Of a DNA stretch of 64,000 bases, positions 1 through 64,000 are shown in pieces. The DNA is from Filomicrobium sp. (GTDB taxonomy: Bacteria > Pseudomonadota > Alphaproteobacteria > Rhizobiales > Hyphomicrobiaceae), in the NCBI GenBank assembly GCA_017792465.1, contig CP051234.1, positions 932,606-996,605 of the forward strand, in the 5' to 3' direction. The notes under the pieces are model-generated. The model saw nothing but the letters and a program-made list of their open reading frames with translations. It did not search any database and was not told the DNA's origin. How positions within the stretch are numbered: the first letter of the stretch is position 1; every line of letters begins with the position of its first letter. Both the position numbers and the translations under genes were made by a program.

Positions 1-2
1 CT

Positions 3-767
3 GTCGCTGAACGTGGATTGGATGCCGCGTCCCACCCCCAGATGTCGGCCGATCTTCTCGCTCCTGGCTCTGTCGTCTTCATCAAGCCGACCGATCTTCA
101 GCGCGGAGGAAGCATTACGCAATGGTGGCAGTACCGGCGCGGCGCCAACTGGCGCCACCCCGAGGGTCCGGGCAGTTCGATTGTCGGGAAGGACAATCAC
201 CCCGTCGTCCATGTCACGTTTGAGGACGCTGAGGCCTACGCGAAATGGCGCGGGCACAGTCTGCCGACCGAGGCGCAATGGGAATTTGCGGCGCTTGGAG
301 GGCTAAGCGCCGATCATGACTGGACGAAGCCTTATGACAAGGCGGGCAAGCCGGGGGCCAACACCTGGCAAGGCTACTTCCCGTTGTTGAACACGATGGA
401 GGATGGCTTCGAGGGTACGGCGCCAGCGGGCTGCTTCAAAGCCAATGGCTATGGCTTGCAGGACATGCTGGGCAACGTTTGGGAGTGGACGCGAGACTGG
501 TATGTGCCGGGCCACCCCCGCAAAGAAGGCGTCCAGAGCAATCCGACCGGTCCAGACCGCGGACTGATGAAGGCGCTTGCTCCGGCCCAAATTGCCAGAC
601 GCGTCATCAAGGGCGGGTCCTATCTGTGCGCGTTCAACTACTGCAGCCGTTACCGCCCTTCAGCCCGCCAACCGCAGGAAGCCGACCTGGGCGCAGCGCA
701 CCTCGGCTTTCGAACGGTATTCGTCCAACCAGCAGAAGAGGAACAGGCGCTAAGCACAGCAAAGTGA
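3..767 (+). CDS. Formylglycine-generating enzyme (sulfatase-modifying factor), 5' end outside window
   Basis: The reading frame is open from the first bases, so the N-terminus lies upstream and only about 255 residues are seen. FGE-sulfatase family motifs occur in order: HPVVHVTFEDAEAYAKW, LPTEAQWEFA, GNVWEWTRDWY and RVIKGGSYLC. The two cysteines that bind copper and do the oxidation in true FGE proteins (human Cys336 and Cys341, five apart) are kept as LCAFNYC, with codons at 627 and 642. That argues for a genuine FGE rather than one of the many cysteine-lacking family members. Known role of the family: O2-dependent conversion of the sulfatase active-site cysteine to formylglycine. The next gene, 147 bp downstream, is a sulfatase with a suitable cysteine and is the likely client. 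Confidence 0.9.
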   Translation, partial: VAERGLDAASHPQMSADLLAPGSVVFIKPTDLQRGGSITQWWQYRRGANWRHPEGPGSSIVGKDNHPVVHVTFEDAEAYAKWRGHSLPTEAQWEFAALGGLSADHDWTKPYDKAGKPGANTWQGYFPLLNTMEDGFEGTAPAGCFKANGYGLQDMLGNVWEWTRDWYVPGHPRKEGVQSNPTGPDRGLMKALAPAQIARRVIKGGSYLCAFNYCSRYRPSARQPQEADLGAAHLGFRTVFVQPAEEEQALSTAK

Positions 768-914
768 CATCTGAACGAAGCCACCGGGGTCGGATCGTTG
801 CGGACAGATTCGATCAATCGCTGTCGAAATTTTCGGTCACGAAGGAGGAAATAGTTTTTCAGCACGAATAAGAGGCTACCAAGCGGGGAAGCTTGGACCT
901 GGAGGAAACGAAAC

Positions 915-2513
915 ATGCTTCAAATTTGTTCTAGAGCGTTAGCGGCGTCGTTTTTAAGCGCCGCGATATTGGCGAGCTCTGCAGCGCCCGATGCTGCATT
1001 CGCCCAAGACAAAAAGCCCAATATCCTCGTGATCTGGGGTGATGACATCGGGACCTGGAATATCAGCCAGAGAAATCTGGGAATGATGGGCTATCGTACG
1101 CCCAACATCGATCGCATCGCCAAGGAAGGCGTGGCCTTTACCGACTACTACGCCCAACAAAGTTGCACGGCTGGCCGGGCGGCTTTCATCGGCGGCAACG
1201 TGCCTGTCCGCACTGGCATGACGAAGGTTGGACTGCCTGGCGCCGAGCAGGGCTGGCAAAAGACCGACGTCACGATGGCCACCGTTCTCAAGAGCCAGGG
1301 TTACGCAACCGGCCAGTTTGGCAAGAACCACCAAGGCGACCGCGACGAGCATTTGCCGACCATGCACGGCTTCGATGAGTTTCTCGGCAACCTCTATCAC
1401 CTGAATGCAGAAGAAGAGCCGGAAAACCGAGACTACCCAGGAAAGATGCAACTCGCCAACGGCAAGACGTTCCGCGATCAATTCGGTCCGCGCGGCGTCA
1501 TCCACTCGTGGGCCAACGAAGATGGAACGCAGAAGATCGAAGATACCGGTCCTTTGACCAAAAAGCGGATGGAAACGATCGACGACGAGACCGTCGCGGC
1601 GGCCAAAAAGTTCATCACGGCGCAGCACGATGCCGGCAAGCCGTGGTTCGTCTGGTGGAACGGCACGCGGATGCATTTCCGTACGCATGTCAGGGACGAC
1701 CATTCCGGCCTCTCGGGTCCCAGTGGCAACGAGTATCACGACGGTATGGTTGAGCACGACATGAATGTCGGTGAGCTGCTCAAGCTGGTTGATGACCTCG
1801 GCATCGCCGACAACACCATCGTGATGTATTCGACCGACAACGGCCCGCATTACAACACTTGGCCTGATGCCGGTACGACTCCCTTCCGCAGCGAGAAAAA
1901 CTCCAACTGGGAAGGCGCCTATCGCGTCCCGGCCTATGTCCGCTGGCCTGGAAAATTCCCGGCAGGAACCGTGCTCAACGGCATCGTTGCACACGAAGAC
2001 TGGCTGCCGACCTTTGCTGCAGCAGCCGGAGCGACCGACATCAAAGAGAAGTTGCGCAACGGAGTCGAACTCAACGGTCGTAGTTACAAGAACTACATCG
2101 ATGGCTACAACATGCTCGACTATCTGTCCGGCAAAACCGAAGAGTCGCCGCGGCATGAATTCTGGTATGTCAACGATGATGGTCAGGTCGTTGCAGCACG
2201 CTACGACGATTGGAAGGTCGTCTTCCTCGAAAACCGCGGGCGAGCCTTCGAGGTCTGGCGCGAGCCGTTTACCGAACTGCGCGTCCCATTGGTGTTCAAC
2301 CTACGCCGGGATCCGTTTGAAAAAGCCCAGCACAACTCGAACACCTATAACGACTGGGTCCTGGATCGTGCCTTCGTCATCGTTCCAATTCAGGCGTTGG
2401 CGGCGAAATTCCTTCAGACCATGAAGGAGTATCCGCCAGCTCAAGAACCAGGCTCGTTCAACCTGACGGCAATCGAAGAAAAGCTGAAAGCCGGAATGGC
2501 TGGCAGCAACTGA
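915..2513 (+). CDS. Secreted type I sulfatase (arylsulfatase family)
   Basis: A 532-residue alkaline-phosphatase-superfamily sulfatase. The N-terminus has a signal peptide with a likely cut after AFA at residue 30. Metal-binding aspartates are seen at WGDD (residues 41-44), and STDNGPH further on supplies another D-N pair. The modification motif is CTAGR with Cys84, the CxAxR variant of the usual CxPxR, which FGE enzymes also accept. A strong ribosome site (GGAGGAAACG) precedes the ATG. Hydrolysis of a sulfate ester in the periplasm is inferred; the substrate cannot be read from sequence. The FGE gene just upstream on the same strand makes a modifier-client pair. Confidence 0.92.
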   Translation: MLQICSRALAASFLSAAILASSAAPDAAFAQDKKPNILVIWGDDIGTWNISQRNLGMMGYRTPNIDRIAKEGVAFTDYYAQQSCTAGRAAFIGGNVPVRTGMTKVGLPGAEQGWQKTDVTMATVLKSQGYATGQFGKNHQGDRDEHLPTMHGFDEFLGNLYHLNAEEEPENRDYPGKMQLANGKTFRDQFGPRGVIHSWANEDGTQKIEDTGPLTKKRMETIDDETVAAAKKFITAQHDAGKPWFVWWNGTRMHFRTHVRDDHSGLSGPSGNEYHDGMVEHDMNVGELLKLVDDLGIADNTIVMYSTDNGPHYNTWPDAGTTPFRSEKNSNWEGAYRVPAYVRWPGKFPAGTVLNGIVAHEDWLPTFAAAAGATDIKEKLRNGVELNGRSYKNYIDGYNMLDYLSGKTEESPRHEFWYVNDDGQVVAARYDDWKVVFLENRGRAFEVWREPFTELRVPLVFNLRRDPFEKAQHNSNTYNDWVLDRAFVIVPIQALAAKFLQTMKEYPPAQEPGSFNLTAIEEKLKAGMAGSN

Positions 2514-2538
2514 TATTGCCATCGGCATCAAGGGCGAG

Positions 2539-2560
2539 CGGGGCCAGACATGCGGCCCCG
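2539..2560 (+). terminator. GC-rich hairpin after the sulfatase gene
   Basis: A 7-bp perfect stem (CGGGGCC/GGCCCCG) with an 8-base loop begins 25 bp after the sulfatase stop. There is no T run after it, so it is a weak candidate for a terminator or mRNA 3' stabiliser. Confidence 0.3.
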
Positions 2561-2711
2561 TCACCGAGACCCTTCACTACGAATATTTTGAGAACAGTTT
2601 CCGAGTCCGGCCCCGCTGCGGGAAAATTTTGAGCGGTCGCCGGACCGGAATGGAGCCAAGGTGGAGCAGGCGCGTCAATCGGGCGGTTCAAGTCCCGTCC
2701 TGAAACGCGCT

Positions 2712-2722
2712 CCCCCCCCCCC
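2712..2722 (+). repeat. Homopolymer of 11 C
   Basis: Eleven consecutive cytosines lie 84 bp upstream of the start of the HAD-type phosphatase gene, in otherwise ordinary intergenic DNA. Such tracts can change length by slippage; whether this one affects expression is unknown. Confidence 0.7.
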
Positions 2723-2806
2723 GTGCCTGTCACAGTGCTTCCCCCCAGTACTGATGACGCCCACCTTGGCTCCGCTTCTTTATGGCTTAACACCGGAGTT
2801 CGTCGC

Positions 2807-3784
2807 ATGGTGCGAATGGGATCAATTGCCGTTGTGTTGCTAATGGCTGCAACGCAACTGGCCTTTGCAGGAGAAGACCTCGCCTCATGGCGGGACGGAC
2901 CTGTTAAGCAATCGATCATTGACTTTGTCGAGCGTGTGACGGCGGAGGGGTCTGCGGACTACGTACCGCCGGCTGAACGCATTGCCACGTTCGACAACGA
3001 CGGGACGCTATGGGCTGAAAAGCCCTTTTATTTTCAGCTCGCTTTTGCCTTGGACCGTGTGAAGGCGTTGGCGCCCAAGCATCCCGAATGGAAAGAGAAA
3101 GAGCCATTCGCGTCTCTGTTGAAAGGCGACCTCAAAACAGCGTTATCTGGCGGCGAACATGCCGTCGCCGCGATCATCATGGCTTCGCATGCGGGCATGA
3201 CGTCTGAAGAGTTCGAGCAAATCGCCTCTGACTGGATCGCCACGGCCAAGCACCCGAAAAGCGGCCGTCTCTACACCGAGATGATCTATCAGCCGATGCT
3301 TGAGCTCCTGAATTACCTGCGCTCAAACGGCTTTAAGACATTCATCGTTTCCGGTGGCGGGATCGAGTTCATGCGGCCGTGGACCGAGAAAGTCTACGGC
3401 ATACCGCCCGAGCAGGTCGTTGGCTCGAGCATCAAGACGAAATTTGAGCTGCGCGATGGCAAACCGGTTCTCGTCAGACTCTCTGAAATCAATTTCATCG
3501 ACGACAAAGCGGGTAAGCCGGTCGGGATCCAGATGCACATCGGGCGACGTCCAATCGCGTCCTTTGGCAACTCGGACGGCGACCTCCAGATGCTGCAATG
3601 GACGACGTCGGGAAGCGGCGCCCGCTTTGGTCTCATCGTTCATCACACCGATGGCGAACGCGAATGGGCCTACGACAAAGACTCACATGTCGGCAAACTC
3701 GAAGAGGCACTTTCCGAGGCGGCGAACAAAGGTTGGACCGTCGTCGACATGAAGAAGGATTGGGACGTTATTTTCCCGAAATGA
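2807..3784 (+). CDS. Secreted HAD-superfamily phosphatase
   Basis: About 325 residues. The ATG at 2807 is chosen because GGAG sits 8 bp upstream and it begins a clear signal peptide ending near FAG-ED; in-frame codons further upstream lack these. HAD motif I is present as FDNDGTLW (nucleophile and acid-base aspartates), followed by a cap region, motif II in TFIVSGGG, and motif IV-like SFGNSDGDLQML. The domain is of the phosphoserine-phosphatase-like type found in exported proteins. It probably removes phosphate from a small periplasmic substrate. It lies downstream of the sulfatase and could share an ester-scavenging role (inference). Confidence 0.85.
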   Translation: MVRMGSIAVVLLMAATQLAFAGEDLASWRDGPVKQSIIDFVERVTAEGSADYVPPAERIATFDNDGTLWAEKPFYFQLAFALDRVKALAPKHPEWKEKEPFASLLKGDLKTALSGGEHAVAAIIMASHAGMTSEEFEQIASDWIATAKHPKSGRLYTEMIYQPMLELLNYLRSNGFKTFIVSGGGIEFMRPWTEKVYGIPPEQVVGSSIKTKFELRDGKPVLVRLSEINFIDDKAGKPVGIQMHIGRRPIASFGNSDGDLQMLQWTTSGSGARFGLIVHHTDGEREWAYDKDSHVGKLEEALSEAANKGWTVVDMKKDWDVIFPK

Positions 3785-3873
3785 TTGATCCCCTAGTGGC
3801 TCTGAAAAGTAGCCATGAGGTGATGCGTGGCGCACATCGCCAATGAGCGCCTGGCAAGAATGGAGTGACAGCA

Positions 3874-4197
3874 ATGCAATACAAACTTGGTTGTCTGGCC
3901 CTGGGTGCCGCGCTCGGGCTCGGCTTATTAAACATGAAGCCGATCGAGACTTGGGTTCCAAAGCCTGCTTTGTCGCTGATCTCAATATCGCAAGCCGAAG
4001 CACGACCGCGTGGTCATGCCCGCCGTGAAGTTCGCCGCGTCTCGCGCCGAACAGCCAGACGAACAACCCGGCGTGTCGTCCGTCGCAGGTCGGTCGCCGG
4101 CTGCCCACTGCGCACGGGCTACTACTACTGCGGCGGCGTTTACTACCGTCCCATCACCGAGAACGGCACCACCGTCTACGTCGTCGTGAACCCCTGA
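3874..4197 (+). CDS. Small secreted Arg-rich protein of unknown function
   Basis: About 107 residues. GGAG at 3862-3865 points to the ATG at 3874. The N-terminus is a hydrophobic signal or anchor segment, the middle is strongly basic with many Arg residues (for example RRTARRTTRRVVRRR), and the C-terminus holds CPLRTGYYYCGG and an aromatic segment. No family was recognised with confidence. The basic stretch suggests binding to an anionic envelope polymer (inference). It lies 10 bp before the next small secreted gene and is probably co-transcribed with it. Confidence 0.65.
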   Translation: MQYKLGCLALGAALGLGLLNMKPIETWVPKPALSLISISQAEARPRGHARREVRRVSRRTARRTTRRVVRRRSVAGCPLRTGYYYCGGVYYRPITENGTTVYVVVNP

Positions 4198-4207
4198 GGA
4201 GTGTGAG

Positions 4208-4624
4208 ATGCTGAGAACGACTTCTTTGGCGAACCTTATGTTCGTTGCGCTTGCGTTGGTCGTGCCGCGTGGGCCGGCACTTGCTCAGGATGTCCTGCAA
4301 GCCTGCGAAACCGATATCGCAAATTATTGCAGTCAAGTGACACCCGGCCAGGGGCGCCTGCTGGCCTGCGCCTATGCGCATGAGGACAAGCTGTCTGACA
4401 GCTGCGATCAGGCGATCAGCGAAGCAGCCGATCAGCTCGATTGGTTTCTTCATGAAGTAAAGACGGCGATCGAGACTTGCGCGGTCGATATCGAGAAGCA
4501 TTGCTCCGAAGTCGCCGCCGGAGAAGGGCGGATCTATCGCTGTCTCAAGAAAAAGAAGGCTGAGCTCGATCCGGACTGCGGCGGCGTCGTTGAGGAAGTG
4601 ACCGCGCGCTTGATCAGCGAATAG
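4208..4624 (+). CDS. Secreted cysteine-rich (GLG1-like) repeat protein
   Basis: 138 residues with a signal peptide ending near ALAQD. Two repeats of the cysteine-rich Golgi-protein type (PF00839) follow: ACETDIANYCSQVTPGQGRL with later cysteines, then TCAVDIEKHCSEVAAGEGRI with YRCL and DPDC. The paired cysteines suggest disulfides in the periplasm. In Hyphomicrobiales such proteins are common and uncharacterised. GAGGAGTGTGAG precedes the ATG closely, and the gene follows the Arg-rich protein by 10 bp, so the two probably form one transcript. Confidence 0.8.
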   Translation: MLRTTSLANLMFVALALVVPRGPALAQDVLQACETDIANYCSQVTPGQGRLLACAYAHEDKLSDSCDQAISEAADQLDWFLHEVKTAIETCAVDIEKHCSEVAAGEGRIYRCLKKKKAELDPDCGGVVEEVTARLISE

Positions 4625-4889
4625 GAAGGTTTGCGGAGTGTGAAACTGAGGTCCGCAACTACTCCGCAGTCGCGTTCAACTCTTGCGGGGTAAACCGCCT
4701 CGCTTTCTTCGACGCACAGCTTCAGCCAAAAAGCCGGGCGGGAAATGGCTGTCGTCTTATTTGCCATGCCGGAGCCGTCCATGCTTGGATTGGGGTAAGA
4801 CTATCTGACCGCCGAGTGCTGCCGGGTTCGTCGACTGTGCGGCATCTTTCTTCATCGCCCGCATCGCGAAGTTCCGATAGCATGGCGCG

Positions 4890-5348
4890 ATGGATCTAGA
4901 GCGCGAACCTTTTTCATATCTGCAAGATCATGACGTCCCACCGTTTCAGGCTGGCGATGTGTTCACGGTCATGGATGCCAAATGTGCGTTGTGTTCGCGC
5001 GGTGCGGCGTGGATTGCGCGGCATGACAAAGCGCAGGAATTCACCATCATTCCGATGCAATCCGATGTTGGGCGTGCATTGTTCTCGCACTACGGCCTCG
5101 ATCCGGCCGATCCGCTATCTTGGCTCTACGTCGAAGACGGGCGTGCTTATAGTTCGCTCGATGCGTTGATCCGGGTCGGCGCGCGCCTGGGGGGATTTTG
5201 GAAGGTCCTCGGCCTGCTGCGCGTCCTGCCGGTCTCAGTGCAGGATGCCTTGTACCGGCTCGTTGCGCGAAATCGCTACCGGCTATTTGGAACCACCGAC
5301 ATGTGCGCTCTTCCCGATCCGCAAGTGCAAAAAAGGCTGCTGCGGTGA
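4890..5348 (+). CDS. DCC-family (DUF393) thiol-disulfide oxidoreductase-like protein
   Basis: 152 residues. The family signature near the start of the domain is seen as DAKCALCSRGA, the DxxCxxC form with both cysteines. It is followed by the usual middle region (DALIRVGARLGG) and C-terminal RYRLFG. The family is annotated as a thiol-disulfide oxidoreductase, but its reaction has little experimental support. No strong ribosome site is visible before the ATG. It overlaps the next gene by 4 bp (GTGA), so the two are translationally coupled. Confidence 0.85.
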   Translation: MDLEREPFSYLQDHDVPPFQAGDVFTVMDAKCALCSRGAAWIARHDKAQEFTIIPMQSDVGRALFSHYGLDPADPLSWLYVEDGRAYSSLDALIRVGARLGGFWKVLGLLRVLPVSVQDALYRLVARNRYRLFGTTDMCALPDPQVQKRLLR

Positions 5349-7003
5349 AAGTCCTCATTCTCGGCGGCTACGGTGTTTTTGGCGGGCGGCTTGCCGAGCT
5401 TTTGTCGGATATTTCAGAGCTTGAAATTGTCATCAGTGGGCGCAACCTCGAACGCGCTGAAGCCTATTGCGCGAGCTATCAGGGCTCAGCCGTCGTTCGG
5501 CCACTGCAGCTCGACCGTGACGACATCGTTGCGGCGCTGCAGGCCGAACATCCCGATCTCGTCGTCGATGCCTCCGGACCGTTCCAGGCTTACGGCGATA
5601 AACGCTACGACGTGATTTCCGCCTGCATTGCCGCCGGGGTCGACTACGTAGATTTTGCTGACGCGGCGGACTTTGTGTTCGGCGTCTCGAAGTTCGACGC
5701 GGACGCCAAGGCAGCCGGGGTTTCGGTTCTGTCCGGCGTCAGCAGTTTCCCCGTCCTGACGGCCGCCGTGCTTCGGCAAATGGCTACAACCATGGACATC
5801 GTCTCTGTTGAAGGTGGCATTGCGCCGTCGCCCTATGCAGGTATCGGGCTCAACGTCATGAAGGCGGTTGTCGGCTATGCCGGCGCGCCTGTGAAGCTTC
5901 TGCGAAACGGTGTGCAAACCCATGCGACGGGGCTCGCCGAAAGCTTGCGGTTTACAATCGCCGTGCCCGCGCGATTGCCTTTGCGCAACATTCATTTTTC
6001 GCTAGTGGACGTTCCAGATCTGCAAGTCATCCCGCCGGAACACCCTCACCTTCGCGATATCTGGATGGGTGCGGGGCCGGTTCCCGAAATTCTGCATCGC
6101 GCTTTGAACCTGCTTGCCAAGGCGCGCGCCACGTTCGGGTTGCCATCTTTCGCGCCCCTGTCCGGTCTGTTTTACCGGGTTTTGAACGTGATGAAATTCG
6201 GTGAGCATCGTGGCGGCATGTTTGTGCGGGCGCGCGGCCTTCGGGGCGGCCAAGAGGTCGAGCAAAGCTGGCATCTCTTGGCGGAAGGCGATGATGGGCC
6301 CTACATTCCGTCGATGGCGATCGAGGCCATTATCCGAAAAACTCTGGCGGGCAAGAAACCGGAGGCTGGCGCACGAGCTGCGACGCAAAAACTGCAATTA
6401 TCGGACTACGACCGTCTCTTTGAAAACCGATTGATCACGACCGGCTTTCGCAACAAACCGCTGGCAAGCGACCCGATCTACCGAAAAGTTCTCGGATCTG
6501 CATTCAACGAGCTGCCGATGCAGGTGAGGGCGCTCCATGACAGTACCGAAACGCGCCAATGGTCAGGTCGCGCTCAAGTGCGCCGCGGGTCGGGCATGAT
6601 GGCGAGGGCGATTGCGTGGATCATCGGTTTCCCGGAAGCCACGAGCGAGGTTCCGGTACGTGTCGCGCTCACCCCTGAGGCGCACGGGGAACGCTGGACC
6701 AGGGATTTTGGCGGCAAGGTCTTCTCTTCGTACCAGGAATGCGGGACGGGCAAGAACGACTATCTGATGATCGAGCGCTTCGGCCTCATCAGCATCGCAC
6801 TGGCTCTCGTGATGAAGAAAGATAGGTTGTATCTCATCCCGCGCCGGTGGTCGTTTATCGGCGTTCCCCTGCCCGGATTTCTTCTCCCGCGCGGACAAAC
6901 GTACGAGACAGAACGCGACGGTCATTTCTGTTTCGATGTCGAGATCGCCGCGCCGTTGATTGGATTGATCGTCGCCTACAAGGGCGAGCTTCTGCCGGAC
7001 TAA
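5345..7003 (+). CDS. NAD(P)-binding saccharopine dehydrogenase-like protein with DUF4166 domain
   Basis: About 552 residues from the GTG at 5345, which overlaps the upstream stop and directly begins the Rossmann strand MKVLILGGYGVFGGRLAELL. Residues 1-350 resemble the saccharopine-dehydrogenase NADP domain, with VVDASGPFQAYG. After about residue 360 a DUF4166-type domain begins (IYRKVLGSAFNELPMQV) and runs to the end. The fusion with DUF4166 beside a DCC protein is a recurrent arrangement in proteobacteria. Substrate and reaction are unknown; true saccharopine dehydrogenase activity is unlikely. Confidence 0.82.
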   Translation: MKVLILGGYGVFGGRLAELLSDISELEIVISGRNLERAEAYCASYQGSAVVRPLQLDRDDIVAALQAEHPDLVVDASGPFQAYGDKRYDVISACIAAGVDYVDFADAADFVFGVSKFDADAKAAGVSVLSGVSSFPVLTAAVLRQMATTMDIVSVEGGIAPSPYAGIGLNVMKAVVGYAGAPVKLLRNGVQTHATGLAESLRFTIAVPARLPLRNIHFSLVDVPDLQVIPPEHPHLRDIWMGAGPVPEILHRALNLLAKARATFGLPSFAPLSGLFYRVLNVMKFGEHRGGMFVRARGLRGGQEVEQSWHLLAEGDDGPYIPSMAIEAIIRKTLAGKKPEAGARAATQKLQLSDYDRLFENRLITTGFRNKPLASDPIYRKVLGSAFNELPMQVRALHDSTETRQWSGRAQVRRGSGMMARAIAWIIGFPEATSEVPVRVALTPEAHGERWTRDFGGKVFSSYQECGTGKNDYLMIERFGLISIALALVMKKDRLYLIPRRWSFIGVPLPGFLLPRGQTYETERDGHFCFDVEIAAPLIGLIVAYKGELLPD

Positions 7004-7128
7004 ATTATTGCGAATTCGTGGCGCTGAGCGGCCAGTTTCGGTCGGCACCCAGACATTGCATTGTCTCTCGCGGTTCGTTTGCCAGTCAAATGGCATCACC
7101 ACCGTCTACCGACAACAACAGCCGGCCG

Positions 7129-7614
7129 CTATCGGTTGCGCGTCAAGATCGACGAGAAGCCCCGGTTGATCGTGTGGTTGATGAAGGTGTTTAGCACAGC
7201 CTTGCTGACCGCCTGCCCCATGATGCTGGTGACACTCGGATTGTCTTGCGATTTGGCGGCATTGCCGGCTTGACGGGACGCTGGTTCGGCTTGGCGGTCG
7301 ATTTTCGCGACTGCCATGCTATCGGTGCCGGACCCATCCTTGTTCGCGCTCGACCTAGCGTGACGCTCGACTCTGCGGTTGAGTGAGGCTTTCGGGCAGT
7401 GCTCGCAAATGTGGTCCATGATGCAGTCGATCTCGCCGACCTCGGTGCAATAGTGCACGATGATCGACGCCGCGTAACGATTGATCTCGATGGATTTGAC
7501 GCCGTCGAGCGAGCCGACTTTTTTCTCGATCAAATTCGCCAACTGATCGTCGCGGCGCAAAGCTTCAATCTTGAATCGGACGCGGCCTGGAATGTGGTGA
7601 ACACAGGAAACCAT
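7129..7614 (-). CDS. HMA-like metal-associated protein, last gene of the fez-type (ferrosome) operon
   Basis: About 161 residues. GGAGGAA lies just before the ATG at 7614; the in-frame TTG at 7629 would overlap that ribosome site. Residues 4-70 form a ferredoxin-like HMA_2-type domain opening with HHIPGRVRFKI; it lacks the CxxC of copper HMA domains. The rest is polar, and a C-terminal segment (SVTSIMGQAVSKAVLNTF) could be an amphipathic helix. It is the distal gene of a six-gene run whose content matches fez operons, which carry HMA-like proteins next to the P1B-6 ATPase FezB. A role in shaping or loading an iron compartment is inferred from that context. Confidence 0.75.
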   Translation of the reverse strand: MVSCVHHIPGRVRFKIEALRRDDQLANLIEKKVGSLDGVKSIEINRYAASIIVHYCTEVGEIDCIMDHICEHCPKASLNRRVERHARSSANKDGSGTDSMAVAKIDRQAEPASRQAGNAAKSQDNPSVTSIMGQAVSKAVLNTFINHTINRGFSSILTRNR

Positions 7615-7733
7615 TTCGACTTCCTCCAATTTTCCCCATCGACTTTACATAGCATTTTTCATGCCAGTAAGACAATCAATATGGACCAGTGCGCGACTGA
7701 GTTCTGCTGTTGTGTCCAACTCGCGACCATGGG

Positions 7734-9905
7734 CTAGGAGACCGCAGGCGTCGCGTTCTTTCGATCTGCAATCCCGGCGCGGGCAATCGCGGTCGCCAGC
7801 AGGCCGATCGTCGAACCATTGTGCAGGACCGCGGCCGCAACCGGCGAGAGGAACCCGGCCGAGGCGGCAATGAAAAGACCCGTGTTGATGCCAATCGCCG
7901 CCGTGCCGTTCGCCGATATGATCCGCATCGCCTGAACGGCTGCCTCACGGGCATCCGCGACTGCGCTGATACGATCGTCAAGCAAGGTGATGTCAGCTGC
8001 GGCTCTTGCGATATCGGCGCCCTGCGACATGCTGAAACCAACATTGGCGGCCGCCAGCGCCGGAGCGTCGTTCACGCCATCGCCAACGAAGGCAATCTTG
8101 CGTCCAGAGTTCTGCAGCTCGGTCAGGATGCGTTGTTTGTCCTCAGGCCGGAGCTCGGTATGAACCTCGTCAAAGCCGAGCGCTTCTGCGAACCTTTCGG
8201 AACGGCCTTTGCGGTCACCGGTCAGCATCACCAGTGAGGTGACGCCGGAAGCGCGCAGTCGGTCAGCCGTTGCGCGGGCATCGTCACGCAATTCATCGCG
8301 CAGCCCGAACACGCCGACCGGTTTGCCACCAACGGCGACGTAGAGCAGCATCTTTCCTTCTTCGACCAATTTTTCGATCGCGTCGGTGTGATCGTCAAAG
8401 CTGATCGCCTCGATGTCTTCGAGGAAGTGCCGGCTCCCGATCAGGACCTCGCGCCCATCGACGGTTGCGCGCAATCCGTAGCCGACGTCGAATTTAACTT
8501 CGCCGTGCGAAACGTGGCTCGTCTCATTCGCGCGGGCTTCGTTGACAATCGCCTTGGCGATCGGGTGCTGGGAATGCTCTTCGACCGAGGCGCTAAGTGC
8601 CAGAATGTGTTGGGATGACCAGTCATCCGGTGCGAGCGAAACGACATCGGTGACAGACAAATTGCCGTGTGTCAGCGTTCCGGTTTTGTCGAACACGAAC
8701 GTATCGATCTCCGCCAGCTTCTCGATGCTGGGGCCGCCCTTGATCAGGATACCGCGTGCCACAGCGTCAGCCATTGTGGCCCGGACGGCAACCGGGGCAG
8801 AGAGTTTGATCGGGCAGGCGTAATCGACCAGGAACACGGAGCTGAGCCGGCGCAAGTCACGCGTCAGCAACAGGGTCGCAAAACCCAATCCGAGCGTCAT
8901 GTAGACCTGCCGGTCTCCTTGTTTCTGGGCCAGGCGTTCGGTGTCTGAGCGGACTTCCAGCGACTCTTTGATCAACGCCGTGATCCGCGCTGTCGTCGTT
9001 TCGTCCCCGACTTTTTGCGCCTCGATCCGGAGCGAACCGTCTTCGACGAAACTGCCGGCGATGATGCTGTCGCCGGTCTCTTTCGTCACCGGCAAACTCT
9101 CACCCGTAATCGAAGCTTGGTTGACCTGCGCTGCGCCACCGCGCACGACGCCATCGACAGGGACCAGTTCGCCGGTATTGACGACGACGATGTCGCCGGA
9201 CTTGACGGTCGAGAAGGGAACTTCGACCGCGCCGCCGTCGTGCTCGACCCACGCCGTTTCGGGGTTCGGCATCAAGAGTTCTTGCAGGAGTTCGCCGGAG
9301 TGGCGAACGGTTGTCTCTTCGAGATATTCGCCGGCCCCCATCATAAGATCGGTCGTGACCGCGGTCGCAACCCCGCCGCGCACAGCCCCGACCGAGACAG
9401 CAAGCGCGTCGAGAAGCTCAACGCGGACGCCTTCGGTGACAAGCGTGCGGACGCCGCGCAAAACGCGCGGAGCGATCACAGCGGCCCCCAGCGCATTGCG
9501 GACCTTAGGGGGGAGCAGTGGATACGCCGCCAGGAACGCAATCCGCCCGACGAGAGGCGTTGGCGATGGCGCATCATTTTCGCCGCGCGGCCGGAAATGA
9601 AGCTGATCGCGCCTCAGTTCGAAGAGACGTTTCAGGATCCGCGCACGGGCCGCTGCAGTTCCATCGTAGCTGATCACCACAGAGATCGCAGCCGGATTGA
9701 TGCGGACCGATGCGGCACCCGTCGTTGCTCGGATCACGCGACTGAGATGCTCGACATCAAGCCCGGGGAGACCCAGAATGGGAAGTTTCAAGCGCAATCG
9801 GCCACGGCATTCGTGGACAATATCCAATCCCATCCCGATCACGGATGACGGAGCGAGGGCGGGTTCGGATTTGGATTCGATCACCGGGGCATGCTGCAGC
9901 TGCAT
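7734..9905 (-). CDS. fezB: P1B-type metal ATPase, FezB-like (ferrosome ATPase)
   Basis: About 723 residues from the ATG at 9905; a TTG at 9917 is possible. An N-terminal HMA_2-like domain without CxxC holds ECRGRLRLKL, similar to the HIPGR motif of the two stand-alone HMA proteins here. The A-domain has TGES, the phosphorylation site is DKTGT (Asp near residue 406), and the hinge is GDGVNDAPAL. The membrane metal site reads YACPIK (Cys364-Pro365), not CPC, SPC, TPC or CPH, so it is not a standard Cu, Zn or Co pump. Fez operons contain a P1B-6 ATPase, FezB, needed to form ferrosomes. Position among HMA-like and glycine-rich partners next to feoABC supports this assignment. Confidence 0.82.
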   Translation of the reverse strand: MQLQHAPVIESKSEPALAPSSVIGMGLDIVHECRGRLRLKLPILGLPGLDVEHLSRVIRATTGAASVRINPAAISVVISYDGTAAARARILKRLFELRRDQLHFRPRGENDAPSPTPLVGRIAFLAAYPLLPPKVRNALGAAVIAPRVLRGVRTLVTEGVRVELLDALAVSVGAVRGGVATAVTTDLMMGAGEYLEETTVRHSGELLQELLMPNPETAWVEHDGGAVEVPFSTVKSGDIVVVNTGELVPVDGVVRGGAAQVNQASITGESLPVTKETGDSIIAGSFVEDGSLRIEAQKVGDETTTARITALIKESLEVRSDTERLAQKQGDRQVYMTLGLGFATLLLTRDLRRLSSVFLVDYACPIKLSAPVAVRATMADAVARGILIKGGPSIEKLAEIDTFVFDKTGTLTHGNLSVTDVVSLAPDDWSSQHILALSASVEEHSQHPIAKAIVNEARANETSHVSHGEVKFDVGYGLRATVDGREVLIGSRHFLEDIEAISFDDHTDAIEKLVEEGKMLLYVAVGGKPVGVFGLRDELRDDARATADRLRASGVTSLVMLTGDRKGRSERFAEALGFDEVHTELRPEDKQRILTELQNSGRKIAFVGDGVNDAPALAAANVGFSMSQGADIARAAADITLLDDRISAVADAREAAVQAMRIISANGTAAIGINTGLFIAASAGFLSPVAAAVLHNGSTIGLLATAIARAGIADRKNATPAVS

Positions 9906-9917
9906 TGCGGCTCTCAA

Positions 9918-10145
9918 TCACTCGTCGCGGGCGGCTTTGATTTCAGATTCGGCGTCGCGGAAACGCTCTTTCGTCTCCTCTACAGCGCCTTTCAACGTAA
10001 GCCACATATGAGCGGCGCTATTGATTGCGGCACGCTGAACGGCTTCATTTGTCAAGACGTAGGTTACCAAACCGCCAAGGACTGCACCGGTCACAAAACG
10101 CTTTCCTGTCAAATCGGGCAGGCCGGTCCGGGGTGGTGTTGCCAT
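9918..10145 (-). CDS. Small membrane protein, DUF5132-like, fez-type operon
   Basis: About 75 residues. AAGGAGAT just upstream fixes the ATG at 10145. It has one glycine-rich membrane segment (FVTGAVLGGLVTYVLTNE) followed by a charged amphipathic helix (VEETKERFRDAESEIKAA). This architecture matches DUF5132 proteins found beside P-type ATPases, and recalls the PacL scaffolds of mycobacterial ATPases. The gene ends 12 bp before the fezB ATG. A scaffold role for the ATPase is an inference from shape and position. Confidence 0.72.
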   Translation of the reverse strand: MATPPRTGLPDLTGKRFVTGAVLGGLVTYVLTNEAVQRAAINSAAHMWLTLKGAVEETKERFRDAESEIKAARDE

Positions 10146-10244
10146 CGTTATCTCCTTCAGGACTTTTGGATTGGGCAAGGTCTTTTGAATTTCGTTTCGC
10201 ACATGGTTGGCGCCGGTATTCTGCCGATGTCGGCCGCCATGGCG

Positions 10245-10604
10245 CTAATTCTTGTGCTCTGGCTCCGGCTGAGGTTCTGCCTTGTGCGCAGCAGGCGCGT
10301 GAGATGCGCTTGCGAAATAGACGGCACCTATGGCCAATGCTGCGAGACCGATCATCGGGACGCTTCTTGCGATATGCGAGGCCAGGTGCGCGACTGCCCC
10401 TGCCCCGGCGCCAACGACGGCGCTCTTGGCCGTGGCCTGGATGGCTTCATCGGCGGTGATCTCGTTATTGCGCACGCGAACCGTTTCATAAATCGCTGTC
10501 CAAGTGCCAGCGATCGCCGCGCCGCTGGCACCGGCACGCAGGATTTCGCCAGTGGGTGGAATAGCGCCATTTGGCGGCAAGGCCGCCCCGTTGGAGTTGT
10601 TCAC
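10245..10604 (-). CDS. Glycine-rich membrane protein, fez-type operon
   Basis: 119 residues starting at a GTG that overlaps the upstream stop by 4 bp (GTGA). Alanine- and glycine-rich helical segments occur at residues 24-40 (AGASGAAIAGTWTA) and 60-100 (AVVGAGAGAVAHLASH, then VPMIGLAALAIGAVYFA). Glycine-zipper spacing suggests packed membrane helices, and a His/Glu-bearing tail (AAHKAEPQPEPEHKN) ends the protein. Function is unknown. Translational coupling to the His-rich protein and position in the six-gene run suggest a structural part of the iron compartment membrane. Confidence 0.7.
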   Translation of the reverse strand: MNNSNGAALPPNGAIPPTGEILRAGASGAAIAGTWTAIYETVRVRNNEITADEAIQATAKSAVVGAGAGAVAHLASHIARSVPMIGLAALAIGAVYFASASHAPAAHKAEPQPEPEHKN

Positions 10605-11305
10605 AAGCCTGTCTCCTTCATGCCAGGGCCGTCTGTATCGGTTGCCGATGGGTCCGCGCTCGCCGACGTCTCCGATGAATTCGTTTCGGGCGCTGCGTCA
10701 GGATCAACCGAATGACCAGTTCCGCTCACAGCATCGGTCGCGGCCTGCACCATCGACGTCAAAGCCGGCAGGTTGGAAAGCAACAGAACCGCGGCCGAAC
10801 CAACGAGTGCACCCTTCCAGAAATCGCGGTCGTTCAGATTGAGTAAACTTCCCAACGTTTGCGCATCCACCTCTCCTCTCGACATCTTGTCGAAGGCCTG
10901 CATGAGATCCTGGTTGTCGGCTTCTGCAGCCGCGTGCCCGTGTGCCGGCCCGTGTTGATTTCCATGCATCTCTTGACCCTTTGAAGCAGGTCCGGCCTCC
11001 CATGGCGGTTGCGGGCCAAAATAGTACCACCCCTGGGGCGGCTGACCTTCGTGATGCGCGTGCCCCTGATGCGCGTGTCCTGGCGACTGTGGGTGGCCGT
11101 GAGCATGCTGAGGGTGGTGATGGCCATGCATGTGGTCGTCATGATGGTGAGCGTTGCCATGCAAATCACCGTGCGTCTTTTCGGTCATTTCGTCTCCAAT
11201 TCGAGCCGGGTCCATTTCCTCGTCGGCATCTTCAGCCGATTGGGTCGATGGGCGCCCGCTTGAAAAAATCTGCCAAGGTCGGTCGCGGTCGTTTTGCTCA
11301 GCCAA
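10601..11305 (-). CDS. Histidine-rich membrane protein, fez-type operon
   Basis: 234 residues if it starts at the TTG at 11305, which overlaps the upstream gene by 8 bp. An ATG at 11188 with GGAG a few bases upstream would give 195 residues and keep all notable parts, so the start is uncertain. Residues 45-90 are packed with His (HHHDDHMHGHHHPQ and more), and a second His group lies near 112-125. A single membrane segment (FWKGALVGSAAVLLLSNLPA) follows at about 162-181, then an acidic Ser/Thr-rich tail. Binding of iron or another divalent metal by the His region is likely but unproven. Confidence 0.72.
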   Translation of the reverse strand: MAEQNDRDRPWQIFSSGRPSTQSAEDADEEMDPARIGDEMTEKTHGDLHGNAHHHDDHMHGHHHPQHAHGHPQSPGHAHQGHAHHEGQPPQGWYYFGPQPPWEAGPASKGQEMHGNQHGPAHGHAAAEADNQDLMQAFDKMSRGEVDAQTLGSLLNLNDRDFWKGALVGSAAVLLLSNLPALTSMVQAATDAVSGTGHSVDPDAAPETNSSETSASADPSATDTDGPGMKETGL

Positions 11306-11663
11306 ACGTTGTGGCTGTCGTCGTTGCCGTCGTCGGGGTTTCTTTTGTGATGCCGGGCTTCATCATGCTTTCCAGGAGGGGTCCAGCCTGTTTGCGATCT
11401 GCGTGCATCAATTGCTCCCAACGCTCTGGCGCGACTCTGCCGGGTGCGTAGGAGATAACGACGGAACCGGCGGCTTCATTGATCCGAACCTCCTTGATGC
11501 CATCGATCTCGTTGAGGAAGCCTTCGACGTCAGACTTGTTGACGGTGCCGAGTTCCTTCAACGCAGACACCCCGATCTTCAGCCGAATTCTTCCCGGAAT
11601 GTGATGGGCGATCTTCATGTGTCTTCTCAAGTCGAAGAAGCGATTCAGTTCGATCTCTGTCAT
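11298..11663 (-). CDS. HMA-like metal-associated protein, first gene of the fez-type operon
   Basis: 121 residues from the ATG at 11663; an internal ATG at 11618, preceded by GAGAAG, would begin directly at MKIAHHIPGRIRLKI. The domain is the same HMA_2 type as the distal gene of this operon and lacks CxxC. The C-terminus is a short Thr/Ala-rich tail (TPTTATTTATT). Its 3' end overlaps the His-rich gene by 8 bp. The operon is thus bracketed by two related HMA-like proteins, and the N-terminal part of the ATPase carries a third related domain. Confidence 0.72.
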   Translation of the reverse strand: MTEIELNRFFDLRRHMKIAHHIPGRIRLKIGVSALKELGTVNKSDVEGFLNEIDGIKEVRINEAAGSVVISYAPGRVAPERWEQLMHADRKQAGPLLESMMKPGITKETPTTATTTATTFG

Positions 11664-11684
11664 GGTTCCAGATCTTGTTTCTTG

Positions 11685-12257
11685 CTAACGTGGCTCGCAG
11701 GTTTGTATTTCAGAAATTAGCATACGAGCGAATTCCCAGTCTTCCTCTTCGCCGTCGCTATTGGCGGCAAGGTAAATTTCCAGACCGACATAAAGCGGTG
11801 ATGTTCCAAGCCAAACTCTGTGCGGTATCCATGTCTTGGCTTCGGCGTCTGCGACGCTGACGGATCCTGATGGCTCAACGCGTTCATCGGTTGAGGCGAT
11901 GTGCACCAATCGGACGTTTTCTTTGAAGCCACGGTCTTTGGTTTTGTGAGCAAGGCATTTCAGAAAGCGCTCGTCGTGCGAGAACACGTCAGCGCTGCGG
12001 CCCGCTTCATCCAAGCCGCGATGCAAGTCGATCAGGAGGCGGTAGCGGTTGTGCACCTGTTGATGCAGCTGCAGGTAAATCTCACGATGCTGAGCGCTGG
12101 AGTAGAAGCGCTCGCGTGGGCTCGTCTTGGCCTGTGGGATGCCCTGGGGAATCCGCATCAGATCGAAGCGCGATGGATCGATATGCGCGGCAACCCGGTC
12201 GCCAAAACCGAGTTCGTCACGATGGATGCCGATCACCAGGAGCGTGTCTTTCATCAT
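11685..12257 (-). CDS. Unknown protein between feoC and the fez-type genes
   Basis: 190 residues, soluble, no signal peptide. It opens with a strand (TLLVIGIHRDELGFGD) and contains LLIDLHRGLDE, faintly like metal-binding loops of N-formylglutamate or aspartoacylase-type hydrolases, but the match is too weak to assign a reaction. The C-terminus is acidic (NSDGEEEDWEFARML). It ends 22 bp before the first HMA-like gene and starts 40 bp after feoC on the same strand, so it is probably co-transcribed with the iron genes. It lies outside the six-gene fez-type set. Confidence 0.6.
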   Translation of the reverse strand: MMKDTLLVIGIHRDELGFGDRVAAHIDPSRFDLMRIPQGIPQAKTSPRERFYSSAQHREIYLQLHQQVHNRYRLLIDLHRGLDEAGRSADVFSHDERFLKCLAHKTKDRGFKENVRLVHIASTDERVEPSGSVSVADAEAKTWIPHRVWLGTSPLYVGLEIYLAANSDGEEEDWEFARMLISEIQTCEPR

Positions 12258-12296
12258 AACCGTTGTTCGGACCGGGGAGTTACGCTCCAGTCCGCG

Positions 12297-12515
12297 CTAA
12301 TCTCTCCATTCATAGATTTCCATCGTCAGGGGATCGCATTTGCAGCAGGTTCCGCATGGCTTTGCGGCCAGAAGTTTCACGACGCTGCCTTTGGAGATCC
12401 ATTTGCTCAGCATGCCTCGCAAGGCATCGGGATCGGAGCCGAAGCGAAGCGCCATATCGGACAACGTGGCGCGCCGATGCGTCTGCAGATAGGTGCGAAG
12501 TTCCGATAGGATCAT
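12297..12515 (-). CDS. feoC: FeoC-like winged-helix protein
   Basis: About 72 residues from the ATG at 12515, which has GAGGA about 8 bp upstream. The N-terminal part is a small winged helix (LRTYLQTHRRATLSDMALRF) and the C-terminus has a cysteine group CGTCCKC. FeoC proteins use such cysteines for an Fe-S cluster and act on FeoB stability or transcription. It follows feoB by 18 bp on the same strand. Confidence 0.82.
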   Translation of the reverse strand: MILSELRTYLQTHRRATLSDMALRFGSDPDALRGMLSKWISKGSVVKLLAAKPCGTCCKCDPLTMEIYEWRD

Positions 12516-12533
12516 GACCACATCCTCTCTCTC

Positions 12534-14957
12534 TCACGCCGGGACCTGAGCACTGCTCGGCAATGTCTTGCTGCCACGGTCTTGCCCCCAGTATCGCATC
12601 GCCCCGATGACGAGCGCGGAGAACGCGATACACCCTGCGATCCACGCTGACGAAGAGCCAACGTGAGCGTTGAACGTCGCAATCTGGTAGAAAAGCGTAG
12701 CTGCGATATACGCAAAGCCGGTGGTCCAGGCTGCTACAAAGATGGTCCAGCGTGCACTGGCCTCCCGGCGGACGGCCGCGATGGCAGCCACGCACGGCAT
12801 GTAGAGCAGCACGAACAGCAGATAAGCGAACGCTCCGGCCATTCCGTCAAATCGCTGCGTCATGGCGCCATAAGTGCCGACGCCGACTTCTTGCGCTTCG
12901 GCTGCGGCTGCTTGATCGGAGACGTCGCCAATGTTGAGGCCCATCGGATCGAGCCAGCTTCCCATGGCTTCCGACAAGTTGGTGGGAATGGTTGCCAAAC
13001 CTTCGGCAACCGTCCCGATGAGATCAAAGGGTTTGTTGCTCTCCTTGGGAGGAGGCGCTGGCAGCTCTTCTTTGGTTTTGTCAGCGCGCCAGCTCATTGG
13101 TTTTGGATTGGTCTGACTGCGTAGCTCAGTCTCGTCCCTCTCGCCCAAAGACGTGTAAAGCGCATCAAGCGTTCCGACGACCGCTTCCTTGGCCAGCAGG
13201 CCAGTAAAGATACCAACAGAGGCGGGCCAGTTCTGCTCTGTCACACCGAACGGCGTGAACAGCGGAGTTATGGTGCGACCGATTTCGCTGAGAACGGATT
13301 TGTCGGAATCCTCATTACCGAAGCTGCCGTCCGTGCCGATGCTATTCAGCACGTTCAGCACCAGAACCATCGGGACGATCACGCGTCCTGCGCGCACCAC
13401 AAAGCTTTTCGTGCGGTCCCAGGTTCTCAGCAACACGCCCTTCAGCGTCGGCATCCTGTAAGGCGGCAACTCCATGACGAAGGGCGTGACTTCGCCTCTT
13501 AAGAGTGTGTTCTTGAGAATGAGTCCGGTCAACACGGCCGCCAGAATGCCGATGAAGTAGAGCAAGAAAACAATGTACTGCCCATATGAAGCGAAGAAGG
13601 CGGCGGCAAACAGAGCGTAGACGGGCAGCCTCGCACCGCACGACATAAACGGCGACATGGCGATCGTGATTTTGCGGTCGCGTTCGTGCTCAAGCGTGCG
13701 GGTCGCCATAACGGCCGGCACCGTGCAGCCGAAACCGACAATCATCGGCACGAAAGATTTTCCCGGCAATCCGATGCTACGCAGAAAGCGGTCCATGACG
13801 AACGCGGCCCGCGCCATGTAGCCCGAATCCTCAAGCACTGAGAGGAACAGAAACAAACTCGCGACAATCGGGATGAATGTTGCGACGACCTGAAGTCCGC
13901 CGCCAATCCCATTGGCCAACAACACCGTCAGCCATTCCGGCGAACCGACCGCGCCAAGAAGGGCGGCGAAGCCATCGACGACGAACGCGCCCGTCACGAT
14001 GTCGAAGGCATCGATGAACGCGCCACCAATGTTAATGGTGAACATGAACATCAAGTGCATCGCGAGCAGGAAGATCGGGATGCCCAGCGCCCGGTTGAGG
14101 ACAACGCGGTCGATCTTGTCGGATATGTTGCCGACAAATTCACCCTTGCGCTTGACCGTGCCCTCGACCAACCGATTGACGAAACTGTAGCGGGCATCCG
14201 CCAAGGAGATGTCGATGTCGTCGCCAAGGGCCGCTTCGAGTTGGCGCTGGTCTTCTGCGAACTTTGCGGCCTTCTCGTTGCCGGCCATTTTTTTCGCGAG
14301 GTTGTCACCTTCGAGGAGCCGCAGCGTGAGCCACCGAGGGTCAGCGTTATTGGATGCCGCCAGATCAACGAGCTCGGGCTGAAGCGACGCAACGGCTTGC
14401 TCGATTGCCGGAGCATAGGGGATCGTCAAAGGCGATACGCGGCCGTTTTGAGCGGCCTCGCGGATGGCTGCTTTGAGTTCCGGGACGCCCTTCCCCGTCG
14501 GCGCGACTATGGGAAGAACCGGGCAACCCAGAGCGGTCGCCAGGGCGGGAACGTCAATGCTAATGCCAGCATCCTCGGCGGCATCGATCATGTTGAGCGC
14601 CACCAGCATCGGGACCTTCATTTCCAGAAGCTGGGTGGTGAGATAGAGATTGCGTTCCAGGTTCGAGGCGTCGACGATGTTGATGATCAAGTCGGCGTCG
14701 CGTTGCGCCACATAATCGCGCGCGATCTTTTCATCAACGGAGACTTCGGCGTCGGACACCTCAAGCGAATACGTGCCCGGCAGGTCGACGAGTTCAAACT
14801 CGACGCCATCGAGGTAATATCGGCCGGTTTTGCGTTCTACGGTGACACCGGGCCAATTGCCGACACGTTGCTTTGCTCCGGTCAGAGCATTGAACAAAGT
14901 CGTCTTTCCGCAATTTGGATTGCCGACGACGCCAACGACAAACTTCTTTTTGCTCAT
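12534..14957 (-). CDS. feoB: Ferrous iron transport protein B
   Basis: 807 residues, slightly longer than typical FeoB. The N-terminal G domain has G1 GNPNCGKTT, G3 DLPGTYS and G4 NMID, followed by a helical GDI-like part. The membrane domain shows the two Gate motifs with cysteines (GCTVPAVMATR and SCGARLPVYALF) and GLLAKEAVVGTLDALY. Residues at about 620-700 form an extra loop rich in charged residues. It imports Fe2+ across the inner membrane. Its ATG overlaps the feoA stop by 4 bp, so the two are translationally coupled. Confidence 0.96.
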   Translation of the reverse strand: MSKKKFVVGVVGNPNCGKTTLFNALTGAKQRVGNWPGVTVERKTGRYYLDGVEFELVDLPGTYSLEVSDAEVSVDEKIARDYVAQRDADLIINIVDASNLERNLYLTTQLLEMKVPMLVALNMIDAAEDAGISIDVPALATALGCPVLPIVAPTGKGVPELKAAIREAAQNGRVSPLTIPYAPAIEQAVASLQPELVDLAASNNADPRWLTLRLLEGDNLAKKMAGNEKAAKFAEDQRQLEAALGDDIDISLADARYSFVNRLVEGTVKRKGEFVGNISDKIDRVVLNRALGIPIFLLAMHLMFMFTINIGGAFIDAFDIVTGAFVVDGFAALLGAVGSPEWLTVLLANGIGGGLQVVATFIPIVASLFLFLSVLEDSGYMARAAFVMDRFLRSIGLPGKSFVPMIVGFGCTVPAVMATRTLEHERDRKITIAMSPFMSCGARLPVYALFAAAFFASYGQYIVFLLYFIGILAAVLTGLILKNTLLRGEVTPFVMELPPYRMPTLKGVLLRTWDRTKSFVVRAGRVIVPMVLVLNVLNSIGTDGSFGNEDSDKSVLSEIGRTITPLFTPFGVTEQNWPASVGIFTGLLAKEAVVGTLDALYTSLGERDETELRSQTNPKPMSWRADKTKEELPAPPPKESNKPFDLIGTVAEGLATIPTNLSEAMGSWLDPMGLNIGDVSDQAAAAEAQEVGVGTYGAMTQRFDGMAGAFAYLLFVLLYMPCVAAIAAVRREASARWTIFVAAWTTGFAYIAATLFYQIATFNAHVGSSSAWIAGCIAFSALVIGAMRYWGQDRGSKTLPSSAQVPA

Positions 14958-15187
14958 GACCGATCGCTCTCGACTTCAAGTGTCCCAGCTTCATCTTTGC
15001 GGAGGCTCAGGCTGAAACCTCGAACCCTGATTTCCACTGGGTCCCCCATGGGCGCGAAACGCGTGACCTTGAATTCGGTACCGGGCGTCAGACCCATCGC
15101 CAAAAGCTTGTGCCGATAAGCTTTGCTGCCCTTGTCGAAGCCGGTTATCCGCCCCGTTTCACCGACCGTCAGATCTCGCAGCTTCAT
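14954..15187 (-). CDS. feoA: FeoA, SH3-like partner of FeoB
   Basis: About 77 residues. GGAGAACATCG precedes the ATG at 15187 and gives the usual FeoA start, MKLRDL. Conserved features are LLAMGLTPGTEF and RGFSLSLRKDEA. FeoA is a cytosolic SH3-like protein needed for FeoB function. It overlaps feoB and lies about 29 bp after a second feoA-like gene. Confidence 0.92.
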   Translation of the reverse strand: MKLRDLTVGETGRITGFDKGSKAYRHKLLAMGLTPGTEFKVTRFAPMGDPVEIRVRGFSLSLRKDEAGTLEVESDRS

Positions 15188-15216
15188 CGATGTTCTCCTG
15201 ATCATTTCGATCGCGC

Positions 15217-15474
15217 CTAAAGCTGCGCCACCAGAATTTTCTGTGCCATGCCTGCACCGAGCGCCAAACGTGTCTCACCACGAATGACGACGACCTGATT
15301 GGCCAAGCGTTGCGAGACCAGAACTTCGCTTCCGACGTTGAGGCCCAGGTCGGTCAGACGCATTTCGATCTCGTGCCCGCCCGTGTGGCGGACGATGCGA
15401 ACGCGCTCGCCTTCCTGGGCTAGGGCCAGAGGGAAAGGTTTGACTTGCTCGCCGTCGAATGCGTCCACATTCAC
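15217..15474 (-). CDS. Second FeoA-domain protein
   Basis: 85 residues from a GTG at 15474, longer at the N-terminus than feoA. The SH3-like core is seen in RIVRHTGGHEIEMRLTDLGL and the end RLALGAGMAQKILV. Two feoA-type genes before feoB occur in other proteobacteria. It is the first gene of the iron operon; the promoter must lie in the roughly 450 bp upstream. Confidence 0.85.
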   Translation of the reverse strand: MNVDAFDGEQVKPFPLALAQEGERVRIVRHTGGHEIEMRLTDLGLNVGSEVLVSQRLANQVVVIRGETRLALGAGMAQKILVAQL

Positions 15475-15923
15475 CTGCCAAAGCGATCCCGTTGCCTCTC
15501 AGCGCGTTTGCGCCGGAGTGCCTCCACGCCGCCATGCACAAGAAGGGGCGGCCTCACTGAAACGAAGCTTTGATGTGCTTGATCCGAATAGAAACCTAAC
15601 CCCCAAGAACTTTACTTGTAAAGTATACTTTTCGTCGCTGGAAAGAATGATCTAAGTCATTTTTAAGAAGAAACTCAGTATCGTGAAATGTTTTGGAACG
15701 GATGTACTGCGTCGGCTTCCCACACCCTATTTGGGCAGATCGACAAGTGGCTGCTGGCAGTCTTCTGTTGAGTTAAGGCTAATAGAATTGTTCTGGTCAG
15801 CGCTTCCGAACTAAAATTGGAAAGGCGGACATGCGGTGCGAGGACGATCGGTTTGGTCCGCCCGGTCGTGACCATGGCCATGGATTTAGACGTAGCAAAC
15901 AGAACGACGAAAATTGGGGTCTG
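15475..15923 (+). other. Divergent promoter region between the iron operon and a small coiled-coil gene
   Basis: 449 bp without a supported gene. It should hold the promoter of the feo/fez-type run on the minus strand and of the gene at 15924 on the plus strand. The only structured element noted is the set of overlapping inverted repeats at 15609-15631. Confidence 0.6.
15609..15631. promoter_or_regulatory. Overlapping inverted repeats upstream of feoA, candidate iron operator
   Basis: ACTTTA-CTTG-TAAAGT is an inverted repeat and shares its right half with a perfect 12-bp palindrome AAAGTATACTTT, so three half-sites lie in 23 bp. It sits about 135 bp before the first feo gene in an AT-rich patch. 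Fur, Irr or another iron regulator would be a natural binder, but the match to any published consensus was not tested. Confidence 0.4.
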
Positions 15924-16241
15924 ATGATGGATAAAGATGAAGTTGCTGCTCACAAGGAACACCTGCGTCACGAGCAGGATCACCTCAAGTGGACGGCGGA
16001 ACATATGCGCGCCCTTGCCATTCTTAAAAGGGTCGAAGCGCATCTCTTCGTGCATGAGGCTGAGATCGCAGAACACCGTGCGGAGATCACCAACCACGAA
16101 GAAACGATTGCCCACGGGCACGATCACGCGCCAGCGGGCTCGTCTGGTGTGCATGAAACGATGGCAAAGGCTCATTCCGATGCCGGCAAGAACCATGACC
16201 GGCTCATGGAAGCGATCCTGGCTTTGGAAAAGCTGCTCTAA
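15924..16241 (+). CDS. Small His-rich coiled-coil protein
   Basis: About 105 residues from the ATG at 15924, with GGGG just upstream; an in-frame start at 15831 cannot be excluded. It is nearly all helical and charged, rich in His, Glu and Lys (KEHLRHEQDHLKWTAEHM, then HETIAHGHDHAP as a weaker group). No signal peptide or membrane segment. No family was recognised. Histidine content and position between the iron and zinc loci suggest a metal-binding role, which is only an inference. Confidence 0.5.
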   Translation: MMDKDEVAAHKEHLRHEQDHLKWTAEHMRALAILKRVEAHLFVHEAEIAEHRAEITNHEETIAHGHDHAPAGSSGVHETMAKAHSDAGKNHDRLMEAILALEKLL

Positions 16242-16253
16242 ACGCTGAAAAAC

Positions 16254-16943
16254 TCAGCTTGGCGCGGCGTTGACGCAAAAGAAGAGGCGCACGTGTTGCG
16301 TCCCCTTGATCTTCGGCGACCGGTGCACCAGCCCCGGTCGTCCAGGTTGCTCGCCGGCAAAGAGGCTAACCCAGAACGGTGGGATCTCGATCACCGGTCC
16401 CGCATAGTTTTCCTGTTCGATCCGCGCGTGTTCGCCATGGCAGCGCGGGACAGCGACCGTACCGGGGCCGACGTAGGTGACCGCCAACCTCTCCGGATAG
16501 CTGTCGACATGATAGCGTCGGCAGGCATCGTTGCGGATGACATCAAGCCTCGCCTCGATCTGTCCCGTCCCGGTGGTCGTTGCGAAGATGCGTGTCAGGC
16601 GCACCATGTCGGTGGCGAGGAAGCTGGTAAGTTCTGGCTGAGCGAATTCACTGTCTGCCATAGCCTCTGCGATGACCGACCCTGCAATCTGGGCATCGAA
16701 ACTTTTGCGCCAGCCGGTCATCCGGTCCAGCTGTAATTCGTCAAGATAGCTGGAGATGTCTGCAGGGGGCTGGCGACACCACATGGCCAGTGAGGTCAGT
16801 TCATTGCCCCAACTGTTGAAAACAGCTGCAGTATCTTCGCAAGCAATCCCGGGACCATCGAAGTTCGGCGCTTTTGCCGACGCTGCGGCCAACTCCGATG
16901 CGTTACCGCTGCACGTGGGCTGCTCAAATAACTCAGTCGTCAT
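16254..16943 (-). CDS. DUF1826 domain protein, zinc-scarcity operon
   Basis: 229 residues with the features of DUF1826: an N-terminal helical part, RRYHVDSYPERLAVTYVGPG in the centre, and HRSPKIKGTQHVRLFFCV near the end. DUF1826 genes recur beside COG0523 GTPases and Zur sites in proteobacteria, which implies a role when zinc is scarce; the biochemical function is unknown. It is the third gene of the operon led by the CobW-type GTPase. Confidence 0.8.
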   Translation of the reverse strand: MTTELFEQPTCSGNASELAAASAKAPNFDGPGIACEDTAAVFNSWGNELTSLAMWCRQPPADISSYLDELQLDRMTGWRKSFDAQIAGSVIAEAMADSEFAQPELTSFLATDMVRLTRIFATTTGTGQIEARLDVIRNDACRRYHVDSYPERLAVTYVGPGTVAVPRCHGEHARIEQENYAGPVIEIPPFWVSLFAGEQPGRPGLVHRSPKIKGTQHVRLFFCVNAAPS

Positions 16944-16967
16944 TGCACCCTCCCTCTGCTCAAGGAT

Positions 16968-17693
16968 CTACGCATGGCCGATCCACCCGCGCCAAGTGAA
17001 CGCAGAAAAGAACAGATCCACATCTTCGAAGCCGCCGTCGCGGAGAATTTTTTCGTCGACTTGCGGTGATAGCGCTAGGTCACTCGCCTCAATCGTATCG
17101 CGCGCTTTCACAGCCCGTTCTCGATCAGCTCCCGACGCAATCGCAAACGTTGCGTAGCGGTCGAGCCAGAGCGACCTTTCTTTTGGCGACTGTGGAAAGC
17201 TCGCATGGGCCGCGACGAAAGGTGCTCCTTGCCGTAGCCGCCGATGGATTTCTTTGACGGTCGCAAGGCGCTTAGCCTCAGGCAAGAAGTGCAAAGTCAA
17301 AAGGCATGTGGCGGCGTCGAAAGGACCGAACGGTGCACCAGTGATGTACCCCTCGATTAATTCGACCCGTTCCATCTGCTCACCCAGCACACGTCTCGCT
17401 TCGCGCAGCATTTCGGGCGCTGGATCAACCCCGACGAAGGTCCATCGCGGATGCGCATCCGCCATAGCCTTTAATTCAAGACCGCCGCCGGCTCCCAAAA
17501 CAAGAACACGCGCATCCTCCGGAGCACGCTCGGCCAACAGCGCGCCTGTCATCACGTGCAACGCTTCGCAACCAGGAAGAAACCGCTTCAACTCGGTTCC
17601 ATAGGCATCGATGAATTCGCGGTCTGAGAAGTTCTTGAGGAGGTCGGACGAACTATCTAGATGTTGGCCGCTCATGCTGCCTCTTTGCCCCAT
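16968..17693 (-). CDS. Class I SAM-dependent methyltransferase
   Basis: 241 residues. The SAM-binding motif I is [15 protein letters not shown] near residues 59-73, with the acidic residue [10 protein letters not shown] after strand 2, then [13 protein letters not shown] for motif IV. The substrate is unknown. It overlaps the CobW-type gene by 22 bp and is followed by DUF1826, so it is part of the presumed Zur regulon. Confidence 0.85.
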
Positions 17694-18931
17694 GCCGGAA
17701 ACGGGTCAGGCAGCTTGCGCCATTCGCGCGTGTCGATGCGGCTTCCGGCCGGGACATCCAGCAGACAGGCATCGAGTTCAGCGCGGATCGCGGCTTCATT
17801 CATTTCGCTTGTGCCAATGAATACGAGTTCCTGCCGCCGGTCGCCCCACAGCTCGTGCCAGCCCTTCTCGACGCGGGCTACGATATCGGCGTCCTTCGGC
17901 CAGTTCTTTTTCGGCACCGCCGCCCACCAATAGCCAACGCCTTCGGTCCGCATCATGGGGCCGGCTTGTGAAAGCTCACCGACGTATTCGGCACGCGAAG
18001 CAAGCCAGAAAAACCCTTTCGCGCGAACGACGCCCGGCCAGCTTTTGGCAAAGAACGCGTGCACTTTGGCTGGATCGAAAGGCTGGCGTGCCCGGTAGAC
18101 GAAACTGGTGATGCCGTATTCTTCGGTCTCCGGTACGTGGTCCTTGAAGCCGTTCAGCTCCTTGAACCAGGTTGGGTGGCCGTGCGCGGCCTCGAAGCTG
18201 AACAGTCCTGTATCGAGGATTTCGGCAAGCTCGACGTTTGCGTTGGTTGTCTCAATGATGCGTGCGTCGGCATTGAGCGAGCGAATGATGGAGCGAGCCG
18301 AAGCAACCTCGTCCGGTGCGGCAATGTCCAGCTTGTTGAGGACGATCACGTCGGCGAACTCGATCTGGTCAACCAGGAGATCGACAAGCGTACGTTCGTC
18401 TTCATCGCCGGCTGTCTCGCCGCGGTCTTTCAGGAAATCGTGGGACGAATAGTTGCGTAGCAGGTTGGCCGCATCGACGACCGTCACCATCGTATCCAAG
18501 CGTGCCACATCCGAGAGGCTAAGGCCTTCGTCGTCGCGGAACTCGAAGGTTGAGGCGACGGGGAGAGGTTCTGCGATGCCGGTCGATTCAATCAGCAGGT
18601 AGTCAAAGCGGCCGTCGGCAGCCAGACGCCGGACTTCCTCCAGCAAATCCTCGCGCAATGTGCAGCAGATGCAGCCGTTGGTCATCTCGACCAGCGTCTC
18701 ATCTGTCCGCGAGAGATTGGCGCCGCCATCGCGAACGAGTTCGGCGTCGATGTTAACCTCACTCATATCGTTGACGATGACAGCAACCTTCTTGCCCTCA
18801 CGGTTGCCGAGCACGTGATTGAGCAGCGTCGTCTTCCCGGCGCCGAGGAAGCCTGACAAGACGGTGACGGGCAGGCGGTTGTCAATGTGGGCGTCTGCGT
18901 TTGCCAAATGGGTCGAGAGTTTTTCGTCCAT
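17672..18931 (-). CDS. CobW/COG0523 GTP-binding metallochaperone, zinc type
   Basis: 419 residues. Walker A is [15 protein letters not shown], the metal-binding CxCC motif is [10 protein letters not shown], and NKLD gives the base-recognition motif. The C-terminal CobW domain is complete. The palindrome 37 bp upstream of the ATG and the DUF1826 partner point to the ZigA/ZagA/ZNG1-like zinc branch rather than cobalamin synthesis; no cobalamin genes are near. Family role: GTP-dependent delivery of Zn2+ to client enzymes under shortage. TGGAGTTCCC precedes the start. Confidence 0.88.
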
Positions 18932-19287
18932 GGGAACTCCAGGTCATAAATGTTGACCGCAATCTTTCGGATGTTATAACATCCGTCAAGGGGGCAATTT
19001 CGTTTCTGGACAAGATCCTTTGAGTGCCGCGTTGCTCACGAAGCGGTGTCGTTATCGATGGTCGATTTCGACACCCGTGCTGTTTGGTGAATTCCAGATG
19101 ATCGCCGAGAAGAAACGGGCCGTTTGCGGTTATGCCTTCCAATTGTGCGAAGACGCAGCCAAGAGGTTTGCGGTGACTTCGGACGGATCCACCCCTTTGC
19201 CGGCAACAGCGGAATCACAATGCCACGTAGCCGTCATTATTCGATGATGTTAAGAGTGCATTCCGAAAGCTCCGGAGAGCCTTGCTT
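18932..19287 (+). other. Divergent control region between the two zinc operons
   Basis: 356 bp without a supported gene, between the CobW-type operon (minus) and the DUF2946/ZrgA operon (plus). It contains one full Zur-like palindrome close to the minus-strand start. Near the plus-strand start only a half-like GATGTTA (about 19245) was seen. Confidence 0.55.
18968..18985. promoter_or_regulatory. Zur-type operator palindrome
   Basis: CGGATGTTATAACATCCG is a perfect 18-bp palindrome with the GTTATAAC core typical of alphaproteobacterial Zur boxes. It ends 37 bp upstream of the cobW-type ATG (on the minus strand), where bound repressor would block the promoter. Zur binding is inferred from core, position and target gene. 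Confidence 0.75.
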
Positions 19288-19677
19288 ATGAAAGCGTGCT
19301 GGCGTCAGATCGGAATTCCAGTCTTGATCGTGGCCAGTCTGGTCGGGCAGATGCTCGTCTGGGCCGTTCATTCGCACGCGCATGCCGAACGGATCGTCGC
19401 GCCGCTCCAGTGCAAGACGATCCTCCACGCCGCCGGTATGGTTCCTTGCGATGATCCCGATCATGAGGACACCTGCTCCATCTGCTGGGCCCATGCCACT
19501 TCTGGGGCAGCGCTTCCAACACCGCCGCCCTTCGGCCCATTGCCCAGCGCGCAAGTTTTAGAACATTTGCAGGCAGCGCCGGCGCGCCTTCTCGTTCCTG
19601 CCCAGCAGGTTGCCGGTTACCGCTCACGCGCACCGCCGGCAGGCGCAATCTTCCGGCGCTCGCAGATCCTGCGATAA
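19288..19677 (+). CDS. DUF2946-like small membrane or secreted protein
   Basis: 129 residues; CGGAGAG at 19273-19279 supports the ATG at 19288. The N-terminus is a membrane segment (IGIPVLIVASLVGQMLVWAV) followed by HSHAHAER. A Cys/His cluster CDDPDHEDTCSICWAHA suggests metal binding, and the C-terminus is Pro/Ala-rich with no fold recognised. Such proteins (DUF2946 type) accompany copper and zinc genes. It heads the plus-strand zinc operon. Confidence 0.65.
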   Translation: MKACWRQIGIPVLIVASLVGQMLVWAVHSHAHAERIVAPLQCKTILHAAGMVPCDDPDHEDTCSICWAHATSGAALPTPPPFGPLPSAQVLEHLQAAPARLLVPAQQVAGYRSRAPPAGAIFRRSQILR

Positions 19678-19801
19678 GGGAGCAGGCCGCCGTGCGTCGA
19701 CACCTGACACATTTCAAATCGAGCTGAAATTCGCCGCTGCCAGAGGTTGCGTGCCGTGACACGCGCCGCGCCGGCGGCTCACCCACAAGGAATACATTGC
19801 T

Positions 19802-20476
19802 ATGTCCAGAAGTCTCATCGCTGCAAGTGCCGCTGTTACCCTTGCTGCATTCACGCTTCCCGTCCAAGCCGAGAAGCGCCAACTCGGACCCCACGAGCAC
19901 GGCCACGGCACACTCAATATTGCGATTGAAGGCAAGAAGGTTGCGATTGAACTTGACGTACCCGGTGCCGACATTGCCGGCTTCGAGCATGAAGCCACGA
20001 CGCCGGAAGACAAGGCGCAGTTGGAAAAAGCGCAAGCCAATCTGAAGGAAGCGCTAAAGCTGTTCGTCATGCCTGCCGCCGCGTCATGCAAACTCGCCAA
20101 GGCCGAAGTCGAGCTCGAAGCCGAGCACGAACATGAGCATGAAGAGGGCAAAGAAGCTCATGAAGATCATGATCATGAAGGCAAGGAAGCCCACGACGAT
20201 CACGAAGGCAAGGAGGCGCACGAAGATCACGATCATGAAGGTAAGGAAGCTCACGAGGACCACGATCACGAGGAAGGCGCCCGGCACTCTGAATTCAACG
20301 CGACCTATGAGCTCGATTGCGCCAGCCCGAAAAAGATCGAAACCATTCAGTTCGACTACTTCAAAGTTTTCCCAAACGCACGCTCGCTCACGGTCAACCT
20401 CGTCAGCGATGCAAAGCAAGGCAGCTATGAGGTAACCAGCGAGAAGCCGGTCCTCGATCTCACAGGGAACATGTGA
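19802..20476 (+). CDS. zrgA: ZrgA-like periplasmic zinc-binding protein (DUF2796)
   Basis: 224 residues with a signal peptide ending near VQAEK. The start of the mature protein (RQLGPHEHGHGTLNIAIEG) is the DUF2796 signature. Residues 108-160 form an extreme His/Asp/Glu repeat region with about four copies of an 11-residue unit like GKEAHEDHDHE. The C-terminal part (LDCASPKKIETIQFDYFKVF) is again conserved DUF2796. ZrgA in Vibrio parahaemolyticus takes part in zinc uptake with an ABC transporter; the ABC pair follows here, the ATPase start overlapping by 4 bp. Confidence 0.85.
   Translation: MSRSLIAASAAVTLAAFTLPVQAEKRQLGPHEHGHGTLNIAIEGKKVAIELDVPGADIAGFEHEATTPEDKAQLEKAQANLKEALKLFVMPAAASCKLAKAEVELEAEHEHEHEEGKEAHEDHDHEGKEAHDDHEGKEAHEDHDHEGKEAHEDHDHEEGARHSEFNATYELDCASPKKIETIQFDYFKVFPNARSLTVNLVSDAKQGSYEVTSEKPVLDLTGNM
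20123..20283 (+). repeat. In-frame 33-bp repeat encoding His/Asp/Glu metal-binding region
   Basis: About four imperfect copies of a 33-bp unit (one shortened) inside the zrgA-like gene encode EGKEAHEDHDH-type residues. Copy number could vary between strains by slippage. Confidence 0.7.
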
Positions 20477-21240
20477 GCGCTGTGTCTGGAGACAGCTTGA
20501 AGAGCAACGAGGTGGGTGCCAACGCGGCAGCCACCTCCACTGTCGACATATCGGACGCCAGGTTCACTTGGCCCGGTGCCAAAGGCTTTACCCTGACGAT
20601 CGATTCCTTCGCGCTGCCGCCGGGCGAACGGTTGTTGCTGATCGGTCCGTCGGGAAGTGGCAAGTCGACGTTCCTCAGCCTCCTTGCCGGCATCAACGTG
20701 CCGACAGACGGAACCATTTCAATTCTCGGCACCAACATCGCGCGTCTCTCAAGCGCTGCGCGTGATCATTTTCGCGCTGAGCACATGGGCATCATTTTCC
20801 AGATGTTCAATCTGCTGCCCTATGGATCGGTCATCGATAATGTCGTGCTACCTTTGAACTTTGCCAAACAGCGCCGCGCACGCGTTGAAGGCTCGGGCTC
20901 GATTGAGAGCGAAGCCCGGCGTCTTCTGCAAAGCCTGGGACTTAGCCCGGCAGACTATGAAGGAACCGCGGCGGCCAGCCTCAGCGTCGGGCAGCAGCAG
21001 CGGGTCGCTTGCGCCCGGGCTTTGATCGGCCGGCCGGAGCTGATCATCGCGGACGAACCGACGTCATCGCTCGACCGCGATTCCCAGATGGCGTTTCTCG
21101 ATTTGCTGTTCGCGGAGGTCGAGCAGGCCGGCGGGACCCTCATCATGGTCAGCCACGACCAAAGCCTCGCCACTCGATTCGACCGCGCTCTTCGCCTGGA
21201 TGAGATCTCGCGAACCGGCTTCAACGGAGGACGGCCATGA
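20473..21240 (+). CDS. ABC transporter ATPase, zinc locus
   Basis: 255 residues from a GTG overlapping the zrgA-like stop. Walker A is GPSGSGKST, the signature is AASLSVGQQQRVA (LSVGQ in place of LSGGQ), Walker B is LIIADEPTSSLD and the H-loop is MVSHD. It belongs to the LolD/MacB branch that works with FtsX-type permeases. It overlaps the permease by 4 bp. In zrg-type systems this pair is needed for zinc acquisition; direct transport is less sure, since this ABC branch usually moves lipoproteins or performs mechanical work. Confidence 0.9.
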   Translation: MSAVSGDSLKSNEVGANAAATSTVDISDARFTWPGAKGFTLTIDSFALPPGERLLLIGPSGSGKSTFLSLLAGINVPTDGTISILGTNIARLSSAARDHFRAEHMGIIFQMFNLLPYGSVIDNVVLPLNFAKQRRARVEGSGSIESEARRLLQSLGLSPADYEGTAAASLSVGQQQRVACARALIGRPELIIADEPTSSLDRDSQMAFLDLLFAEVEQAGGTLIMVSHDQSLATRFDRALRLDEISRTGFNGGRP

Positions 21241-22496
21241 TCATCGTTCGCCTCGCCACACTGTCATTGCGCAACCGATGGCTGACTGCGTTTCTCACGG
21301 TGCTGGCGATTGCGCTGAGCGTCATGCTGTTTCTCGGCGTCGACAAGGTCCGAACCGGAGCGCGCCAGAGCTTTGCCGACACCATTTCGGGCACCGACCT
21401 GATCGTGGGAGCGCGCACAGGCGGCATTCAGCTTTTACTCTATTCGGTCTTCCGCATCGGCAATGCGACCAACAACATCACCTGGAAAAGCTATACCGAC
21501 ATTGCCAATCAACCCGACGTCGACTGGAGCGTTCCCTTGTCGCTTGGCGACAGCCACCGCGGCTTCCGCGTGCTGGGCACGACGACGGAATATTTCGAGC
21601 ACTACAAATTCCGCAGCGGCCAATCGCTGGCTTTTTCGCAAGGCGTTCCCTTCGACGACCTTTACGATGTGGTGCTGGGGGCCGATGTCGCGCGAGAACT
21701 CGGCTACAAACTTGGAGACAAGGTCGTCATCGCGCACGGGCTGGGCCGTGTTTCGTTTGTCGAGCATGCCGACAAGCCTTTTCGCGTTTCCGGCATCCTC
21801 AAGAAAACCGGGACACCCGTCGACCGGACGCTTCACGTCAGCCTCGAAGCGATCGAGGCGATCCACGTCGACTGGAAAAGCGGCATGCCGGTCGCCGGCC
21901 AAACGGTTTCGGCCGAACAAGCTCGAAAACTCGATCTGACCCCAACGGCGATCACGGCCGCACTTATCGGATTAAAATCGCGCCTGGCGACCTTTAGAAT
22001 GCAACGGCAGATCAACGAATATTCTGAGGAGCCGCTGTCGGCCATCATACCGGGCGCCACATTGCATCAACTGTGGGGACTGGTCGGGACCGCAGAAACG
22101 GCACTCTCGGCTGTCACGGCGATGGTCATCGCAACCGCGCTCCTGGGCATGGTGACGTCGATCCTGACAACGTTGAATGAGCGACGGCGAGAAATGGCGA
22201 TCCTTCGTTCGATCGGCGCCCGCCCCGTCACGATCCTCGGGATGCTGACAACGGAAGCCGTCGTCCTGACGTTCCTGGGCATCTTGCTCGGGGTGATCTT
22301 GTTCTACGTCGCCCTGGTCGCCCTGCAGCCGATCATCGATCAGCGGTATGGTTTGCTGTTGAGCATTTCCCCGCTGCCGGAAGAACAATGTCTGACCCTT
22401 GGCATCATTTTGCTTGGTGGATTTCTGGCCGGCCTTATCCCGGCGCTACGAGCCTATCGCTTGTCAGTGGCCGACGGGATGACGGTCAGGACGTAG
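21237..22496 (+). CDS. FtsX-type ABC permease, zinc locus
   Basis: 419 residues. A first membrane segment lies at 13-33 (LTAFLTVLAIALSVMLFLGV), followed by a large periplasmic MacB-PCD-like domain, then three C-terminal membrane segments (VTAMVIATALLGMVTSILT, VVLTFLGILLGVILFYVAL and LGIILLGGFLAGLIPAL). NERRREMAILRSIGARP is the coupling motif of this permease class. It forms one unit with the preceding ATPase. Confidence 0.9.
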   Translation: MIIVRLATLSLRNRWLTAFLTVLAIALSVMLFLGVDKVRTGARQSFADTISGTDLIVGARTGGIQLLLYSVFRIGNATNNITWKSYTDIANQPDVDWSVPLSLGDSHRGFRVLGTTTEYFEHYKFRSGQSLAFSQGVPFDDLYDVVLGADVARELGYKLGDKVVIAHGLGRVSFVEHADKPFRVSGILKKTGTPVDRTLHVSLEAIEAIHVDWKSGMPVAGQTVSAEQARKLDLTPTAITAALIGLKSRLATFRMQRQINEYSEEPLSAIIPGATLHQLWGLVGTAETALSAVTAMVIATALLGMVTSILTTLNERRREMAILRSIGARPVTILGMLTTEAVVLTFLGILLGVILFYVALVALQPIIDQRYGLLLSISPLPEEQCLTLGIILLGGFLAGLIPALRAYRLSVADGMTVRT

Positions 22497-22836
22497 GCAG
22501 CAGGATGATGGACCAAACGACGCGTCGCTTTATCGGTCGCTCAGACGACTGACGTCGCGCCGCCTGCATCTACCGGGCGCAGGCGCCGGGTCCGAGTTGT
22601 ATCTGGGCGCACGTCATGACCTTCGGGCACTGGGGCCCGTTCCCGCACATCTGCTCTTTGAAAAAATTCACGGGCCAGAAAAGAACCAGAAATATTGGCG
22701 TGTGATGTTGCCGGAAAATGGGGCCGGACAGGAGACATGTCGCGCGAGATCATACCGGCCGCGCGACAATATACTGGCTGGCCCGGCCGATCTGCGTGTG
22801 ATGGAATCGGATCTCTCCTCCCCAGAAGGAACGCCC
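22497..22836 (+). other. Intergenic region before the MacA-like gene
   Basis: 340 bp. The codon frame of the adaptor stays open through most of it, but a good ribosome site appears only before 22837, so it is treated as the leader. No clear operator or hairpin was seen. Confidence 0.45.
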
Positions 22837-24129
22837 ATGGATACCCTGGATGACGCCGCGAAGCCGCACCGCGAAAGGCCGGATATCGAGAAAATACTCG
22901 GTGTCGGACGCGAGCATGCTCCCTCCTGGTTGGCGCGTCACCGGATCGCTGTCGCATCTGCCGGCGTCGTTCTTGGGGCAATGCTCCTATATCTGTTTTT
23001 CAGCGGCGGCGAGAGCAATGCCGTTCGGTATGTCACGGAGCCTGCGAACCGCAGCGATCTGACCGTTGTCGTCACTGCGACCGGCTCGGTTCAGCCGATC
23101 AATTCAGTTGATGTGTCGAGTGAACTTTCAGGCACCGTCCGGAAGGTTCTTGTCGACTACAACAGCAGTGTAAAGAAGGGTCAGCCGCTGGCGGAACTCG
23201 ATACCGACAAGCTGCAGGCCACTGTCGAAAGCTCGCGGGCGAAACTGGCGGCCGCCGAGGCCAAGGTCGTTGACGCGGAAGCGACACGCAAAGAAAAGCA
23301 ACTCGACTTTGAGCGCAAAGATGAACTGGCAAGCCGAAGTGTCACGTCCCGGCACGACCTGGAAGCGGCCAATGCCGCTCATGATCGAGCGATCGCCGCA
23401 GTGCTCAGCGCCAAGGCCGACGTCGCGGCTGCCAAGGCCGATTTGAAGCTCAACGAAACCAATCTTGCCAAGGCTTGCATCTGCTCGCCGATCAATGGCG
23501 TCGTTCTGACACGTGCGGTCGAACCCGGACAGACGGTGGCTTCAAACCTTCAGGCCCCTGTCCTTTTCACGCTGGCTGAAGACCTGTCGAAAATGGAAGT
23601 TCAAGTCGACGTCGATGAGGCCGATGTCGGACAGGTCAAGGAAGGGCAGTCGGCGACGTTTACGGTCGATGCCTATCCGGACAAGGTCTTCAATGCGCGC
23701 ATTCGGGAAGTCCGTTATGGGTCGGAAACGGTGCAGGGCGTCGTCACCTATAAAGCCATTCTGGAAACCGATAACAGTCAGCTTCTCTTGCGGCCAGGCA
23801 TGACGGCAACGGCTGAGATCCGCGTCCAGGAACTCAAAGACGTTATCACCATTCCGAACGCAGCCTTGCGGTTCGCGCCTCCCGAAAAGGAGGCAGGCGA
23901 TGACCGCAGCCTCCTCAGGCGGCTGCTGCCGGGTCCGCCGCGACTGCGAAAATCAAGTCCGAATATCTCTGCAGGGCCTGAGCGTGAAATCTACGTTCTG
24001 GAGGATGGCGTGGCGAAGAAGGTCGCCATCACAATCGGCCCGACCGATGGCCGCCGGACAGAGGTCCTCAAAGGCGATATTGCGGCAGACCAATCGGTGA
24101 TTGTCGATACGGCCATCAATGCGGAGTGA
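22837..24129 (+). CDS. MacA/HlyD-type periplasmic adaptor
   Basis: About 430 residues from the ATG at 22837, which AGAAGGA precedes by 6 bp. One N-terminal membrane segment (IAVASAGVVLGAMLLYLFF) is followed by a lipoyl half (TGSVQPINSVDVSSELSG), a coiled coil rich in Ala/Glu/Lys at about 110-190, the second lipoyl half (CSPINGVVLTRAVEPGQTV) and a beta-barrel domain. It should bridge the inner membrane ABC protein to an outer membrane channel; no TolC-like gene lies here. The two genes downstream encode its ATPase and permease. Confidence 0.9.
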   Translation: MDTLDDAAKPHRERPDIEKILGVGREHAPSWLARHRIAVASAGVVLGAMLLYLFFSGGESNAVRYVTEPANRSDLTVVVTATGSVQPINSVDVSSELSGTVRKVLVDYNSSVKKGQPLAELDTDKLQATVESSRAKLAAAEAKVVDAEATRKEKQLDFERKDELASRSVTSRHDLEAANAAHDRAIAAVLSAKADVAAAKADLKLNETNLAKACICSPINGVVLTRAVEPGQTVASNLQAPVLFTLAEDLSKMEVQVDVDEADVGQVKEGQSATFTVDAYPDKVFNARIREVRYGSETVQGVVTYKAILETDNSQLLLRPGMTATAEIRVQELKDVITIPNAALRFAPPEKEAGDDRSLLRRLLPGPPRLRKSSPNISAGPEREIYVLEDGVAKKVAITIGPTDGRRTEVLKGDIAADQSVIVDTAINAE

Positions 24130-24138
24130 GCCGGGACC

Positions 24139-24855
24139 ATGTTGGATACCGTTGCCAGTCCACCGCTGATCGAACTGCAGCAGGTCACGAAAACCTACGG
24201 GTCGGGCGAAGCTGCCGTTCATGCCCTTGCCGGGCTTGATTTGAACATCGATCAAGGTGAGTTCATTGCTGTCATGGGGTCGAGTGGATCGGGCAAGTCT
24301 ACCGCGATGAACATCATCGGTTGCCTTGATGAGCCGACGACAGGTTTCTATCATTTCATGGGTATCGATGTTCGGCTTTTGACGCTTGATCAGCGCGCGC
24401 TTTTGCGGCGCAATTTCATCGGTTTCATTTTCCAAGGGTTCAATCTGCTGCCTCGGACATCGGCCCTGGAGAACGTCGAGCTTCCGCTCATCTACCGCGG
24501 CATGAAGGTCGAGGAACGCCGCCAACGGTCGCTCGAAGCGCTGGAAATGGTCGGCCTCGGCCATCGCGCAAACCATACACCCGGCGAACTTTCCGGCGGC
24601 CAGCAGCAGCGCGTTGCCATTGCGCGCGCCATCGTCACCGACCCGTTCATCATGCTTGCCGACGAACCGACCGGGAACGTCGACACCAAGACAAGTATCG
24701 AGATCATGGACATCCTCACCCGCCTCAACCGGGAGCAGGGCATTACCATTCTCATGGTGACCCACGAACCCGACATTGCCGAGTACGCAAACAGGCTCAT
24801 CCATTTTGTCGATGGGACGGCTGCCCCATTGGTGCGCGCGAGCGAGGCGACGTAA
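24139..24855 (+). CDS. MacB-type ABC ATPase
   Basis: 238 residues. Walker A is GSSGSGKST, signature ELSGGQQQRVA, Walker B MLADEPTGNVD and H-loop MVTHE. The middle has FIFQGFNLLPRTSALENVELP, typical of MacB and LolD. In MacB of E. coli ATPase and permease are fused, while here they are separate genes overlapping by one base (TAATG). Substrate unknown. Confidence 0.92.
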   Translation: MLDTVASPPLIELQQVTKTYGSGEAAVHALAGLDLNIDQGEFIAVMGSSGSGKSTAMNIIGCLDEPTTGFYHFMGIDVRLLTLDQRALLRRNFIGFIFQGFNLLPRTSALENVELPLIYRGMKVEERRQRSLEALEMVGLGHRANHTPGELSGGQQQRVAIARAIVTDPFIMLADEPTGNVDTKTSIEIMDILTRLNREQGITILMVTHEPDIAEYANRLIHFVDGTAAPLVRASEAT

Positions 24856-26060
24856 TGTATTATGAAACGCTGAAACTGGCATCGCAGGCCATCCGCCGCA
24901 ACGCGATGCGTTCATTTCTGACGCTTCTTGGCATCGTGATTGGTGTCGGGGCGGTGATCGCGATGGTCACCATCGGCAACGGGACGACGGCCAAGGTCCA
25001 AGCGGAAATGGCGAAGCTCGGCTCAAACCTGCTGTTCGTCGTTCCAGGGCAGTTGGGTCCGCGACGCTCCAGTTCGACGGCAAAGCCGTTCAATTCGCGC
25101 GATGTCCAGGCGCTGCGGTCCGAGCTTCGCAACGTTCGTGCGGTCGCTCCGGTGGCAAGTGGCAGCGCAACCGTCATCTATGGCTCCGAAAGCCGGACCA
25201 GCACGGTCATCGGCACGGACAACGGCTATTTCATCACCCAGGCGATCGATGTCCGCGATGGCCGCAAGTTTCTTGAAGGAGAAGTGCGCAGCGGTCTTGG
25301 GGCCTGTTTGATCGGCGAGACCGTGCGCAAGGAAGTCTTTGGCGCGCTCAATCCGGTCGGCCGCAAGATCAGGGTCAACCGCATTTCCTGCCAGGTCGTC
25401 GGCTTGCTTTCCGAAAAGGGGCAATCCGGATTTGGCATGGACCAGGATGACGTCGTGATCATGCCGCTTCGGACCTACCAACGGCGCATCGCCGGCAACT
25501 CCGATATCGGCCGCATTTACGTCTCGGCCGTCAGCAGTTCGGTCTCTTCGAAAGTGCAACGAGACATCGAGTGGCTCCTGCGCCAGCGCCGCAACATCGG
25601 ACCGAAGGAGGACGACGACTTCGCGGTTGCCGACATGCAGCAGATCGTAGCCAGCCAGACGGCAACGACATCAATCCTGACGATGTTGTTGGGCGCTGTC
25701 GCCGGCGTCAGTCTTCTCGTCGGCGGCATCGGCATCATGAACATCATGCTGGTGTCAGTTACCGAGCGGACGCGCGAAATCGGCATCCGGCTTGCCATTG
25801 GTGCGCTTGAGAGCCAGGTCCTGCTGCAGTTCCTTGTCGAGGCTTTTGTTCTGTCGCTGATTGGCGGGGTTGTGGGCGTGATGCTGGGCTTGTCTCTGGC
25901 GGGGCTTGCGTCCTATGCGATGGACATTCCTTTTCTGGTCGATTTTCGCATCGTCTTCATCGCGTTCGCGTTTTCCGGGCTGGTCGGCGTCGTATTCGGA
26001 TACTTTCCGGCTCGCCATGCGGCGCATTTGAACCCGATCGATGCGCTGCGGCACGAGTGA
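24855..26060 (+). CDS. MacB-type ABC permease
   Basis: 401 residues. The N-terminus has the MacB helix (MRSFLTLLGIVIGVGAVIAM), then a periplasmic domain to about residue 270, then three membrane segments with GGIGIMNIMLVSVTERTREI, the coupling helix signature of MacB. It completes a tripartite export system with the preceding two genes. Family members export antibiotics, peptides or siderophores. Confidence 0.92.
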   Translation: MYYETLKLASQAIRRNAMRSFLTLLGIVIGVGAVIAMVTIGNGTTAKVQAEMAKLGSNLLFVVPGQLGPRRSSSTAKPFNSRDVQALRSELRNVRAVAPVASGSATVIYGSESRTSTVIGTDNGYFITQAIDVRDGRKFLEGEVRSGLGACLIGETVRKEVFGALNPVGRKIRVNRISCQVVGLLSEKGQSGFGMDQDDVVIMPLRTYQRRIAGNSDIGRIYVSAVSSSVSSKVQRDIEWLLRQRRNIGPKEDDDFAVADMQQIVASQTATTSILTMLLGAVAGVSLLVGGIGIMNIMLVSVTERTREIGIRLAIGALESQVLLQFLVEAFVLSLIGGVVGVMLGLSLAGLASYAMDIPFLVDFRIVFIAFAFSGLVGVVFGYFPARHAAHLNPIDALRHE

Positions 26061-26174
26061 GCGCGAACGCCAGCGACTTGCGCTGGCGGCGGGGCGCTGT
26101 CTCTTACAAAAAATGTGTGCAGGATTATCGGCAAGCGGCGGGCTTGCGGCAGCTGTGCTACCGAACGAGCCAAA

Positions 26175-26216
26175 GATCAAGGCGCAGAAGCTTGGGAAAG
26201 CCGCTGCGCCTTGATC
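26175..26216. terminator. Perfect 13-bp inverted repeat between convergent genes
   Basis: GATCAAGGCGCAG pairs exactly with CTGCGCCTTGATC across a 16-base loop. It lies between the macB-type permease and the receiver-EAL gene, which end towards each other. No T run follows, but a shared terminator for both strands is the simplest reading. Confidence 0.5.
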
Positions 26217-26267
26217 GGTCGTCGGTCATATCCGGAGAGTTCGCGGACGCCGCTGCTTGATTGAGCC

Positions 26268-27446
26268 TTAGCCGAATTTTGGACAGCGGGTCATCAAGAA
26301 GTACTTCAGCTCTTCGAACGGCAGCGCTTTGCTGACGTAGAAGCCCTGGAAGGAATCGCATCCGATCGACGAAATGAACTGTAGGGAGTTGAACGTCTCA
26401 ACGCCTTCGGCGCACACCGAAAGTCCAAGCTTGTGGCCGAGCTCTACGAGCGACCGCACCAGGCCTTTGGCATTTTCTCTGTTATCGCTGTTGTCGCTGT
26501 CCATGACGAACGAGCGATCGATTTTGAGCTCGCGGAATGGAAGCGTGTGCAGGTTCTTGATCGAAGAATGCCCGGTTCCGAAATCGTCCAGGGACAGCCT
26601 GATGTTTTTGATGCAGAAGCGAGTGAGGGTGGCGATCGTATCCGGCGAATCCGAGAGGGCAGCCTCCTCGGTGATCTCAACCGTCAGGTAGAGCGGATCG
26701 ATATCGTACTTTTCCAGCTGATCGCTGATCCAATCAGGAAACTTGTCGTCTTCCAGCATCGCGGGTGGAACGTTGATCGCCAAGCCGATCTTGTAGCCGG
26801 AGCTATGCATGTCCGCCAGCTGCTCAAACGACTGCTCGACAACGACGCGTGTCAAATCAGGCAGCAAGCCGCCTTCTTCGATAGGCTTCAGAAACTTGCC
26901 TGGTAGGATTATTCCATCTTCGGGATGTTCCCAGCGCACCAGAGCCTCGACACCGCACAAGCTCGTGTCCAGCCCATCGTGGAATGACAGCTTTGGCTGG
27001 TAGTAGACTTTCATCTGGTTGCCGTTGATGGCTTCCCGGAGCTCGTCAGTTGACGGGCCTGCATGAAGAGATATGCAGTTCTCAATAACCCGTTCGAGAT
27101 CATCGAGTGAAAATGGTTTTTCCAGATTCGCCACGTGGTTCAGACCGTATCCTTTTGCGATACGGGCTGACGCGGAAATAACGCTTTGCCCCATGCCGCT
27201 GCAAAGAACGATGGAAGCGCAACATGACGCTTCGGCTAGCATCTGGAACATCTGGATGCCATCGGCTTTTGGCATTTGCAGATCCACAAAAATAAGTTTG
27301 GGCTGGTACTTGCGCAGGTTTTCCGCGAGCTGGTCAGGCTGCGAAATACACTTTGTATCGCAGCCTAGCTTTGAAGCGACGTTGGAGATCAGGTTCGCGA
27401 TATGCGAATCATCGTCGATGATAAGTATGTTTAGTTTTGAGCCCAT
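26268..27446 (-). CDS. Response regulator with EAL c-di-GMP phosphodiesterase domain
   Basis: About 392 residues from the ATG at 27446; AAGGGA upstream supports it over the GTG at 27467. Residues 1-125 are a receiver domain with LIIDDD and the phosphorylation site LIFVDLQMPKADG. The EAL domain follows: GVEALVRW, LAINVPPAML (Asn), LTVEITEEA, LDDFGTGHSS, LKIDRSFV, CAEGVET and GFYVSKAL. All usual metal and catalytic residues appear to be kept, so hydrolysis of c-di-GMP is likely. It is last in a row of five minus-strand signalling genes. Confidence 0.9.
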   Translation of the reverse strand: MGSKLNILIIDDDSHIANLISNVASKLGCDTKCISQPDQLAENLRKYQPKLIFVDLQMPKADGIQMFQMLAEASCCASIVLCSGMGQSVISASARIAKGYGLNHVANLEKPFSLDDLERVIENCISLHAGPSTDELREAINGNQMKVYYQPKLSFHDGLDTSLCGVEALVRWEHPEDGIILPGKFLKPIEEGGLLPDLTRVVVEQSFEQLADMHSSGYKIGLAINVPPAMLEDDKFPDWISDQLEKYDIDPLYLTVEITEEAALSDSPDTIATLTRFCIKNIRLSLDDFGTGHSSIKNLHTLPFRELKIDRSFVMDSDNSDNRENAKGLVRSLVELGHKLGLSVCAEGVETFNSLQFISSIGCDSFQGFYVSKALPFEELKYFLMTRCPKFG

Positions 27447-27785
27447 AAATCCAAATCCCTTCAGCACACTTTGACTGTGACGTTTCTCGGCGTCATGCGC
27501 GTCATTTCACCGAGTTACTATTGTCAACTTTGTGCTAAAAAACTGTTTCGTCTGTATTGTTGAAACTCACAAAATTTGCCGGCATTTCCACAATGCCCAC
27601 ACTTACAAACAAATTCGAATCCCCCCTTCTTGGAGTGCTCGCCGAATTCTAATTTCAATTCAATTCTCTTTCGCTCTCCGCCCCACCCAAAAACACCCTT
27701 TGTCCTATTCATTTCCTCGCCGGCAGGAGACGAAACTCTCAACCGACGAGGAAAGGAAATTTATGACCAGGAGTGTGGGGCCTTA
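27447..27785 (-). other. Intergenic region upstream of the receiver-EAL gene
   Basis: 339 bp, more AT-rich than the genes around it, with runs like TAATTTCAATTCAATTC around 27650. It probably carries a separate promoter for the EAL gene. No gene is supported. Confidence 0.45.
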
Positions 27786-30188
27786 TCAGGCGCAAGCGGC
27801 AAGTTCGATCTGTTTTCCCAGCTCGGAACTCGAATAAGGTTTGAGAATCGTGTTGAGGTTCGAGTCCTCGTACTCGCTGTACATCGAAAGCACGTTCGCA
27901 TAGCCAGACGCGTAGAGCACTTTTAAGTCAGGCCGAATTTCTTTTGCCTTTATCGCCAGCGCCACCCCGTTCAAGCCGCCCGGCATGACAATGTCGGTGA
28001 ACAACAAGTCGATCGATGGGTCGTTTTCGAGGATCTCCAAGGCGGTTGACGAGTTACTCGCCTGCTGCACCTCGTGGCCGAGTTCCTGTAACAGCGAGAC
28101 TGCAACGGCGCGAACTTCATCCTTGTCTTCGACAACGAGAATTTTATAGGCGCCATTGGACTCGATTGGCACTGCATTCTCTGTCGTGGTCTCGGCTTCT
28201 CCCGCCTGATCGATGCACCTTGGTAGATGGATCGTGAAACAGGTGCCTTCCCCTTGCTTGCTGTCGACAAAGATGCGGCCGCCCGACTTGGTGATATATC
28301 CTTTCACCATCGCCAAACCGAGGCCGCTGCCTTCTTGCTTGGTGGAGAAGAAGGGCTCGAAGATTTTCGACAAGATATCAGCGGGCATGCCGGCGCCAGT
28401 ATCGCGAACGTTGATCTCCAGGTACTCGCCCCAATCCTCATCTTGCGCACCTGGCGTGCCGGAGGCTTTGCGGTTGGCGACTGAAATGGTCAGACGGCCA
28501 CCGCTCGTCATTGCGTGTTTCGCATTGATCGCCAGATTGAGGAGGGTCGATTGGAGGAGATTGCGGTCGGCGTGGACCTGCCACAGGGAGGGGTCGCGTT
28601 CGTTGACAATCTCGATTTCTTCGCCAAGCGTACGCTTCAAAATCTCCTGCATATTGTCGATCAGTTCGCCGATATCGAGCGGCTCGTCTTTGGCGGGCTG
28701 CTGATGAGAGAAATTCAACAATGCGCGCGTCAGATCGGCTCCGCGCCTCGTCGCCTCAAGCGCGCCTTTGAGAAGCGGCCTTACGCTTTCATCGTCTTGG
28801 GTCAGCGAACGATCCATCAATTGCAGGTTGCCGAAGATCACGGTCAGCAGGTTGTTGAAGTCGTGAGCCATACCGCCCGTCAGCTGGCCAATCGCCTCCA
28901 TCTTCTGGGCCTGTAGGAATTTTTGTTCGGCGGCTTTGCGCTCGCTGACATCGACAATAACTTCCAGCGAATGCAGCATCTGTCCTTCGGCATCGTATTC
29001 GATCATGCCTGACAGCTCAGTTTCGACGACCTGCCCCTCTTTGTCGACGAACTCCACGGCAACGTTCTTGCAGTAACCGAGTTTGTGGAAATCGCGGAAG
29101 GCCGCATCTCGCAAATACCGGCGCGAATCTTCAGAGAGGAACGAGACCATGGGTTTGCCAACCACTTCGTCTCGCGAATAGCCCAGTCTCTCCAGCCAAT
29201 AATCGCTGACATTGATGAGCTTGCCTTCCTTGTCGACAGACTGCAGCATGGCAGGCGTTTTCTTATAAATGTCGCGATAGCGTTTTTCGCTCTTCTTGGC
29301 GAGCTGCTCGGTATGGCGATGCTTGGTGATGTCGTGCATCGATACGACGGCCCCAAGTTTCATACCGTTGCCGTCACGCATGGCTTGTCCGCTGGTATTG
29401 ACGATCAACGGCTTATGGCCATCTTTTTTGATCACCAGCTCATTTCTTTGGAAAACCTCTCCGCGTAACGCGCGATCAAGCGGGAAGTCTTCGCGCTCCA
29501 ATCGTGTGTCGCCGTCGGATTTGAACAGTTTGCACTGCTCGAAGTCCGGCTTTGTCATGGCAGGTGGACTTTCCAGCCCCAGCAATTCCTGGGCACTGCT
29601 ATTCATGTGCACCAGGCTTCCGGAGCTGTCGCATGCGATGATGCCTTCTTGGAGATTTTCCAGCACGGCGCTGACGAACTCGTGCCTGGTTTCGAGCTCC
29701 TCAGTTTTCTCCTGAACAATCTCGCTGAGGCGACGGTTCGTCTTGATCAGCTTTTCAACCGCCAATTTCCTGGCGATATGATTGCGCACACGACTGGTGA
29801 GGACCGGCAGACATACTGGCTTTTCGATATAATCGTCGGCGCCGCTCTGCAAGGCATGAACCTGATCTTCGATTTCGTTGCACGCGGTGATCACGACAAT
29901 CGGCAAGTCCAGCTTTGGGAAATGGTCGCGGAAATAGGAAATAACGCTCATGCCATCGATGCAAGGCATATTCAGGTCGAGCAAAATCATATCGGCGGGC
30001 TGCCGGTCGAATTCGTCAAACGCGGCAAAACCATTATTCGCAACCGCAACCGAATAACCTTCTTGCGTCAAATGAAGCCGCAACAGTTCGCAGACGGCCT
30101 CATCGTCATCGACGATCAGTATTCTGCCTCCATGAGCGAGCACTTGATCTCGCTGAGTTACCTTCATTTGTTTCTCACAAGTATCCAT
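27786..30188 (-). CDS. Hybrid histidine kinase: receiver-PAS-PAS-kinase-receiver
   Basis: 800 residues, no membrane segment. In order: N-terminal receiver (ILIVDDDEAVCELL, site MILLDLNMPCIDG), coiled linker, two PAS domains (about 170-290 and 300-415), a His kinase dimerisation domain with H-box IGQLTGGMAHDFNNLL, an ATPase domain with N-box LLNLAINAKHAM and GSGLGLAMV, and a C-terminal receiver (ILVVEDKDEVRAV, site LLFTDIVMPG). It can be switched through its N-terminal receiver by another kinase and pass phosphate through the Hpt protein encoded just upstream. Confidence 0.92.
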   Translation of the reverse strand: MDTCEKQMKVTQRDQVLAHGGRILIVDDDEAVCELLRLHLTQEGYSVAVANNGFAAFDEFDRQPADMILLDLNMPCIDGMSVISYFRDHFPKLDLPIVVITACNEIEDQVHALQSGADDYIEKPVCLPVLTSRVRNHIARKLAVEKLIKTNRRLSEIVQEKTEELETRHEFVSAVLENLQEGIIACDSSGSLVHMNSSAQELLGLESPPAMTKPDFEQCKLFKSDGDTRLEREDFPLDRALRGEVFQRNELVIKKDGHKPLIVNTSGQAMRDGNGMKLGAVVSMHDITKHRHTEQLAKKSEKRYRDIYKKTPAMLQSVDKEGKLINVSDYWLERLGYSRDEVVGKPMVSFLSEDSRRYLRDAAFRDFHKLGYCKNVAVEFVDKEGQVVETELSGMIEYDAEGQMLHSLEVIVDVSERKAAEQKFLQAQKMEAIGQLTGGMAHDFNNLLTVIFGNLQLMDRSLTQDDESVRPLLKGALEATRRGADLTRALLNFSHQQPAKDEPLDIGELIDNMQEILKRTLGEEIEIVNERDPSLWQVHADRNLLQSTLLNLAINAKHAMTSGGRLTISVANRKASGTPGAQDEDWGEYLEINVRDTGAGMPADILSKIFEPFFSTKQEGSGLGLAMVKGYITKSGGRIFVDSKQGEGTCFTIHLPRCIDQAGEAETTTENAVPIESNGAYKILVVEDKDEVRAVAVSLLQELGHEVQQASNSSTALEILENDPSIDLLFTDIVMPGGLNGVALAIKAKEIRPDLKVLYASGYANVLSMYSEYEDSNLNTILKPYSSSELGKQIELAACA

Positions 30189-30255
30189 GTTTCAGCCCTA
30201 CCCTCTCAGCAATGAGGTCAGAAGTTTGAAAAGAGCTCGCATTCAGGCCTGCCTG

Positions 30256-30606
30256 CTAAATGTTGTACAAAGTTGATTGCTGGGGCTTCACCGACCCAAT
30301 AAGGCGCGCAAGGTCGCTGTAACACCCAGCGAGCTTTTCCTTCTGAGAGGGGCTGACCACAGCGTTATGCTCGGCAATGTCGCGAAAACAAAATTCCAGG
30401 CTAGCTGCGGCAGCGCTGATCTCAGGGAAGCCGATCGAGCCGCTGCTGCCTTTGATTTTGTGCGCGTGTTCAATGCCCTCTTTGACGGCGGCGGCGTGTT
30501 CCGCATTGGGCTGGTTGATGTTCGCGAAACAGGCATCCATTGCTGCCAGCTCATTGGCCAGCGTGGTGCAGTGTCTGGTAATCAGCTCTCGTAACTGCTC
30601 TTGCAT
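30256..30606 (-). CDS. Histidine phosphotransfer (Hpt) protein
   Basis: About 116 residues from the ATG at 30606, two bases after the stop of the receiver gene. The phosphorylatable histidine lies in EHAHKIKGSSGSIGF, the Hpt signature. No catalytic domain. It would carry phosphate between the two hybrid kinases and the receivers encoded on both sides. Confidence 0.9.
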   Translation of the reverse strand: MQEQLRELITRHCTTLANELAAMDACFANINQPNAEHAAAVKEGIEHAHKIKGSSGSIGFPEISAAAASLEFCFRDIAEHNAVVSPSQKEKLAGCYSDLARLIGSVKPQQSTLYNI

Positions 30607-30608
30607 GA

Positions 30609-31010
30609 TCAGGCCGCCTTTCCTGCGTTGTAGCGGTTCCATACAGCCGTGATCTGTTGCGAGAGCGTGATCGGGTCGAACGGTTTGGGAATGACATCGA
30701 TGGCGCCCATGTCCTTGTAACCCTGGACTTCGTGCTTTTGCGCCTTGGCGGTCATGAAGATCACCGGGATGCCGGCAGTTTCCGGGATCTTCTGGAGTTC
30801 CTTGAAGGTCTCCATACCGTCCAGGCCCGGCATCATGACGTCGAGCAGGATTAGGTCGGGGCCGAACTTCGGCGCCTTTTCGACGGCTTCGTTGCCACAG
30901 GTGCAAACGTCGAGCGTAAAGTTGCCGACAGCGGTCAGTGCGAGTTCGGCCACTGCGCGGATATCCGGCTCGTCTTCGACATAGGTGATCCGGTTGAGGT
31001 CTTTACTCAT
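30609..31010 (-). CDS. Single-domain response regulator (CheY-like)
   Basis: 133 residues, receiver only. Acidic pair ITYVEDEPD, phosphorylation site LILLDVMMPGLDG, MTAK for the switch Thr, and KPFD lysine. AAGGAG precedes the start. It lies 12 bp after the large membrane kinase gene and 2 bp before the Hpt gene, so a direct role in the relay is likely. The sequence YKDMGAIDVIPKPFD is typical of relay receivers. Confidence 0.92.
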   Translation of the reverse strand: MSKDLNRITYVEDEPDIRAVAELALTAVGNFTLDVCTCGNEAVEKAPKFGPDLILLDVMMPGLDGMETFKELQKIPETAGIPVIFMTAKAQKHEVQGYKDMGAIDVIPKPFDPITLSQQITAVWNRYNAGKAA

Positions 31011-31022
31011 TGGTGTGCTCCT

Positions 31023-34000
31023 TTAGGCGGTCGGTTCGAGTACTGAACGGACCCGGGGGGCCGTCAGCTCAAAACTGCGTTCTGTTGCGCTTGCACCGAG
31101 CAATGACTGGATCTGTTGCCGGAGCGCTTCTGTACTCGTTTGGGATTTGACCATCGCGGCGTCGACTTTTGAGGCCATCGACTTGGTCACCGCCAGGTTG
31201 GTCAGAACCAAGACCTGCGGCGGTTGCGTGCCGTTGGCCTGGATCAGCGGCAGCAGGTCTTCGCCTTTGCCATCGGGAAGCATGAGATCGAGGATCACAA
31301 GATCGTATTCGTTCGCCTCCAAAGCGCGACTTGCTTCAGAGCAGGTTTGAGCGCTGTCAACGACGGCGTCATCGCCGACAAGGGGAGACAGGACCGAAAC
31401 CTGATCGAGATCGTCTTCGATAAAGAGGACCCTGAACGCGCCCGAGTGCCTGACCTTGACTGAGCGCGCGACTGCCGAGCGAAGCTTTTCGACATCGAGC
31501 GGCTTCTCGAGCCAATCGGACAGAGTGATCGCGCTTCCATTCAATGCCTCCTGACCGTCACCCGCGCTGGCCGACACGACAAGGATCGGAAGATCTTTCG
31601 TTTTCTCATCGGAGCGCAGATCTTTGATGAAGCTGACGCCGTCGCTATCGGGCAGGTTGAGGTCAAGCGTCATGGCGGAGAATTCATTTTGCGCCAGCAG
31701 CTTCTTTGCTTCTTCTGCGGTGGCGCAGACCTCGACGTCGTAGTTCATGTCATCGATGATCAACCGCAGCAGGGTCGCCATGTCCGGATCGTCCTCGCAG
31801 ATCAGAACTTTGCGGACGGCCGTGATTTGCGGTGCGGCTTCATGTCCTTCGATCGACTGACTTTGCGGCAAGTCGAAGTAGAATGTCGTGCCTTTACCGT
31901 CGGCGGTTTCAAATCCGATGGAGCCGCCATGCAATTCGATGATGGTCTTGCTGATGGCAAGCCCCAATCCCGTACCGCCCTGCTCCTTCGTGTTGGACGA
32001 GTCCGCTTGCGCGAATTTACCAAAGATCTTCTTGCGGAATTCCTTGGAAATACCTGGTCCTTCGTCACGTACAGACACTCGGATCATCTCACCGTTCTCA
32101 CGTGTCGAGACGTGGATGGTGCCATCCTTCGGTGTGAACTTGGCCGCGTTCGACAACAGGTTTGTCATTACCTGCTCAATTCTGTCGAGGTCGCAACGGA
32201 CCCGCAGACTTTCGTCGACCGGCTCTAGTTTGATTGTCGCACCATATTCGTCGGCATAGGGGCGATTGGCCTCGATGACGCGCTCAAGGAGTGGAGCAAG
32301 GTAGGCTTTCTGGAAGATGAAGGTGAGCTTGCCGGCTTCCATTTTTTCGATATCGAGAATGTCGTTGATCAAGCGGATCAGACGATCGGCATTGTTGTAG
32401 GCGATCGTAATCATCGACTTGACCTGGTCGGGAAGCTCGCCAAGCAGCGATGCCTTCAGCAGACCAAGCGATCCCTTAATGGACGTCAGCGGGGTGCGAA
32501 GTTCGTGGCTGACGGTGGAGACGAATTCATTCTTCATCTTGTCGATCTTCCGGAATTCGGTCAGATCGGTCATGATGCCAGTGAACAACTTTTTGCCGCT
32601 CAAATTGATTTCGCTGACCGCAAGATGCACGGGCACGGAGATGCCGTCACTGCGCAGGGCTTCGACTTCACGGCCGATGCCGATAATTTGCGGCTTTCGC
32701 GTCGTGTGATAATTTTCCAGATATTGATCGTGGCCCTTGCGGTCCTTCATGTTCATCAGCATTGAAACATTCTTGCCGATCATCTGCTCTCGATCGTAAC
32801 CGAGCAGACGCGTCGTCGCGTCATTGGCCTCCTGGATGATGCCGCGGCTATCGATCGTGATGATCGGGTTCGTCGCGGTCTTGAGGATGGCTTCGGTGCT
32901 GGCCTGGTTATCCTTCAGTCTCGTCGCCATGCGGTGGAAGGCGCGGGCAAGAGCACCGACCTCATCGCTGCGATCCAAGGGCACATTGAGGCTGTCAACA
33001 GATGCACCCTCCGCCAACTGGCTGCTTGCAAGGCTCAACTCTCGCAACGGCTTGACCAGGTAACGCGCCATAACAACTGCGAGAATTGCACCTGCGATCG
33101 CGAGGCAGGTTGCGATCAGAATGATCTGCACGCGCGTTGCATGGCTTGCCGCCAGCAAGCTCGACATTGGCGTCATCGCCGCCGATACGAAATAGCGTGA
33201 GGGGTCGCTCGGATCGAAGCGGTATTTGGTGAGATGAGCGAGGTAGTCGCCGTTGGAGGCGTTCGCGTTCAAATCAAGCCGATCGCTGTTTTTGTCTTTG
33301 AAAAAGGAATTCGCAGCTTCAAATTCGGACTGGATGCGAAAACGATGGCCAAGATCGAAGCCGAAGGTCTTCGTTTCATCTGGGTGGATCAGGTAGTCGC
33401 CCAGCTTGTTGGTCAAATAGAAATTCTGACCTTTATCAAAAAACTGTTCCATGCGTTCGAAGACATGGCCCATATCGATATTGATAACGAGGACGCCGAA
33501 AATGCCACCGGCCTTCGAATAGATCGGCGTCGCTGAACGCAGCACCGGCACGTGCGGTTCTTCAACCTTTCCGTGTTCGCGGTTCAGGTTGATGCCGAAC
33601 AAGCTGACGGATCCCTCGCGCCGCGTGCGGGTCAAACTGACATAGTCGGCTGTTCCTTTGTTCTGAAGTTCACTTTCGTGCTTTCGCACTGCACCTTTTT
33701 TTCCTCGATCTACACGCACCAATTCTTGCCCCTTAGCTTTGATCAACCGAATTTGGACCAGCTTCTGATCGCTTCGGAGCATTGAGGAAAAGATTTGTGC
33801 GAGCCGACTCTTCCAGACCTCTTGCGTCGACCCATCAGTCGGATCTATTCCGTTGTTCGATTCGGCCCGGATGTAACCTTGGATTGGAGGCGTCTCGGCA
33901 AGAAAGAGAACTTTGCTGGAAACGTCCTCAATTACATCTTTAAAATACAAAGTTGACTTCTGCAGAGAAACATCGAGCCGCCCAGCTTCGCGGGAAATAT

Positions 34001-34133
34001 GTCCGGCGGTGTTTTGCTGATACTGCAGGACGCCAACGACCCCCGCCGTAACGATAACAAGCCCAGCAACCACCACAACGAATTGCATCGCGATGCTTTT
34101 AAAAGGCGATACAAGATCCGCTATATTACCCAT
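31023..34133 (-). CDS. Membrane sensor kinase: Cache-HAMP-PAS-kinase with two receivers
   Basis: 1036 residues. The first membrane segment is at 12-33, a periplasmic Cache-type sensor follows to about 330, then a second membrane segment (IILIATCLAIAGAILAVVMA), HAMP, a PAS domain (ITIDSRGIIQEAND), H-box STVSHELRTPLTSIKG, ATPase with VMTNLLSNAAKF and GGTGLGLAIS, receiver 1 (LICEDDPDM, site MTLDLNLPDSDG) and receiver 2 (LFIEDDLDQ, site VILDLMLPDGKG). It is first in the minus-strand run and faces the AT-rich gap. The sensed ligand is unknown. Confidence 0.93.
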   Translation of the reverse strand: MGNIADLVSPFKSIAMQFVVVVAGLVIVTAGVVGVLQYQQNTAGHISREAGRLDVSLQKSTLYFKDVIEDVSSKVLFLAETPPIQGYIRAESNNGIDPTDGSTQEVWKSRLAQIFSSMLRSDQKLVQIRLIKAKGQELVRVDRGKKGAVRKHESELQNKGTADYVSLTRTRREGSVSLFGINLNREHGKVEEPHVPVLRSATPIYSKAGGIFGVLVINIDMGHVFERMEQFFDKGQNFYLTNKLGDYLIHPDETKTFGFDLGHRFRIQSEFEAANSFFKDKNSDRLDLNANASNGDYLAHLTKYRFDPSDPSRYFVSAAMTPMSSLLAASHATRVQIILIATCLAIAGAILAVVMARYLVKPLRELSLASSQLAEGASVDSLNVPLDRSDEVGALARAFHRMATRLKDNQASTEAILKTATNPIITIDSRGIIQEANDATTRLLGYDREQMIGKNVSMLMNMKDRKGHDQYLENYHTTRKPQIIGIGREVEALRSDGISVPVHLAVSEINLSGKKLFTGIMTDLTEFRKIDKMKNEFVSTVSHELRTPLTSIKGSLGLLKASLLGELPDQVKSMITIAYNNADRLIRLINDILDIEKMEAGKLTFIFQKAYLAPLLERVIEANRPYADEYGATIKLEPVDESLRVRCDLDRIEQVMTNLLSNAAKFTPKDGTIHVSTRENGEMIRVSVRDEGPGISKEFRKKIFGKFAQADSSNTKEQGGTGLGLAISKTIIELHGGSIGFETADGKGTTFYFDLPQSQSIEGHEAAPQITAVRKVLICEDDPDMATLLRLIIDDMNYDVEVCATAEEAKKLLAQNEFSAMTLDLNLPDSDGVSFIKDLRSDEKTKDLPILVVSASAGDGQEALNGSAITLSDWLEKPLDVEKLRSAVARSVKVRHSGAFRVLFIEDDLDQVSVLSPLVGDDAVVDSAQTCSEASRALEANEYDLVILDLMLPDGKGEDLLPLIQANGTQPPQVLVLTNLAVTKSMASKVDAAMVKSQTSTEALRQQIQSLLGASATERSFELTAPRVRSVLEPTA

Positions 34134-34190
34134 GATATATCCTTGTTTTGCACAGCGAAGTGCGAGTCCACTTGATAATCCCTACTGTGA

Positions 34191-34215
34191 GAGTATGACT
34201 TTAATTTCGATTTAA
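34191..34215 (+). repeat. 25-bp direct repeat, copy 1
   Basis: Starts GAGTATGACTTTAATTTCGA and matches the copy at 34821-34845 in 22 of 25 positions. It lies about 60 bp upstream of the sensor-kinase start. Confidence 0.55.
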
Positions 34216-34820
34216 GGACGACCCCCGCAATTTAAAAAAAGACTCTCCTCAAAACTAAATTCCCCAATTCTCTATTTGATACTCCTACAAAGAACCCCAT
34301 ATTCCTTTTGTTGAATTTTATTTTTTATATAAATAAACCTAAACTTCGACTCTTTGAAATTCCTCTGATGCTGTAAACTATGGAGAAGGCTCAGTAGCGG
34401 CTCACCGCCCAGACATCAACCGCCTCTAGAATCATCGGAATAATCGGGCTTTGCGGGCCGTAAGCGACTTAGCTGACGTATGTCAGCAGGGCCAACTAGA
34501 GGTGTTAGGAGCCATCGCTGGCGGAGGCTGTCGCAGGCATTGGATGAATATAAAAGGCAGCCTTATTTAATAGCGCAATTCGTGAATTAACGCCTTTCCT
34601 TAATTTAATTCCTGCGGTCATGTAGAGGATATTCGAGAAAACTGCGCTGCATCAGTATTTTATCCGCTTATTCCAGTCGACACCCAAATGGGCTGTTATC
34701 CGCGACACGAATAAAAAGAGAAAGCACTCCAGGACATTGCATTATGCGCCGCGGCGGATGAATAACGATTCTCTATATTACAAATTGAAACGTTTATCTC
34801 GTTTCTATTTTTGACTTTTT

Positions 34821-34845
34821 GAGTATTATTTTAATTTCAATTTAA
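34821..34845 (+). repeat. 25-bp direct repeat, copy 2
   Basis: Starts GAGTATTATTTTAATTTCAA and matches the copy at 34191-34215 in 22 of 25 positions, same orientation. It lies about 170 bp upstream of the receiver/zinc-ribbon gene. Confidence 0.55.
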
Positions 34846-35017
34846 ACGAATGAGCCCATTCTAAAATCATACGATCGCTATCGATTCGTTAAGTATGATA
34901 GCGCGTTGCCTGTGCAAATGTCGCAAAATACACATTCCGCTTTTTGAATTGAATTTCTGCGCCTGAGTTTTCGCAAAGCGCGACTTATTCACGGCGTCAC
35001 GACGAATGAGGGAGACT

Positions 35018-36868
35018 ATGGGGATTTTAGGTCAGGGGACCGTTGGTGATAGTGGGGCGAGTGGAGTGGAGCGGCAGCGCAAGATTCTGGTTGCCGAAGA
35101 CAGCTCCATCACGCAGGACTTGCTGAAGCTGGTCCTCTCGCAGCGCGGCCATCGTGTCGACATTGTCAACGATGGCAATGAGGCGCTCGAAGCTCTTGTG
35201 CGGGAGGCTTATGATATTGCGCTTCTTGATTTCCATTTGCCTGGCCTCGACGGCGTTCAGGTCGTCCGATCGTTCCTTGCGCAATCCGGCGGAGGTTTGC
35301 GGCCTTGGTTTGTGGCAATCACGGCAGACGTCGAAGGGCTGCTTGCCCATGAAGAGAATTGCGAAAGCTTCGATAAGGTTGTTCCGAAGCCGGTCGATAT
35401 CCAGGAAATCTCGCGGGTTATCGACGAGGCCGGTCACCATGAGCAGCCAGTCCAGCAGCCTTCTCCCAAGAAAGATCCGGCGACATCTGAGGCCTTTTCG
35501 CAGCCCGAACTCGCAGCAGCTCCGCAACCGCGCCGTGTTCGTGTGGCTTCTGCGCTCTCGTCCAAGCTCTTTGGCGACCGCACGTTCGTGCGCTGGCCGG
35601 ATGATTTTGATGCAAGGAACCTGTCGGGACGCGCTTTGCAGGCGAAGGTTCAACAAGGCAATGTCGATGCGCTGCTCATCGAAGAACCCGCAACGGTGGC
35701 CGACCTTGAACGTGTCTGGGAGGTCGCCGGACTGCATCTTTATCCCGTGATCGATTTGACCGGCACACTTGGCGAGCATGCCGATATCGATTGCTCAAAA
35801 CTCGCCGCCAACGAAACGGACGCGGTTTTTGATTTAATCGAATCCTTTCATGACAAGCGGGCTCGCATACACCCGGACGCGGCACGCTCGGAAAATCTCG
35901 ACGAAAAAATTCTCGGCCGAATGTTTATTGCCGATGCCCCATTGCGACCGACTTACGATGGCGCTGCCCCATCAATCGTTCGCTATAATATCCTGCTCGA
36001 TGGGCAATCCGTCATCAATCATGCCGCCAAATTGGTCGAGGCTGGATTTCTTGCTCCCAAATTCTTCGACCGGGTGCATGTCTGCGGCGGCTGCGGATCT
36101 TCGCAATTCAATGTGCGCGAGGAATGTCCGGAATGCCGCTCGTCGGATCTCAAGGATGAACTTTATTTGCATCATTTCCGGTGCGCGTATCAGGGCCCTG
36201 AATCTGATTTCCGCCATGGCGATGATCTGGTCTGCCCGAAATGCCGCAAGGAGCTGGCCCATTTCGGCAGCGACTACGACAAGCCCGGCACGATGATTGT
36301 CTGCAATTCCTGCGCCCATACGACGTCAGAGCCGATGGTCGGGTTTGTTTGTCTGTCTTGCGGACAGCACACCGACGGCGATGCGATCCGGACGCGGGAT
36401 ATTTCGAGATATGCGCTGACCGACAAAGCGACAGGATTTCTCGAAGCCGGCAACGCCTTCCTCGGCTTCACGCAACAAACCCTGCGGTTTGCCGATTTGC
36501 CGCTCGATCTTGTCGTTGCGCTCAACGATCAGGCGAAGCGCTTTAACGAAGACGGGACGCCCTTTGCGCTGCTCGACATCAGCTATCAAAACGCCCGCGA
36601 GATTGACCGCGAATATGGACCGCGCCAGTTCTTCCAGCTGCGCGAGCTGTTCTTGGAGAATCTCCGCAACGTCCTTGCCAATGATGTCGCGACGGCCGGA
36701 GAGGCCAGGGTCGTCAAGGGCCAAGCCTTCGATTTTGCCATGTTGAAGGAAACCAAACCGGACATGATCCGTCAGCAAATTGGCCTGATCTCTGCCAAGG
36801 CGAGCGAGCCGTTGCGATTGGACCTGGGGGTGACGGTGACTGTATTCGGCCCTGAGGACCTCTCCTGA
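35018..36868 (+). CDS. Response regulator with multi-zinc-ribbon (TackOD1-like) output region
   Basis: About 616 residues from the ATG at 35018, six bases after GAGG. Residues 15-140 are a receiver (ILVAEDSSITQDL, site IALLDFHLPGLDG). A middle region to about 330 is without recognised fold. Cysteine pairs follow: HVCGGCGSSQF/EECPECRSSD, LVCPKCRKEL/VCNSCAHT, and FVCLSCGQ, consistent with two or three zinc ribbons as in the TackOD1 output domain. After about 465, a weak GGDEF-like fold (FLEAGNAFLGF, FALLDISYQNAREIDREYGP) lacks the GGDEF motif. The stop overlaps the glycosyltransferase start by one base. Confidence 0.75.
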   Translation: MGILGQGTVGDSGASGVERQRKILVAEDSSITQDLLKLVLSQRGHRVDIVNDGNEALEALVREAYDIALLDFHLPGLDGVQVVRSFLAQSGGGLRPWFVAITADVEGLLAHEENCESFDKVVPKPVDIQEISRVIDEAGHHEQPVQQPSPKKDPATSEAFSQPELAAAPQPRRVRVASALSSKLFGDRTFVRWPDDFDARNLSGRALQAKVQQGNVDALLIEEPATVADLERVWEVAGLHLYPVIDLTGTLGEHADIDCSKLAANETDAVFDLIESFHDKRARIHPDAARSENLDEKILGRMFIADAPLRPTYDGAAPSIVRYNILLDGQSVINHAAKLVEAGFLAPKFFDRVHVCGGCGSSQFNVREECPECRSSDLKDELYLHHFRCAYQGPESDFRHGDDLVCPKCRKELAHFGSDYDKPGTMIVCNSCAHTTSEPMVGFVCLSCGQHTDGDAIRTRDISRYALTDKATGFLEAGNAFLGFTQQTLRFADLPLDLVVALNDQAKRFNEDGTPFALLDISYQNAREIDREYGPRQFFQLRELFLENLRNVLANDVATAGEARVVKGQAFDFAMLKETKPDMIRQQIGLISAKASEPLRLDLGVTVTVFGPEDLS

Positions 36869-38130
36869 TGTTGACGATGATTTCGGACGGGCTGAACTAT
36901 CTGCAATCGCAAAATGTTGCCGGCCTCATCGCATTGTTCTGGTTTGTCTTGCTGTTCGACGTGCCGCGCGTTGTTCTCGCATTCGTGACAGCCGCCTTCT
37001 TTGCTGAAGACGATTATTCCGAGGTCGACACCGCGACGATCGGTCGGATTACCGCCGTCATCGCCGGACACAACGAGGAAGATGACATCGAACGGTGCGT
37101 GCGTTGTCTCTTGGAACAAAGCCTGCCGCCGGATGAGATCGTCGTTGTCAGCGATGGGTCGACTGACGGCATGAAGAAAAAGCTCGCGGACTTGCTGCGG
37201 CGCGGGCTGATCCAGCGTGCGCATGGTACGGACTTGCGGGCCGGCAAAGCGGCGGCCGTCAACCTTGCCGAACGGCTGTCGAGCGGGGAAATCATCATCA
37301 ATGTCGATTGTGACTGCTCATTCGACCGCCACGCCCTCAGAAATATCGTACGCCCGTTTCTAGACCCGCGCGTCGGCGCCGTCTCCGGCAACATCATTTT
37401 GCGGAACCCATTCGCCAGCGTTGTCTGCAGCTTCCAGGCGATTGAGTATCTTGTCAGTATATCGCTTGGCAAACGGGCGCTCGGCGTCATCGATCAGGTG
37501 ACGTGCGCGTCTGGCGCGTTTGGCGCTTTTCGAGATCGGGCCATGCAAGACGTCGGCGGGCTCGATGCTGGCGGCGGCGAGGATCTTGACGTGACGCTGC
37601 GGATGCGTCGCGCCGGCTGGAAAGTTGCGTTCGCGCATGATGCGGTTTGCTATACGGATGCGCCGGCGTCGCTTAGCGCTTTTGTTCGCCAGCGGTTTCG
37701 CTGGGAACGCGATGCAATCCGTTTGCGGTATCGCAAGCACGTTGACTTTATGAACCCATTTTCCAATCGGTTCAAAGCCAGCGAACTCATACACGAAATC
37801 GAGTTCCTGCTTTTCAACGTCGTTGCGGCAGCAGCCTTGCCTTTTTACGTCATCTGGCTCTTCGCGACTTATGGCGATCTTGCCCCGGCCATTCTTCTTG
37901 GCGCGCAAGCAGTCCTCTTGGTCGTCGACCTCATCATGTTTGCACTGGCGGCCTATGTCACGCCAAAGGCGAGGGCCGTCCAGCTCTTTCCGTTCGTGAT
38001 CGGCTTCAGCTTGTTCAATGGTTTTTTCATGCGGGTGATCCGATCGATGGCGTATCTGCAGGAATGGGTCTTGAGGGCATCTTATTCGGATACCTACGTG
38101 CCCGATAAAGTGCATTTGGTGCGGCAATAG
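36868..38130 (+). CDS. Processive family 2 glycosyltransferase, membrane-bound
   Basis: 420 residues. An N-terminal membrane segment (AGLIALFWFVLLFDVPRVVL) is followed by the GT2 domain: IAGHNEEDDIERC, VVSDGSTDG, NVDCDCSF, GGGEDLDVTLRM and the QRFRW motif of processive synthases. Three or four C-terminal membrane segments follow. The motifs resemble cellulose, hyaluronan and Alg8-like enzymes, so it likely makes and extrudes a polysaccharide. No PilZ domain is present, so control is probably through the receiver protein it is coupled with or through its HlyD partner. Confidence 0.88.
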   Translation: MLTMISDGLNYLQSQNVAGLIALFWFVLLFDVPRVVLAFVTAAFFAEDDYSEVDTATIGRITAVIAGHNEEDDIERCVRCLLEQSLPPDEIVVVSDGSTDGMKKKLADLLRRGLIQRAHGTDLRAGKAAAVNLAERLSSGEIIINVDCDCSFDRHALRNIVRPFLDPRVGAVSGNIILRNPFASVVCSFQAIEYLVSISLGKRALGVIDQVTCASGAFGAFRDRAMQDVGGLDAGGGEDLDVTLRMRRAGWKVAFAHDAVCYTDAPASLSAFVRQRFRWERDAIRLRYRKHVDFMNPFSNRFKASELIHEIEFLLFNVVAAAALPFYVIWLFATYGDLAPAILLGAQAVLLVVDLIMFALAAYVTPKARAVQLFPFVIGFSLFNGFFMRVIRSMAYLQEWVLRASYSDTYVPDKVHLVRQ

Positions 38131-38189
38131 AATCTAAGTTCACCGCGATGTCGGTTGGTGTGGGAAGAAAGGCCTAGGGGGAATTCGTT

Positions 38190-39182
38190 ATGCGGGCATT
38201 GAGAAAGCGACCGCGCTCAGACAAGCTTGTTAATCAAGCGCGCAAATCCAGCAGCAACCTGAGCCGCCGGCTCTATCTGGTTCTGCTCTGCCTGCTTGGA
38301 CTGAGCGGCGTCAACTACATGTGGGGCGACTTGTTGCTGCTGCGCGGTGACGGTCTCGTCCTTCGTGACCACAATGTCGTTGCGACCGGATACGTTGCAA
38401 AGATCGCCAACGTCTTCGTGGAAAAAGGGCAGGCTGTCAAAAAAGGCGACGTCTTGCTGAAAATTGAATCGATGGAGTTGTTGGAAAGGTTGGCGGATCT
38501 CTCCATGCGTCAGGCCGCTCTGTCGCAAAGAGCTGCCGAGTTTCAATTGCGATCGCAAGTGGCCACCCAGCTGTTGCCGATTGCGCTCAGACGCCAAAAA
38601 GAGACCGGGGCCGTGCTCGCGCAATTCGACGATATGTCCGCCCGTGGGCTTTTGACCTCTGCGCGTTACGAAGAAGCCTTGCGCGCGAATTACGATGCCA
38701 ACCAGGACCAGGTGCGACTGGCTGCGGAAAAGGAAACCCTGAACGCGCAAATCAATTCGCTGGAAGCTGCGCGTACGGCTGCCTCAGAGGCGCTGAAGGA
38801 GTTGCAGAGCCATTATGGGAACGGCATCGTCCGCGCGAAAAACGATGGCGCGATCGGGGCAGATGTTCCGTCAGTCGGCGACGTCTATCGCTCGGGCGAT
38901 CCGATCCTGAAAATCTATTCGGGAGAAACTTACGTCCTTGCCTATCTGCCGACGCGGTATCTGTTCTCGATCCAGCAAGGCATGAAGGTCACGGTTTCGA
39001 GCGGTCGCTATAGCGACAAAGGGGTTATTACCGAAATCCTGCCGCTCTCAGATGCGCTGCCGCAGGAATTTCAGAACTCGTTCAAGCCGCGCGAACGCAA
39101 CCAGCTGGCAAAGATCAAACTGGAGAATCCGACTGCATTTCCGGTCTTCGCCAAGGTCGGGATTTCCTACCGGTTCTTCTAG
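38190..39182 (+). CDS. HlyD-like membrane fusion protein, polysaccharide operon
   Basis: 330 residues; GGGGGAATTCGTT precedes the ATG. One N-terminal membrane segment (RRLYLVLLCLLGLSGVNYMW), a lipoyl half (GYVAKIANVFVEKGQAVKKG), a coiled coil at about 85-200, the second lipoyl half (VRAKNDGAIGADVPSVGDV) and a beta-barrel. Paired with a GT2 synthase it resembles Alg44 of alginate export, but lacks the N-terminal PilZ domain. Probably guides the polymer across the periplasm. Confidence 0.85.
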   Translation: MRALRKRPRSDKLVNQARKSSSNLSRRLYLVLLCLLGLSGVNYMWGDLLLLRGDGLVLRDHNVVATGYVAKIANVFVEKGQAVKKGDVLLKIESMELLERLADLSMRQAALSQRAAEFQLRSQVATQLLPIALRRQKETGAVLAQFDDMSARGLLTSARYEEALRANYDANQDQVRLAAEKETLNAQINSLEAARTAASEALKELQSHYGNGIVRAKNDGAIGADVPSVGDVYRSGDPILKIYSGETYVLAYLPTRYLFSIQQGMKVTVSSGRYSDKGVITEILPLSDALPQEFQNSFKPRERNQLAKIKLENPTAFPVFAKVGISYRFF

Positions 39183-39315
39183 CTCAGATATGGACTGAGG
39201 AAGCGGGTCAATCCTATCGGCGCTCGACGCCTGCCGGACCGGTTTGCTTTGATCTAGAGCCCGGTCTCGGCGAACTGCATATGTTGCGGCAGCGATTTAA
39301 ATTTGAAAGCGCTGC

Positions 39316-39837
39316 TCAATGCGTGATGGCTTGGAAGCCGTAATACGCCGGTGCCAAAACCAACGCGGCCCAGATGACTGACGAAACGGCACTGGCGGCG
39401 ACAAACTTTCCGCGCGACATCTCGGAGGCTCCAACCAACATCGGGACGAGCGGCCGCATGGGGCCGGAAAGCTTGGAAACGAGGATCGCCATTATGCCCC
39501 AGCGCTGCACAAAGGCGCGAGCTTGCGCGTATTCCTTGGGGTGCTGCCGGAGCGGCCAGATCTCGGGCAAACGTTGGCGGAAATAGAAACCGATTGCGAA
39601 GGACGCGAGGTCTCCAAATATCGCGCCAACCGTGCCCGCCACAATGAGCGGAATGAGTGGTCCTTCTGCCGCCCCTTCCAAAGCGCCGACCGCGATGAAG
39701 ATCGGCGTCGAAGGCACGAACACCGAAGCAACGATAATCGATTCGGCGAACGCGCAAACAAACAGTGCGACTTCGATCGATGTCTCATTGTCGCGAACTA
39801 ATTCTAGTGCCGACTGCCACCATTCATTGAGGTTCAC
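39316..39837 (-). CDS. DedA-family membrane protein
   Basis: About 173 residues from the GTG at 39837, with GGGGGA upstream; upstream in-frame codons add a non-hydrophobic stretch unlike the family. DedA features: VASVFVPSTPIFIAVGALEG, GAIFGDLASFAIGFYFRQR and RWGIMAILVSKLSGPMRPLV with the conserved arginines. Members move undecaprenyl phosphate or phospholipids across the inner membrane. Confidence 0.85.
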   Translation of the reverse strand: MNLNEWWQSALELVRDNETSIEVALFVCAFAESIIVASVFVPSTPIFIAVGALEGAAEGPLIPLIVAGTVGAIFGDLASFAIGFYFRQRLPEIWPLRQHPKEYAQARAFVQRWGIMAILVSKLSGPMRPLVPMLVGASEMSRGKFVAASAVSSVIWAALVLAPAYYGFQAITH

Positions 39838-39997
39838 AGCCGATCCCCCGGGATGAGCTTTGGAATGGCAATGCCGGTTTCGGCAAGCGGCCATCCAAGA
39901 CAAGGCTGGCAGAGGATGACAAGCATCACTCTGCCAGACCCAGTGAAGCATGCTCTCAGTGAGCGTGCAGCGGTTCGTTTCGAATGAGGTCTCGCGC

Positions 39998-40432
39998 TTA
40001 CTTCACGACAAACCGATTTTCGGCCGGCAACTCGGCTTTCGCCCACACTGCTTTGTCGCCGTCGCCGGGTTTGAACGACGGATCGCCGTCGGTATCCTTA
40101 TATAGGGCCAGCCATAGCGTTTGACCGGCTTCGGGTTTCTTTTTCAAATTAACCTTGAGCATGCTATGGGCGCCTGCGTAGATCTTTGCGAAACCGAGCG
40201 GTTCGCCTTTGGCTTTGCCGTTGTCTTCCGCTGCGTAGATCGCGACATATCCATTCACCGGCAGGTAAGCGTATTGGACAACGACTTTGTCGTCGCTCAA
40301 GCCCTGGTCAAATGCGAAAACTGACGGTGGGGTTGTTGGCTCGGATTGGCTGTCCAATGCGGTGTTCGCATAAGCAGGCAGTGCGGTTGAGACAAGCATC
40401 ATCGCGGCAAACGCTTTCGATGCAAAACCCAT
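39998..40432 (-). CDS. Small secreted beta-rich protein (DUF7282-like)
   Basis: 144 residues; GGAGGAAAACACT before the ATG at 40432 makes the start clear. A signal peptide ends near AYANT. The mature protein has the pattern of DUF7282-type domains: YLPVNGYVAIYAAEDNG, GFAKIYAGAHSMLKVNLKKK, TLWLALYKDTDGDPSFKPG. Probably a periplasmic beta-sandwich of unknown function. It stands alone, transcribed from its own promoter. Confidence 0.75.
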   Translation of the reverse strand: MGFASKAFAAMMLVSTALPAYANTALDSQSEPTTPPSVFAFDQGLSDDKVVVQYAYLPVNGYVAIYAAEDNGKAKGEPLGFAKIYAGAHSMLKVNLKKKPEAGQTLWLALYKDTDGDPSFKPGDGDKAVWAKAELPAENRFVVK

Positions 40433-40759
40433 AGTGTTTTCCTCCATTTCCGATGACGAGTTTTCACTTACCGCCGAACACGAGTGATCGGGCAGCATGG
40501 GGCACGCCTCGACCCTTAGCCCAACGGGGTGATCGCTTTGGATCGATCTGGCGCTGGAATGCATTTGGGAATCCCGAGCACTCTCGCCCAATAGAATTGG
40601 ATGGCGCATCTGATAGAAATTTTCGATTGCCGAAGCGCTTCCAAGAGCGGGTCGCCGCAAACAAAAGCTGTCATCGAAAAACTCGATGGAATGGTCGCCT
40701 GGTTTCTATTGGCCGGCGGTTAGAACGCTTCCCATGTCGAATGCATCAATCGCAATGAG
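40433..40759 (+). other. Intergenic region
   Basis: 327 bp between the secreted protein gene (minus) and a pair of very small genes (plus). No gene, hairpin or repeat is supported; it should contain promoters in both directions. Confidence 0.4.
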
Positions 40760-40975
40760 ATGCAGAGACAAATGAAAATGCTTCAGTCCGATCCCGGCCA
40801 ATCAATCACGACCTCGAATTCAAACGACACAAAATCAGACTCTGGCGCGATGGCTCCCGATATCCCGGTTTTTGCAGCCGTCAACGGTTATGCACAGGCC
40901 ATCATTGTGAAGGCAGAGGCGAAGGCCAGCGGTGCGGGCTTGGACATGATCCATCAACCACAAGGAGGAAGCTGA
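40760..40975 (+). CDS. Possible small protein of unknown function
   Basis: 71 residues, Ser/Asp-rich start then IPVFAAVNGYAQAIIVKAEA. No strong ribosome site is visible. It is kept because it runs into the AGGAGG that serves the next gene, ending 4 bp before that start, as in small coupled pairs. It may be spurious. Confidence 0.35.
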   Translation: MQRQMKMLQSDPGQSITTSNSNDTKSDSGAMAPDIPVFAAVNGYAQAIIVKAEAKASGAGLDMIHQPQGGS

Positions 40976-40979
40976 TACG

Positions 40980-41273
40980 ATGTTTGACCTGGCACGTTTG
41001 AGCGAAATCGTCGTCGACATGATCGCGAACACCGGGCCTGAAAGTGGGCTCGATCAAATTCTTCAGCAGTTGAGTGAGCATGGCATCGATGCCGGGCAAC
41101 TGGACTGCCTGGATGCTCAAGGGTTCGTTGAACTCCTCGAGCAGAATGGGGTCCCGCCTGATCAACTCGATCCGAACCAACTCTCGCAACTGGCGGACCA
41201 TCTTGGGTTCTCGTTGCCGCCGGGAGATCTGGACTATCCCTTCGACATTCAAGGCCCGTCCAAGTCGTCATGA
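40980..41273 (+). CDS. Small acidic protein of unknown function
   Basis: 97 residues with AAGGAGGAAG upstream of the ATG. Highly acidic and helical (SEIVVDMIANTGPESGLDQI), with two lists of short helices (LEQNGVPPDQLDPNQLSQLA) and a Pro-rich end. No family recognised. The strong ribosome site and clean composition support a real gene. It is convergent with the propeller-like gene. Confidence 0.5.
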   Translation: MFDLARLSEIVVDMIANTGPESGLDQILQQLSEHGIDAGQLDCLDAQGFVELLEQNGVPPDQLDPNQLSQLADHLGFSLPPGDLDYPFDIQGPSKSS

Positions 41274-41304
41274 TCTTCGCTGCCCGGAAGGGCTGGTCCA
41301 GCCG

Positions 41305-42747
41305 TCAGGGTTCGATGACGTGCATCGACCAGCTCTCTGTGTCCAGATCGAGAATCGTCACGCGCACGGGATCTCCTTTCCAGCGGTGGATGATCGGAAA
41401 GACGAGTTGGTTCTGTGTCCCCTCTTTCAACCGACCAGGCGCGACGATCATATCGTCTGGATTATTTTCGGTGCTGCCGATGCGGCGCAGCGCAAACGTG
41501 TCGAGATCCAACTCCAGAAGGATCGAACGAAATTGCGGCCAATGCGCCGATAGCGTCCGGTCCGGAGTTCCCGATATAAAAACGCGGTCCTCATGCCACG
41601 TGACGTGCAGGCTATGTAGAGCGGGCAGCACATCTGCTGGATAAAGGTAGAACTCGATCTTCCCATCGGGATGCCTCAGAATCGCGTCGGAGTAGACCCA
41701 GTTGTCGATCTCATCGCGACCATAGCCATCGTAGGCGCCGCCGAGCGTGATGAGCCTGCCGTCATCCAACTCGATTTCGGCTTCCTCTTCGCGCACCGAG
41801 GTCCAGACAATCTCATCGATCGGCCGGATTGAAGACTTGAGCGCCTTGCGCTCTTCCTGCGTCGGATCGCTGCCATGATCGCCAAAAAGATCGCGGGCTC
41901 GTCTTGGCAGCAGGTTGCGTTGCGCCATTGCGGTCCAGAAACGATTTTCTACGCGCTCCGGATTGGCTTTCCCAAGACGAGGTGACTTGAGGCGATGGTA
42001 GTCCTCTATCGAAAGACCAAGCATGGCGGGGCCAGCCTGGTCGAGCTGCCGCCAACTCCCGGATGAGACATCGAGCACGAAACAGCCGCCGTTTCCTTTG
42101 CCGACTTCGGCGCCGTCCTCGTCGTGTTCTAGCAGGCCGCCGCCGCCGATTACGATCTCGCTGTCGCCCATCGGCTCGGCCCAATGCCGGTGCAGCCAAC
42201 CGGGTTGCCCAGCGCCGCTCGGGACGGGCGCGATTTCGAAGGACTGGGTGTCGAGCACATAGAGTTGCGTCTCGCCGACCTTCCGGAGATCGCGATAACC
42301 GAGGGCACCGACGATCCAGATCTTTTCGTCGATCAAGGTCGCGCTGTGAAAGTCTGTGGGGGGAAAGAGGTCTTTGGGGTAGCCATAAATCTCGAAGCTG
42401 CCATCGGGGTGTTCAACGACGACGTCATTATAGATGCAGAAGTCGAGGTCGTACCAATCCTCGTGTTCGCCTCCGATATGGATGAGACGACCATCGGCAA
42501 GCTCTGTCGTCGAGCGTCCGAACCTCTCCCAGGTCCAAACCGGACCGTCAGGCAATTCCCGATAACTCGATAGCCCAGAGCCGACGCCTTCGCCCGAGTT
42601 CGTGTCGTCATGGGCCATGCGTATCTGGTAGGCCGTTTCGCCGCCGGAGATCGCGGCGAGCCACAGCGGATTCTCTATGCGCTCCGGATTCGTCTTGCCG
42701 TAGCGCGGACGCGAAAATTCCTTGTATTCAGTGGCTGAAAATTTCAC
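41305..42747 (-). CDS. Internally duplicated propeller-like protein of unknown function
   Basis: 480 residues, cytosolic (no signal peptide). Two halves repeat: PRYGKTNPERIENPLW near residue 14 and PRLGKANPERVENRFW near 255; GRLIHIGGEHEDW against GRLITLGGAYDGY; EHPDGSFEIYGYP against RHPDGKIEFYLYP. Alternating strands and Gly-Gly turns resemble kelch-type beta-propellers. The halves are clearly homologous but diverged, so the duplication is old. Function unknown; no neighbour suggests one. Confidence 0.7.
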   Translation of the reverse strand: MKFSATEYKEFSRPRYGKTNPERIENPLWLAAISGGETAYQIRMAHDDTNSGEGVGSGLSSYRELPDGPVWTWERFGRSTTELADGRLIHIGGEHEDWYDLDFCIYNDVVVEHPDGSFEIYGYPKDLFPPTDFHSATLIDEKIWIVGALGYRDLRKVGETQLYVLDTQSFEIAPVPSGAGQPGWLHRHWAEPMGDSEIVIGGGGLLEHDEDGAEVGKGNGGCFVLDVSSGSWRQLDQAGPAMLGLSIEDYHRLKSPRLGKANPERVENRFWTAMAQRNLLPRRARDLFGDHGSDPTQEERKALKSSIRPIDEIVWTSVREEEAEIELDDGRLITLGGAYDGYGRDEIDNWVYSDAILRHPDGKIEFYLYPADVLPALHSLHVTWHEDRVFISGTPDRTLSAHWPQFRSILLELDLDTFALRRIGSTENNPDDMIVAPGRLKEGTQNQLVFPIIHRWKGDPVRVTILDLDTESWSMHVIEP

Positions 42748-43130
42748 AGGCGGCTCCCGTACAATAAGTCCGCACCAAAATTTCGGTCAGGCTATCGCGA
42801 TGTTTAGGCGAAAGTTGGCAAGGTCGAACGTCGTCCGTCCGTCCATCTTGCGGGAGATCATTGCCTGTTAGAACTTTGCGCCCTGTTTCCCTCGGAACAG
42901 CTCTCGGCCGGCTGAAAACCTAGTCGTTAACAAGCGCGCTCTTCGAATGGGCCGTCCGCCGATTGCGTGAACCGGTCTGACAAAAGCTGCCGGCAACCAT
43001 TCGGCGCACTTCACGAAACTGGAACTCTTTGCACGCATTGCACTTTTGCGTTGGCAGCTGTGGTTCTATAGTTGTGCTCTAAAGCGTTTCTCGATTTTTG
43101 ACTCAATAAAGTCTTGGGGGTGGCTTGGTG
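42748..43130 (+). other. Divergent promoter region
   Basis: 383 bp between the duplicated propeller-like gene (minus) and the FHA-cyclase gene (plus). GGGGGTGG at 43116-43122 is the ribosome site of the latter. No other element was identified. Confidence 0.45.
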
Positions 43131-44024
43131 ATGGAAACGGACGAACCTGCTGAAGCATGGCTCGAAGCTGCCAATGGCCAGGACTGGCCGTTAGGAGCCA
43201 ATTGCTCGCTTGGGCGTTCGCCATCCAACACAATCGTGCTGGGCGACCGGAAAGTTTCTCGCCGGCATGCCGTCATTCACCGGCAGAACGTCAACGAATA
43301 TTGGCTCGTCGATCTAGGCAGCGCCAACGGGTCTTACGTCAACGACGCCCGCGTCTCCCTGCCGGGCCGTCTCAAGAACGGCGATGTCATGCGGCTGGGT
43401 GATTTTTCCTTTGTTTTCCATCAGACAAACGCCCTGGAAGAGGCCGATACCGAAACCAACTCAATGATGTCGTCGATGACCATCGTCGAGGTGAAGGGCA
43501 TCAATTGCTGGATGCTTTTGACCGACATCGTCAACTCGACGAAGCTTTCATCCGAGCACGATCCCGCCGATTGGGCTTTGATGGTGGGGACATGGGCCGG
43601 GCGCTGCCGGCAGATCATCGAGTTGCATGGCGGCGTTATCAATAAATATCTCGGCGATGGGTTTCTTGCCATCTGGCCGGCCAAACCGCGCCAGGTCGAT
43701 CACGTCGCGAGCGCGTTGCAGGCGCTGTTCGAAATCCAAAAGGATGTACCGAATTTCCGGGTCGCCGTGCACAAGGGACAGGTCTTTTCCGGCGGCGGGC
43801 GTACGCTGGGAGAAGACAGCCTCTCGGGCATGGAGCTTGTGATGCTTTTCCGGATGGAGAAGCTAACCGGCTCATTGGGCAAGCGGTTCTTGTGCAGCGA
43901 ACCGGCGTTCGAAGCCCTGCATGAGAGGCTCGATCTAGTGCCTGCCGGCCTGAGGGAAGTTCCCGACTTCGCCGACGACGAAGCCAGGGCGTTTTTTCAG
44001 CTGCGTGAGGAAATGGACGACTGA
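43131..44024 (+). CDS. FHA domain fused to class III adenylate/guanylate cyclase
   Basis: About 297 residues; TTG, GTG and ATG codons stand in a row at 43125-43133, and the ATG is preferred by spacing to GGGGGTGG. Residues 10-95 are an FHA domain: LGRSPSNTIVLG, VSRRHAVIH and GSANGSYVND. The cyclase domain follows with LLTDIVNSTKL (first metal Asp) and INKYLGDGFLAIWP (second metal Asp). The FHA domain should bind phosphothreonine, linking cyclic nucleotide synthesis to the kinase and phosphatase encoded nearby. Confidence 0.88.
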   Translation: METDEPAEAWLEAANGQDWPLGANCSLGRSPSNTIVLGDRKVSRRHAVIHRQNVNEYWLVDLGSANGSYVNDARVSLPGRLKNGDVMRLGDFSFVFHQTNALEEADTETNSMMSSMTIVEVKGINCWMLLTDIVNSTKLSSEHDPADWALMVGTWAGRCRQIIELHGGVINKYLGDGFLAIWPAKPRQVDHVASALQALFEIQKDVPNFRVAVHKGQVFSGGGRTLGEDSLSGMELVMLFRMEKLTGSLGKRFLCSEPAFEALHERLDLVPAGLREVPDFADDEARAFFQLREEMDD

Positions 44025-44089
44025 GGGTTGGTTTGGCCGTGAGCCTTGCTGCGTTCGGCGTGTTTGGGAAGCAGCACGGCAACTGTGCT

Positions 44090-45037
44090 CTAGGCGAGCT
44101 TGTTCGCCCAGGCGGCCTTGAAGTAGCTAACGACATCATCCAGTCGCGAACGCCGGCTCCGTGACGGCCCGACCCGGGTCGGTTCGGTTGGCTCGTCATC
44201 GTCGAGATTTTCGGGGATGATTTCTCTTTCCGCCTCGTGACCGGCCGCAAGTTTGTCGCCAACAATTTTGACGGCGACAACCGTCGTGTTGTCCTGACGC
44301 GGCTTGTTCCTGCCGTCCACTTCCTGGATCAGACGGCGGGTGACGGAGACAGGGTCTTCGTTCTTGTTCCTCGCCAGGAAGCTCGCGATGTCGTTGCCCT
44401 CCATGGTCAAAAGACCGTCGCTGGCGACAATGACCCAATCGCCCGGATAAAGCGCATGCGGGTTGAGTTCGAGATCCCGCATCTGAATGGGACCGCCGGT
44501 CAGCGCCGAATACAGGGCGCGGCGCCTGGTATCGTTGATGGCGGTTTCGCGCGAGATGATCCCGGCGGCGGCTTGTCGGTCGAGGATGGCCCCGTGGGAG
44601 TGGTCGGCGTTCAAGCGATGCAACGATCCGTTGCGGTAAAGCAGGAGCGTCGAATCTCCGACGCTGACCCACCGCAAACCGTTTTCGTCGAGATAGGCGC
44701 CGATCAACGTGCAGCCCATGCCCTTCAGCTGCGGATCCTCAACAATGGCATCGGCAAGCTTCTGATTGGCGACATCGAGAGCCCGGGCCATCTTGGGCCC
44801 GATCTCCTCGGAACTGCCGGTGAAAGACGCGATATAGCTTTCGCAGGCTAAACGGCTGGCCGCATGCCCGGAAACGTGCCCACCCATCCCGTCCGCCAGC
44901 ACCACAAGGACGGGCTTTGTGGCGTCATCCAAGCCGGCGTCGCCCGGCGCCCAAACGGCGGAATAGTCTTCCTGCCGTCGGCGCTGTCCGAGGCTGTCGC
45001 AACTGCCATGCCTGAACTGTAGTGGGCGGGCGTTCAT
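44090..45037 (-). CDS. PP2C-family Ser/Thr protein phosphatase
   Basis: About 315 residues from the ATG at 45037, preceded by GGAG; the longer frame upstream would run into the FHA gene. PP2C motifs: RRRQEDYSAVW, VLADGMGGHVSG, VSVGDSTLLLY, VIVASDGLLTME and RQDNTTVVAVKI with the metal aspartates. The C-terminal 60 residues are a charged tail. Like PppA of type VI secretion clusters it probably removes phosphate from kinase targets. It lies 16 bp after the FHA gene. Confidence 0.9.
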   Translation of the reverse strand: MNARPLQFRHGSCDSLGQRRRQEDYSAVWAPGDAGLDDATKPVLVVLADGMGGHVSGHAASRLACESYIASFTGSSEEIGPKMARALDVANQKLADAIVEDPQLKGMGCTLIGAYLDENGLRWVSVGDSTLLLYRNGSLHRLNADHSHGAILDRQAAAGIISRETAINDTRRRALYSALTGGPIQMRDLELNPHALYPGDWVIVASDGLLTMEGNDIASFLARNKNEDPVSVTRRLIQEVDGRNKPRQDNTTVVAVKIVGDKLAAGHEAEREIIPENLDDDEPTEPTRVGPSRSRRSRLDDVVSYFKAAWANKLA

Positions 45038-45053
45038 CCGTTGGCTTCTCCGT

Positions 45054-45674
45054 TCACGCCTCGGTCCCGGTGTTGGGACCGTCATCGCCCTCCAACCAAT
45101 CGAAATCGGGGCCGCAGAGCGCTACAAACAGCATCTCGGTTTCCCCGATCTTAATTATATCCCGATCCTTGATTTCGGTAGGAGCCATAACTGCAACATT
45201 GTTTAACCGCACGAGATTGGCCTTGCCGTTGTCGCGCAGGAAATATTTGCGGGCCAGGTCGTCGTAGATCAGAAACGCGTGCGTATCGCGGGTGATCCTT
45301 GCATCGCCGAAGTTCAATCGGATCCGTTGTTGTTCGCCGCGACCGATCGAGTTTTGGCCATAGTAGACCGAGCAGTGCTCGCCTCTTCCGGGCCCATCCA
45401 GGATCACCAGCCAGCCGACAGTGGGATTGAAGCTCGGCTCGACGTCCTGCTGCTCGGCGCCAGTCGGCATGAAATAGGTTTTTTCGTCATCAGCATCGCT
45501 GTCAGGATCGGTCTCGCTTGAGGTGCCGATCACCGAGCCCGGAGTGGCGGGCGCAGACGTCCGCATCGGCAGGATGCGAGTCGCCTCGAGGTCGTTGTCG
45601 TCGTCAGCCATATGGCCGTCGTCCTCAAACTCGTTTTGAGGATCGTCGCCATGTCCGCCGGATGAAACTGTCAT
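45054..45674 (-). CDS. FHA domain protein
   Basis: 206 residues. An acidic, disordered N-terminus with ATRILPMRTSAP and KTYFMPTG, possible phosphothreonine sites, precedes the C-terminal FHA domain (about 85-190): NSIGRGEQQRIRLNF, ARITRDTHAFLIYDD and RDNGKANLVRLNNV. It is a likely adaptor between kinase and targets. Transcribed between the vWA-FHA and PP2C genes. Confidence 0.85.
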   Translation of the reverse strand: MTVSSGGHGDDPQNEFEDDGHMADDDNDLEATRILPMRTSAPATPGSVIGTSSETDPDSDADDEKTYFMPTGAEQQDVEPSFNPTVGWLVILDGPGRGEHCSVYYGQNSIGRGEQQRIRLNFGDARITRDTHAFLIYDDLARKYFLRDNGKANLVRLNNVAVMAPTEIKDRDIIKIGETEMLFVALCGPDFDWLEGDDGPNTGTEA

Positions 45675-45804
45675 TCGCCAAATCTCCTCATGCGCATTCG
45701 ACCGCTATCAACCGTTGATTGTGCGCGTTGGGGCCATCGTCCCCGGTTTGCAGTTCACGGTCAAGGTAAGCCCAAGATGGTCAATTGCCTGTTCCAACAG
45801 GCAC

Positions 45805-47247
45805 TCACGCAGGCTCATCTACGAAACGCAGTTTGACTTCTCCAAGTTCAATCAAATCACCGTCGTTGAGTGTGCGCTGGCTGCAGCGGTCGCCGTTGAC
45901 GAACACGCCGTTCTTCGTTCCCAGATCGTGAATCGAGAAACTGCCGTCGGCATCCATCTGGATCATGGCGTGGCGGCGGTGGACCGATGAATTCGTCAGG
46001 CGGATATCGCTATCTTTGCTGCGTCCCAGCTGGATATTTCCGGCGCGTAACGGGGCGGGTTGCTGATCGGTGCCGACGAGTTCCAGCCAGGCCAGCGGTT
46101 TGGCCTGCGACCCCGATTGCATGCCGAGAATTCTCGTTTCACCGGCGAAATCGTCTTCGTCCTCTTCGCCGTTGGGATCGCCATGGTCTGCGGTGTCTTC
46201 GTAGTCATCGAGCTGAGAATAGCGATTTCTCGCATTAATCGAGCGCAAGACGAGGAGTGCCCCAACGCCAAATCCAAGGGCTGCCAGCACCATATAGAAG
46301 TGGTCGGAAACGAACTGCTGGGCGGTATCCAGAAACGAATCTTCGGTCTGGCGCTCGATCGTGACGGTCTCGGCGGTTTCAGTGCCGTTTCCGTCAATTT
46401 CGGCGGAGATTGTCACGTCGCTCGACTGCGGCAGACCCGTGGCGTCGACACTGATGACGTAGCCATTTTCCAGATAGGATGAAATGCGCGAGGCGAATTC
46501 GAGAAGCTTGTCTTTCGACAAATCCGAAACGTCGTATGCGCCACCGTTGGAATCCTGCCCCAACCGCGTGAGGACATTCGAGGGTCGTTCGTTGTTCTTT
46601 CCGAAAGACACGAAGTAGAGGGCAATGTTCTTTTCTTGAGCCTGGTCGATCACCTTGGAAGCTGAGAAGCCGCTGGTCGAAGGCTCGGCATCGCTGATGA
46701 TGACGACGGCACGCCGCTCGGCTGTTTCACCCTCAAGCTTTTCGATCGCGTCTTCGATCGAGCTGAGAATCACAGACGCCTCGTTTTCATCGGGTGTCAT
46801 GGTCCTGACTTCGCGCAGAACGTTTTCCAGACGAAGGCGCGACGAGCCCAACGGGGCTTTTTCTTCGAAGCTGCCACCGGCAGTGGCGAACCCGATCTTC
46901 TGTTTTCCAACGGGCGAGGCGGCGCGGCTGGCAAATTCGTAGATTCGCTGCAACTGCTCGGAATTGATCGAAGACGTCTGGGCGATGAAGTAGATCGCAG
47001 ACTGATTGGTCACCCAGCTATAGGGCGTTGCCGTGAACTGGTGAACCTGGCCGGCATCGCTGACTTCGACCTTCAGATTCTGCATCTTCTTGGCGTCGTC
47101 AGTGCGAAGCTGACATACGAACTTTTCAACATCCGATACGATTTCAGACGTACATGATGAGTATAAGGACGTTGCATTGGCCGTTGTTGCACAGAACAAT
47201 GTAAGAACTGCCGTCAAAGCCAGTCTGTACTGATTAGTCGATCGCAT
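45805..47247 (-). CDS. Membrane protein with von Willebrand A-like and FHA domains
   Basis: 480 residues. A signal peptide ends near ANATS; residues 30-290 resemble a vWA domain (KIGFATAGGSFEEKA, AVVIISDAEPSTSG, ALYFVSFG), but the first MIDAS motif DxSxS is not visible (FIAQTSSIN instead), so metal binding is doubtful. A membrane segment (FYMVLAALGFGVGALLVL) is followed by a cytosolic FHA domain: IQLGRSKDSDIRL, SVHRRHAMI and GTKNGVFVNG. It could pass a periplasmic signal to the kinase pathway. Confidence 0.85.
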   Translation of the reverse strand: MRSTNQYRLALTAVLTLFCATTANATSLYSSCTSEIVSDVEKFVCQLRTDDAKKMQNLKVEVSDAGQVHQFTATPYSWVTNQSAIYFIAQTSSINSEQLQRIYEFASRAASPVGKQKIGFATAGGSFEEKAPLGSSRLRLENVLREVRTMTPDENEASVILSSIEDAIEKLEGETAERRAVVIISDAEPSTSGFSASKVIDQAQEKNIALYFVSFGKNNERPSNVLTRLGQDSNGGAYDVSDLSKDKLLEFASRISSYLENGYVISVDATGLPQSSDVTISAEIDGNGTETAETVTIERQTEDSFLDTAQQFVSDHFYMVLAALGFGVGALLVLRSINARNRYSQLDDYEDTADHGDPNGEEDEDDFAGETRILGMQSGSQAKPLAWLELVGTDQQPAPLRAGNIQLGRSKDSDIRLTNSSVHRRHAMIQMDADGSFSIHDLGTKNGVFVNGDRCSQRTLNDGDLIELGEVKLRFVDEPA

Positions 47248-47772
47248 TCAGTCCCCCATGATCATCACAAGTCTGAGCGGCAAGGTATCAACTGCGGTTT
47301 TTCTCGTACAGCATCTAAGGGCTTCTCGACCGCCTGTGCCGTGGAAATTCATGTCTTGGTTTCCGTTTCCGGTGTGGCTTAACGCGAATCTGAGCACCAA
47401 TTGTCCGTGCCGGCCCTATAAAGAATGGAAATTCGGCGACCTGCCTGTTACCCAGGCAACAGCGCCACTTGCAGAAGCTGTTAAGTAACACGATGTGAAA
47501 TCACTGGTTGAACCGGTAATTTCAATCGATGTCAGGCTGTTGCTGACATCAAATGTGCTATACAGTTGACTGGAGAATGTGGAGCGGCTTGTCTCGTCAG
47601 ATTAGCCTGAAAACTTAAGCACTTTCGCAAGCGGCCGGTCCCGAATCGGAATGAAATCTGCAGGGACGGCCGGTCATAAAACGGCTTCAGCGAGCTGATC
47701 TCGTGGGCCGGACGAACACAGAATGACGGAATTGGTGTCAAAACACTCGCCGTCGAGTGTCTAGTGGTGGGC
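47248..47772 (+). other. Divergent promoter region of the kinase cluster
   Basis: 525 bp between the vWA-FHA gene (minus) and the Ser/Thr kinase gene (plus). Short open frames occur but none has a ribosome site or protein-like composition. The region should contain both promoters. Confidence 0.5.
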
Positions 47773-50508
47773 ATGGAATACGAGCAAACATTGGCTCCAG
47801 GGACCGTTCTGAACGGTGAGTTCAGAATTAAGGGTCTACTTGGGAGTGGAGGTTTCGCAAATACCTATCTTGCGGAAGACCTGACGCTCGGCCGTGAAGT
47901 CGCCATTAAGGAATTTTTTCCAGCCGAACTGGCTGTCCGGGCCAATTCCAAGAGCGTTTCGGTTAAAAGTAACGCGCAATCCTCGCAATTCGAGTGGGCG
48001 CGCTCGCGGTTCGTCAGGGAAGCCAAGACGCTGGCGAAATTCCTGCACCCGAGCGTTGTGCGCGTTTTTCGCGTCTTTGATGCCAACAATACGGCTTATA
48101 TCGTCCTGGAATTCGTCCGCGGCTCCAATATGGGGACGTGGCTGAAGCGCATGCAGCGCCCGCCCAACCAGGACGAATTCGATATCCTGCTGCCGCCGCT
48201 GCTCGATGCGCTCGAAGTCGTTCATCGGGCTGGCATTTTGCACCGGGACATCAAGCCGGCGAACATCTACATCCGCGAAATCGACCACATGCCGGTGCTG
48301 CTCGACTTCGGCGCCGCCAAGTATGCGACTGCGGCCGACAACGCCGGGACGACTGCGGCGATTGTCTCTAAAGGCTATTCACCCAACGAGGCCTACTCTA
48401 CAGACACGCGTCTGCAGGGCCCGTGGACCGACATTTACGGGCTTTCTGCGACCGTCTACCGGGCGATGACCGGGTCGGCTCCGCCGGAATCGACCTCGCG
48501 CATCATGCACGACGAGTGCATTTTGACGTCCGACCGCCCGGAATTGAAGGGTCTTTACCGGCCGGAATTCCTGACCGCCATCGATAAGGCGCTGGCGATC
48601 ATGCCGCGGCATCGTCCGCAATCGATCGCGGCCTGGCGCAAAGAGCTCTTCCCAGAACTTGCCATGCTGCAGCCTCAGGTTGCGCAGCTGGGCATTGGCC
48701 CAACCAGTGATGCGGAATGGCACCCACTTTCTGACGGGCCTTCGGGCACCGAGACGATATATTCTGCTCCGCAACAGCCGAGTGGTGCTGAAGCTTCCGA
48801 GGCTGAGAACAAGTCGAGCGCGTCTGGAACTGCGGCCGCTGCATCGGTTTCGGCTGCCCGTTCAGCGAGCAGCGCTTCGCGCGCGCCGTCGTTCAGTTTC
48901 TCCACCAAAGATCTGAGCCTGCAATCGGCAACGGAAGGCTTGTCGTTCGTCACCCGGACGGTCGGTCGCTATGTCCGTCCGCCTGAGGGGGCGTCGAACA
49001 CGACGTTCTTCGCGGGTGTCGCAATGCTGCTGATTGGCGCCGTCACGCTTGGCGTCACGATGCTGCAGACCGGCGAGGATCAGGCCAATACCCAGGCTGC
49101 GACGAAGGCCAATATCGAGCGGGTCGCGCGTCTGGAAGCAGCCGAACGTGAGCGCATCGCGAAAGAACAGCGTCAGGCTTCTGAGCGCAAGCGTGTTGAA
49201 GAAGAAACGCGCCAGGCTGCCGAGGCCGCCGAACGCAAGCGTGTCGCTGAAGAGAAGCGTCTGGCCGCTGAAGCCGCCGAGCGCAAGCGGGTCGCCGAAG
49301 AGAAGCGTCTGGCTGCCGAAGCTGCCGAGCGCAAGCGGATCGCCGAAGAAAAGCGTCTGGCTGCCGAAGCTGCCGAACGCAAGCGTGTCGCTGAAGAAAA
49401 GCGTCTGGCCGCTGAAGCTGCCGAGCGCAAGCGGGTCGCCGAAGAGAAGCGCCTGGCTGCCGAAGCTGCCGAACGCAAGCGTGTCGCCGAAGAAAAGCGT
49501 CTGGCCGCCGAAGCTGCTGAGCGCAAGCGTGTCGCCGAAGAAAAACGCCTAGCTGCCGAAGCCGCGGAGCGCAAGCGTGTCGCTGAAGAGAAGCGTCTGG
49601 CTGCCGAGGCCGCCGAGCGCAAGCGTGTCGCCGAACAGAAGCGTCTGGCTGCCGAAGCCGCCGAACGCAAGCGTCTCGCTGAAGCAAATCGTCAGGCGGA
49701 AGAAGAGCGCCGGGCGAAAGAGGCTGCTGAGCGCAAACAGCTGGCCGAAGCGCAAAAGCGCGCCGAGGAAGAGGCTCGCGCACGCTTGTCGGGTCCGGCA
49801 AAGCCGATCCAGGAAGCTTCCAGCGGGCCGCTGTGCGGTGGCGTTTATTCCTCCGAGATCATCGAGCGCTGTGAACTTGCACAGCCGCATCGCCTGTGTG
49901 CCTGTGCTGCGGATCTGGAGCTGAGTGAGCGGCGCTATCAGCGTCAGGCCGCGCTGGTGACGACCAGCACCCGGCTCGACCAGCCGCAGGTTATCGCTCC
50001 GGTTGTGCCGCCGACCGAAAACAGATTGCCAAGCGCTGGCGCCCGCCGCGTTTACCTGACCGAGATCCAAACCGGTCTCAAGGCGCGTCAGTGCTATGAC
50101 GGCAGCGTCAACGGTCGTCTGGAAGATACCCAGCCGGCATTGGAAAACTACGTCACGAAAACCTTGCCCGACGGCCGCAAAATCGAGCTGGCAAGCGCGA
50201 CGACCGCTGAATACGAAGACTGGATGCGCTGGTTCCGGGCTCTTGACGAATACGTCTGCATCCCGCTGGCACCAAGACGGCCCGAGATTGCTCGGAGACC
50301 GGAACCTGAGGCGGAACCGGATCGTCAGCAAAAATCAAATCGGGTTTATCGCAAGCCCCGCAAGACCATCCGGAAGCCGCGTCCGCCGAAACGGACCGTC
50401 ACACGGCCCAAGAAGCGGAAAAACACCGCCCGCCGGACCGCACGGAAGCCGAAGTCTTCCTCGTCGTCGGGAGCTAGCTACAACAGCCTGCTCCGCGGCG
50501 GCCGCTAA
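47773..50508 (+). CDS. Transmembrane Ser/Thr protein kinase with repeat coiled coil and C-terminal domain
   Basis: About 911 residues from the ATG at 47773. The kinase domain (15-290) has LGSGGFANTYLAED, VAIKEFFP, LHRDIKPANIYIRE and LLDFGAAKY, all catalytic residues present. After a Ser/Ala-rich linker comes a membrane segment (FFAGVAMLLIGAVTLGVTML), then a periplasmic helical rod with ten 16-residue repeats of the AAEAAERKRVAEEKRL type, a Cys-rich part, a peptidoglycan-binding-like unit (LTEIQTGLKARQCYDG) and a very basic tail. The periplasmic parts suggest sensing of the cell wall. It resembles PpkA-type kinases in context. Confidence 0.9.
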   Translation: MEYEQTLAPGTVLNGEFRIKGLLGSGGFANTYLAEDLTLGREVAIKEFFPAELAVRANSKSVSVKSNAQSSQFEWARSRFVREAKTLAKFLHPSVVRVFRVFDANNTAYIVLEFVRGSNMGTWLKRMQRPPNQDEFDILLPPLLDALEVVHRAGILHRDIKPANIYIREIDHMPVLLDFGAAKYATAADNAGTTAAIVSKGYSPNEAYSTDTRLQGPWTDIYGLSATVYRAMTGSAPPESTSRIMHDECILTSDRPELKGLYRPEFLTAIDKALAIMPRHRPQSIAAWRKELFPELAMLQPQVAQLGIGPTSDAEWHPLSDGPSGTETIYSAPQQPSGAEASEAENKSSASGTAAAASVSAARSASSASRAPSFSFSTKDLSLQSATEGLSFVTRTVGRYVRPPEGASNTTFFAGVAMLLIGAVTLGVTMLQTGEDQANTQAATKANIERVARLEAAERERIAKEQRQASERKRVEEETRQAAEAAERKRVAEEKRLAAEAAERKRVAEEKRLAAEAAERKRIAEEKRLAAEAAERKRVAEEKRLAAEAAERKRVAEEKRLAAEAAERKRVAEEKRLAAEAAERKRVAEEKRLAAEAAERKRVAEEKRLAAEAAERKRVAEQKRLAAEAAERKRLAEANRQAEEERRAKEAAERKQLAEAQKRAEEEARARLSGPAKPIQEASSGPLCGGVYSSEIIERCELAQPHRLCACAADLELSERRYQRQAALVTTSTRLDQPQVIAPVVPPTENRLPSAGARRVYLTEIQTGLKARQCYDGSVNGRLEDTQPALENYVTKTLPDGRKIELASATTAEYEDWMRWFRALDEYVCIPLAPRRPEIARRPEPEAEPDRQQKSNRVYRKPRKTIRKPRPPKRTVTRPKKRKNTARRTARKPKSSSSSGASYNSLLRGGR
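49216..49695 (+). repeat. Ten tandem 48-bp in-frame repeats in the kinase gene
   Basis: Ten units of 48 bp encode AAEAAERKRVAEEKRL with few changes: unit 3 has Ile for Val, unit 9 has Gln for Glu, unit 10 is degenerate at its end. Third-position changes show the copies are not all recent. Copy number may vary between strains and change rod length in steps of 16 residues. Confidence 0.92.
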
Positions 50509-50531
50509 GATCGCGGTTCCAAAAGTCAAAC

Positions 50532-50559
50532 AACCGCCCGGTCATCACCGGGCGGTTTT
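50532..50559 (+). terminator. Rho-independent terminator of the kinase gene
   Basis: AACCGCCCGGT pairs with ACCGGGCGGTT across a 4-base loop (11-bp stem) and is followed by TTTTCTT. It lies 24 bp after the kinase stop. Confidence 0.9.
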
Positions 50560-50763
50560 CTTATCTGTTGCATATTTCTTCAGCAGGCTTCGCGAACGTG
50601 TGGCTCTTTAGGTACGGATACTGACTACATTCCGTTTCCTGGCCTTTCCAGATCGTCTGCCGGTTGGTTGCATCCCCCGAATCACATTAGCCCTTTCTTA
50701 ACGGTTGTCTCGCGTCTGCTGAACGGTTGAACTCGTGCGCTTGCGCGCGGAGGGGGCATAGAG

Positions 50764-52125
50764 ATGAATTTTGTAGTTAGAACCGCATCCACCGCGGTCG
50801 CCTGTTTGCTGCTGTCGGGGAGCGCTTGGGCGGCGGACCTTGGCGGTGACTGCTGTGCGGATCTTGAAGAGCGCGTCGCAGAGCTTGAAGCGACAACGGC
50901 ACGCAAGGGGAACCGCAAGGTCTCGCTGACCGTATATGGTCAGGTGAACCAGGCAGTCATGTTCTGGGACGATGGCACTCAGGACAACATGTACGTCGTC
51001 AATAACAAGACATCGACGACGCACTTCGGTTTTGAGGGCAACGCTGCGATCAACAGCGAATGGTCCGCCGGCTTCCGGATTGAGATCGAACCTGCACTTG
51101 CAAACTCCGACTTCGTCGATCAGGGCTACGTGCCTGGAGCTCCGGGCGCGCTATTTGGCGGGTCGCTGGGTGTTGGTGACGATGGTCGCGCGGCAATGGT
51201 TTTGCGGCACGCTCACTGGTACTTGAACAGCAAGCGGCTTGGTCGCCTTTCGGTTGGCATGCAGTCGAACGCCACCGATAACATCGCCGAGATGGACCTT
51301 TCGCGCACCTCGGTCGTCTCGCTTTCGAGTGTTGAGACCTGGAACGAAGGCTTTTTCCTCAGCGACGCCAACACCGGCTTTACGGTCCAGTTCCCTGGCG
51401 TTCTTGCGCTTTCGGGTGCAGGCGTCTCGATTATGGGTGACCTTTTCCGAGGCAACCTGGATGGCGGACGTGGCAACCTGGTTCGCTACGACTCTCCTGT
51501 TCTTGCCGGCTTCATCTTCTCGGCAGCCTGGGGTGAAGATGACGACTGGGATGTTGGACTGCGGTATGCCGGAAAGGCTGGCGATATCCGGTTGCTCGCT
51601 GGCATCGGCTATCACGATGGCAAGATCCTCGACACGGATAACGTGACGTTCCTGATTGGCGCCAACTCAATTCCGACGCACCAGGAAGTCGTTGGTTCGT
51701 TCTCCGCTCTGCACGAGCCTTCCGGCTTGTTCGTCAGCGTTGCTGGCGGCGGCCGCAACTGGTCCGATACGCCTGTTGCCGGGGTCGATCTTCTGGGTGA
51801 GAAGTATTTCTACGTCAAATCCGGTTTGCTGCGCCGCTGGTTCGCGCTGGGTGATACGTCGATCTACGGCGAATACTACAAGATCTGGGACGTTGGCCTG
51901 GAGTTCGGTTCGACGCTTGACCCGCGCTTCAACGAAGAAGCTCAGATGTTTGGTGTCGGCGTTGTCCAGCACATCGATGCTGCAGCCATGGAACTCTATC
52001 TGGCTTATCGCCATTACTCAGCTGACGACATCACCGACTTCACGCTGACGCCGGGGACAGTCACCTTGAACGACCATGACATCCGTATGGATATGGTCAT
52101 GGGTGGTGCGCGCATCAAATTCTGA
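50764..52125 (+). CDS. Outer membrane porin (alphaproteobacterial type)
   Basis: 453 residues. GGAGGGGG precedes the start. The signal peptide ends at AWA-AD, followed by a short coiled coil (CCADLEERVAELEATTARK) as in trimeric porins, then strands such as KVSLTVYGQVNQAVMFW, and an end MVMGGARIKF with a C-terminal aromatic residue as in beta-barrel proteins. The family is common in Hyphomicrobiales. It should form a diffusion channel. Flanked by terminators on both sides. Confidence 0.88.
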   Translation: MNFVVRTASTAVACLLLSGSAWAADLGGDCCADLEERVAELEATTARKGNRKVSLTVYGQVNQAVMFWDDGTQDNMYVVNNKTSTTHFGFEGNAAINSEWSAGFRIEIEPALANSDFVDQGYVPGAPGALFGGSLGVGDDGRAAMVLRHAHWYLNSKRLGRLSVGMQSNATDNIAEMDLSRTSVVSLSSVETWNEGFFLSDANTGFTVQFPGVLALSGAGVSIMGDLFRGNLDGGRGNLVRYDSPVLAGFIFSAAWGEDDDWDVGLRYAGKAGDIRLLAGIGYHDGKILDTDNVTFLIGANSIPTHQEVVGSFSALHEPSGLFVSVAGGGRNWSDTPVAGVDLLGEKYFYVKSGLLRRWFALGDTSIYGEYYKIWDVGLEFGSTLDPRFNEEAQMFGVGVVQHIDAAAMELYLAYRHYSADDITDFTLTPGTVTLNDHDIRMDMVMGGARIKF

Positions 52126-52163
52126 TCGGCACCTAATCGGGATCAGGACTTCGATCTAAGATT

Positions 52164-52197
52164 AAGGCCCAGTGGCACCGCTGCTGGGCCTTTTTTG
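52164..52197 (+). terminator. Rho-independent terminator of the porin gene
   Basis: AAGGCCCAG pairs with CTGGGCCTT across an 11-base loop and runs into TTTTTTG. It lies about 40 bp after the porin stop. Confidence 0.9.
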
Positions 52198-52373
52198 TTT
52201 CGTGCTGAGGGCTTTCAACAAACGAGAGTTGGAGTGGTATTATTGAGGCGTTTTCAACGCTGGGGCTATTGCTGCTGCATTGCGAAACGCGCAAATGTCG
52301 TTTCCTTAGATTCGGGTAGTCCTGTTGGGCTCGCCTTTGAATTGAAAGTCTCGACCACCAACGGATACCAGCG

Positions 52374-53210
52374 ATGGCTGCAAACAAGAAAGCCAAATCC
52401 CCGCGACTCTCAGACGTTGATCTCAGCCGGAAGCTTTCCAAAGAGGACTACGACGAGAAGCTTCTGGCGCTCCAGCAGAAGCTGATACAGATCCAGCAGG
52501 CCTACCTTTTCCAGAACCGCTCAGCCGCGATCGTTTTTGAAGGCTGGGACGCTGCAGGAAAGGGCGGAACCATCAGGCGCATTTCCATGGCACTTGATCC
52601 TCGCAGCTTCAAGGTCTGGCCGATCGGCGCGCCGCGACCGTACTATCTCGACCGGCACTATCTGGTGCGCTTCATGGAACGCCTGCCGCCGCGCGGTGCC
52701 ATTACGGCTTTCGACCGGTCGTGGTATGGGCGGGTGTTGGTTGAGCGCGTGGAAGAACTCATTCCTGAAGATCGCTGGCAGGCCGCCTATCGCGATATCG
52801 TCGAATTCGAGAGACTGATTATCGACGACGGGACGCGGCTTGTGAAAATCTTCTTTCACATTTCGCAAGACGAGCAGCTGGAGAGATTTCAAGAGCGGCT
52901 GAAGGATCCGCTCAAGCGATGGAAGCTCTCCTATGAAGACTTCCGCAACCGCGGAAAGTGGGATCAGTACTACGAAGCCATCGATGAGATGTTTGAGAAG
53001 ACGTCGACGGCGTCGGCTCCGTGGACGCTCATCGCGGCCAACAACAAGAAGTACGCGCGTATCTCAGCCATGGAGGCGGTTGTCGACTGTCTTGAAAAGG
53101 ATATCGACCTGTCCCCGCAACAGATCAGTTCCGATGTCCTATCCGCCGCTCGGGAACACCTGGACATCTCAGCCGATCTCATTGAGGCGCTGACCGGGCG
53201 CAAAGAGTGA
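52374..53210 (+). CDS. ppk2: Polyphosphate kinase 2
   Basis: 278 residues, usual length of one-domain PPK2. Walker A is GWDAAGKGGTIRRI, the lid/Walker B region has AFDRSWYGRVLVERVE, and the rest follows the family (KRWKLSYEDFRNRGKWDQYY). PPK2 transfers phosphate between polyphosphate and nucleotides, often making GTP or ATP from polyphosphate. It stands alone; the ribosome site is weak. Confidence 0.95.
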   Translation: MAANKKAKSPRLSDVDLSRKLSKEDYDEKLLALQQKLIQIQQAYLFQNRSAAIVFEGWDAAGKGGTIRRISMALDPRSFKVWPIGAPRPYYLDRHYLVRFMERLPPRGAITAFDRSWYGRVLVERVEELIPEDRWQAAYRDIVEFERLIIDDGTRLVKIFFHISQDEQLERFQERLKDPLKRWKLSYEDFRNRGKWDQYYEAIDEMFEKTSTASAPWTLIAANNKKYARISAMEAVVDCLEKDIDLSPQQISSDVLSAAREHLDISADLIEALTGRKE

Positions 53211-53494
53211 TTGTCTCGGAATCGAGGACGTTGTCAGGGGCAAGTAATGGCTCGCGGTGTCGCGTCCAACCCATTTGGGTATCGGAAGGCAATCGGCAGT
53301 TTGTCCGGGATGTCTCGGCTGGGGACCGATGCGGCTGGTCCGCGGTCATGCTGCGGAGATTGTGGCGCAGTGGCGATCGGGCGCAAAGCGTTATAATGGT
53401 CAATCCAACATTTCACGTGGCAGGTCTTGTCACGGCTTTGCCGACGGCATGGATTGCCGGCAAAGTTCTAGGAAACTCTCACGGCGCGTAAGAC

Positions 53495-55093
53495 ATGGCA
53501 TCAAAGGTCGGCAAGGACAGTACGAACGCAAAAGCGGCGGCTTCAAACGAGAAGGGCGCCATCTTGAGCGAGAGCGAGGAGACGAACCACTGGCTGCGTT
53601 CGATCCTGACTGCACCCGTCTATGATGTCGCCCGCCATACGCCTCTGGAACGTGCACCGGGTCTCAGCAACCGCCTCAAGAATGAGATTTGGCTCAAGCG
53701 GGAGGATCTGCAGCCGGTATTCAGTTTCAAACTGCGTGGCGCCTATAACCGGCTTCGGCAGCTTACGGATGAGCAGCGTAAACGCGGTGTCGTCGCGGTG
53801 TCGGCAGGCAATCATGCGCAAGGCGTTGCGTTCAGTGCGCGCGAACTGGGGATCGACGCAACCATCGTCATGCCGGTTACGACGCCGCGGATCAAGATCG
53901 CAGCCGTAGAAGGTTACGGAGCGCGCACTGTGCTTCACGGCGATTCTTATAATGATGCTGCCGCGCACGGATATCAACTCGCAGAGACCGAGGGCCGATC
54001 CCTCATTCATCCATTCAACGATCCTGCCGTCATTGCCGGTCAGGGCACCATCGCGATGGAGCTGATGGGGCAGCACCGCGGCAAAATGGATGCTGTCTTT
54101 GTTCCGGTTGGCGGCGGCGGGCTTTGCGCAGGTATGGCCGTTTACCTGAAGGCGCTCGACCCTGGTGTCCGCATCATAGCCGTCGAGCCCGCGGATGCTG
54201 CCTGTTTGGTTGCAGCATTGGAGGCAGGCGCACCGGTGCCGCTGGAGCATGTCGGGCTCTTTGTCGACGGGTGCGCGGTCAAGCAAATCGGCGACATCAC
54301 GTTCGACCTCATTCGGGATCGCATCGACGAAGTCATCACCGTCAGTGTCGATCAGGTCTGCGCCTCCATTCGCGACGTGTTCGAAGATACGCGGAACATC
54401 GTCGAACCGGCCGGGGCGCTGGCACTTGCTGGCTTGAAGGAATGGGTCGCCAAGAACGATGCCGAGGGGCAGGATCTGGTTGCGGTTCTGACCGGTGCCA
54501 ACATGAACTTTGATCGCCTTGGCCACGTCACCGAGCGGGCCGAAATCGGCGAACAACACGAAGCGATTTTCGGCGTCACGATCCCGGAGGAAAAGGGGAG
54601 CTTCCTACAATTCTGCCGGACGATCGGCCGCCGCTCGGTTTCCGAGTTCAACTACCGCCATCGTGCCGATGCAGCCGCACAGGTTTTCGTCGGCATCCGA
54701 CTGACAGGCGGAGGGACCGAGCGCGAACAGATCCGCGAAACGCTCGTCGATGCCGGCTATGCGATTTCCGATTTCACCCAGAACGAAGTCGCAAGAATCC
54801 ACGTCCGCCATATGGTTGGGGGGCCGGCTGCCGACGTCGGACGCGAACGGCTGTTCCGCTTTGAATTTCCTGAGCGCCCCGGTGCGCTGCTGCAATTTCT
54901 TGAGACACTGGGCACGACCTGGAACATCACGCTGTTCCACTATCGAAACCGAGCTGCCGCCTATGGGCGCGTGCTTGCCGGCTTCAGCGTCCAACCCGAA
55001 GACGACGCAGCGTTCGAAGCCGATCTGGCGCGTCTTGGATTCTGGTTCAACGAGGAAAGTGACAACGCGGCGCTTTGCCAATTCCTGCGCTGA
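53495..55093 (+). CDS. ilvA: Threonine ammonia-lyase (threonine deaminase), biosynthetic type
   Basis: 532 residues. The PLP lysine lies in FSFKLRGAYNRL, the phosphate loop is PVGGGGLCAG, and SAGNHAQGVAF is the usual substrate loop. Two C-terminal ACT-like regulatory regions follow (FGVTIPEEKGSFLQFCRTIG and FRFEFPERPGALLQFLETLG), marking the isoleucine-feedback-controlled form. It turns threonine into 2-oxobutanoate for isoleucine. The first 35 residues are a polar extension beyond the usual start. No other ilv gene lies nearby. Confidence 0.95.
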   Translation: MASKVGKDSTNAKAAASNEKGAILSESEETNHWLRSILTAPVYDVARHTPLERAPGLSNRLKNEIWLKREDLQPVFSFKLRGAYNRLRQLTDEQRKRGVVAVSAGNHAQGVAFSARELGIDATIVMPVTTPRIKIAAVEGYGARTVLHGDSYNDAAAHGYQLAETEGRSLIHPFNDPAVIAGQGTIAMELMGQHRGKMDAVFVPVGGGGLCAGMAVYLKALDPGVRIIAVEPADAACLVAALEAGAPVPLEHVGLFVDGCAVKQIGDITFDLIRDRIDEVITVSVDQVCASIRDVFEDTRNIVEPAGALALAGLKEWVAKNDAEGQDLVAVLTGANMNFDRLGHVTERAEIGEQHEAIFGVTIPEEKGSFLQFCRTIGRRSVSEFNYRHRADAAAQVFVGIRLTGGGTEREQIRETLVDAGYAISDFTQNEVARIHVRHMVGGPAADVGRERLFRFEFPERPGALLQFLETLGTTWNITLFHYRNRAAAYGRVLAGFSVQPEDDAAFEADLARLGFWFNEESDNAALCQFLR

Positions 55094-55440
55094 GCACATC
55101 GCACGCATGACATCCATCGCGAATGGAGATGCGCGCACCGCGCGTTCGCGATTGTCGTTAGCAACTGAGGTGCCGATGGCGTCCGAGACTGCCGCTTCAC
55201 AATTTCGTCACCAGGCAGAAAAGCGAGCGTCTGAGTCTCTACGACGGAAGTTGCAGGCTCAGTCGCAATCGCGCCGTGATGCAACGCCTTGGGCGTGACA
55301 AGGGAGTCTTCAGTCGCAATTTGTGAAAATGCGTCACGGGTCTAAAGACTATCTTGGCTGGGTTTGCAGTTTGCTTGGGCACAGTCCAAAATCAATTGTA
55401 TACAAGACCGCCTTCATAAATCCCAACGGATAAGATCAAG
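55094..55440 (+). other. Intergenic region after ilvA
   Basis: 347 bp. An inverted repeat TCGCGAA/TTCGCGA (55117-55123 with 55145-55151) and nearby GCGCG runs could form a hairpin after ilvA, without a T run. A 63-codon open frame at 55107-55298 is not supported. Confidence 0.4.
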
Positions 55441-56856
55441 ATGCAGAACGACAGCCAGCCGTTGTCGACCTGGAGTTTGAACAATGGCGTGATCGGTGTC
55501 TCGCTCATCGTCATTACAGTCCTCGAAATCGCTTCCCAGTGGAGCGATGTGGAGCTTTACGATTACATCGCCGCTGGCATCATTCCGGTATTTCTCCTTG
55601 CGGCTCTGCCGCGCTCTTCGGCTTCCCGATTGGCTTTCATTTTTACCGGCCTTGTGCTCGTCGTCATTGCTGCCGTCAGCCGAGATGACTGGCTGGCGAT
55701 GACGTTCTCTGCGCTTGAGAAATCAGCCTTCATTGCAGCATTCTTTACGGCCCTCACCTTCTTGCGCCATGCCTCGGCGACCTCGCCGTCAATCCGACGC
55801 TGCGGTTTGTTTCTTGCCGAACAGCCGCCCGGGCGCCGCTACGCTGCGCTGACTGTCGGCGGCCACCTTTTCGCTCTCATCCTGAATTACGGCGCGATCT
55901 CGCTGCTTGGAACTTTGGCGGAAGCGAGCGCGCGGAGCGAACCCAGCGAAGAGATCCGCCGGCATCGCACCCGCCGAATGCTGCTTGCCATTCAACGCGG
56001 ATTTGTCTCGACGTTGCCGTGGTCGCCGCTGGCTTTCGCAATCGCGATTACGACGTCGCTTGTGCCGGGCGCGAACTGGGGTCAGGCATTGGGCTCGTGT
56101 CTCGTTAGCGCACTCATTCTGGCAGGTCTGGGCTGGGCGCTCGATATCATTTTCAAGCCTCGGCTATCGGTAACGCCGCCGCCGCGCCAAGCACCGAAGG
56201 ATTCCTGGTCGAGCCTGCTACCGTTATTTATTCTGCTATCGATCCTCGTCGTGACGGTCGGCGGAATTCACATTGCGACAGATGTCCGCTCGGTGGCGGT
56301 GGTGATGGTCGTCGTGCCGATCATTTCGGTCTTCTGGATCGCGTTGCAGAACTGGAATGATGAGCCGGTGTCTCGCGTCACATCGATCTCGCGGCATTAC
56401 GTCTTCGAGGAGCTGCCGATCTTCTGTCCTGAACTCGTGCTGCTCACCATGGCCGGGTTCATCGGCACGATTGGTGCCCAGATTCTGGTTCCGATTGTTG
56501 CTCAATCGGGTCTCGACCTGACAGAACTGCCAGGATGGCTGGTGCTTGTTTCGCTGGTTTGGATCCTACCGATCATGGGGCAGTTGGGCATGAATCCGAT
56601 CCTGTCGGTTTCTTTGATTGCGCCGCTTCTGCCGACGGCCGCCGCGATGGGTGTGACGCCGACAGCCGTCATTACCGCAATCACTGCAGGGTGGGCGCTA
56701 TGCGGGGCGAGTTCGCCGTTCACCGCTACGACGATGCTTGTCGGGAAGATTGCCCACGTCAGCGCGGTTCACGTCGGCTGCAGGTGGAACGGCCTTTACA
56801 CGGTGCTGTGCGCGGTTGTGTTGTCGATCTGGGTTGTGATCGTCGCCAGCACCTGA
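55441..56856 (+). CDS. Polytopic membrane protein, ion-transporter superfamily-like
   Basis: 471 residues with about 11-12 membrane segments. The stretch LPIMGQLGMNPILSVSLIAP and ITAGWALCGASSPFTATTM resemble the paired hairpin motifs of the ion transporter (IT) superfamily that includes citrate and arsenite carriers. No closer family was recognised, and the substrate is unknown. GGATAA precedes the start by 8 bp. It is convergent with the phosphatase-like gene. Confidence 0.65.
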   Translation: MQNDSQPLSTWSLNNGVIGVSLIVITVLEIASQWSDVELYDYIAAGIIPVFLLAALPRSSASRLAFIFTGLVLVVIAAVSRDDWLAMTFSALEKSAFIAAFFTALTFLRHASATSPSIRRCGLFLAEQPPGRRYAALTVGGHLFALILNYGAISLLGTLAEASARSEPSEEIRRHRTRRMLLAIQRGFVSTLPWSPLAFAIAITTSLVPGANWGQALGSCLVSALILAGLGWALDIIFKPRLSVTPPPRQAPKDSWSSLLPLFILLSILVVTVGGIHIATDVRSVAVVMVVVPIISVFWIALQNWNDEPVSRVTSISRHYVFEELPIFCPELVLLTMAGFIGTIGAQILVPIVAQSGLDLTELPGWLVLVSLVWILPIMGQLGMNPILSVSLIAPLLPTAAAMGVTPTAVITAITAGWALCGASSPFTATTMLVGKIAHVSAVHVGCRWNGLYTVLCAVVLSIWVVIVAST

Positions 56857-56876
56857 TCCGCGGGAGATAAGCTCGC

Positions 56877-57353
56877 CTAGTTGTCGAGATCGCATCCCAG
56901 GGCTTCTTGCAAAGCGGCCAGCAGCTTTCCCGCAAGCCCGAGCCGTTGGTCCCATAACCTGACGACGAGAGCGTTGGGAACGGCTTGCGGGCGCAGCTTG
57001 AAAACGGCGTCGACAGCTTCGTCAGGCGGCATGGACTTTGCCAGAATTCCAAGTGCCGTTCCGGGTGAACGACCCACGCCTGCAAAACAATGCACAATAA
57101 GCCGGGCGTCGGCCGGCTGGTTGTCGACCCAGCCGTCGATGCGCTCGATGTGTTCGATCGTCGGTGCCAACATTAGGCTCTGGTCCCAGGTATCCTGGAA
57201 CCCAAGCGTCAGGTGGTTTGCTTTTGCGATTGACTCAGGCCGACTAATTTTCCGACCCGGTTCGAGCAACGACAACAGATGCGTCGCACCGAAAGAAGCC
57301 GAAACTTCTTCGACTTCCAGAAGACCACAAATCGCAATTTGGTTCGCCTTCAT
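56877..57353 (-). CDS. Protein tyrosine phosphatase-like protein
   Basis: About 158 residues from the ATG at 57353, with GGGGA about 8 bp upstream. The CX5R catalytic loop reads VHCFAGVGRSPGTALGI, and an upstream aspartate (GFQDTWDQ) can serve as general acid. Short length and fold order fit bacterial dual-specificity-like phosphatases. The substrate is unknown. It could dephosphorylate a protein or a small phosphate ester. Nearby genes give no firm link. Confidence 0.78.
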   Translation of the reverse strand: MKANQIAICGLLEVEEVSASFGATHLLSLLEPGRKISRPESIAKANHLTLGFQDTWDQSLMLAPTIEHIERIDGWVDNQPADARLIVHCFAGVGRSPGTALGILAKSMPPDEAVDAVFKLRPQAVPNALVVRLWDQRLGLAGKLLAALQEALGCDLDN

Positions 57354-57522
57354 CGACACGTCCCCATCGCCAGCTCGAGACCATTGGCAATCACAAGAAA
57401 TTACAAAACTTGTTTGAGGCGATTTGTGAGCGTCACGCGCCATGCTCGCTGGCCGCCGATGCGAGACGACGGCAACGACGCGATGGTAGACGCGGCAGAG
57501 TACGGGAACTCATTGCTGCGTC

Positions 57523-58452
57523 CTAGATCTGCGCGCTGTGGACGACAAACTGCGGAAAGTTTTCTCGGATCGCATCACGAAGGACGTCGGCGAGATCGAG
57601 ATAGGATTTTCGCCGCGATGTCGTCTTGCGCCAGATGAGGCCGACTGTCCGGTAGTTCTGGCGGCCCTCGAGTTTGACCGTCTTGATGTTGGGGTCTCTT
57701 GAGGCAACAGATTCCACATAAAGACCGGGCAGAAATGTCGCTCCCAAATTCATCGCCACCATTTCGCGCAGGGTATCGAGGCTCGTGCCTTCGTATTCGT
57801 ATTTCAGGTTGGCCCCGAAATCTTTGCAAAGGGCCGTGACGGCATCGTGCAACTGGTAGCCTCGGCCCAGCGCCAGGATGTCGATCCCTTTCAAGGCGCT
57901 CTGGTTGGCTTTCTTCTTGGCCGCCAGCGGGTGTTGCTTTGAGACCGCCAGTGTCAGCGGTTCGCGAAACAACGGGGCGCACTCAAGATCCGAAGCAATG
58001 ACCGGCAACAGCGAGATCGCGAGATCATAGGTCCCGTTCTCAAGCGAATGCGGCAGCGTGCCGGGCAGTTCTTCGCGCACATAAAGCTGCAATTGCGGGT
58101 AACGGGCCTGAAGTTCGGGAATGACCAACGGCAACAAGTAGGGACCGATCGTCGATGGCAATCCTAGACGCAGCACGCCCGACAGCTCGGCGCCGCCTCT
58201 TGAGGCCAAGACGCGAATCTCATTGGCGTCAGCCAGCATGCGTCTGGCGATCCCGACGACCTCAGCGCCGAGCTGGGTCAACATGACCTTGTTCTTCGAG
58301 CGCTCGACAAGCTGCGCACCAAGGCGCGTTTCGAGTGCCTTGACCTGTCCGCTCAGCGTCGGTTGCGTGGCGTTGACGCGCTCAGCGGCGCGGCGAAAAT
58401 TTCGTGTCTCCGACAATGCTATGAGGTATTCCAGCTGTCTGAGGTTCAGCAT
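57523..58452 (-). CDS. OxyR-like LysR regulator lacking the peroxidatic cysteine
   Basis: 309 residues; AAGGATCAACG precedes the ATG. The N-terminal winged helix is typical (LIALSETRNFRRAAERVNAT), and the effector domain aligns with OxyR along its length (GTSLDTLREMVAMNLGATFLP). At the E. coli OxyR Cys199 site (GHCLRD) it reads GYQLHD, so the peroxidatic Cys is Gln, while the Cys208 equivalent remains (TALC). Peroxide sensing by a disulfide is therefore unlikely, and the signal is unknown. No catalase or peroxidase gene is near. Confidence 0.85.
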   Translation of the reverse strand: MLNLRQLEYLIALSETRNFRRAAERVNATQPTLSGQVKALETRLGAQLVERSKNKVMLTQLGAEVVGIARRMLADANEIRVLASRGGAELSGVLRLGLPSTIGPYLLPLVIPELQARYPQLQLYVREELPGTLPHSLENGTYDLAISLLPVIASDLECAPLFREPLTLAVSKQHPLAAKKKANQSALKGIDILALGRGYQLHDAVTALCKDFGANLKYEYEGTSLDTLREMVAMNLGATFLPGLYVESVASRDPNIKTVKLEGRQNYRTVGLIWRKTTSRRKSYLDLADVLRDAIRENFPQFVVHSAQI

Positions 58453-58973
58453 CGTTGATCCTTGTTGCGAGCCTAAAAGGACAGGTATGTGCTCGAGGGG
58501 CTATTCGCCAGCGCTGATCGGAAATTTCTATCGAAAGTGGTTACGTTTCCGATTTGTTGGCCTTCGCTGAGCCCCCCATTTCATTCTTATCGCCAACAAA
58601 ATTGCGACGAGGTGATCAAGAGCGATGCAAACCGATCAGCACCGAAGGCTGGCGAAGCACACACCGCCGCAGGCCAAGTCTGCTTCGACATCAGAATTGG
58701 AATGTCTGGGTGGCGAAGTCCGGGTCATCGTGAGCTGAGCTGCGAAGGATTTCCGTCGCGCTGAAAAATCAGGTTTCAGCGCCTCGCCAACTTTCGGTTG
58801 AGCTTGATGTTCCGTGATGGAGCACTTGTTGGCCCTGCCCGACAGCTCGCCAGATACGGCTTGTCGCCGGCAGTCAGCGGCTTCTCGGTTTCCTTCGATC
58901 CTCGATGCAATATCTGCAACCGACAGGCAGCGGGTTGGCGGCTGGCTGTCGCAACGTAATCGGGAGATATGTT
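58453..58973 (+). other. Divergent region before nhaA with a 9-bp hairpin
   Basis: 521 bp between the LysR gene (minus) and nhaA (plus). GCGCTGAAA at 58758-58766 pairs with TTTCAGCGC at 58774-58782 (7-base loop), about 190 bp before nhaA. It follows no gene end on this strand, so it may be a leader or operator structure. Confidence 0.45.
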
Positions 58974-60224
58974 GTGGGTTCGCACACCTACCAAAGTTCG
59001 CAGCAAGGCAAGGGGATCGGGAGACTGTTCAGTGGCGATGTCGCTGGTGGACTAATGCTGATTGCCGCGACGATCCTTGCTCTCGTTTTTTCGAATACCG
59101 GTTTGAGCGGTGTCTATAGCTGGCTTCTGAGCACCAAGATCTCGGTTGCTGTCGGCGAGTTTGCGATCAACAAGCCTTTGCTGTTGTGGATCAACGACGG
59201 GTTGATGGCCATCTTCTTTCTGCTTGTCGGTCTGGAGCTGAAGCGGGAAGTTCTTGAAGGCGAACTTTCCGACCGCCGCAAAGCAGCGCTTCCTGTCATC
59301 GCCGCGCTTGGTGGCATCTTGGTTCCCGCCCTCATCTACGTCGCCTGGAACTACAACGACCCTGCAACGATCGACGGTTGGGCCATTCCAGCTGCAACCG
59401 ACATCGCGTTTGCCATGGGCATCCTGGCGTTGCTGGGAAGCCGTGTTCCGGTGGCTTTGAAGGTCTTTTTGCTCGCCGTTGCTATCATCGACGATCTTGC
59501 AGCGATCATTATTATCGCGGTGTTCTATACCGCCGAGCTATCGCTTGCTTCGCTCGCTGTCTCGGCGGTCGGTATTGCTTTGCTGGCGGTTCTCAATGCG
59601 CGCGGGGTCAACAGGCTCACGCCTTACATCGTCGTCGGTGTCATTGTCTGGACGTTCTTGCTGAAGTCCGGCGTCCACGCGACCCTTGCCGGTGTCGTTA
59701 CGGCACTGTTCGTGCCGCACATGCGCGAAGCGGGCGATGAGAATGAGGAAACGCTTCTGACGCGTACCGAACATGATCTGAAGCCATGGGTGCTTCTTGG
59801 GATCATGCCGGTCTTCGCCTTCGCCAACGCAGGCGTGGCGCTTTTCAACCTGAGCCCGAGCGATCTTTTCGGACCGGTCTCGTTGGGCATCGCACTCGGT
59901 CTTTTTGTCGGCAAGCAAGTCGGCGTGATGGCCGGCGTGTGGATTGCCGTAAGCCTCGGCGTCGCCAAGCTGCCGAGCGGGGTCAACTGGGCCCTGATGC
60001 ATGGCGCAGCTTTGCTGGCGGGTATTGGTTTCACGATGAGTCTATTCATCGGAACGCTTGCCTTCCCGGAAACTGGTGACGCGGCAAGTGTGCGTATCGG
60101 TGTCCTTGTCGGATCCTTGCTGTCCGGCATCTGCGGTTACCTGTTGTTGCGCTACTACCTTTCCGCGAGTTCGTCTGCCCACTCCCGAGCGAGCGGACTT
60201 GCGATGCCCGCGGCCGGTCGCTGA
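58974..60224 (+). CDS. nhaA: Na+/H+ antiporter NhaA
   Basis: About 416 residues from the GTG at 58974 (CGGGAGAT upstream); an ATG at 58905 would add 23 residues but has no ribosome site. Family motifs are complete: IPAATDIAFAMGILALLG with the first functional Asp and AIIDDLAAIIIIA with the Asp pair that binds Na+ and protons, and FLLVGLELKREV near the start. It exports Na+ in exchange for H+ across the inner membrane. A strong terminator follows. Confidence 0.95.
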   Translation: MGSHTYQSSQQGKGIGRLFSGDVAGGLMLIAATILALVFSNTGLSGVYSWLLSTKISVAVGEFAINKPLLLWINDGLMAIFFLLVGLELKREVLEGELSDRRKAALPVIAALGGILVPALIYVAWNYNDPATIDGWAIPAATDIAFAMGILALLGSRVPVALKVFLLAVAIIDDLAAIIIIAVFYTAELSLASLAVSAVGIALLAVLNARGVNRLTPYIVVGVIVWTFLLKSGVHATLAGVVTALFVPHMREAGDENEETLLTRTEHDLKPWVLLGIMPVFAFANAGVALFNLSPSDLFGPVSLGIALGLFVGKQVGVMAGVWIAVSLGVAKLPSGVNWALMHGAALLAGIGFTMSLFIGTLAFPETGDAASVRIGVLVGSLLSGICGYLLLRYYLSASSSAHSRASGLAMPAAGR

Positions 60225-60244
60225 CCAACAGCCGGCCTGGGACG

Positions 60245-60288
60245 AGCGCGCCGCAAGGTTGCTTTTGCAGCTGAGCGGCGCGCTTTTT
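60245..60288 (+). terminator. Rho-independent terminator of nhaA
   Basis: AGCGCGCCGC pairs with GCGGCGCGCT over a 20-base loop and is followed by TTTTT. It lies about 20 bp after the nhaA stop. Confidence 0.85.
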
Positions 60289-60737
60289 GGGTCATACCTC
60301 TTGAGTTTTTCAGACTACGGATAACCTTCTCCCAATTGCTACTTGCGGTTGCTGTTTTTGCTGCTAGTCATTGGTTCTGCAAATCCCAGCCATATGAGCT
60401 GCGACATCGAATAACCTATTTTTTCTGCTGGATATCTTTAGAAAGGCGCTGGTCCTCGGTAGGCGTCGACGGCAATATCAAGCTTAACAACCTAGAGTTG
60501 GTCAAAGTTTATCGTTTTCGCGTGGCGAAGGCTGGCCACTATTGTGGACTTCTATCGCGCTTCGGGACCGAAAACGTGTTTCAGTTAATACCGCCCTGAT
60601 TTGGTTCAAGCTATTGGTTCGAAAACCGTTTATGCAGTAGTCGCTAGAGTTCCGATTATGATTTGTTTCGAAAGATCGTGTCAGTTATCGATGTTGTCTT
60701 GCGAGGCGATACTTACGGAGCGCTAACTTCCCTGGAA
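60289..60737 (+). other. Intergenic region before the signalling genes
   Basis: About 450 bp without a supported gene. It should contain the promoter of the receiver protein starting at 60738. Confidence 0.45.
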
Positions 60738-61775
60738 ATGCCAATGCCCCTAATTCTTTACGTTGACGACGAGGAACACGCGCTCAAATACATGCGGCGC
60801 GCCTTGGACCGCCAATGCGATCTGATCAGCTGCCAGGACACCGACGAAGCCTTGCAAGTCATTGACGAACGCGGTGAAGAACTCGACGTCGTCATTGCCG
60901 ACGAGCGCATGCCGCGCATGTCAGGACGCGAGCTGCTTCGCGTGACCCAGCTGCGCAACAAGAAAACATCGCGGATTTTGACGACCGCATTTGCGGATGT
61001 TTCCTGTCTCGCCGATTGTCTCAACGAGGGGCTGCTCGACAAGATCATTTTGAAGCCCTGGGACGCAGATATGCTCGCCAATGAAATCATATCTGTGTTT
61101 ACCGCCAAGGCTGCAGCTAACATGGCGCTGTCGCGAAACGAATGTTTCGCCAATCTCGATGCCACGACAAAACGCCTGCAAGTGATTTCATCTGCATTCG
61201 CGGCGCACGCGAATTTTTCCGATTACGACGCCGAGAAAGAAGGATTGATTTCGCTTCTCGACAATGAAGTCGGCTCAATCGGCACAATCATTGACGAGGC
61301 CTATGCCAACCAGATGTCGCGGCCGATGTTGCTGTCGCGAGAGACTTGCGATCTGGAAGATTGTCTCAATCAGGCCGTCGCCAAATTGCCATCGGTCAAT
61401 CAAAAGGCGGAGCGCCTCGACATGGAGCTGCCCGCAGGACGAATGCTCGTCAGATCCAGCCCGTCTTCTCTGGTCATGATTTTGAGCGAGCTGTTGTCCT
61501 ATGCGTTTCTGATCGCGCAAGACGCCAACAATGGTAAAGTCACGGTTCGAACGCACAAAGAATTCAATTTCGTATGCGTCGAAATTTGCGGCAGCGGCAC
61601 AGTAGACCTGCTGGAAGTCGCACGGCAGATACTTGTCGGTTCGAATTCTGCCGGCGCACTTGGGCTATCCGTCATCTCATGGATCATCAGGCAGAGCGGC
61701 GGACGTTTCACGGCCAACTTCAAAGATGATTCCAGTTTCGTTATGACGCTGACCTATCCGTTGCTGCTGAACTGA
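60738..61775 (+). CDS. Response regulator with degenerate kinase-like C-terminus
   Basis: About 345 residues from the ATG at 60738 (the ribosome site is weak, and a second ATG follows at 60744). The receiver domain has ILYVDDEEHALKYM, phosphorylation site VVIADERMPRMSG and the KPWD lysine. From about 150 a helical part and an ATPase-like fold follow (LVMILSELLSYAFLIAQ, ALGLSVISWIIRQSGGRF), but the N-box asparagine is missing and no H-box histidine stands in place. It looks like a receiver-fused pseudokinase. The minus-strand neighbour has a related receiver. Confidence 0.78.
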   Translation: MPMPLILYVDDEEHALKYMRRALDRQCDLISCQDTDEALQVIDERGEELDVVIADERMPRMSGRELLRVTQLRNKKTSRILTTAFADVSCLADCLNEGLLDKIILKPWDADMLANEIISVFTAKAAANMALSRNECFANLDATTKRLQVISSAFAAHANFSDYDAEKEGLISLLDNEVGSIGTIIDEAYANQMSRPMLLSRETCDLEDCLNQAVAKLPSVNQKAERLDMELPAGRMLVRSSPSSLVMILSELLSYAFLIAQDANNGKVTVRTHKEFNFVCVEICGSGTVDLLEVARQILVGSNSAGALGLSVISWIIRQSGGRFTANFKDDSSFVMTLTYPLLLN

Positions 61776-61810
61776 TCAGGTCAAATTGAACAGGTCAGCT
61801 TGGCGCCTCG

Positions 61811-62986
61811 TCACTGGGGCCAGATTTCGTAGCTGCGGAAGCTCTGCTTGATCTTTTTTGTGGCGTCGCGCTCTTCACCGATCTCAGATTTCTCACTGAG
61901 GACGATTGAGAGTTGTAGACCCTCTCCGTCGCCGCTCAATTTGATCGCGCCGGACGTTTCGCCCGCCATCAGGTACGCTTTCAAAAGCGACGCCGCACTC
62001 GTTGTCGGAGGTTCGTCGCTTGCGGACGCGAACATCACCGGGGGCATCGACCCGTTGCGCCGTTTGCCTGCAATCGTGATTTCGGAGATGCCGTCAGCCG
62101 ACGTTTGCGCCTCGACTTTGGGATCGGCGACAAGGCTCAACATGCCGTCCATCGCGTTCTGAAAAATTCCAACGAGCCAGTCTTCGGCCATCCCGGCCGT
62201 TGCCGATTGCAGGCTCGTGGGTGCTGAAGGTGCAACGCCCGCATCGCTTTTCAATTTGCCGCTGGCCGCACTCCAAGCGCTCGCAATATTGGCCGATCCG
62301 CCATCTTGCTGTGGGGGCTGGGGAAGCGAGGCCAGCTCAGAAACGATATTGCGGAGAAAGAGCGTCTCGAGTTCAGCCTGCTTCCAAAGATCCAGCGCTT
62401 GCGGGTTGGTGCCTGCGGACGTCTGCGGCAGGCGCCCAACGTCTTCTCCATAGCGGCACGCTGACCAGTCTGCGTGCGGGAACGACTTCAATGCCGTGCA
62501 AGCGACGATCAGCGTGCGCAGCCGGTCGACGGCGGTGATGCTTTGCTGGACGCTCAGCTTCTCCTGCAGCAGCTCCGACCGCTCAATCTGCAGCTTGAAG
62601 ATCTGCATTGCTGTATTCAAATCCAGACGCAACGCATCGATGTCCCACGGCTTGACGATGTAGCGCAGGACTTCGCCGCTATTGACCGATTCGATTGCGC
62701 TTTCCAGATCGGAATACGCCGTTGTCACCAATCGCACGATTTGCGGATGGTTCTTGCGCAAGGCGCTCAGAAGCGACGCGCCCGTTCGCCCAGGCATGCG
62801 CTGATCGCTGATAACGATCCCGACGTTCTCGGTTCCGCTGTTGACGAGAGATTCGGCAATGTCGGCACTTGGCGCAGTGAGAATTTTGAAATTGTCCTCG
62901 AAGGACCGCTTAAAATATTTCAGCGCCTGCTCTTCGTCGTCGACGTAGAGGATAGCTGGCTCGTCAGCGCGTGGATTGTATGACAT
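61811..62986 (-). CDS. Response regulator with unassigned C-terminal region
   Basis: 391 residues. The receiver domain (ILYVDDEEQALKYF, site IVISDQRMPGRTG, lysine in YIVKPWD) is closely related to that of the plus-strand neighbour. A helix (MQIFKLQIERSELLQEKL) joins it to a 250-residue region with Ala/Ser-rich parts and weak similarity to a histidine kinase ATPase fold (AIKLSGDGEGLQLSIVL at the end). No H-box or N-box was found. The start overlaps the kinase gene upstream by 23 bp, so they are co-expressed. Confidence 0.75.
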   Translation of the reverse strand: MSYNPRADEPAILYVDDEEQALKYFKRSFEDNFKILTAPSADIAESLVNSGTENVGIVISDQRMPGRTGASLLSALRKNHPQIVRLVTTAYSDLESAIESVNSGEVLRYIVKPWDIDALRLDLNTAMQIFKLQIERSELLQEKLSVQQSITAVDRLRTLIVACTALKSFPHADWSACRYGEDVGRLPQTSAGTNPQALDLWKQAELETLFLRNIVSELASLPQPPQQDGGSANIASAWSAASGKLKSDAGVAPSAPTSLQSATAGMAEDWLVGIFQNAMDGMLSLVADPKVEAQTSADGISEITIAGKRRNGSMPPVMFASASDEPPTTSAASLLKAYLMAGETSGAIKLSGDGEGLQLSIVLSEKSEIGEERDATKKIKQSFRSYEIWPQ

Positions 62987-64000
62987 GGGAGCCTTCCTGG
63001 CCTATTTTTTCAGAGGGTGCGCGTGGAATATCGAAATTGAATGTTGAGCCGCGTCCAAGCTGGGTTTCGACGTCAATCTTGCCGCCGTGGCCTTCCACAA
63101 TCGAGTGCGAAACGCTGAGGCCGAGGCCCATTCCGCTGCCGACATCGTCGGTCGTAAAGAACGGATCGAAAATTCGCGGCAGGACTTCGGGTGAAATACC
63201 TGGTCCATTGTCTTCGACTGAAATGACGATCCTGTCTTCGTACGAGCGGGCGCGGACGAAGATAACCGGTTTTTCGGCTCGATCCATTTGCACAATACTC
63301 TTAGCAGCGTTCAAAATCAGATTGACGAGCACCTGGGTCAATTGCTGTTCGTTGCCCCAGCCGTACAGATCTTCGGAGACGTCGAGATTGAGTTCAAGAT
63401 CGCGCGTGGCGCTTGCTGTGAAGCGGCGCGCGTGGTTGAGCATCTTGGCAACTGAGAAGCGTTCGCGCAGATCCTGTGCCGACGGTTTGGCGAAGGCCCA
63501 AAGATCCTTGACGATCGACTGGACGCGGTTGACGCCTTCGCGCGCATCGTCGACGCACTCGCCAAGGTCCACATCGGATTTTACCGACTTGTTTTTCGCC
63601 GCATGTGCAAGCGCCATGTTGGCGTAGTTCAGCGGATTGTTGATCTCGTGCAGCAGGCCGGCCGCCATGGTGCCCAGCGCCGTCAGCTTTTCACGATGGA
63701 CAAGCTGCGCTTCGGCTTCCTGCAGGCGTTTCAACGCATCCGATAGCGCTTCGTTCTGCTCGCGCAGTTCGCTTTCCAACCGACTGACGGAATTGAGGTT
63801 CTTCAGCCTTGTCTTGATCTCAAGGTAGCTGAACGGCTTGACCAGAAAGTCGTCGGCGCCAGCCATTAAGGCAGAATACTTGGCATCGTCATCGGCCCGC
63901 GCCGTCAAAACGACGACCTTGAGTTTACTCAATGCGGGGTCAGCCTTGATTTTCTTGCAAAGCTCGATGCCATCAATTTCTGGCAGCATCAGATCCAAAA
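62964..64000 (-). CDS. Receiver-histidine kinase, N-terminus outside window
   Basis: At least 345 residues; the frame runs off the right edge. The visible part begins inside a receiver at DLMLPEIDG with switch VVVLTAR and lysine VKPFS, then a coiled linker, H-box MAAGLLHEINNPLNYANM, N-box VNLILNAAKSI, G1 VEDNGPGI and G2 GSGMGLGLSV. It is a soluble kinase controlled by its own receiver, like members that act late in relays. The kinase is the first of at least two genes, its end overlapping the receiver protein. Confidence 0.9.
   Translation of the reverse strand, partial: LDLMLPEIDGIELCKKIKADPALSKLKVVVLTARADDDAKYSALMAGADDFLVKPFSYLEIKTRLKNLNSVSRLESELREQNEALSDALKRLQEAEAQLVHREKLTALGTMAAGLLHEINNPLNYANMALAHAAKNKSVKSDVDLGECVDDAREGVNRVQSIVKDLWAFAKPSAQDLRERFSVAKMLNHARRFTASATRDLELNLDVSEDLYGWGNEQQLTQVLVNLILNAAKSIVQMDRAEKPVIFVRARSYEDRIVISVEDNGPGISPEVLPRIFDPFFTTDDVGSGMGLGLSVSHSIVEGHGGKIDVETQLGRGSTFNFDIPRAPSEKIGQEGSHVIQSTR

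Follow-up and report, generated by a model that had tools for sequence, protein, structure and literature searches.

The window analyzed here, 64,000 nucleotides of a Filomicrobium sp. genome, very probably carries a ferrosome (fez) operon fused directly to the end of an operon for ferrous-iron uptake (feo). Eleven genes follow one another on the minus strand in the transcription order feoA (from 15474)–feoA–feoB–feoC–HRDE–HMA2a–HisR–GlyZ–FxxG–FezB–HMA2b (to 7129), and in their content, order and homology, in the group to which the ATPase belongs, in the continuity with feo and in a set of HMA_2 domains found nowhere else in the genome, they represent a known kind of system. The fusion to feo is also found in Rhodopseudomonas, and the one addition is an unnamed neighbor gene, for which HRDE is a working name coined in this analysis. 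By analogy with studied relatives (PMC10979944, PMC12574912 and PMC12016538), iron would be the substrate of this system, and its products would form vesicles and store iron in them. We hypothesize that FeoAABC would import Fe(II) into the cytoplasm and that FezB would use ATP to pump Fe(II) into a membrane-bounded vesicle, the ferrosome; for the individual fez small proteins we can but conjecture that the two HMA_2 proteins and HisR would hand over or buffer iron, and that GlyZ and FxxG are small membrane proteins, probably building or shaping the vesicle. If this is true, Fe(II) uptake by Feo and organelle storage by fez form one gene run, here and in a Rhodopseudomonas, and the link between import and ferrosome filling becomes directly testable by genetics.

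The feo–HRDE–fez gene run

All six minus-strand open reading frames on which the first-pass annotation had based a fez operon (7129–11663) are present. The run of genes continues upstream of these six to feoA at 15474 and includes a gene at 11685–12257 that had gone unremarked. Its feo part consists of FeoA (15217–15474; 85 aa; PF04023, E 7.9e-15), a second FeoA-like protein (14954–15205; 83 aa; phmmer matches to genes preceding feoB in relatives) whose gene overlaps the start of feoB by 4 nt, the ferrous iron permease FeoB (12534–14957; NF007105, 826 bits; TIGR00437, 631 bits) and FeoC (12297–12521; PF09012, E 1.3e-22), all on the minus strand, as are HRDE (11685–12257; 190 aa) between feoC and fez and the fez genes themselves. 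The latter begin with HMA2a (11298–11663; 121 aa) and continue with HisR (10601–11188), GlyZ (10245–10604; 119 aa), FxxG (9918–10145; 75 aa), which adjoins fezB upstream in relatives, the FezB-like ATPase (7734–9905; 723 aa from its ATG, with a TTG start at 9917 possible) and HMA2b (7129–7614; 161 aa from its ATG), the last gene of the unit. Reading frames are open in all 11 genes and the gaps across the run lie between −8 and +119 nt; we conjecture that all eleven are co-transcribed. Among the six fez genes the spacings are −8, −4, +99, +12 and +119 nt, so that the earlier description of these genes as mostly overlapping or a few bases apart holds for three of the five junctions but not for the other two, of about 100 nt. 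The first overlap itself depends on the start chosen for HisR, which has 234 aa if TTG 11305 is used and 195 aa, including 23 His, from ATG 11188; the latter has GGAG just upstream and turns the overlap into a 109-nt gap.

Both stand-alone HMA-like proteins exceed the curated cut-off of PF19991 (HMA_2; 30 bits), HMA2a with 38.4 bits (E 1.5e-9) and the motif HHIPGRIRLK, HMA2b with 45.9 bits (E 7.5e-12) and HHIPGRVRFK, in agreement with the HIPGR motifs read from them at first sight. The N-terminus of FezB scores 18.8 bits, below this cut-off. At E ≤ 0.01 exactly these three matches occur in the whole genome (4,470,904 bases in one contig), and two of 14 control genomes give any match, none of them over the cut-off; the HMA_2 matches are thus not attributable to chance. 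An N-terminal HMA_2 or GRxR domain in place of a CxxC HMA domain is a defining fez trait, and FezB contains two Cys in total, the motif HECRGRLR and, in its structural model, an HMA-like N-terminal fold.

No family match over a cut-off was found for HisR, GlyZ or FxxG. The His-rich character of HisR and the Gly/Ala-rich, glycine-zipper-like character of GlyZ are nevertheless as first described, with hydropathy maxima of 1.59 and 1.89, respectively, whereas FxxG, a weakly hydrophobic helix followed by a charged tail, is weakly membrane-like by this measure since its maximum is 1.28. The earlier DUF5132 label for FxxG found no confirmation: Pfam returns nothing for that family at E ≤ 1 in 9918–10145; the gene preceding the ATPase on an Azospirillum plasmid and on an Arcobacter plasmid is annotated "YtxH domain" in the records. 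Iterated profiles recover GlyZ in 28 of 33 fez loci (window counted). The profiles of HisR, which ends in a C-terminal FWKGALVGSAAVLLL helix, and FxxG cross-match each other, which we take as a sign of a shared helix and do not accept as gene identity.

Upstream of feoA lies a perfect palindrome, ACTTTAC-AA-GTAAAGT (15609–15624, 16 bp), a candidate operator. It occupies a single place in the window, where 0.09 matches are expected at up to three mismatches, and one of 100 shuffles gave as many matches; its core has no exact match in 211 fetched loci. A Fur box was absent from the window at up to three mismatches from the consensus, which is that of E. coli. FNR-type sites number 35 in the window, where chance would give 24.7; although one at 15579 upstream of feoA has just two mismatches, they were not used as a signal, and AATGA-N6-TCATT at 15646 was set aside with 1.6 occurrences expected by chance. 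Rfam gave nothing at gathering score in 5000–17000, and scans for sigma-70 promoters and terminators performed no better than on shuffles.

Class of the FezB-like ATPase

The protein encoded at 7734–9905 is a heavy-metal P1B ATPase, as previously noted (TIGR01525, 489.7 bits against a cut-off of 346), with an N-terminal HMA_2-like domain, DYACPIK in TM4, a DKTGTLT site and LHNGST near the last membrane helix. In a P1B tree of 73 rows, 32 FezB-type rows that include the window FezB and the Rhodopseudomonas fez ATPases fall on one side of a marked branch (SH-aLRT 95), and E. coli CopA, E. coli ZntA and a Sinorhizobium Nia-like pump (a reference obtained from the plasmid search) fall on the other. 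Three other P1B pumps of the same genome (two CPC, one TPC) also lie outside the FezB group, and the group neighboring it has 10 rows, in the majority of which TM4 resembles D-x-G-T-G-x-R. The marks of Cu (P1B-1) and Zn (P1B-2) exporters are therefore lacking both in TM4, which reads DYACPIK and not CPC, and in the tree position apart from CopA and ZntA; a grouping with Cu or Zn pumps, named in advance as what would speak against the fez assignment, was not seen. These results are to be read as those of a quick method with SH-aLRT support and some flagged long branches elsewhere, and of FezB rows preselected by the TM4 motif D[YF][AS]C, so that the tree tests the coherence of the group and not the motif in all members (L172, unmatched by the motif filter, is left out and L049 is included). 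The characterized pump references cover Cu and Zn pumps and a Nia-like one, and the class placement is by grouping with Rhodopseudomonas fez ATPases. Together with the six-gene order shared with a Rhodopseudomonas genome (see below), the tree group supports the fez-type reading at the level of genes.

What such an ATPase transports is less settled in the literature: passages of PMC10979944 describe FezB as a putative ferrous iron transporter of ferrosomes and a review table lists P1B-6 with Fe(II) (PMC7558416, in the part consulted), whereas P1B-6 substrates are not yet definitively defined according to a passage of PMC6884021. It would fit a FezB-like cluster whose transporter serves a non-iron metal (Ni, Co or Mn, for example) that TM4 of the window FezB reads CP (YACPIK), whereas in most FezB rows it reads CA, and His-rich proteins are often Ni or Zn binders. 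However, R. capsulatus, a Cereibacter plasmid and the draft genome G128 also have CP, which is hence a trait of a subgroup; the rows nearest to the window FezB are G128 (71% identity), R. capsulatus (433/688), the Cereibacter plasmid and genomes of family f31. The fez genes are moreover directly continuous with feoAABC here and with feoABC in a Rhodopseudomonas genome, and feo lies near fez in 10 further loci, one a fragment, of the 33 compared. We therefore regard transport of another metal as very improbable. With the window and the fragment (L108) counted, feo genes occur in 12 of these 33 loci, and none was found in the other 21 within the DNA examined. The 33 were kept from 44 loci by the TM4 motif; the 11 dropped are L028, L029, L030, L042, L046, L049, L053, L059, L083, L173 and L174, of which L049 was dropped solely since the pattern required K or E where it has R.

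The AlphaFold2 model of FezB (10 sequences; pLDDT 79.4, pTM 0.61) has eight membrane helices, counted from the helix list, with a break in TM4 at residues 359–361. Its layout is that of an ordinary P1B ATPase, and the PDB structures closest to it in fold are P1B pumps for Cu and Zn; among 60 listed of 111 PDB sequence matches, none is named FezB. Since P1B ATPases are usually exporters, such a structure would suit a pump in the plasma membrane that expels excess Fe(II) to the periplasm, with the small proteins as metallochaperones and regulators and with no organelle. We consider such efflux unlikely: five small proteins beside the pump exceed the needs of a simple exporter, a unit that follows an Fe(II) importer on the same strand would be an odd partner for one, and a six-gene set of this kind makes ferrosomes in R. 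palustris according to the relevant part of PMC12016538.

Distribution of the block and the HRDE gene

In a sample of relatives, FezB was detected at E ≤ 1e-150 in its own genome and in one of 98 others (0/8 of the same genus, 0/50 of the same family and 1/40 of the same order). At E ≤ 1e-120 it is found in 15 of 397 genomes of the order, its own included, the 14 others all carrying DY[AS]C. Profiles at E ≤ 1e-150 match 15 of 248 genomes of family f35, three of which (L160–L162) are ruled out as FezB by the motif DYGTGIR, and a phylum sample gives matches in 8 of 398 genomes (own included, counted without the motif filter). Named fezB carriers include R. capsulatus, Rhodomicrobium udaipurense and Pseudothauera, and at E ≤ 1e-100 FezB occurs in 12 plasmid records (Azospirillum 8, Arcobacter 2, Cereibacter 1, which is conjugative, and Vibrio 1). 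Photosystem genes were present in 8/15 and 8/12 of the matching genomes examined and absent from the genome studied here; the 12 include two, G587 and G560, that by motif do not carry FezB.

Full-length FeoB was likewise not found in any of the eight same-genus genomes, in which the listed matches cover the GTPase domain alone. Window DNA up to about 4.6 kb and at 16.2–20 kb has matches in same-genus genomes, and between 4.6 and 16.2 kb the matches are scraps of up to 67 nt inside the ATPase gene (six same-genus genomes). No empty site was seen in the same-genus genomes, three of the eight of which are 67–85% complete, and the base composition of the block is ordinary. Because neither FezB nor full-length FeoB turned up in any of the eight, the block looks acquired or variably kept; that the feo–fez block was acquired here, or lost by the other genomes of the genus, is a fair reading of these sequence comparisons, short of proof. 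Together with related fezB genes on plasmids, one of them conjugative, the absence of the block from the eight genomes suggests that ferrosomes may move between bacteria.

One may ask whether this is a silent acquired cassette, its frames intact but unexpressed or forming no organelle in this host. The absence of FezB (at E ≤ 1e-150) from all 8 same-genus and all 50 same-family genomes and of full-length FeoB from the former would be in keeping with this, as would the nearest relative, G128, where fezB is without its small genes, and the presence of ferritins. Set against these, none of the 11 frames is interrupted, the gaps and overlaps between them are small, and the base composition does not stand out; we think a silent cassette improbable. 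The genome gives four ferritin-family matches, and hence the organism need not depend on ferrosomes, which, if the feo–fez reading is correct, would be an added store.

The gene between feoC and fez encodes a protein with conserved GxHRxE, DxH and a later E; H11, E14, H78 and E159 are invariant in all six aligned rows. It has no Pfam match at E ≤ 5 and a best PDB profile match of E 0.11, to an unrelated entry; three of six relatives match only an unrelated Pfam model (best E 0.019). Aspartoacylase and M14-like enzymes have a zinc site of the form HxxE...H and an alpha/beta fold. Membership of these zinc hydrolases is not seen in the Pfam and PDB profile searches of the sequence, but a modest model (pLDDT 65.8, from three sequences) gives ten Foldseek matches at E ≤ 0.001 (1.8e-4 to 1e-3; TM about 0.4–0.5), mainly amidases, a putative metallopeptidase and aspartoacylase along with one proteasome activator, followed by purine nucleoside phosphorylases at about 3e-3. 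HRDE is perhaps an aspartoacylase- or amidase-like zinc hydrolase, to judge from its conserved residues and this weak fold match.

HRDE occurs in 11 of the 397 genomes of the order (own included), eight of which are among the 15 with FezB. This co-occurrence (Fisher p 7e-11, uncorrected for kinship; by genus 5/6 versus 9/141, p 1.7e-6) treats the FezB and HRDE searches of the 397 genomes as the same draw, and in one of the eight, G128, HRDE is a C-terminal fragment. Seven of ten iterated-profile matches were kept (the window, L022, L026, L109–L111 and a C-terminal fragment in L108); those in L167–L169, with E down to 1e-58, were discarded as shadow frames arising from low-complexity sequence. 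In 8 of the 11 carriers HRDE has FeoB within a distance of about 1.5 kb; of the other three, L220 and L221 show no feo match in that range, and the G128 fragment sits beside a short FeoB-like piece. Since, in addition, fez has no HRDE near it in a Rhodopseudomonas genome (G606) or in R. capsulatus, HRDE is linked more closely to feo than to fez. It is a candidate new component, and we advance only tentatively, as something we doubt more than we believe, that feoAABC–HRDE–fez is a transferable cassette for iron uptake and storage in which HRDE is a previously undescribed zinc hydrolase serving Feo or the ferrosome; it might, for instance, process an iron ligand, FeoB or a small membrane protein.

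Comparison with known fez clusters

Ferrosomes are made by six genes, RPA2333–2338, in R. palustris CGA009, as given in the portion of PMC12016538 consulted. Five FezB-bearing genomes of genus g181 encode reaction-center M subunits with 295 to 307 of 307 residues identical to 6z5r_M, a PDB chain derived from R. palustris according to part of PMC7806223; the identity is 303/307 for G606 and 307/307 for G622. By its identical PufM, G622 (locus L169) serves as a stand-in for R. palustris CGA009, the tested clusters themselves not being among the compared sequences.

One of the closest known clusters is that of Rhodopseudomonas G606 (L165), in which feoA–feoB–feoC–HMA2–HisR–GlyZ–FxxG–FezB–HMA2 have the order and direction seen in the window. 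This bears out the first-pass view that gene number, gene types and feo neighbors agree with known fez operons, although two of the six, both small proteins, are weakly alike. Identities are 309/694 for FezB, 32/85 for HMA2a (the gene after feoC), 26/58 for FxxG and 26/61 for HMA2b, and all six window proteins beat the best of 50 shuffles in local score (best shuffle in brackets): FezB 1439 (84), HMA2a 147 (46), FxxG 141 (32), HMA2b 103 (65), HisR 66 (48) and, narrowly, GlyZ 74 (69). As the pairwise scores of HisR and GlyZ are weak, their likeness to the G606 proteins derives from iterated profiles and position. G606 differs from the window in that nothing matching HRDE separates feoC from fez, a single feoA was detected where the window has two, the His-rich protein is shorter (103 aa) and lacks the long His tract, and TM4 has SCAVK in place of ACPIK.

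G622 has six co-directional genes ending in fezB, as read from its ORF list, among them two HMA_2, a GlyZ-type and an FxxG-type gene, with identities to the window of 278/689 (FezB), 30/85 (HMA2a) and 21/63 (FxxG) and local scores (shuffles in brackets) of 1308 (79), 140 (43) and 108 (41), respectively. GlyZ scores 39, below shuffles (47) and not significant, the compared ORF having used an early non-ATG start, and the profile scores of HisR (18 bits) and the second HMA_2 gene (24 bits) are weak. In contrast to the window, both HMA_2 genes lie upstream of fezB and no feo gene was found within the 18 kb examined.

For R. capsulatus DSM 1710 (L021), the identities to the window proteins are: FezB as given above, HisR 76/137, FxxG 44/70 and GlyZ 58/97, with an HMA_2 protein after fezB that is identical to HMA2b at 72/129 positions. 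Unlike the window, this locus has no HMA2a before the cluster and neither feo nor HRDE within the 18 kb examined. HMA2b homologs after fezB are also found in the f31 genomes (L109–L111), and in G128, the closest FezB relative and a draft genome, fezB has no small genes around it.

Two further systems can be likened by description, from passages of the sources cited. Desulfovibrio magneticus and Desulfurispirillum indicum have FezC (PMC10979944), whereas the six window proteins are without this DUF4405 cytochrome (no match at E ≤ 1); as FezC is named for these two species in the passage, this does not establish it as a defining feature of the six-gene type. In these two species and in Clostridioides difficile (FezA, FezB), as in the window, a FezB transporter is accompanied by one or more membrane partners (PMC12574912; PMC10979944).

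Genes and sequence elements near feo and fez

HRDE, our working name for a 190-aa product, is encoded between feoC and the fez genes (11685-12257, minus strand) and carries conserved GxHRxE/DxH/E; its association with feoB/feoC is seen among relatives, and a weak match hints at a fold that may be aspartoacylase/amidase-like. A perfect palindrome, ACTTTACAAGTAAAGT, is located upstream of feoA (15609-15624). Elsewhere in the window, a GTPase-like protein with GAGKTT and CICC motifs (17672-18931, minus strand), apparently CobW-like, is encoded near a His-rich protein containing DHDHEGKEAHED (19802-20476, plus strand), and the two perhaps form a metal-handling pair.

Relatives of the FezB ATPase

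At the locus of the closest FezB relative (L108, G128:C364), the small fez genes are missing and short pieces similar to FeoB and the HRDE C-terminus lie directly downstream of fezB, a state that possibly reflects decay or an assembly fault, the G128 genome being a draft. The group nearest FezB in the P1B tree comprises the ATPases of ten loci (L030, L033, L042, L046, L053, L059, L063, L083, L173 and L174), most of which have a DxGTGxR-like fourth membrane helix (TM4). ORFs with a PGR HMA_2-type motif adjoin the ATPase gene at L030 (Desulfobacteraceae).

Plasmid-borne fez-type clusters

Fez-type clusters are also carried on plasmids (L118-L121), including the Cereibacter azotoformans plasmid pORIO2 (L118), which is conjugative by PLSDB typing and on which genes for TonB-dependent receptors and for FeoA are found close to the cluster.
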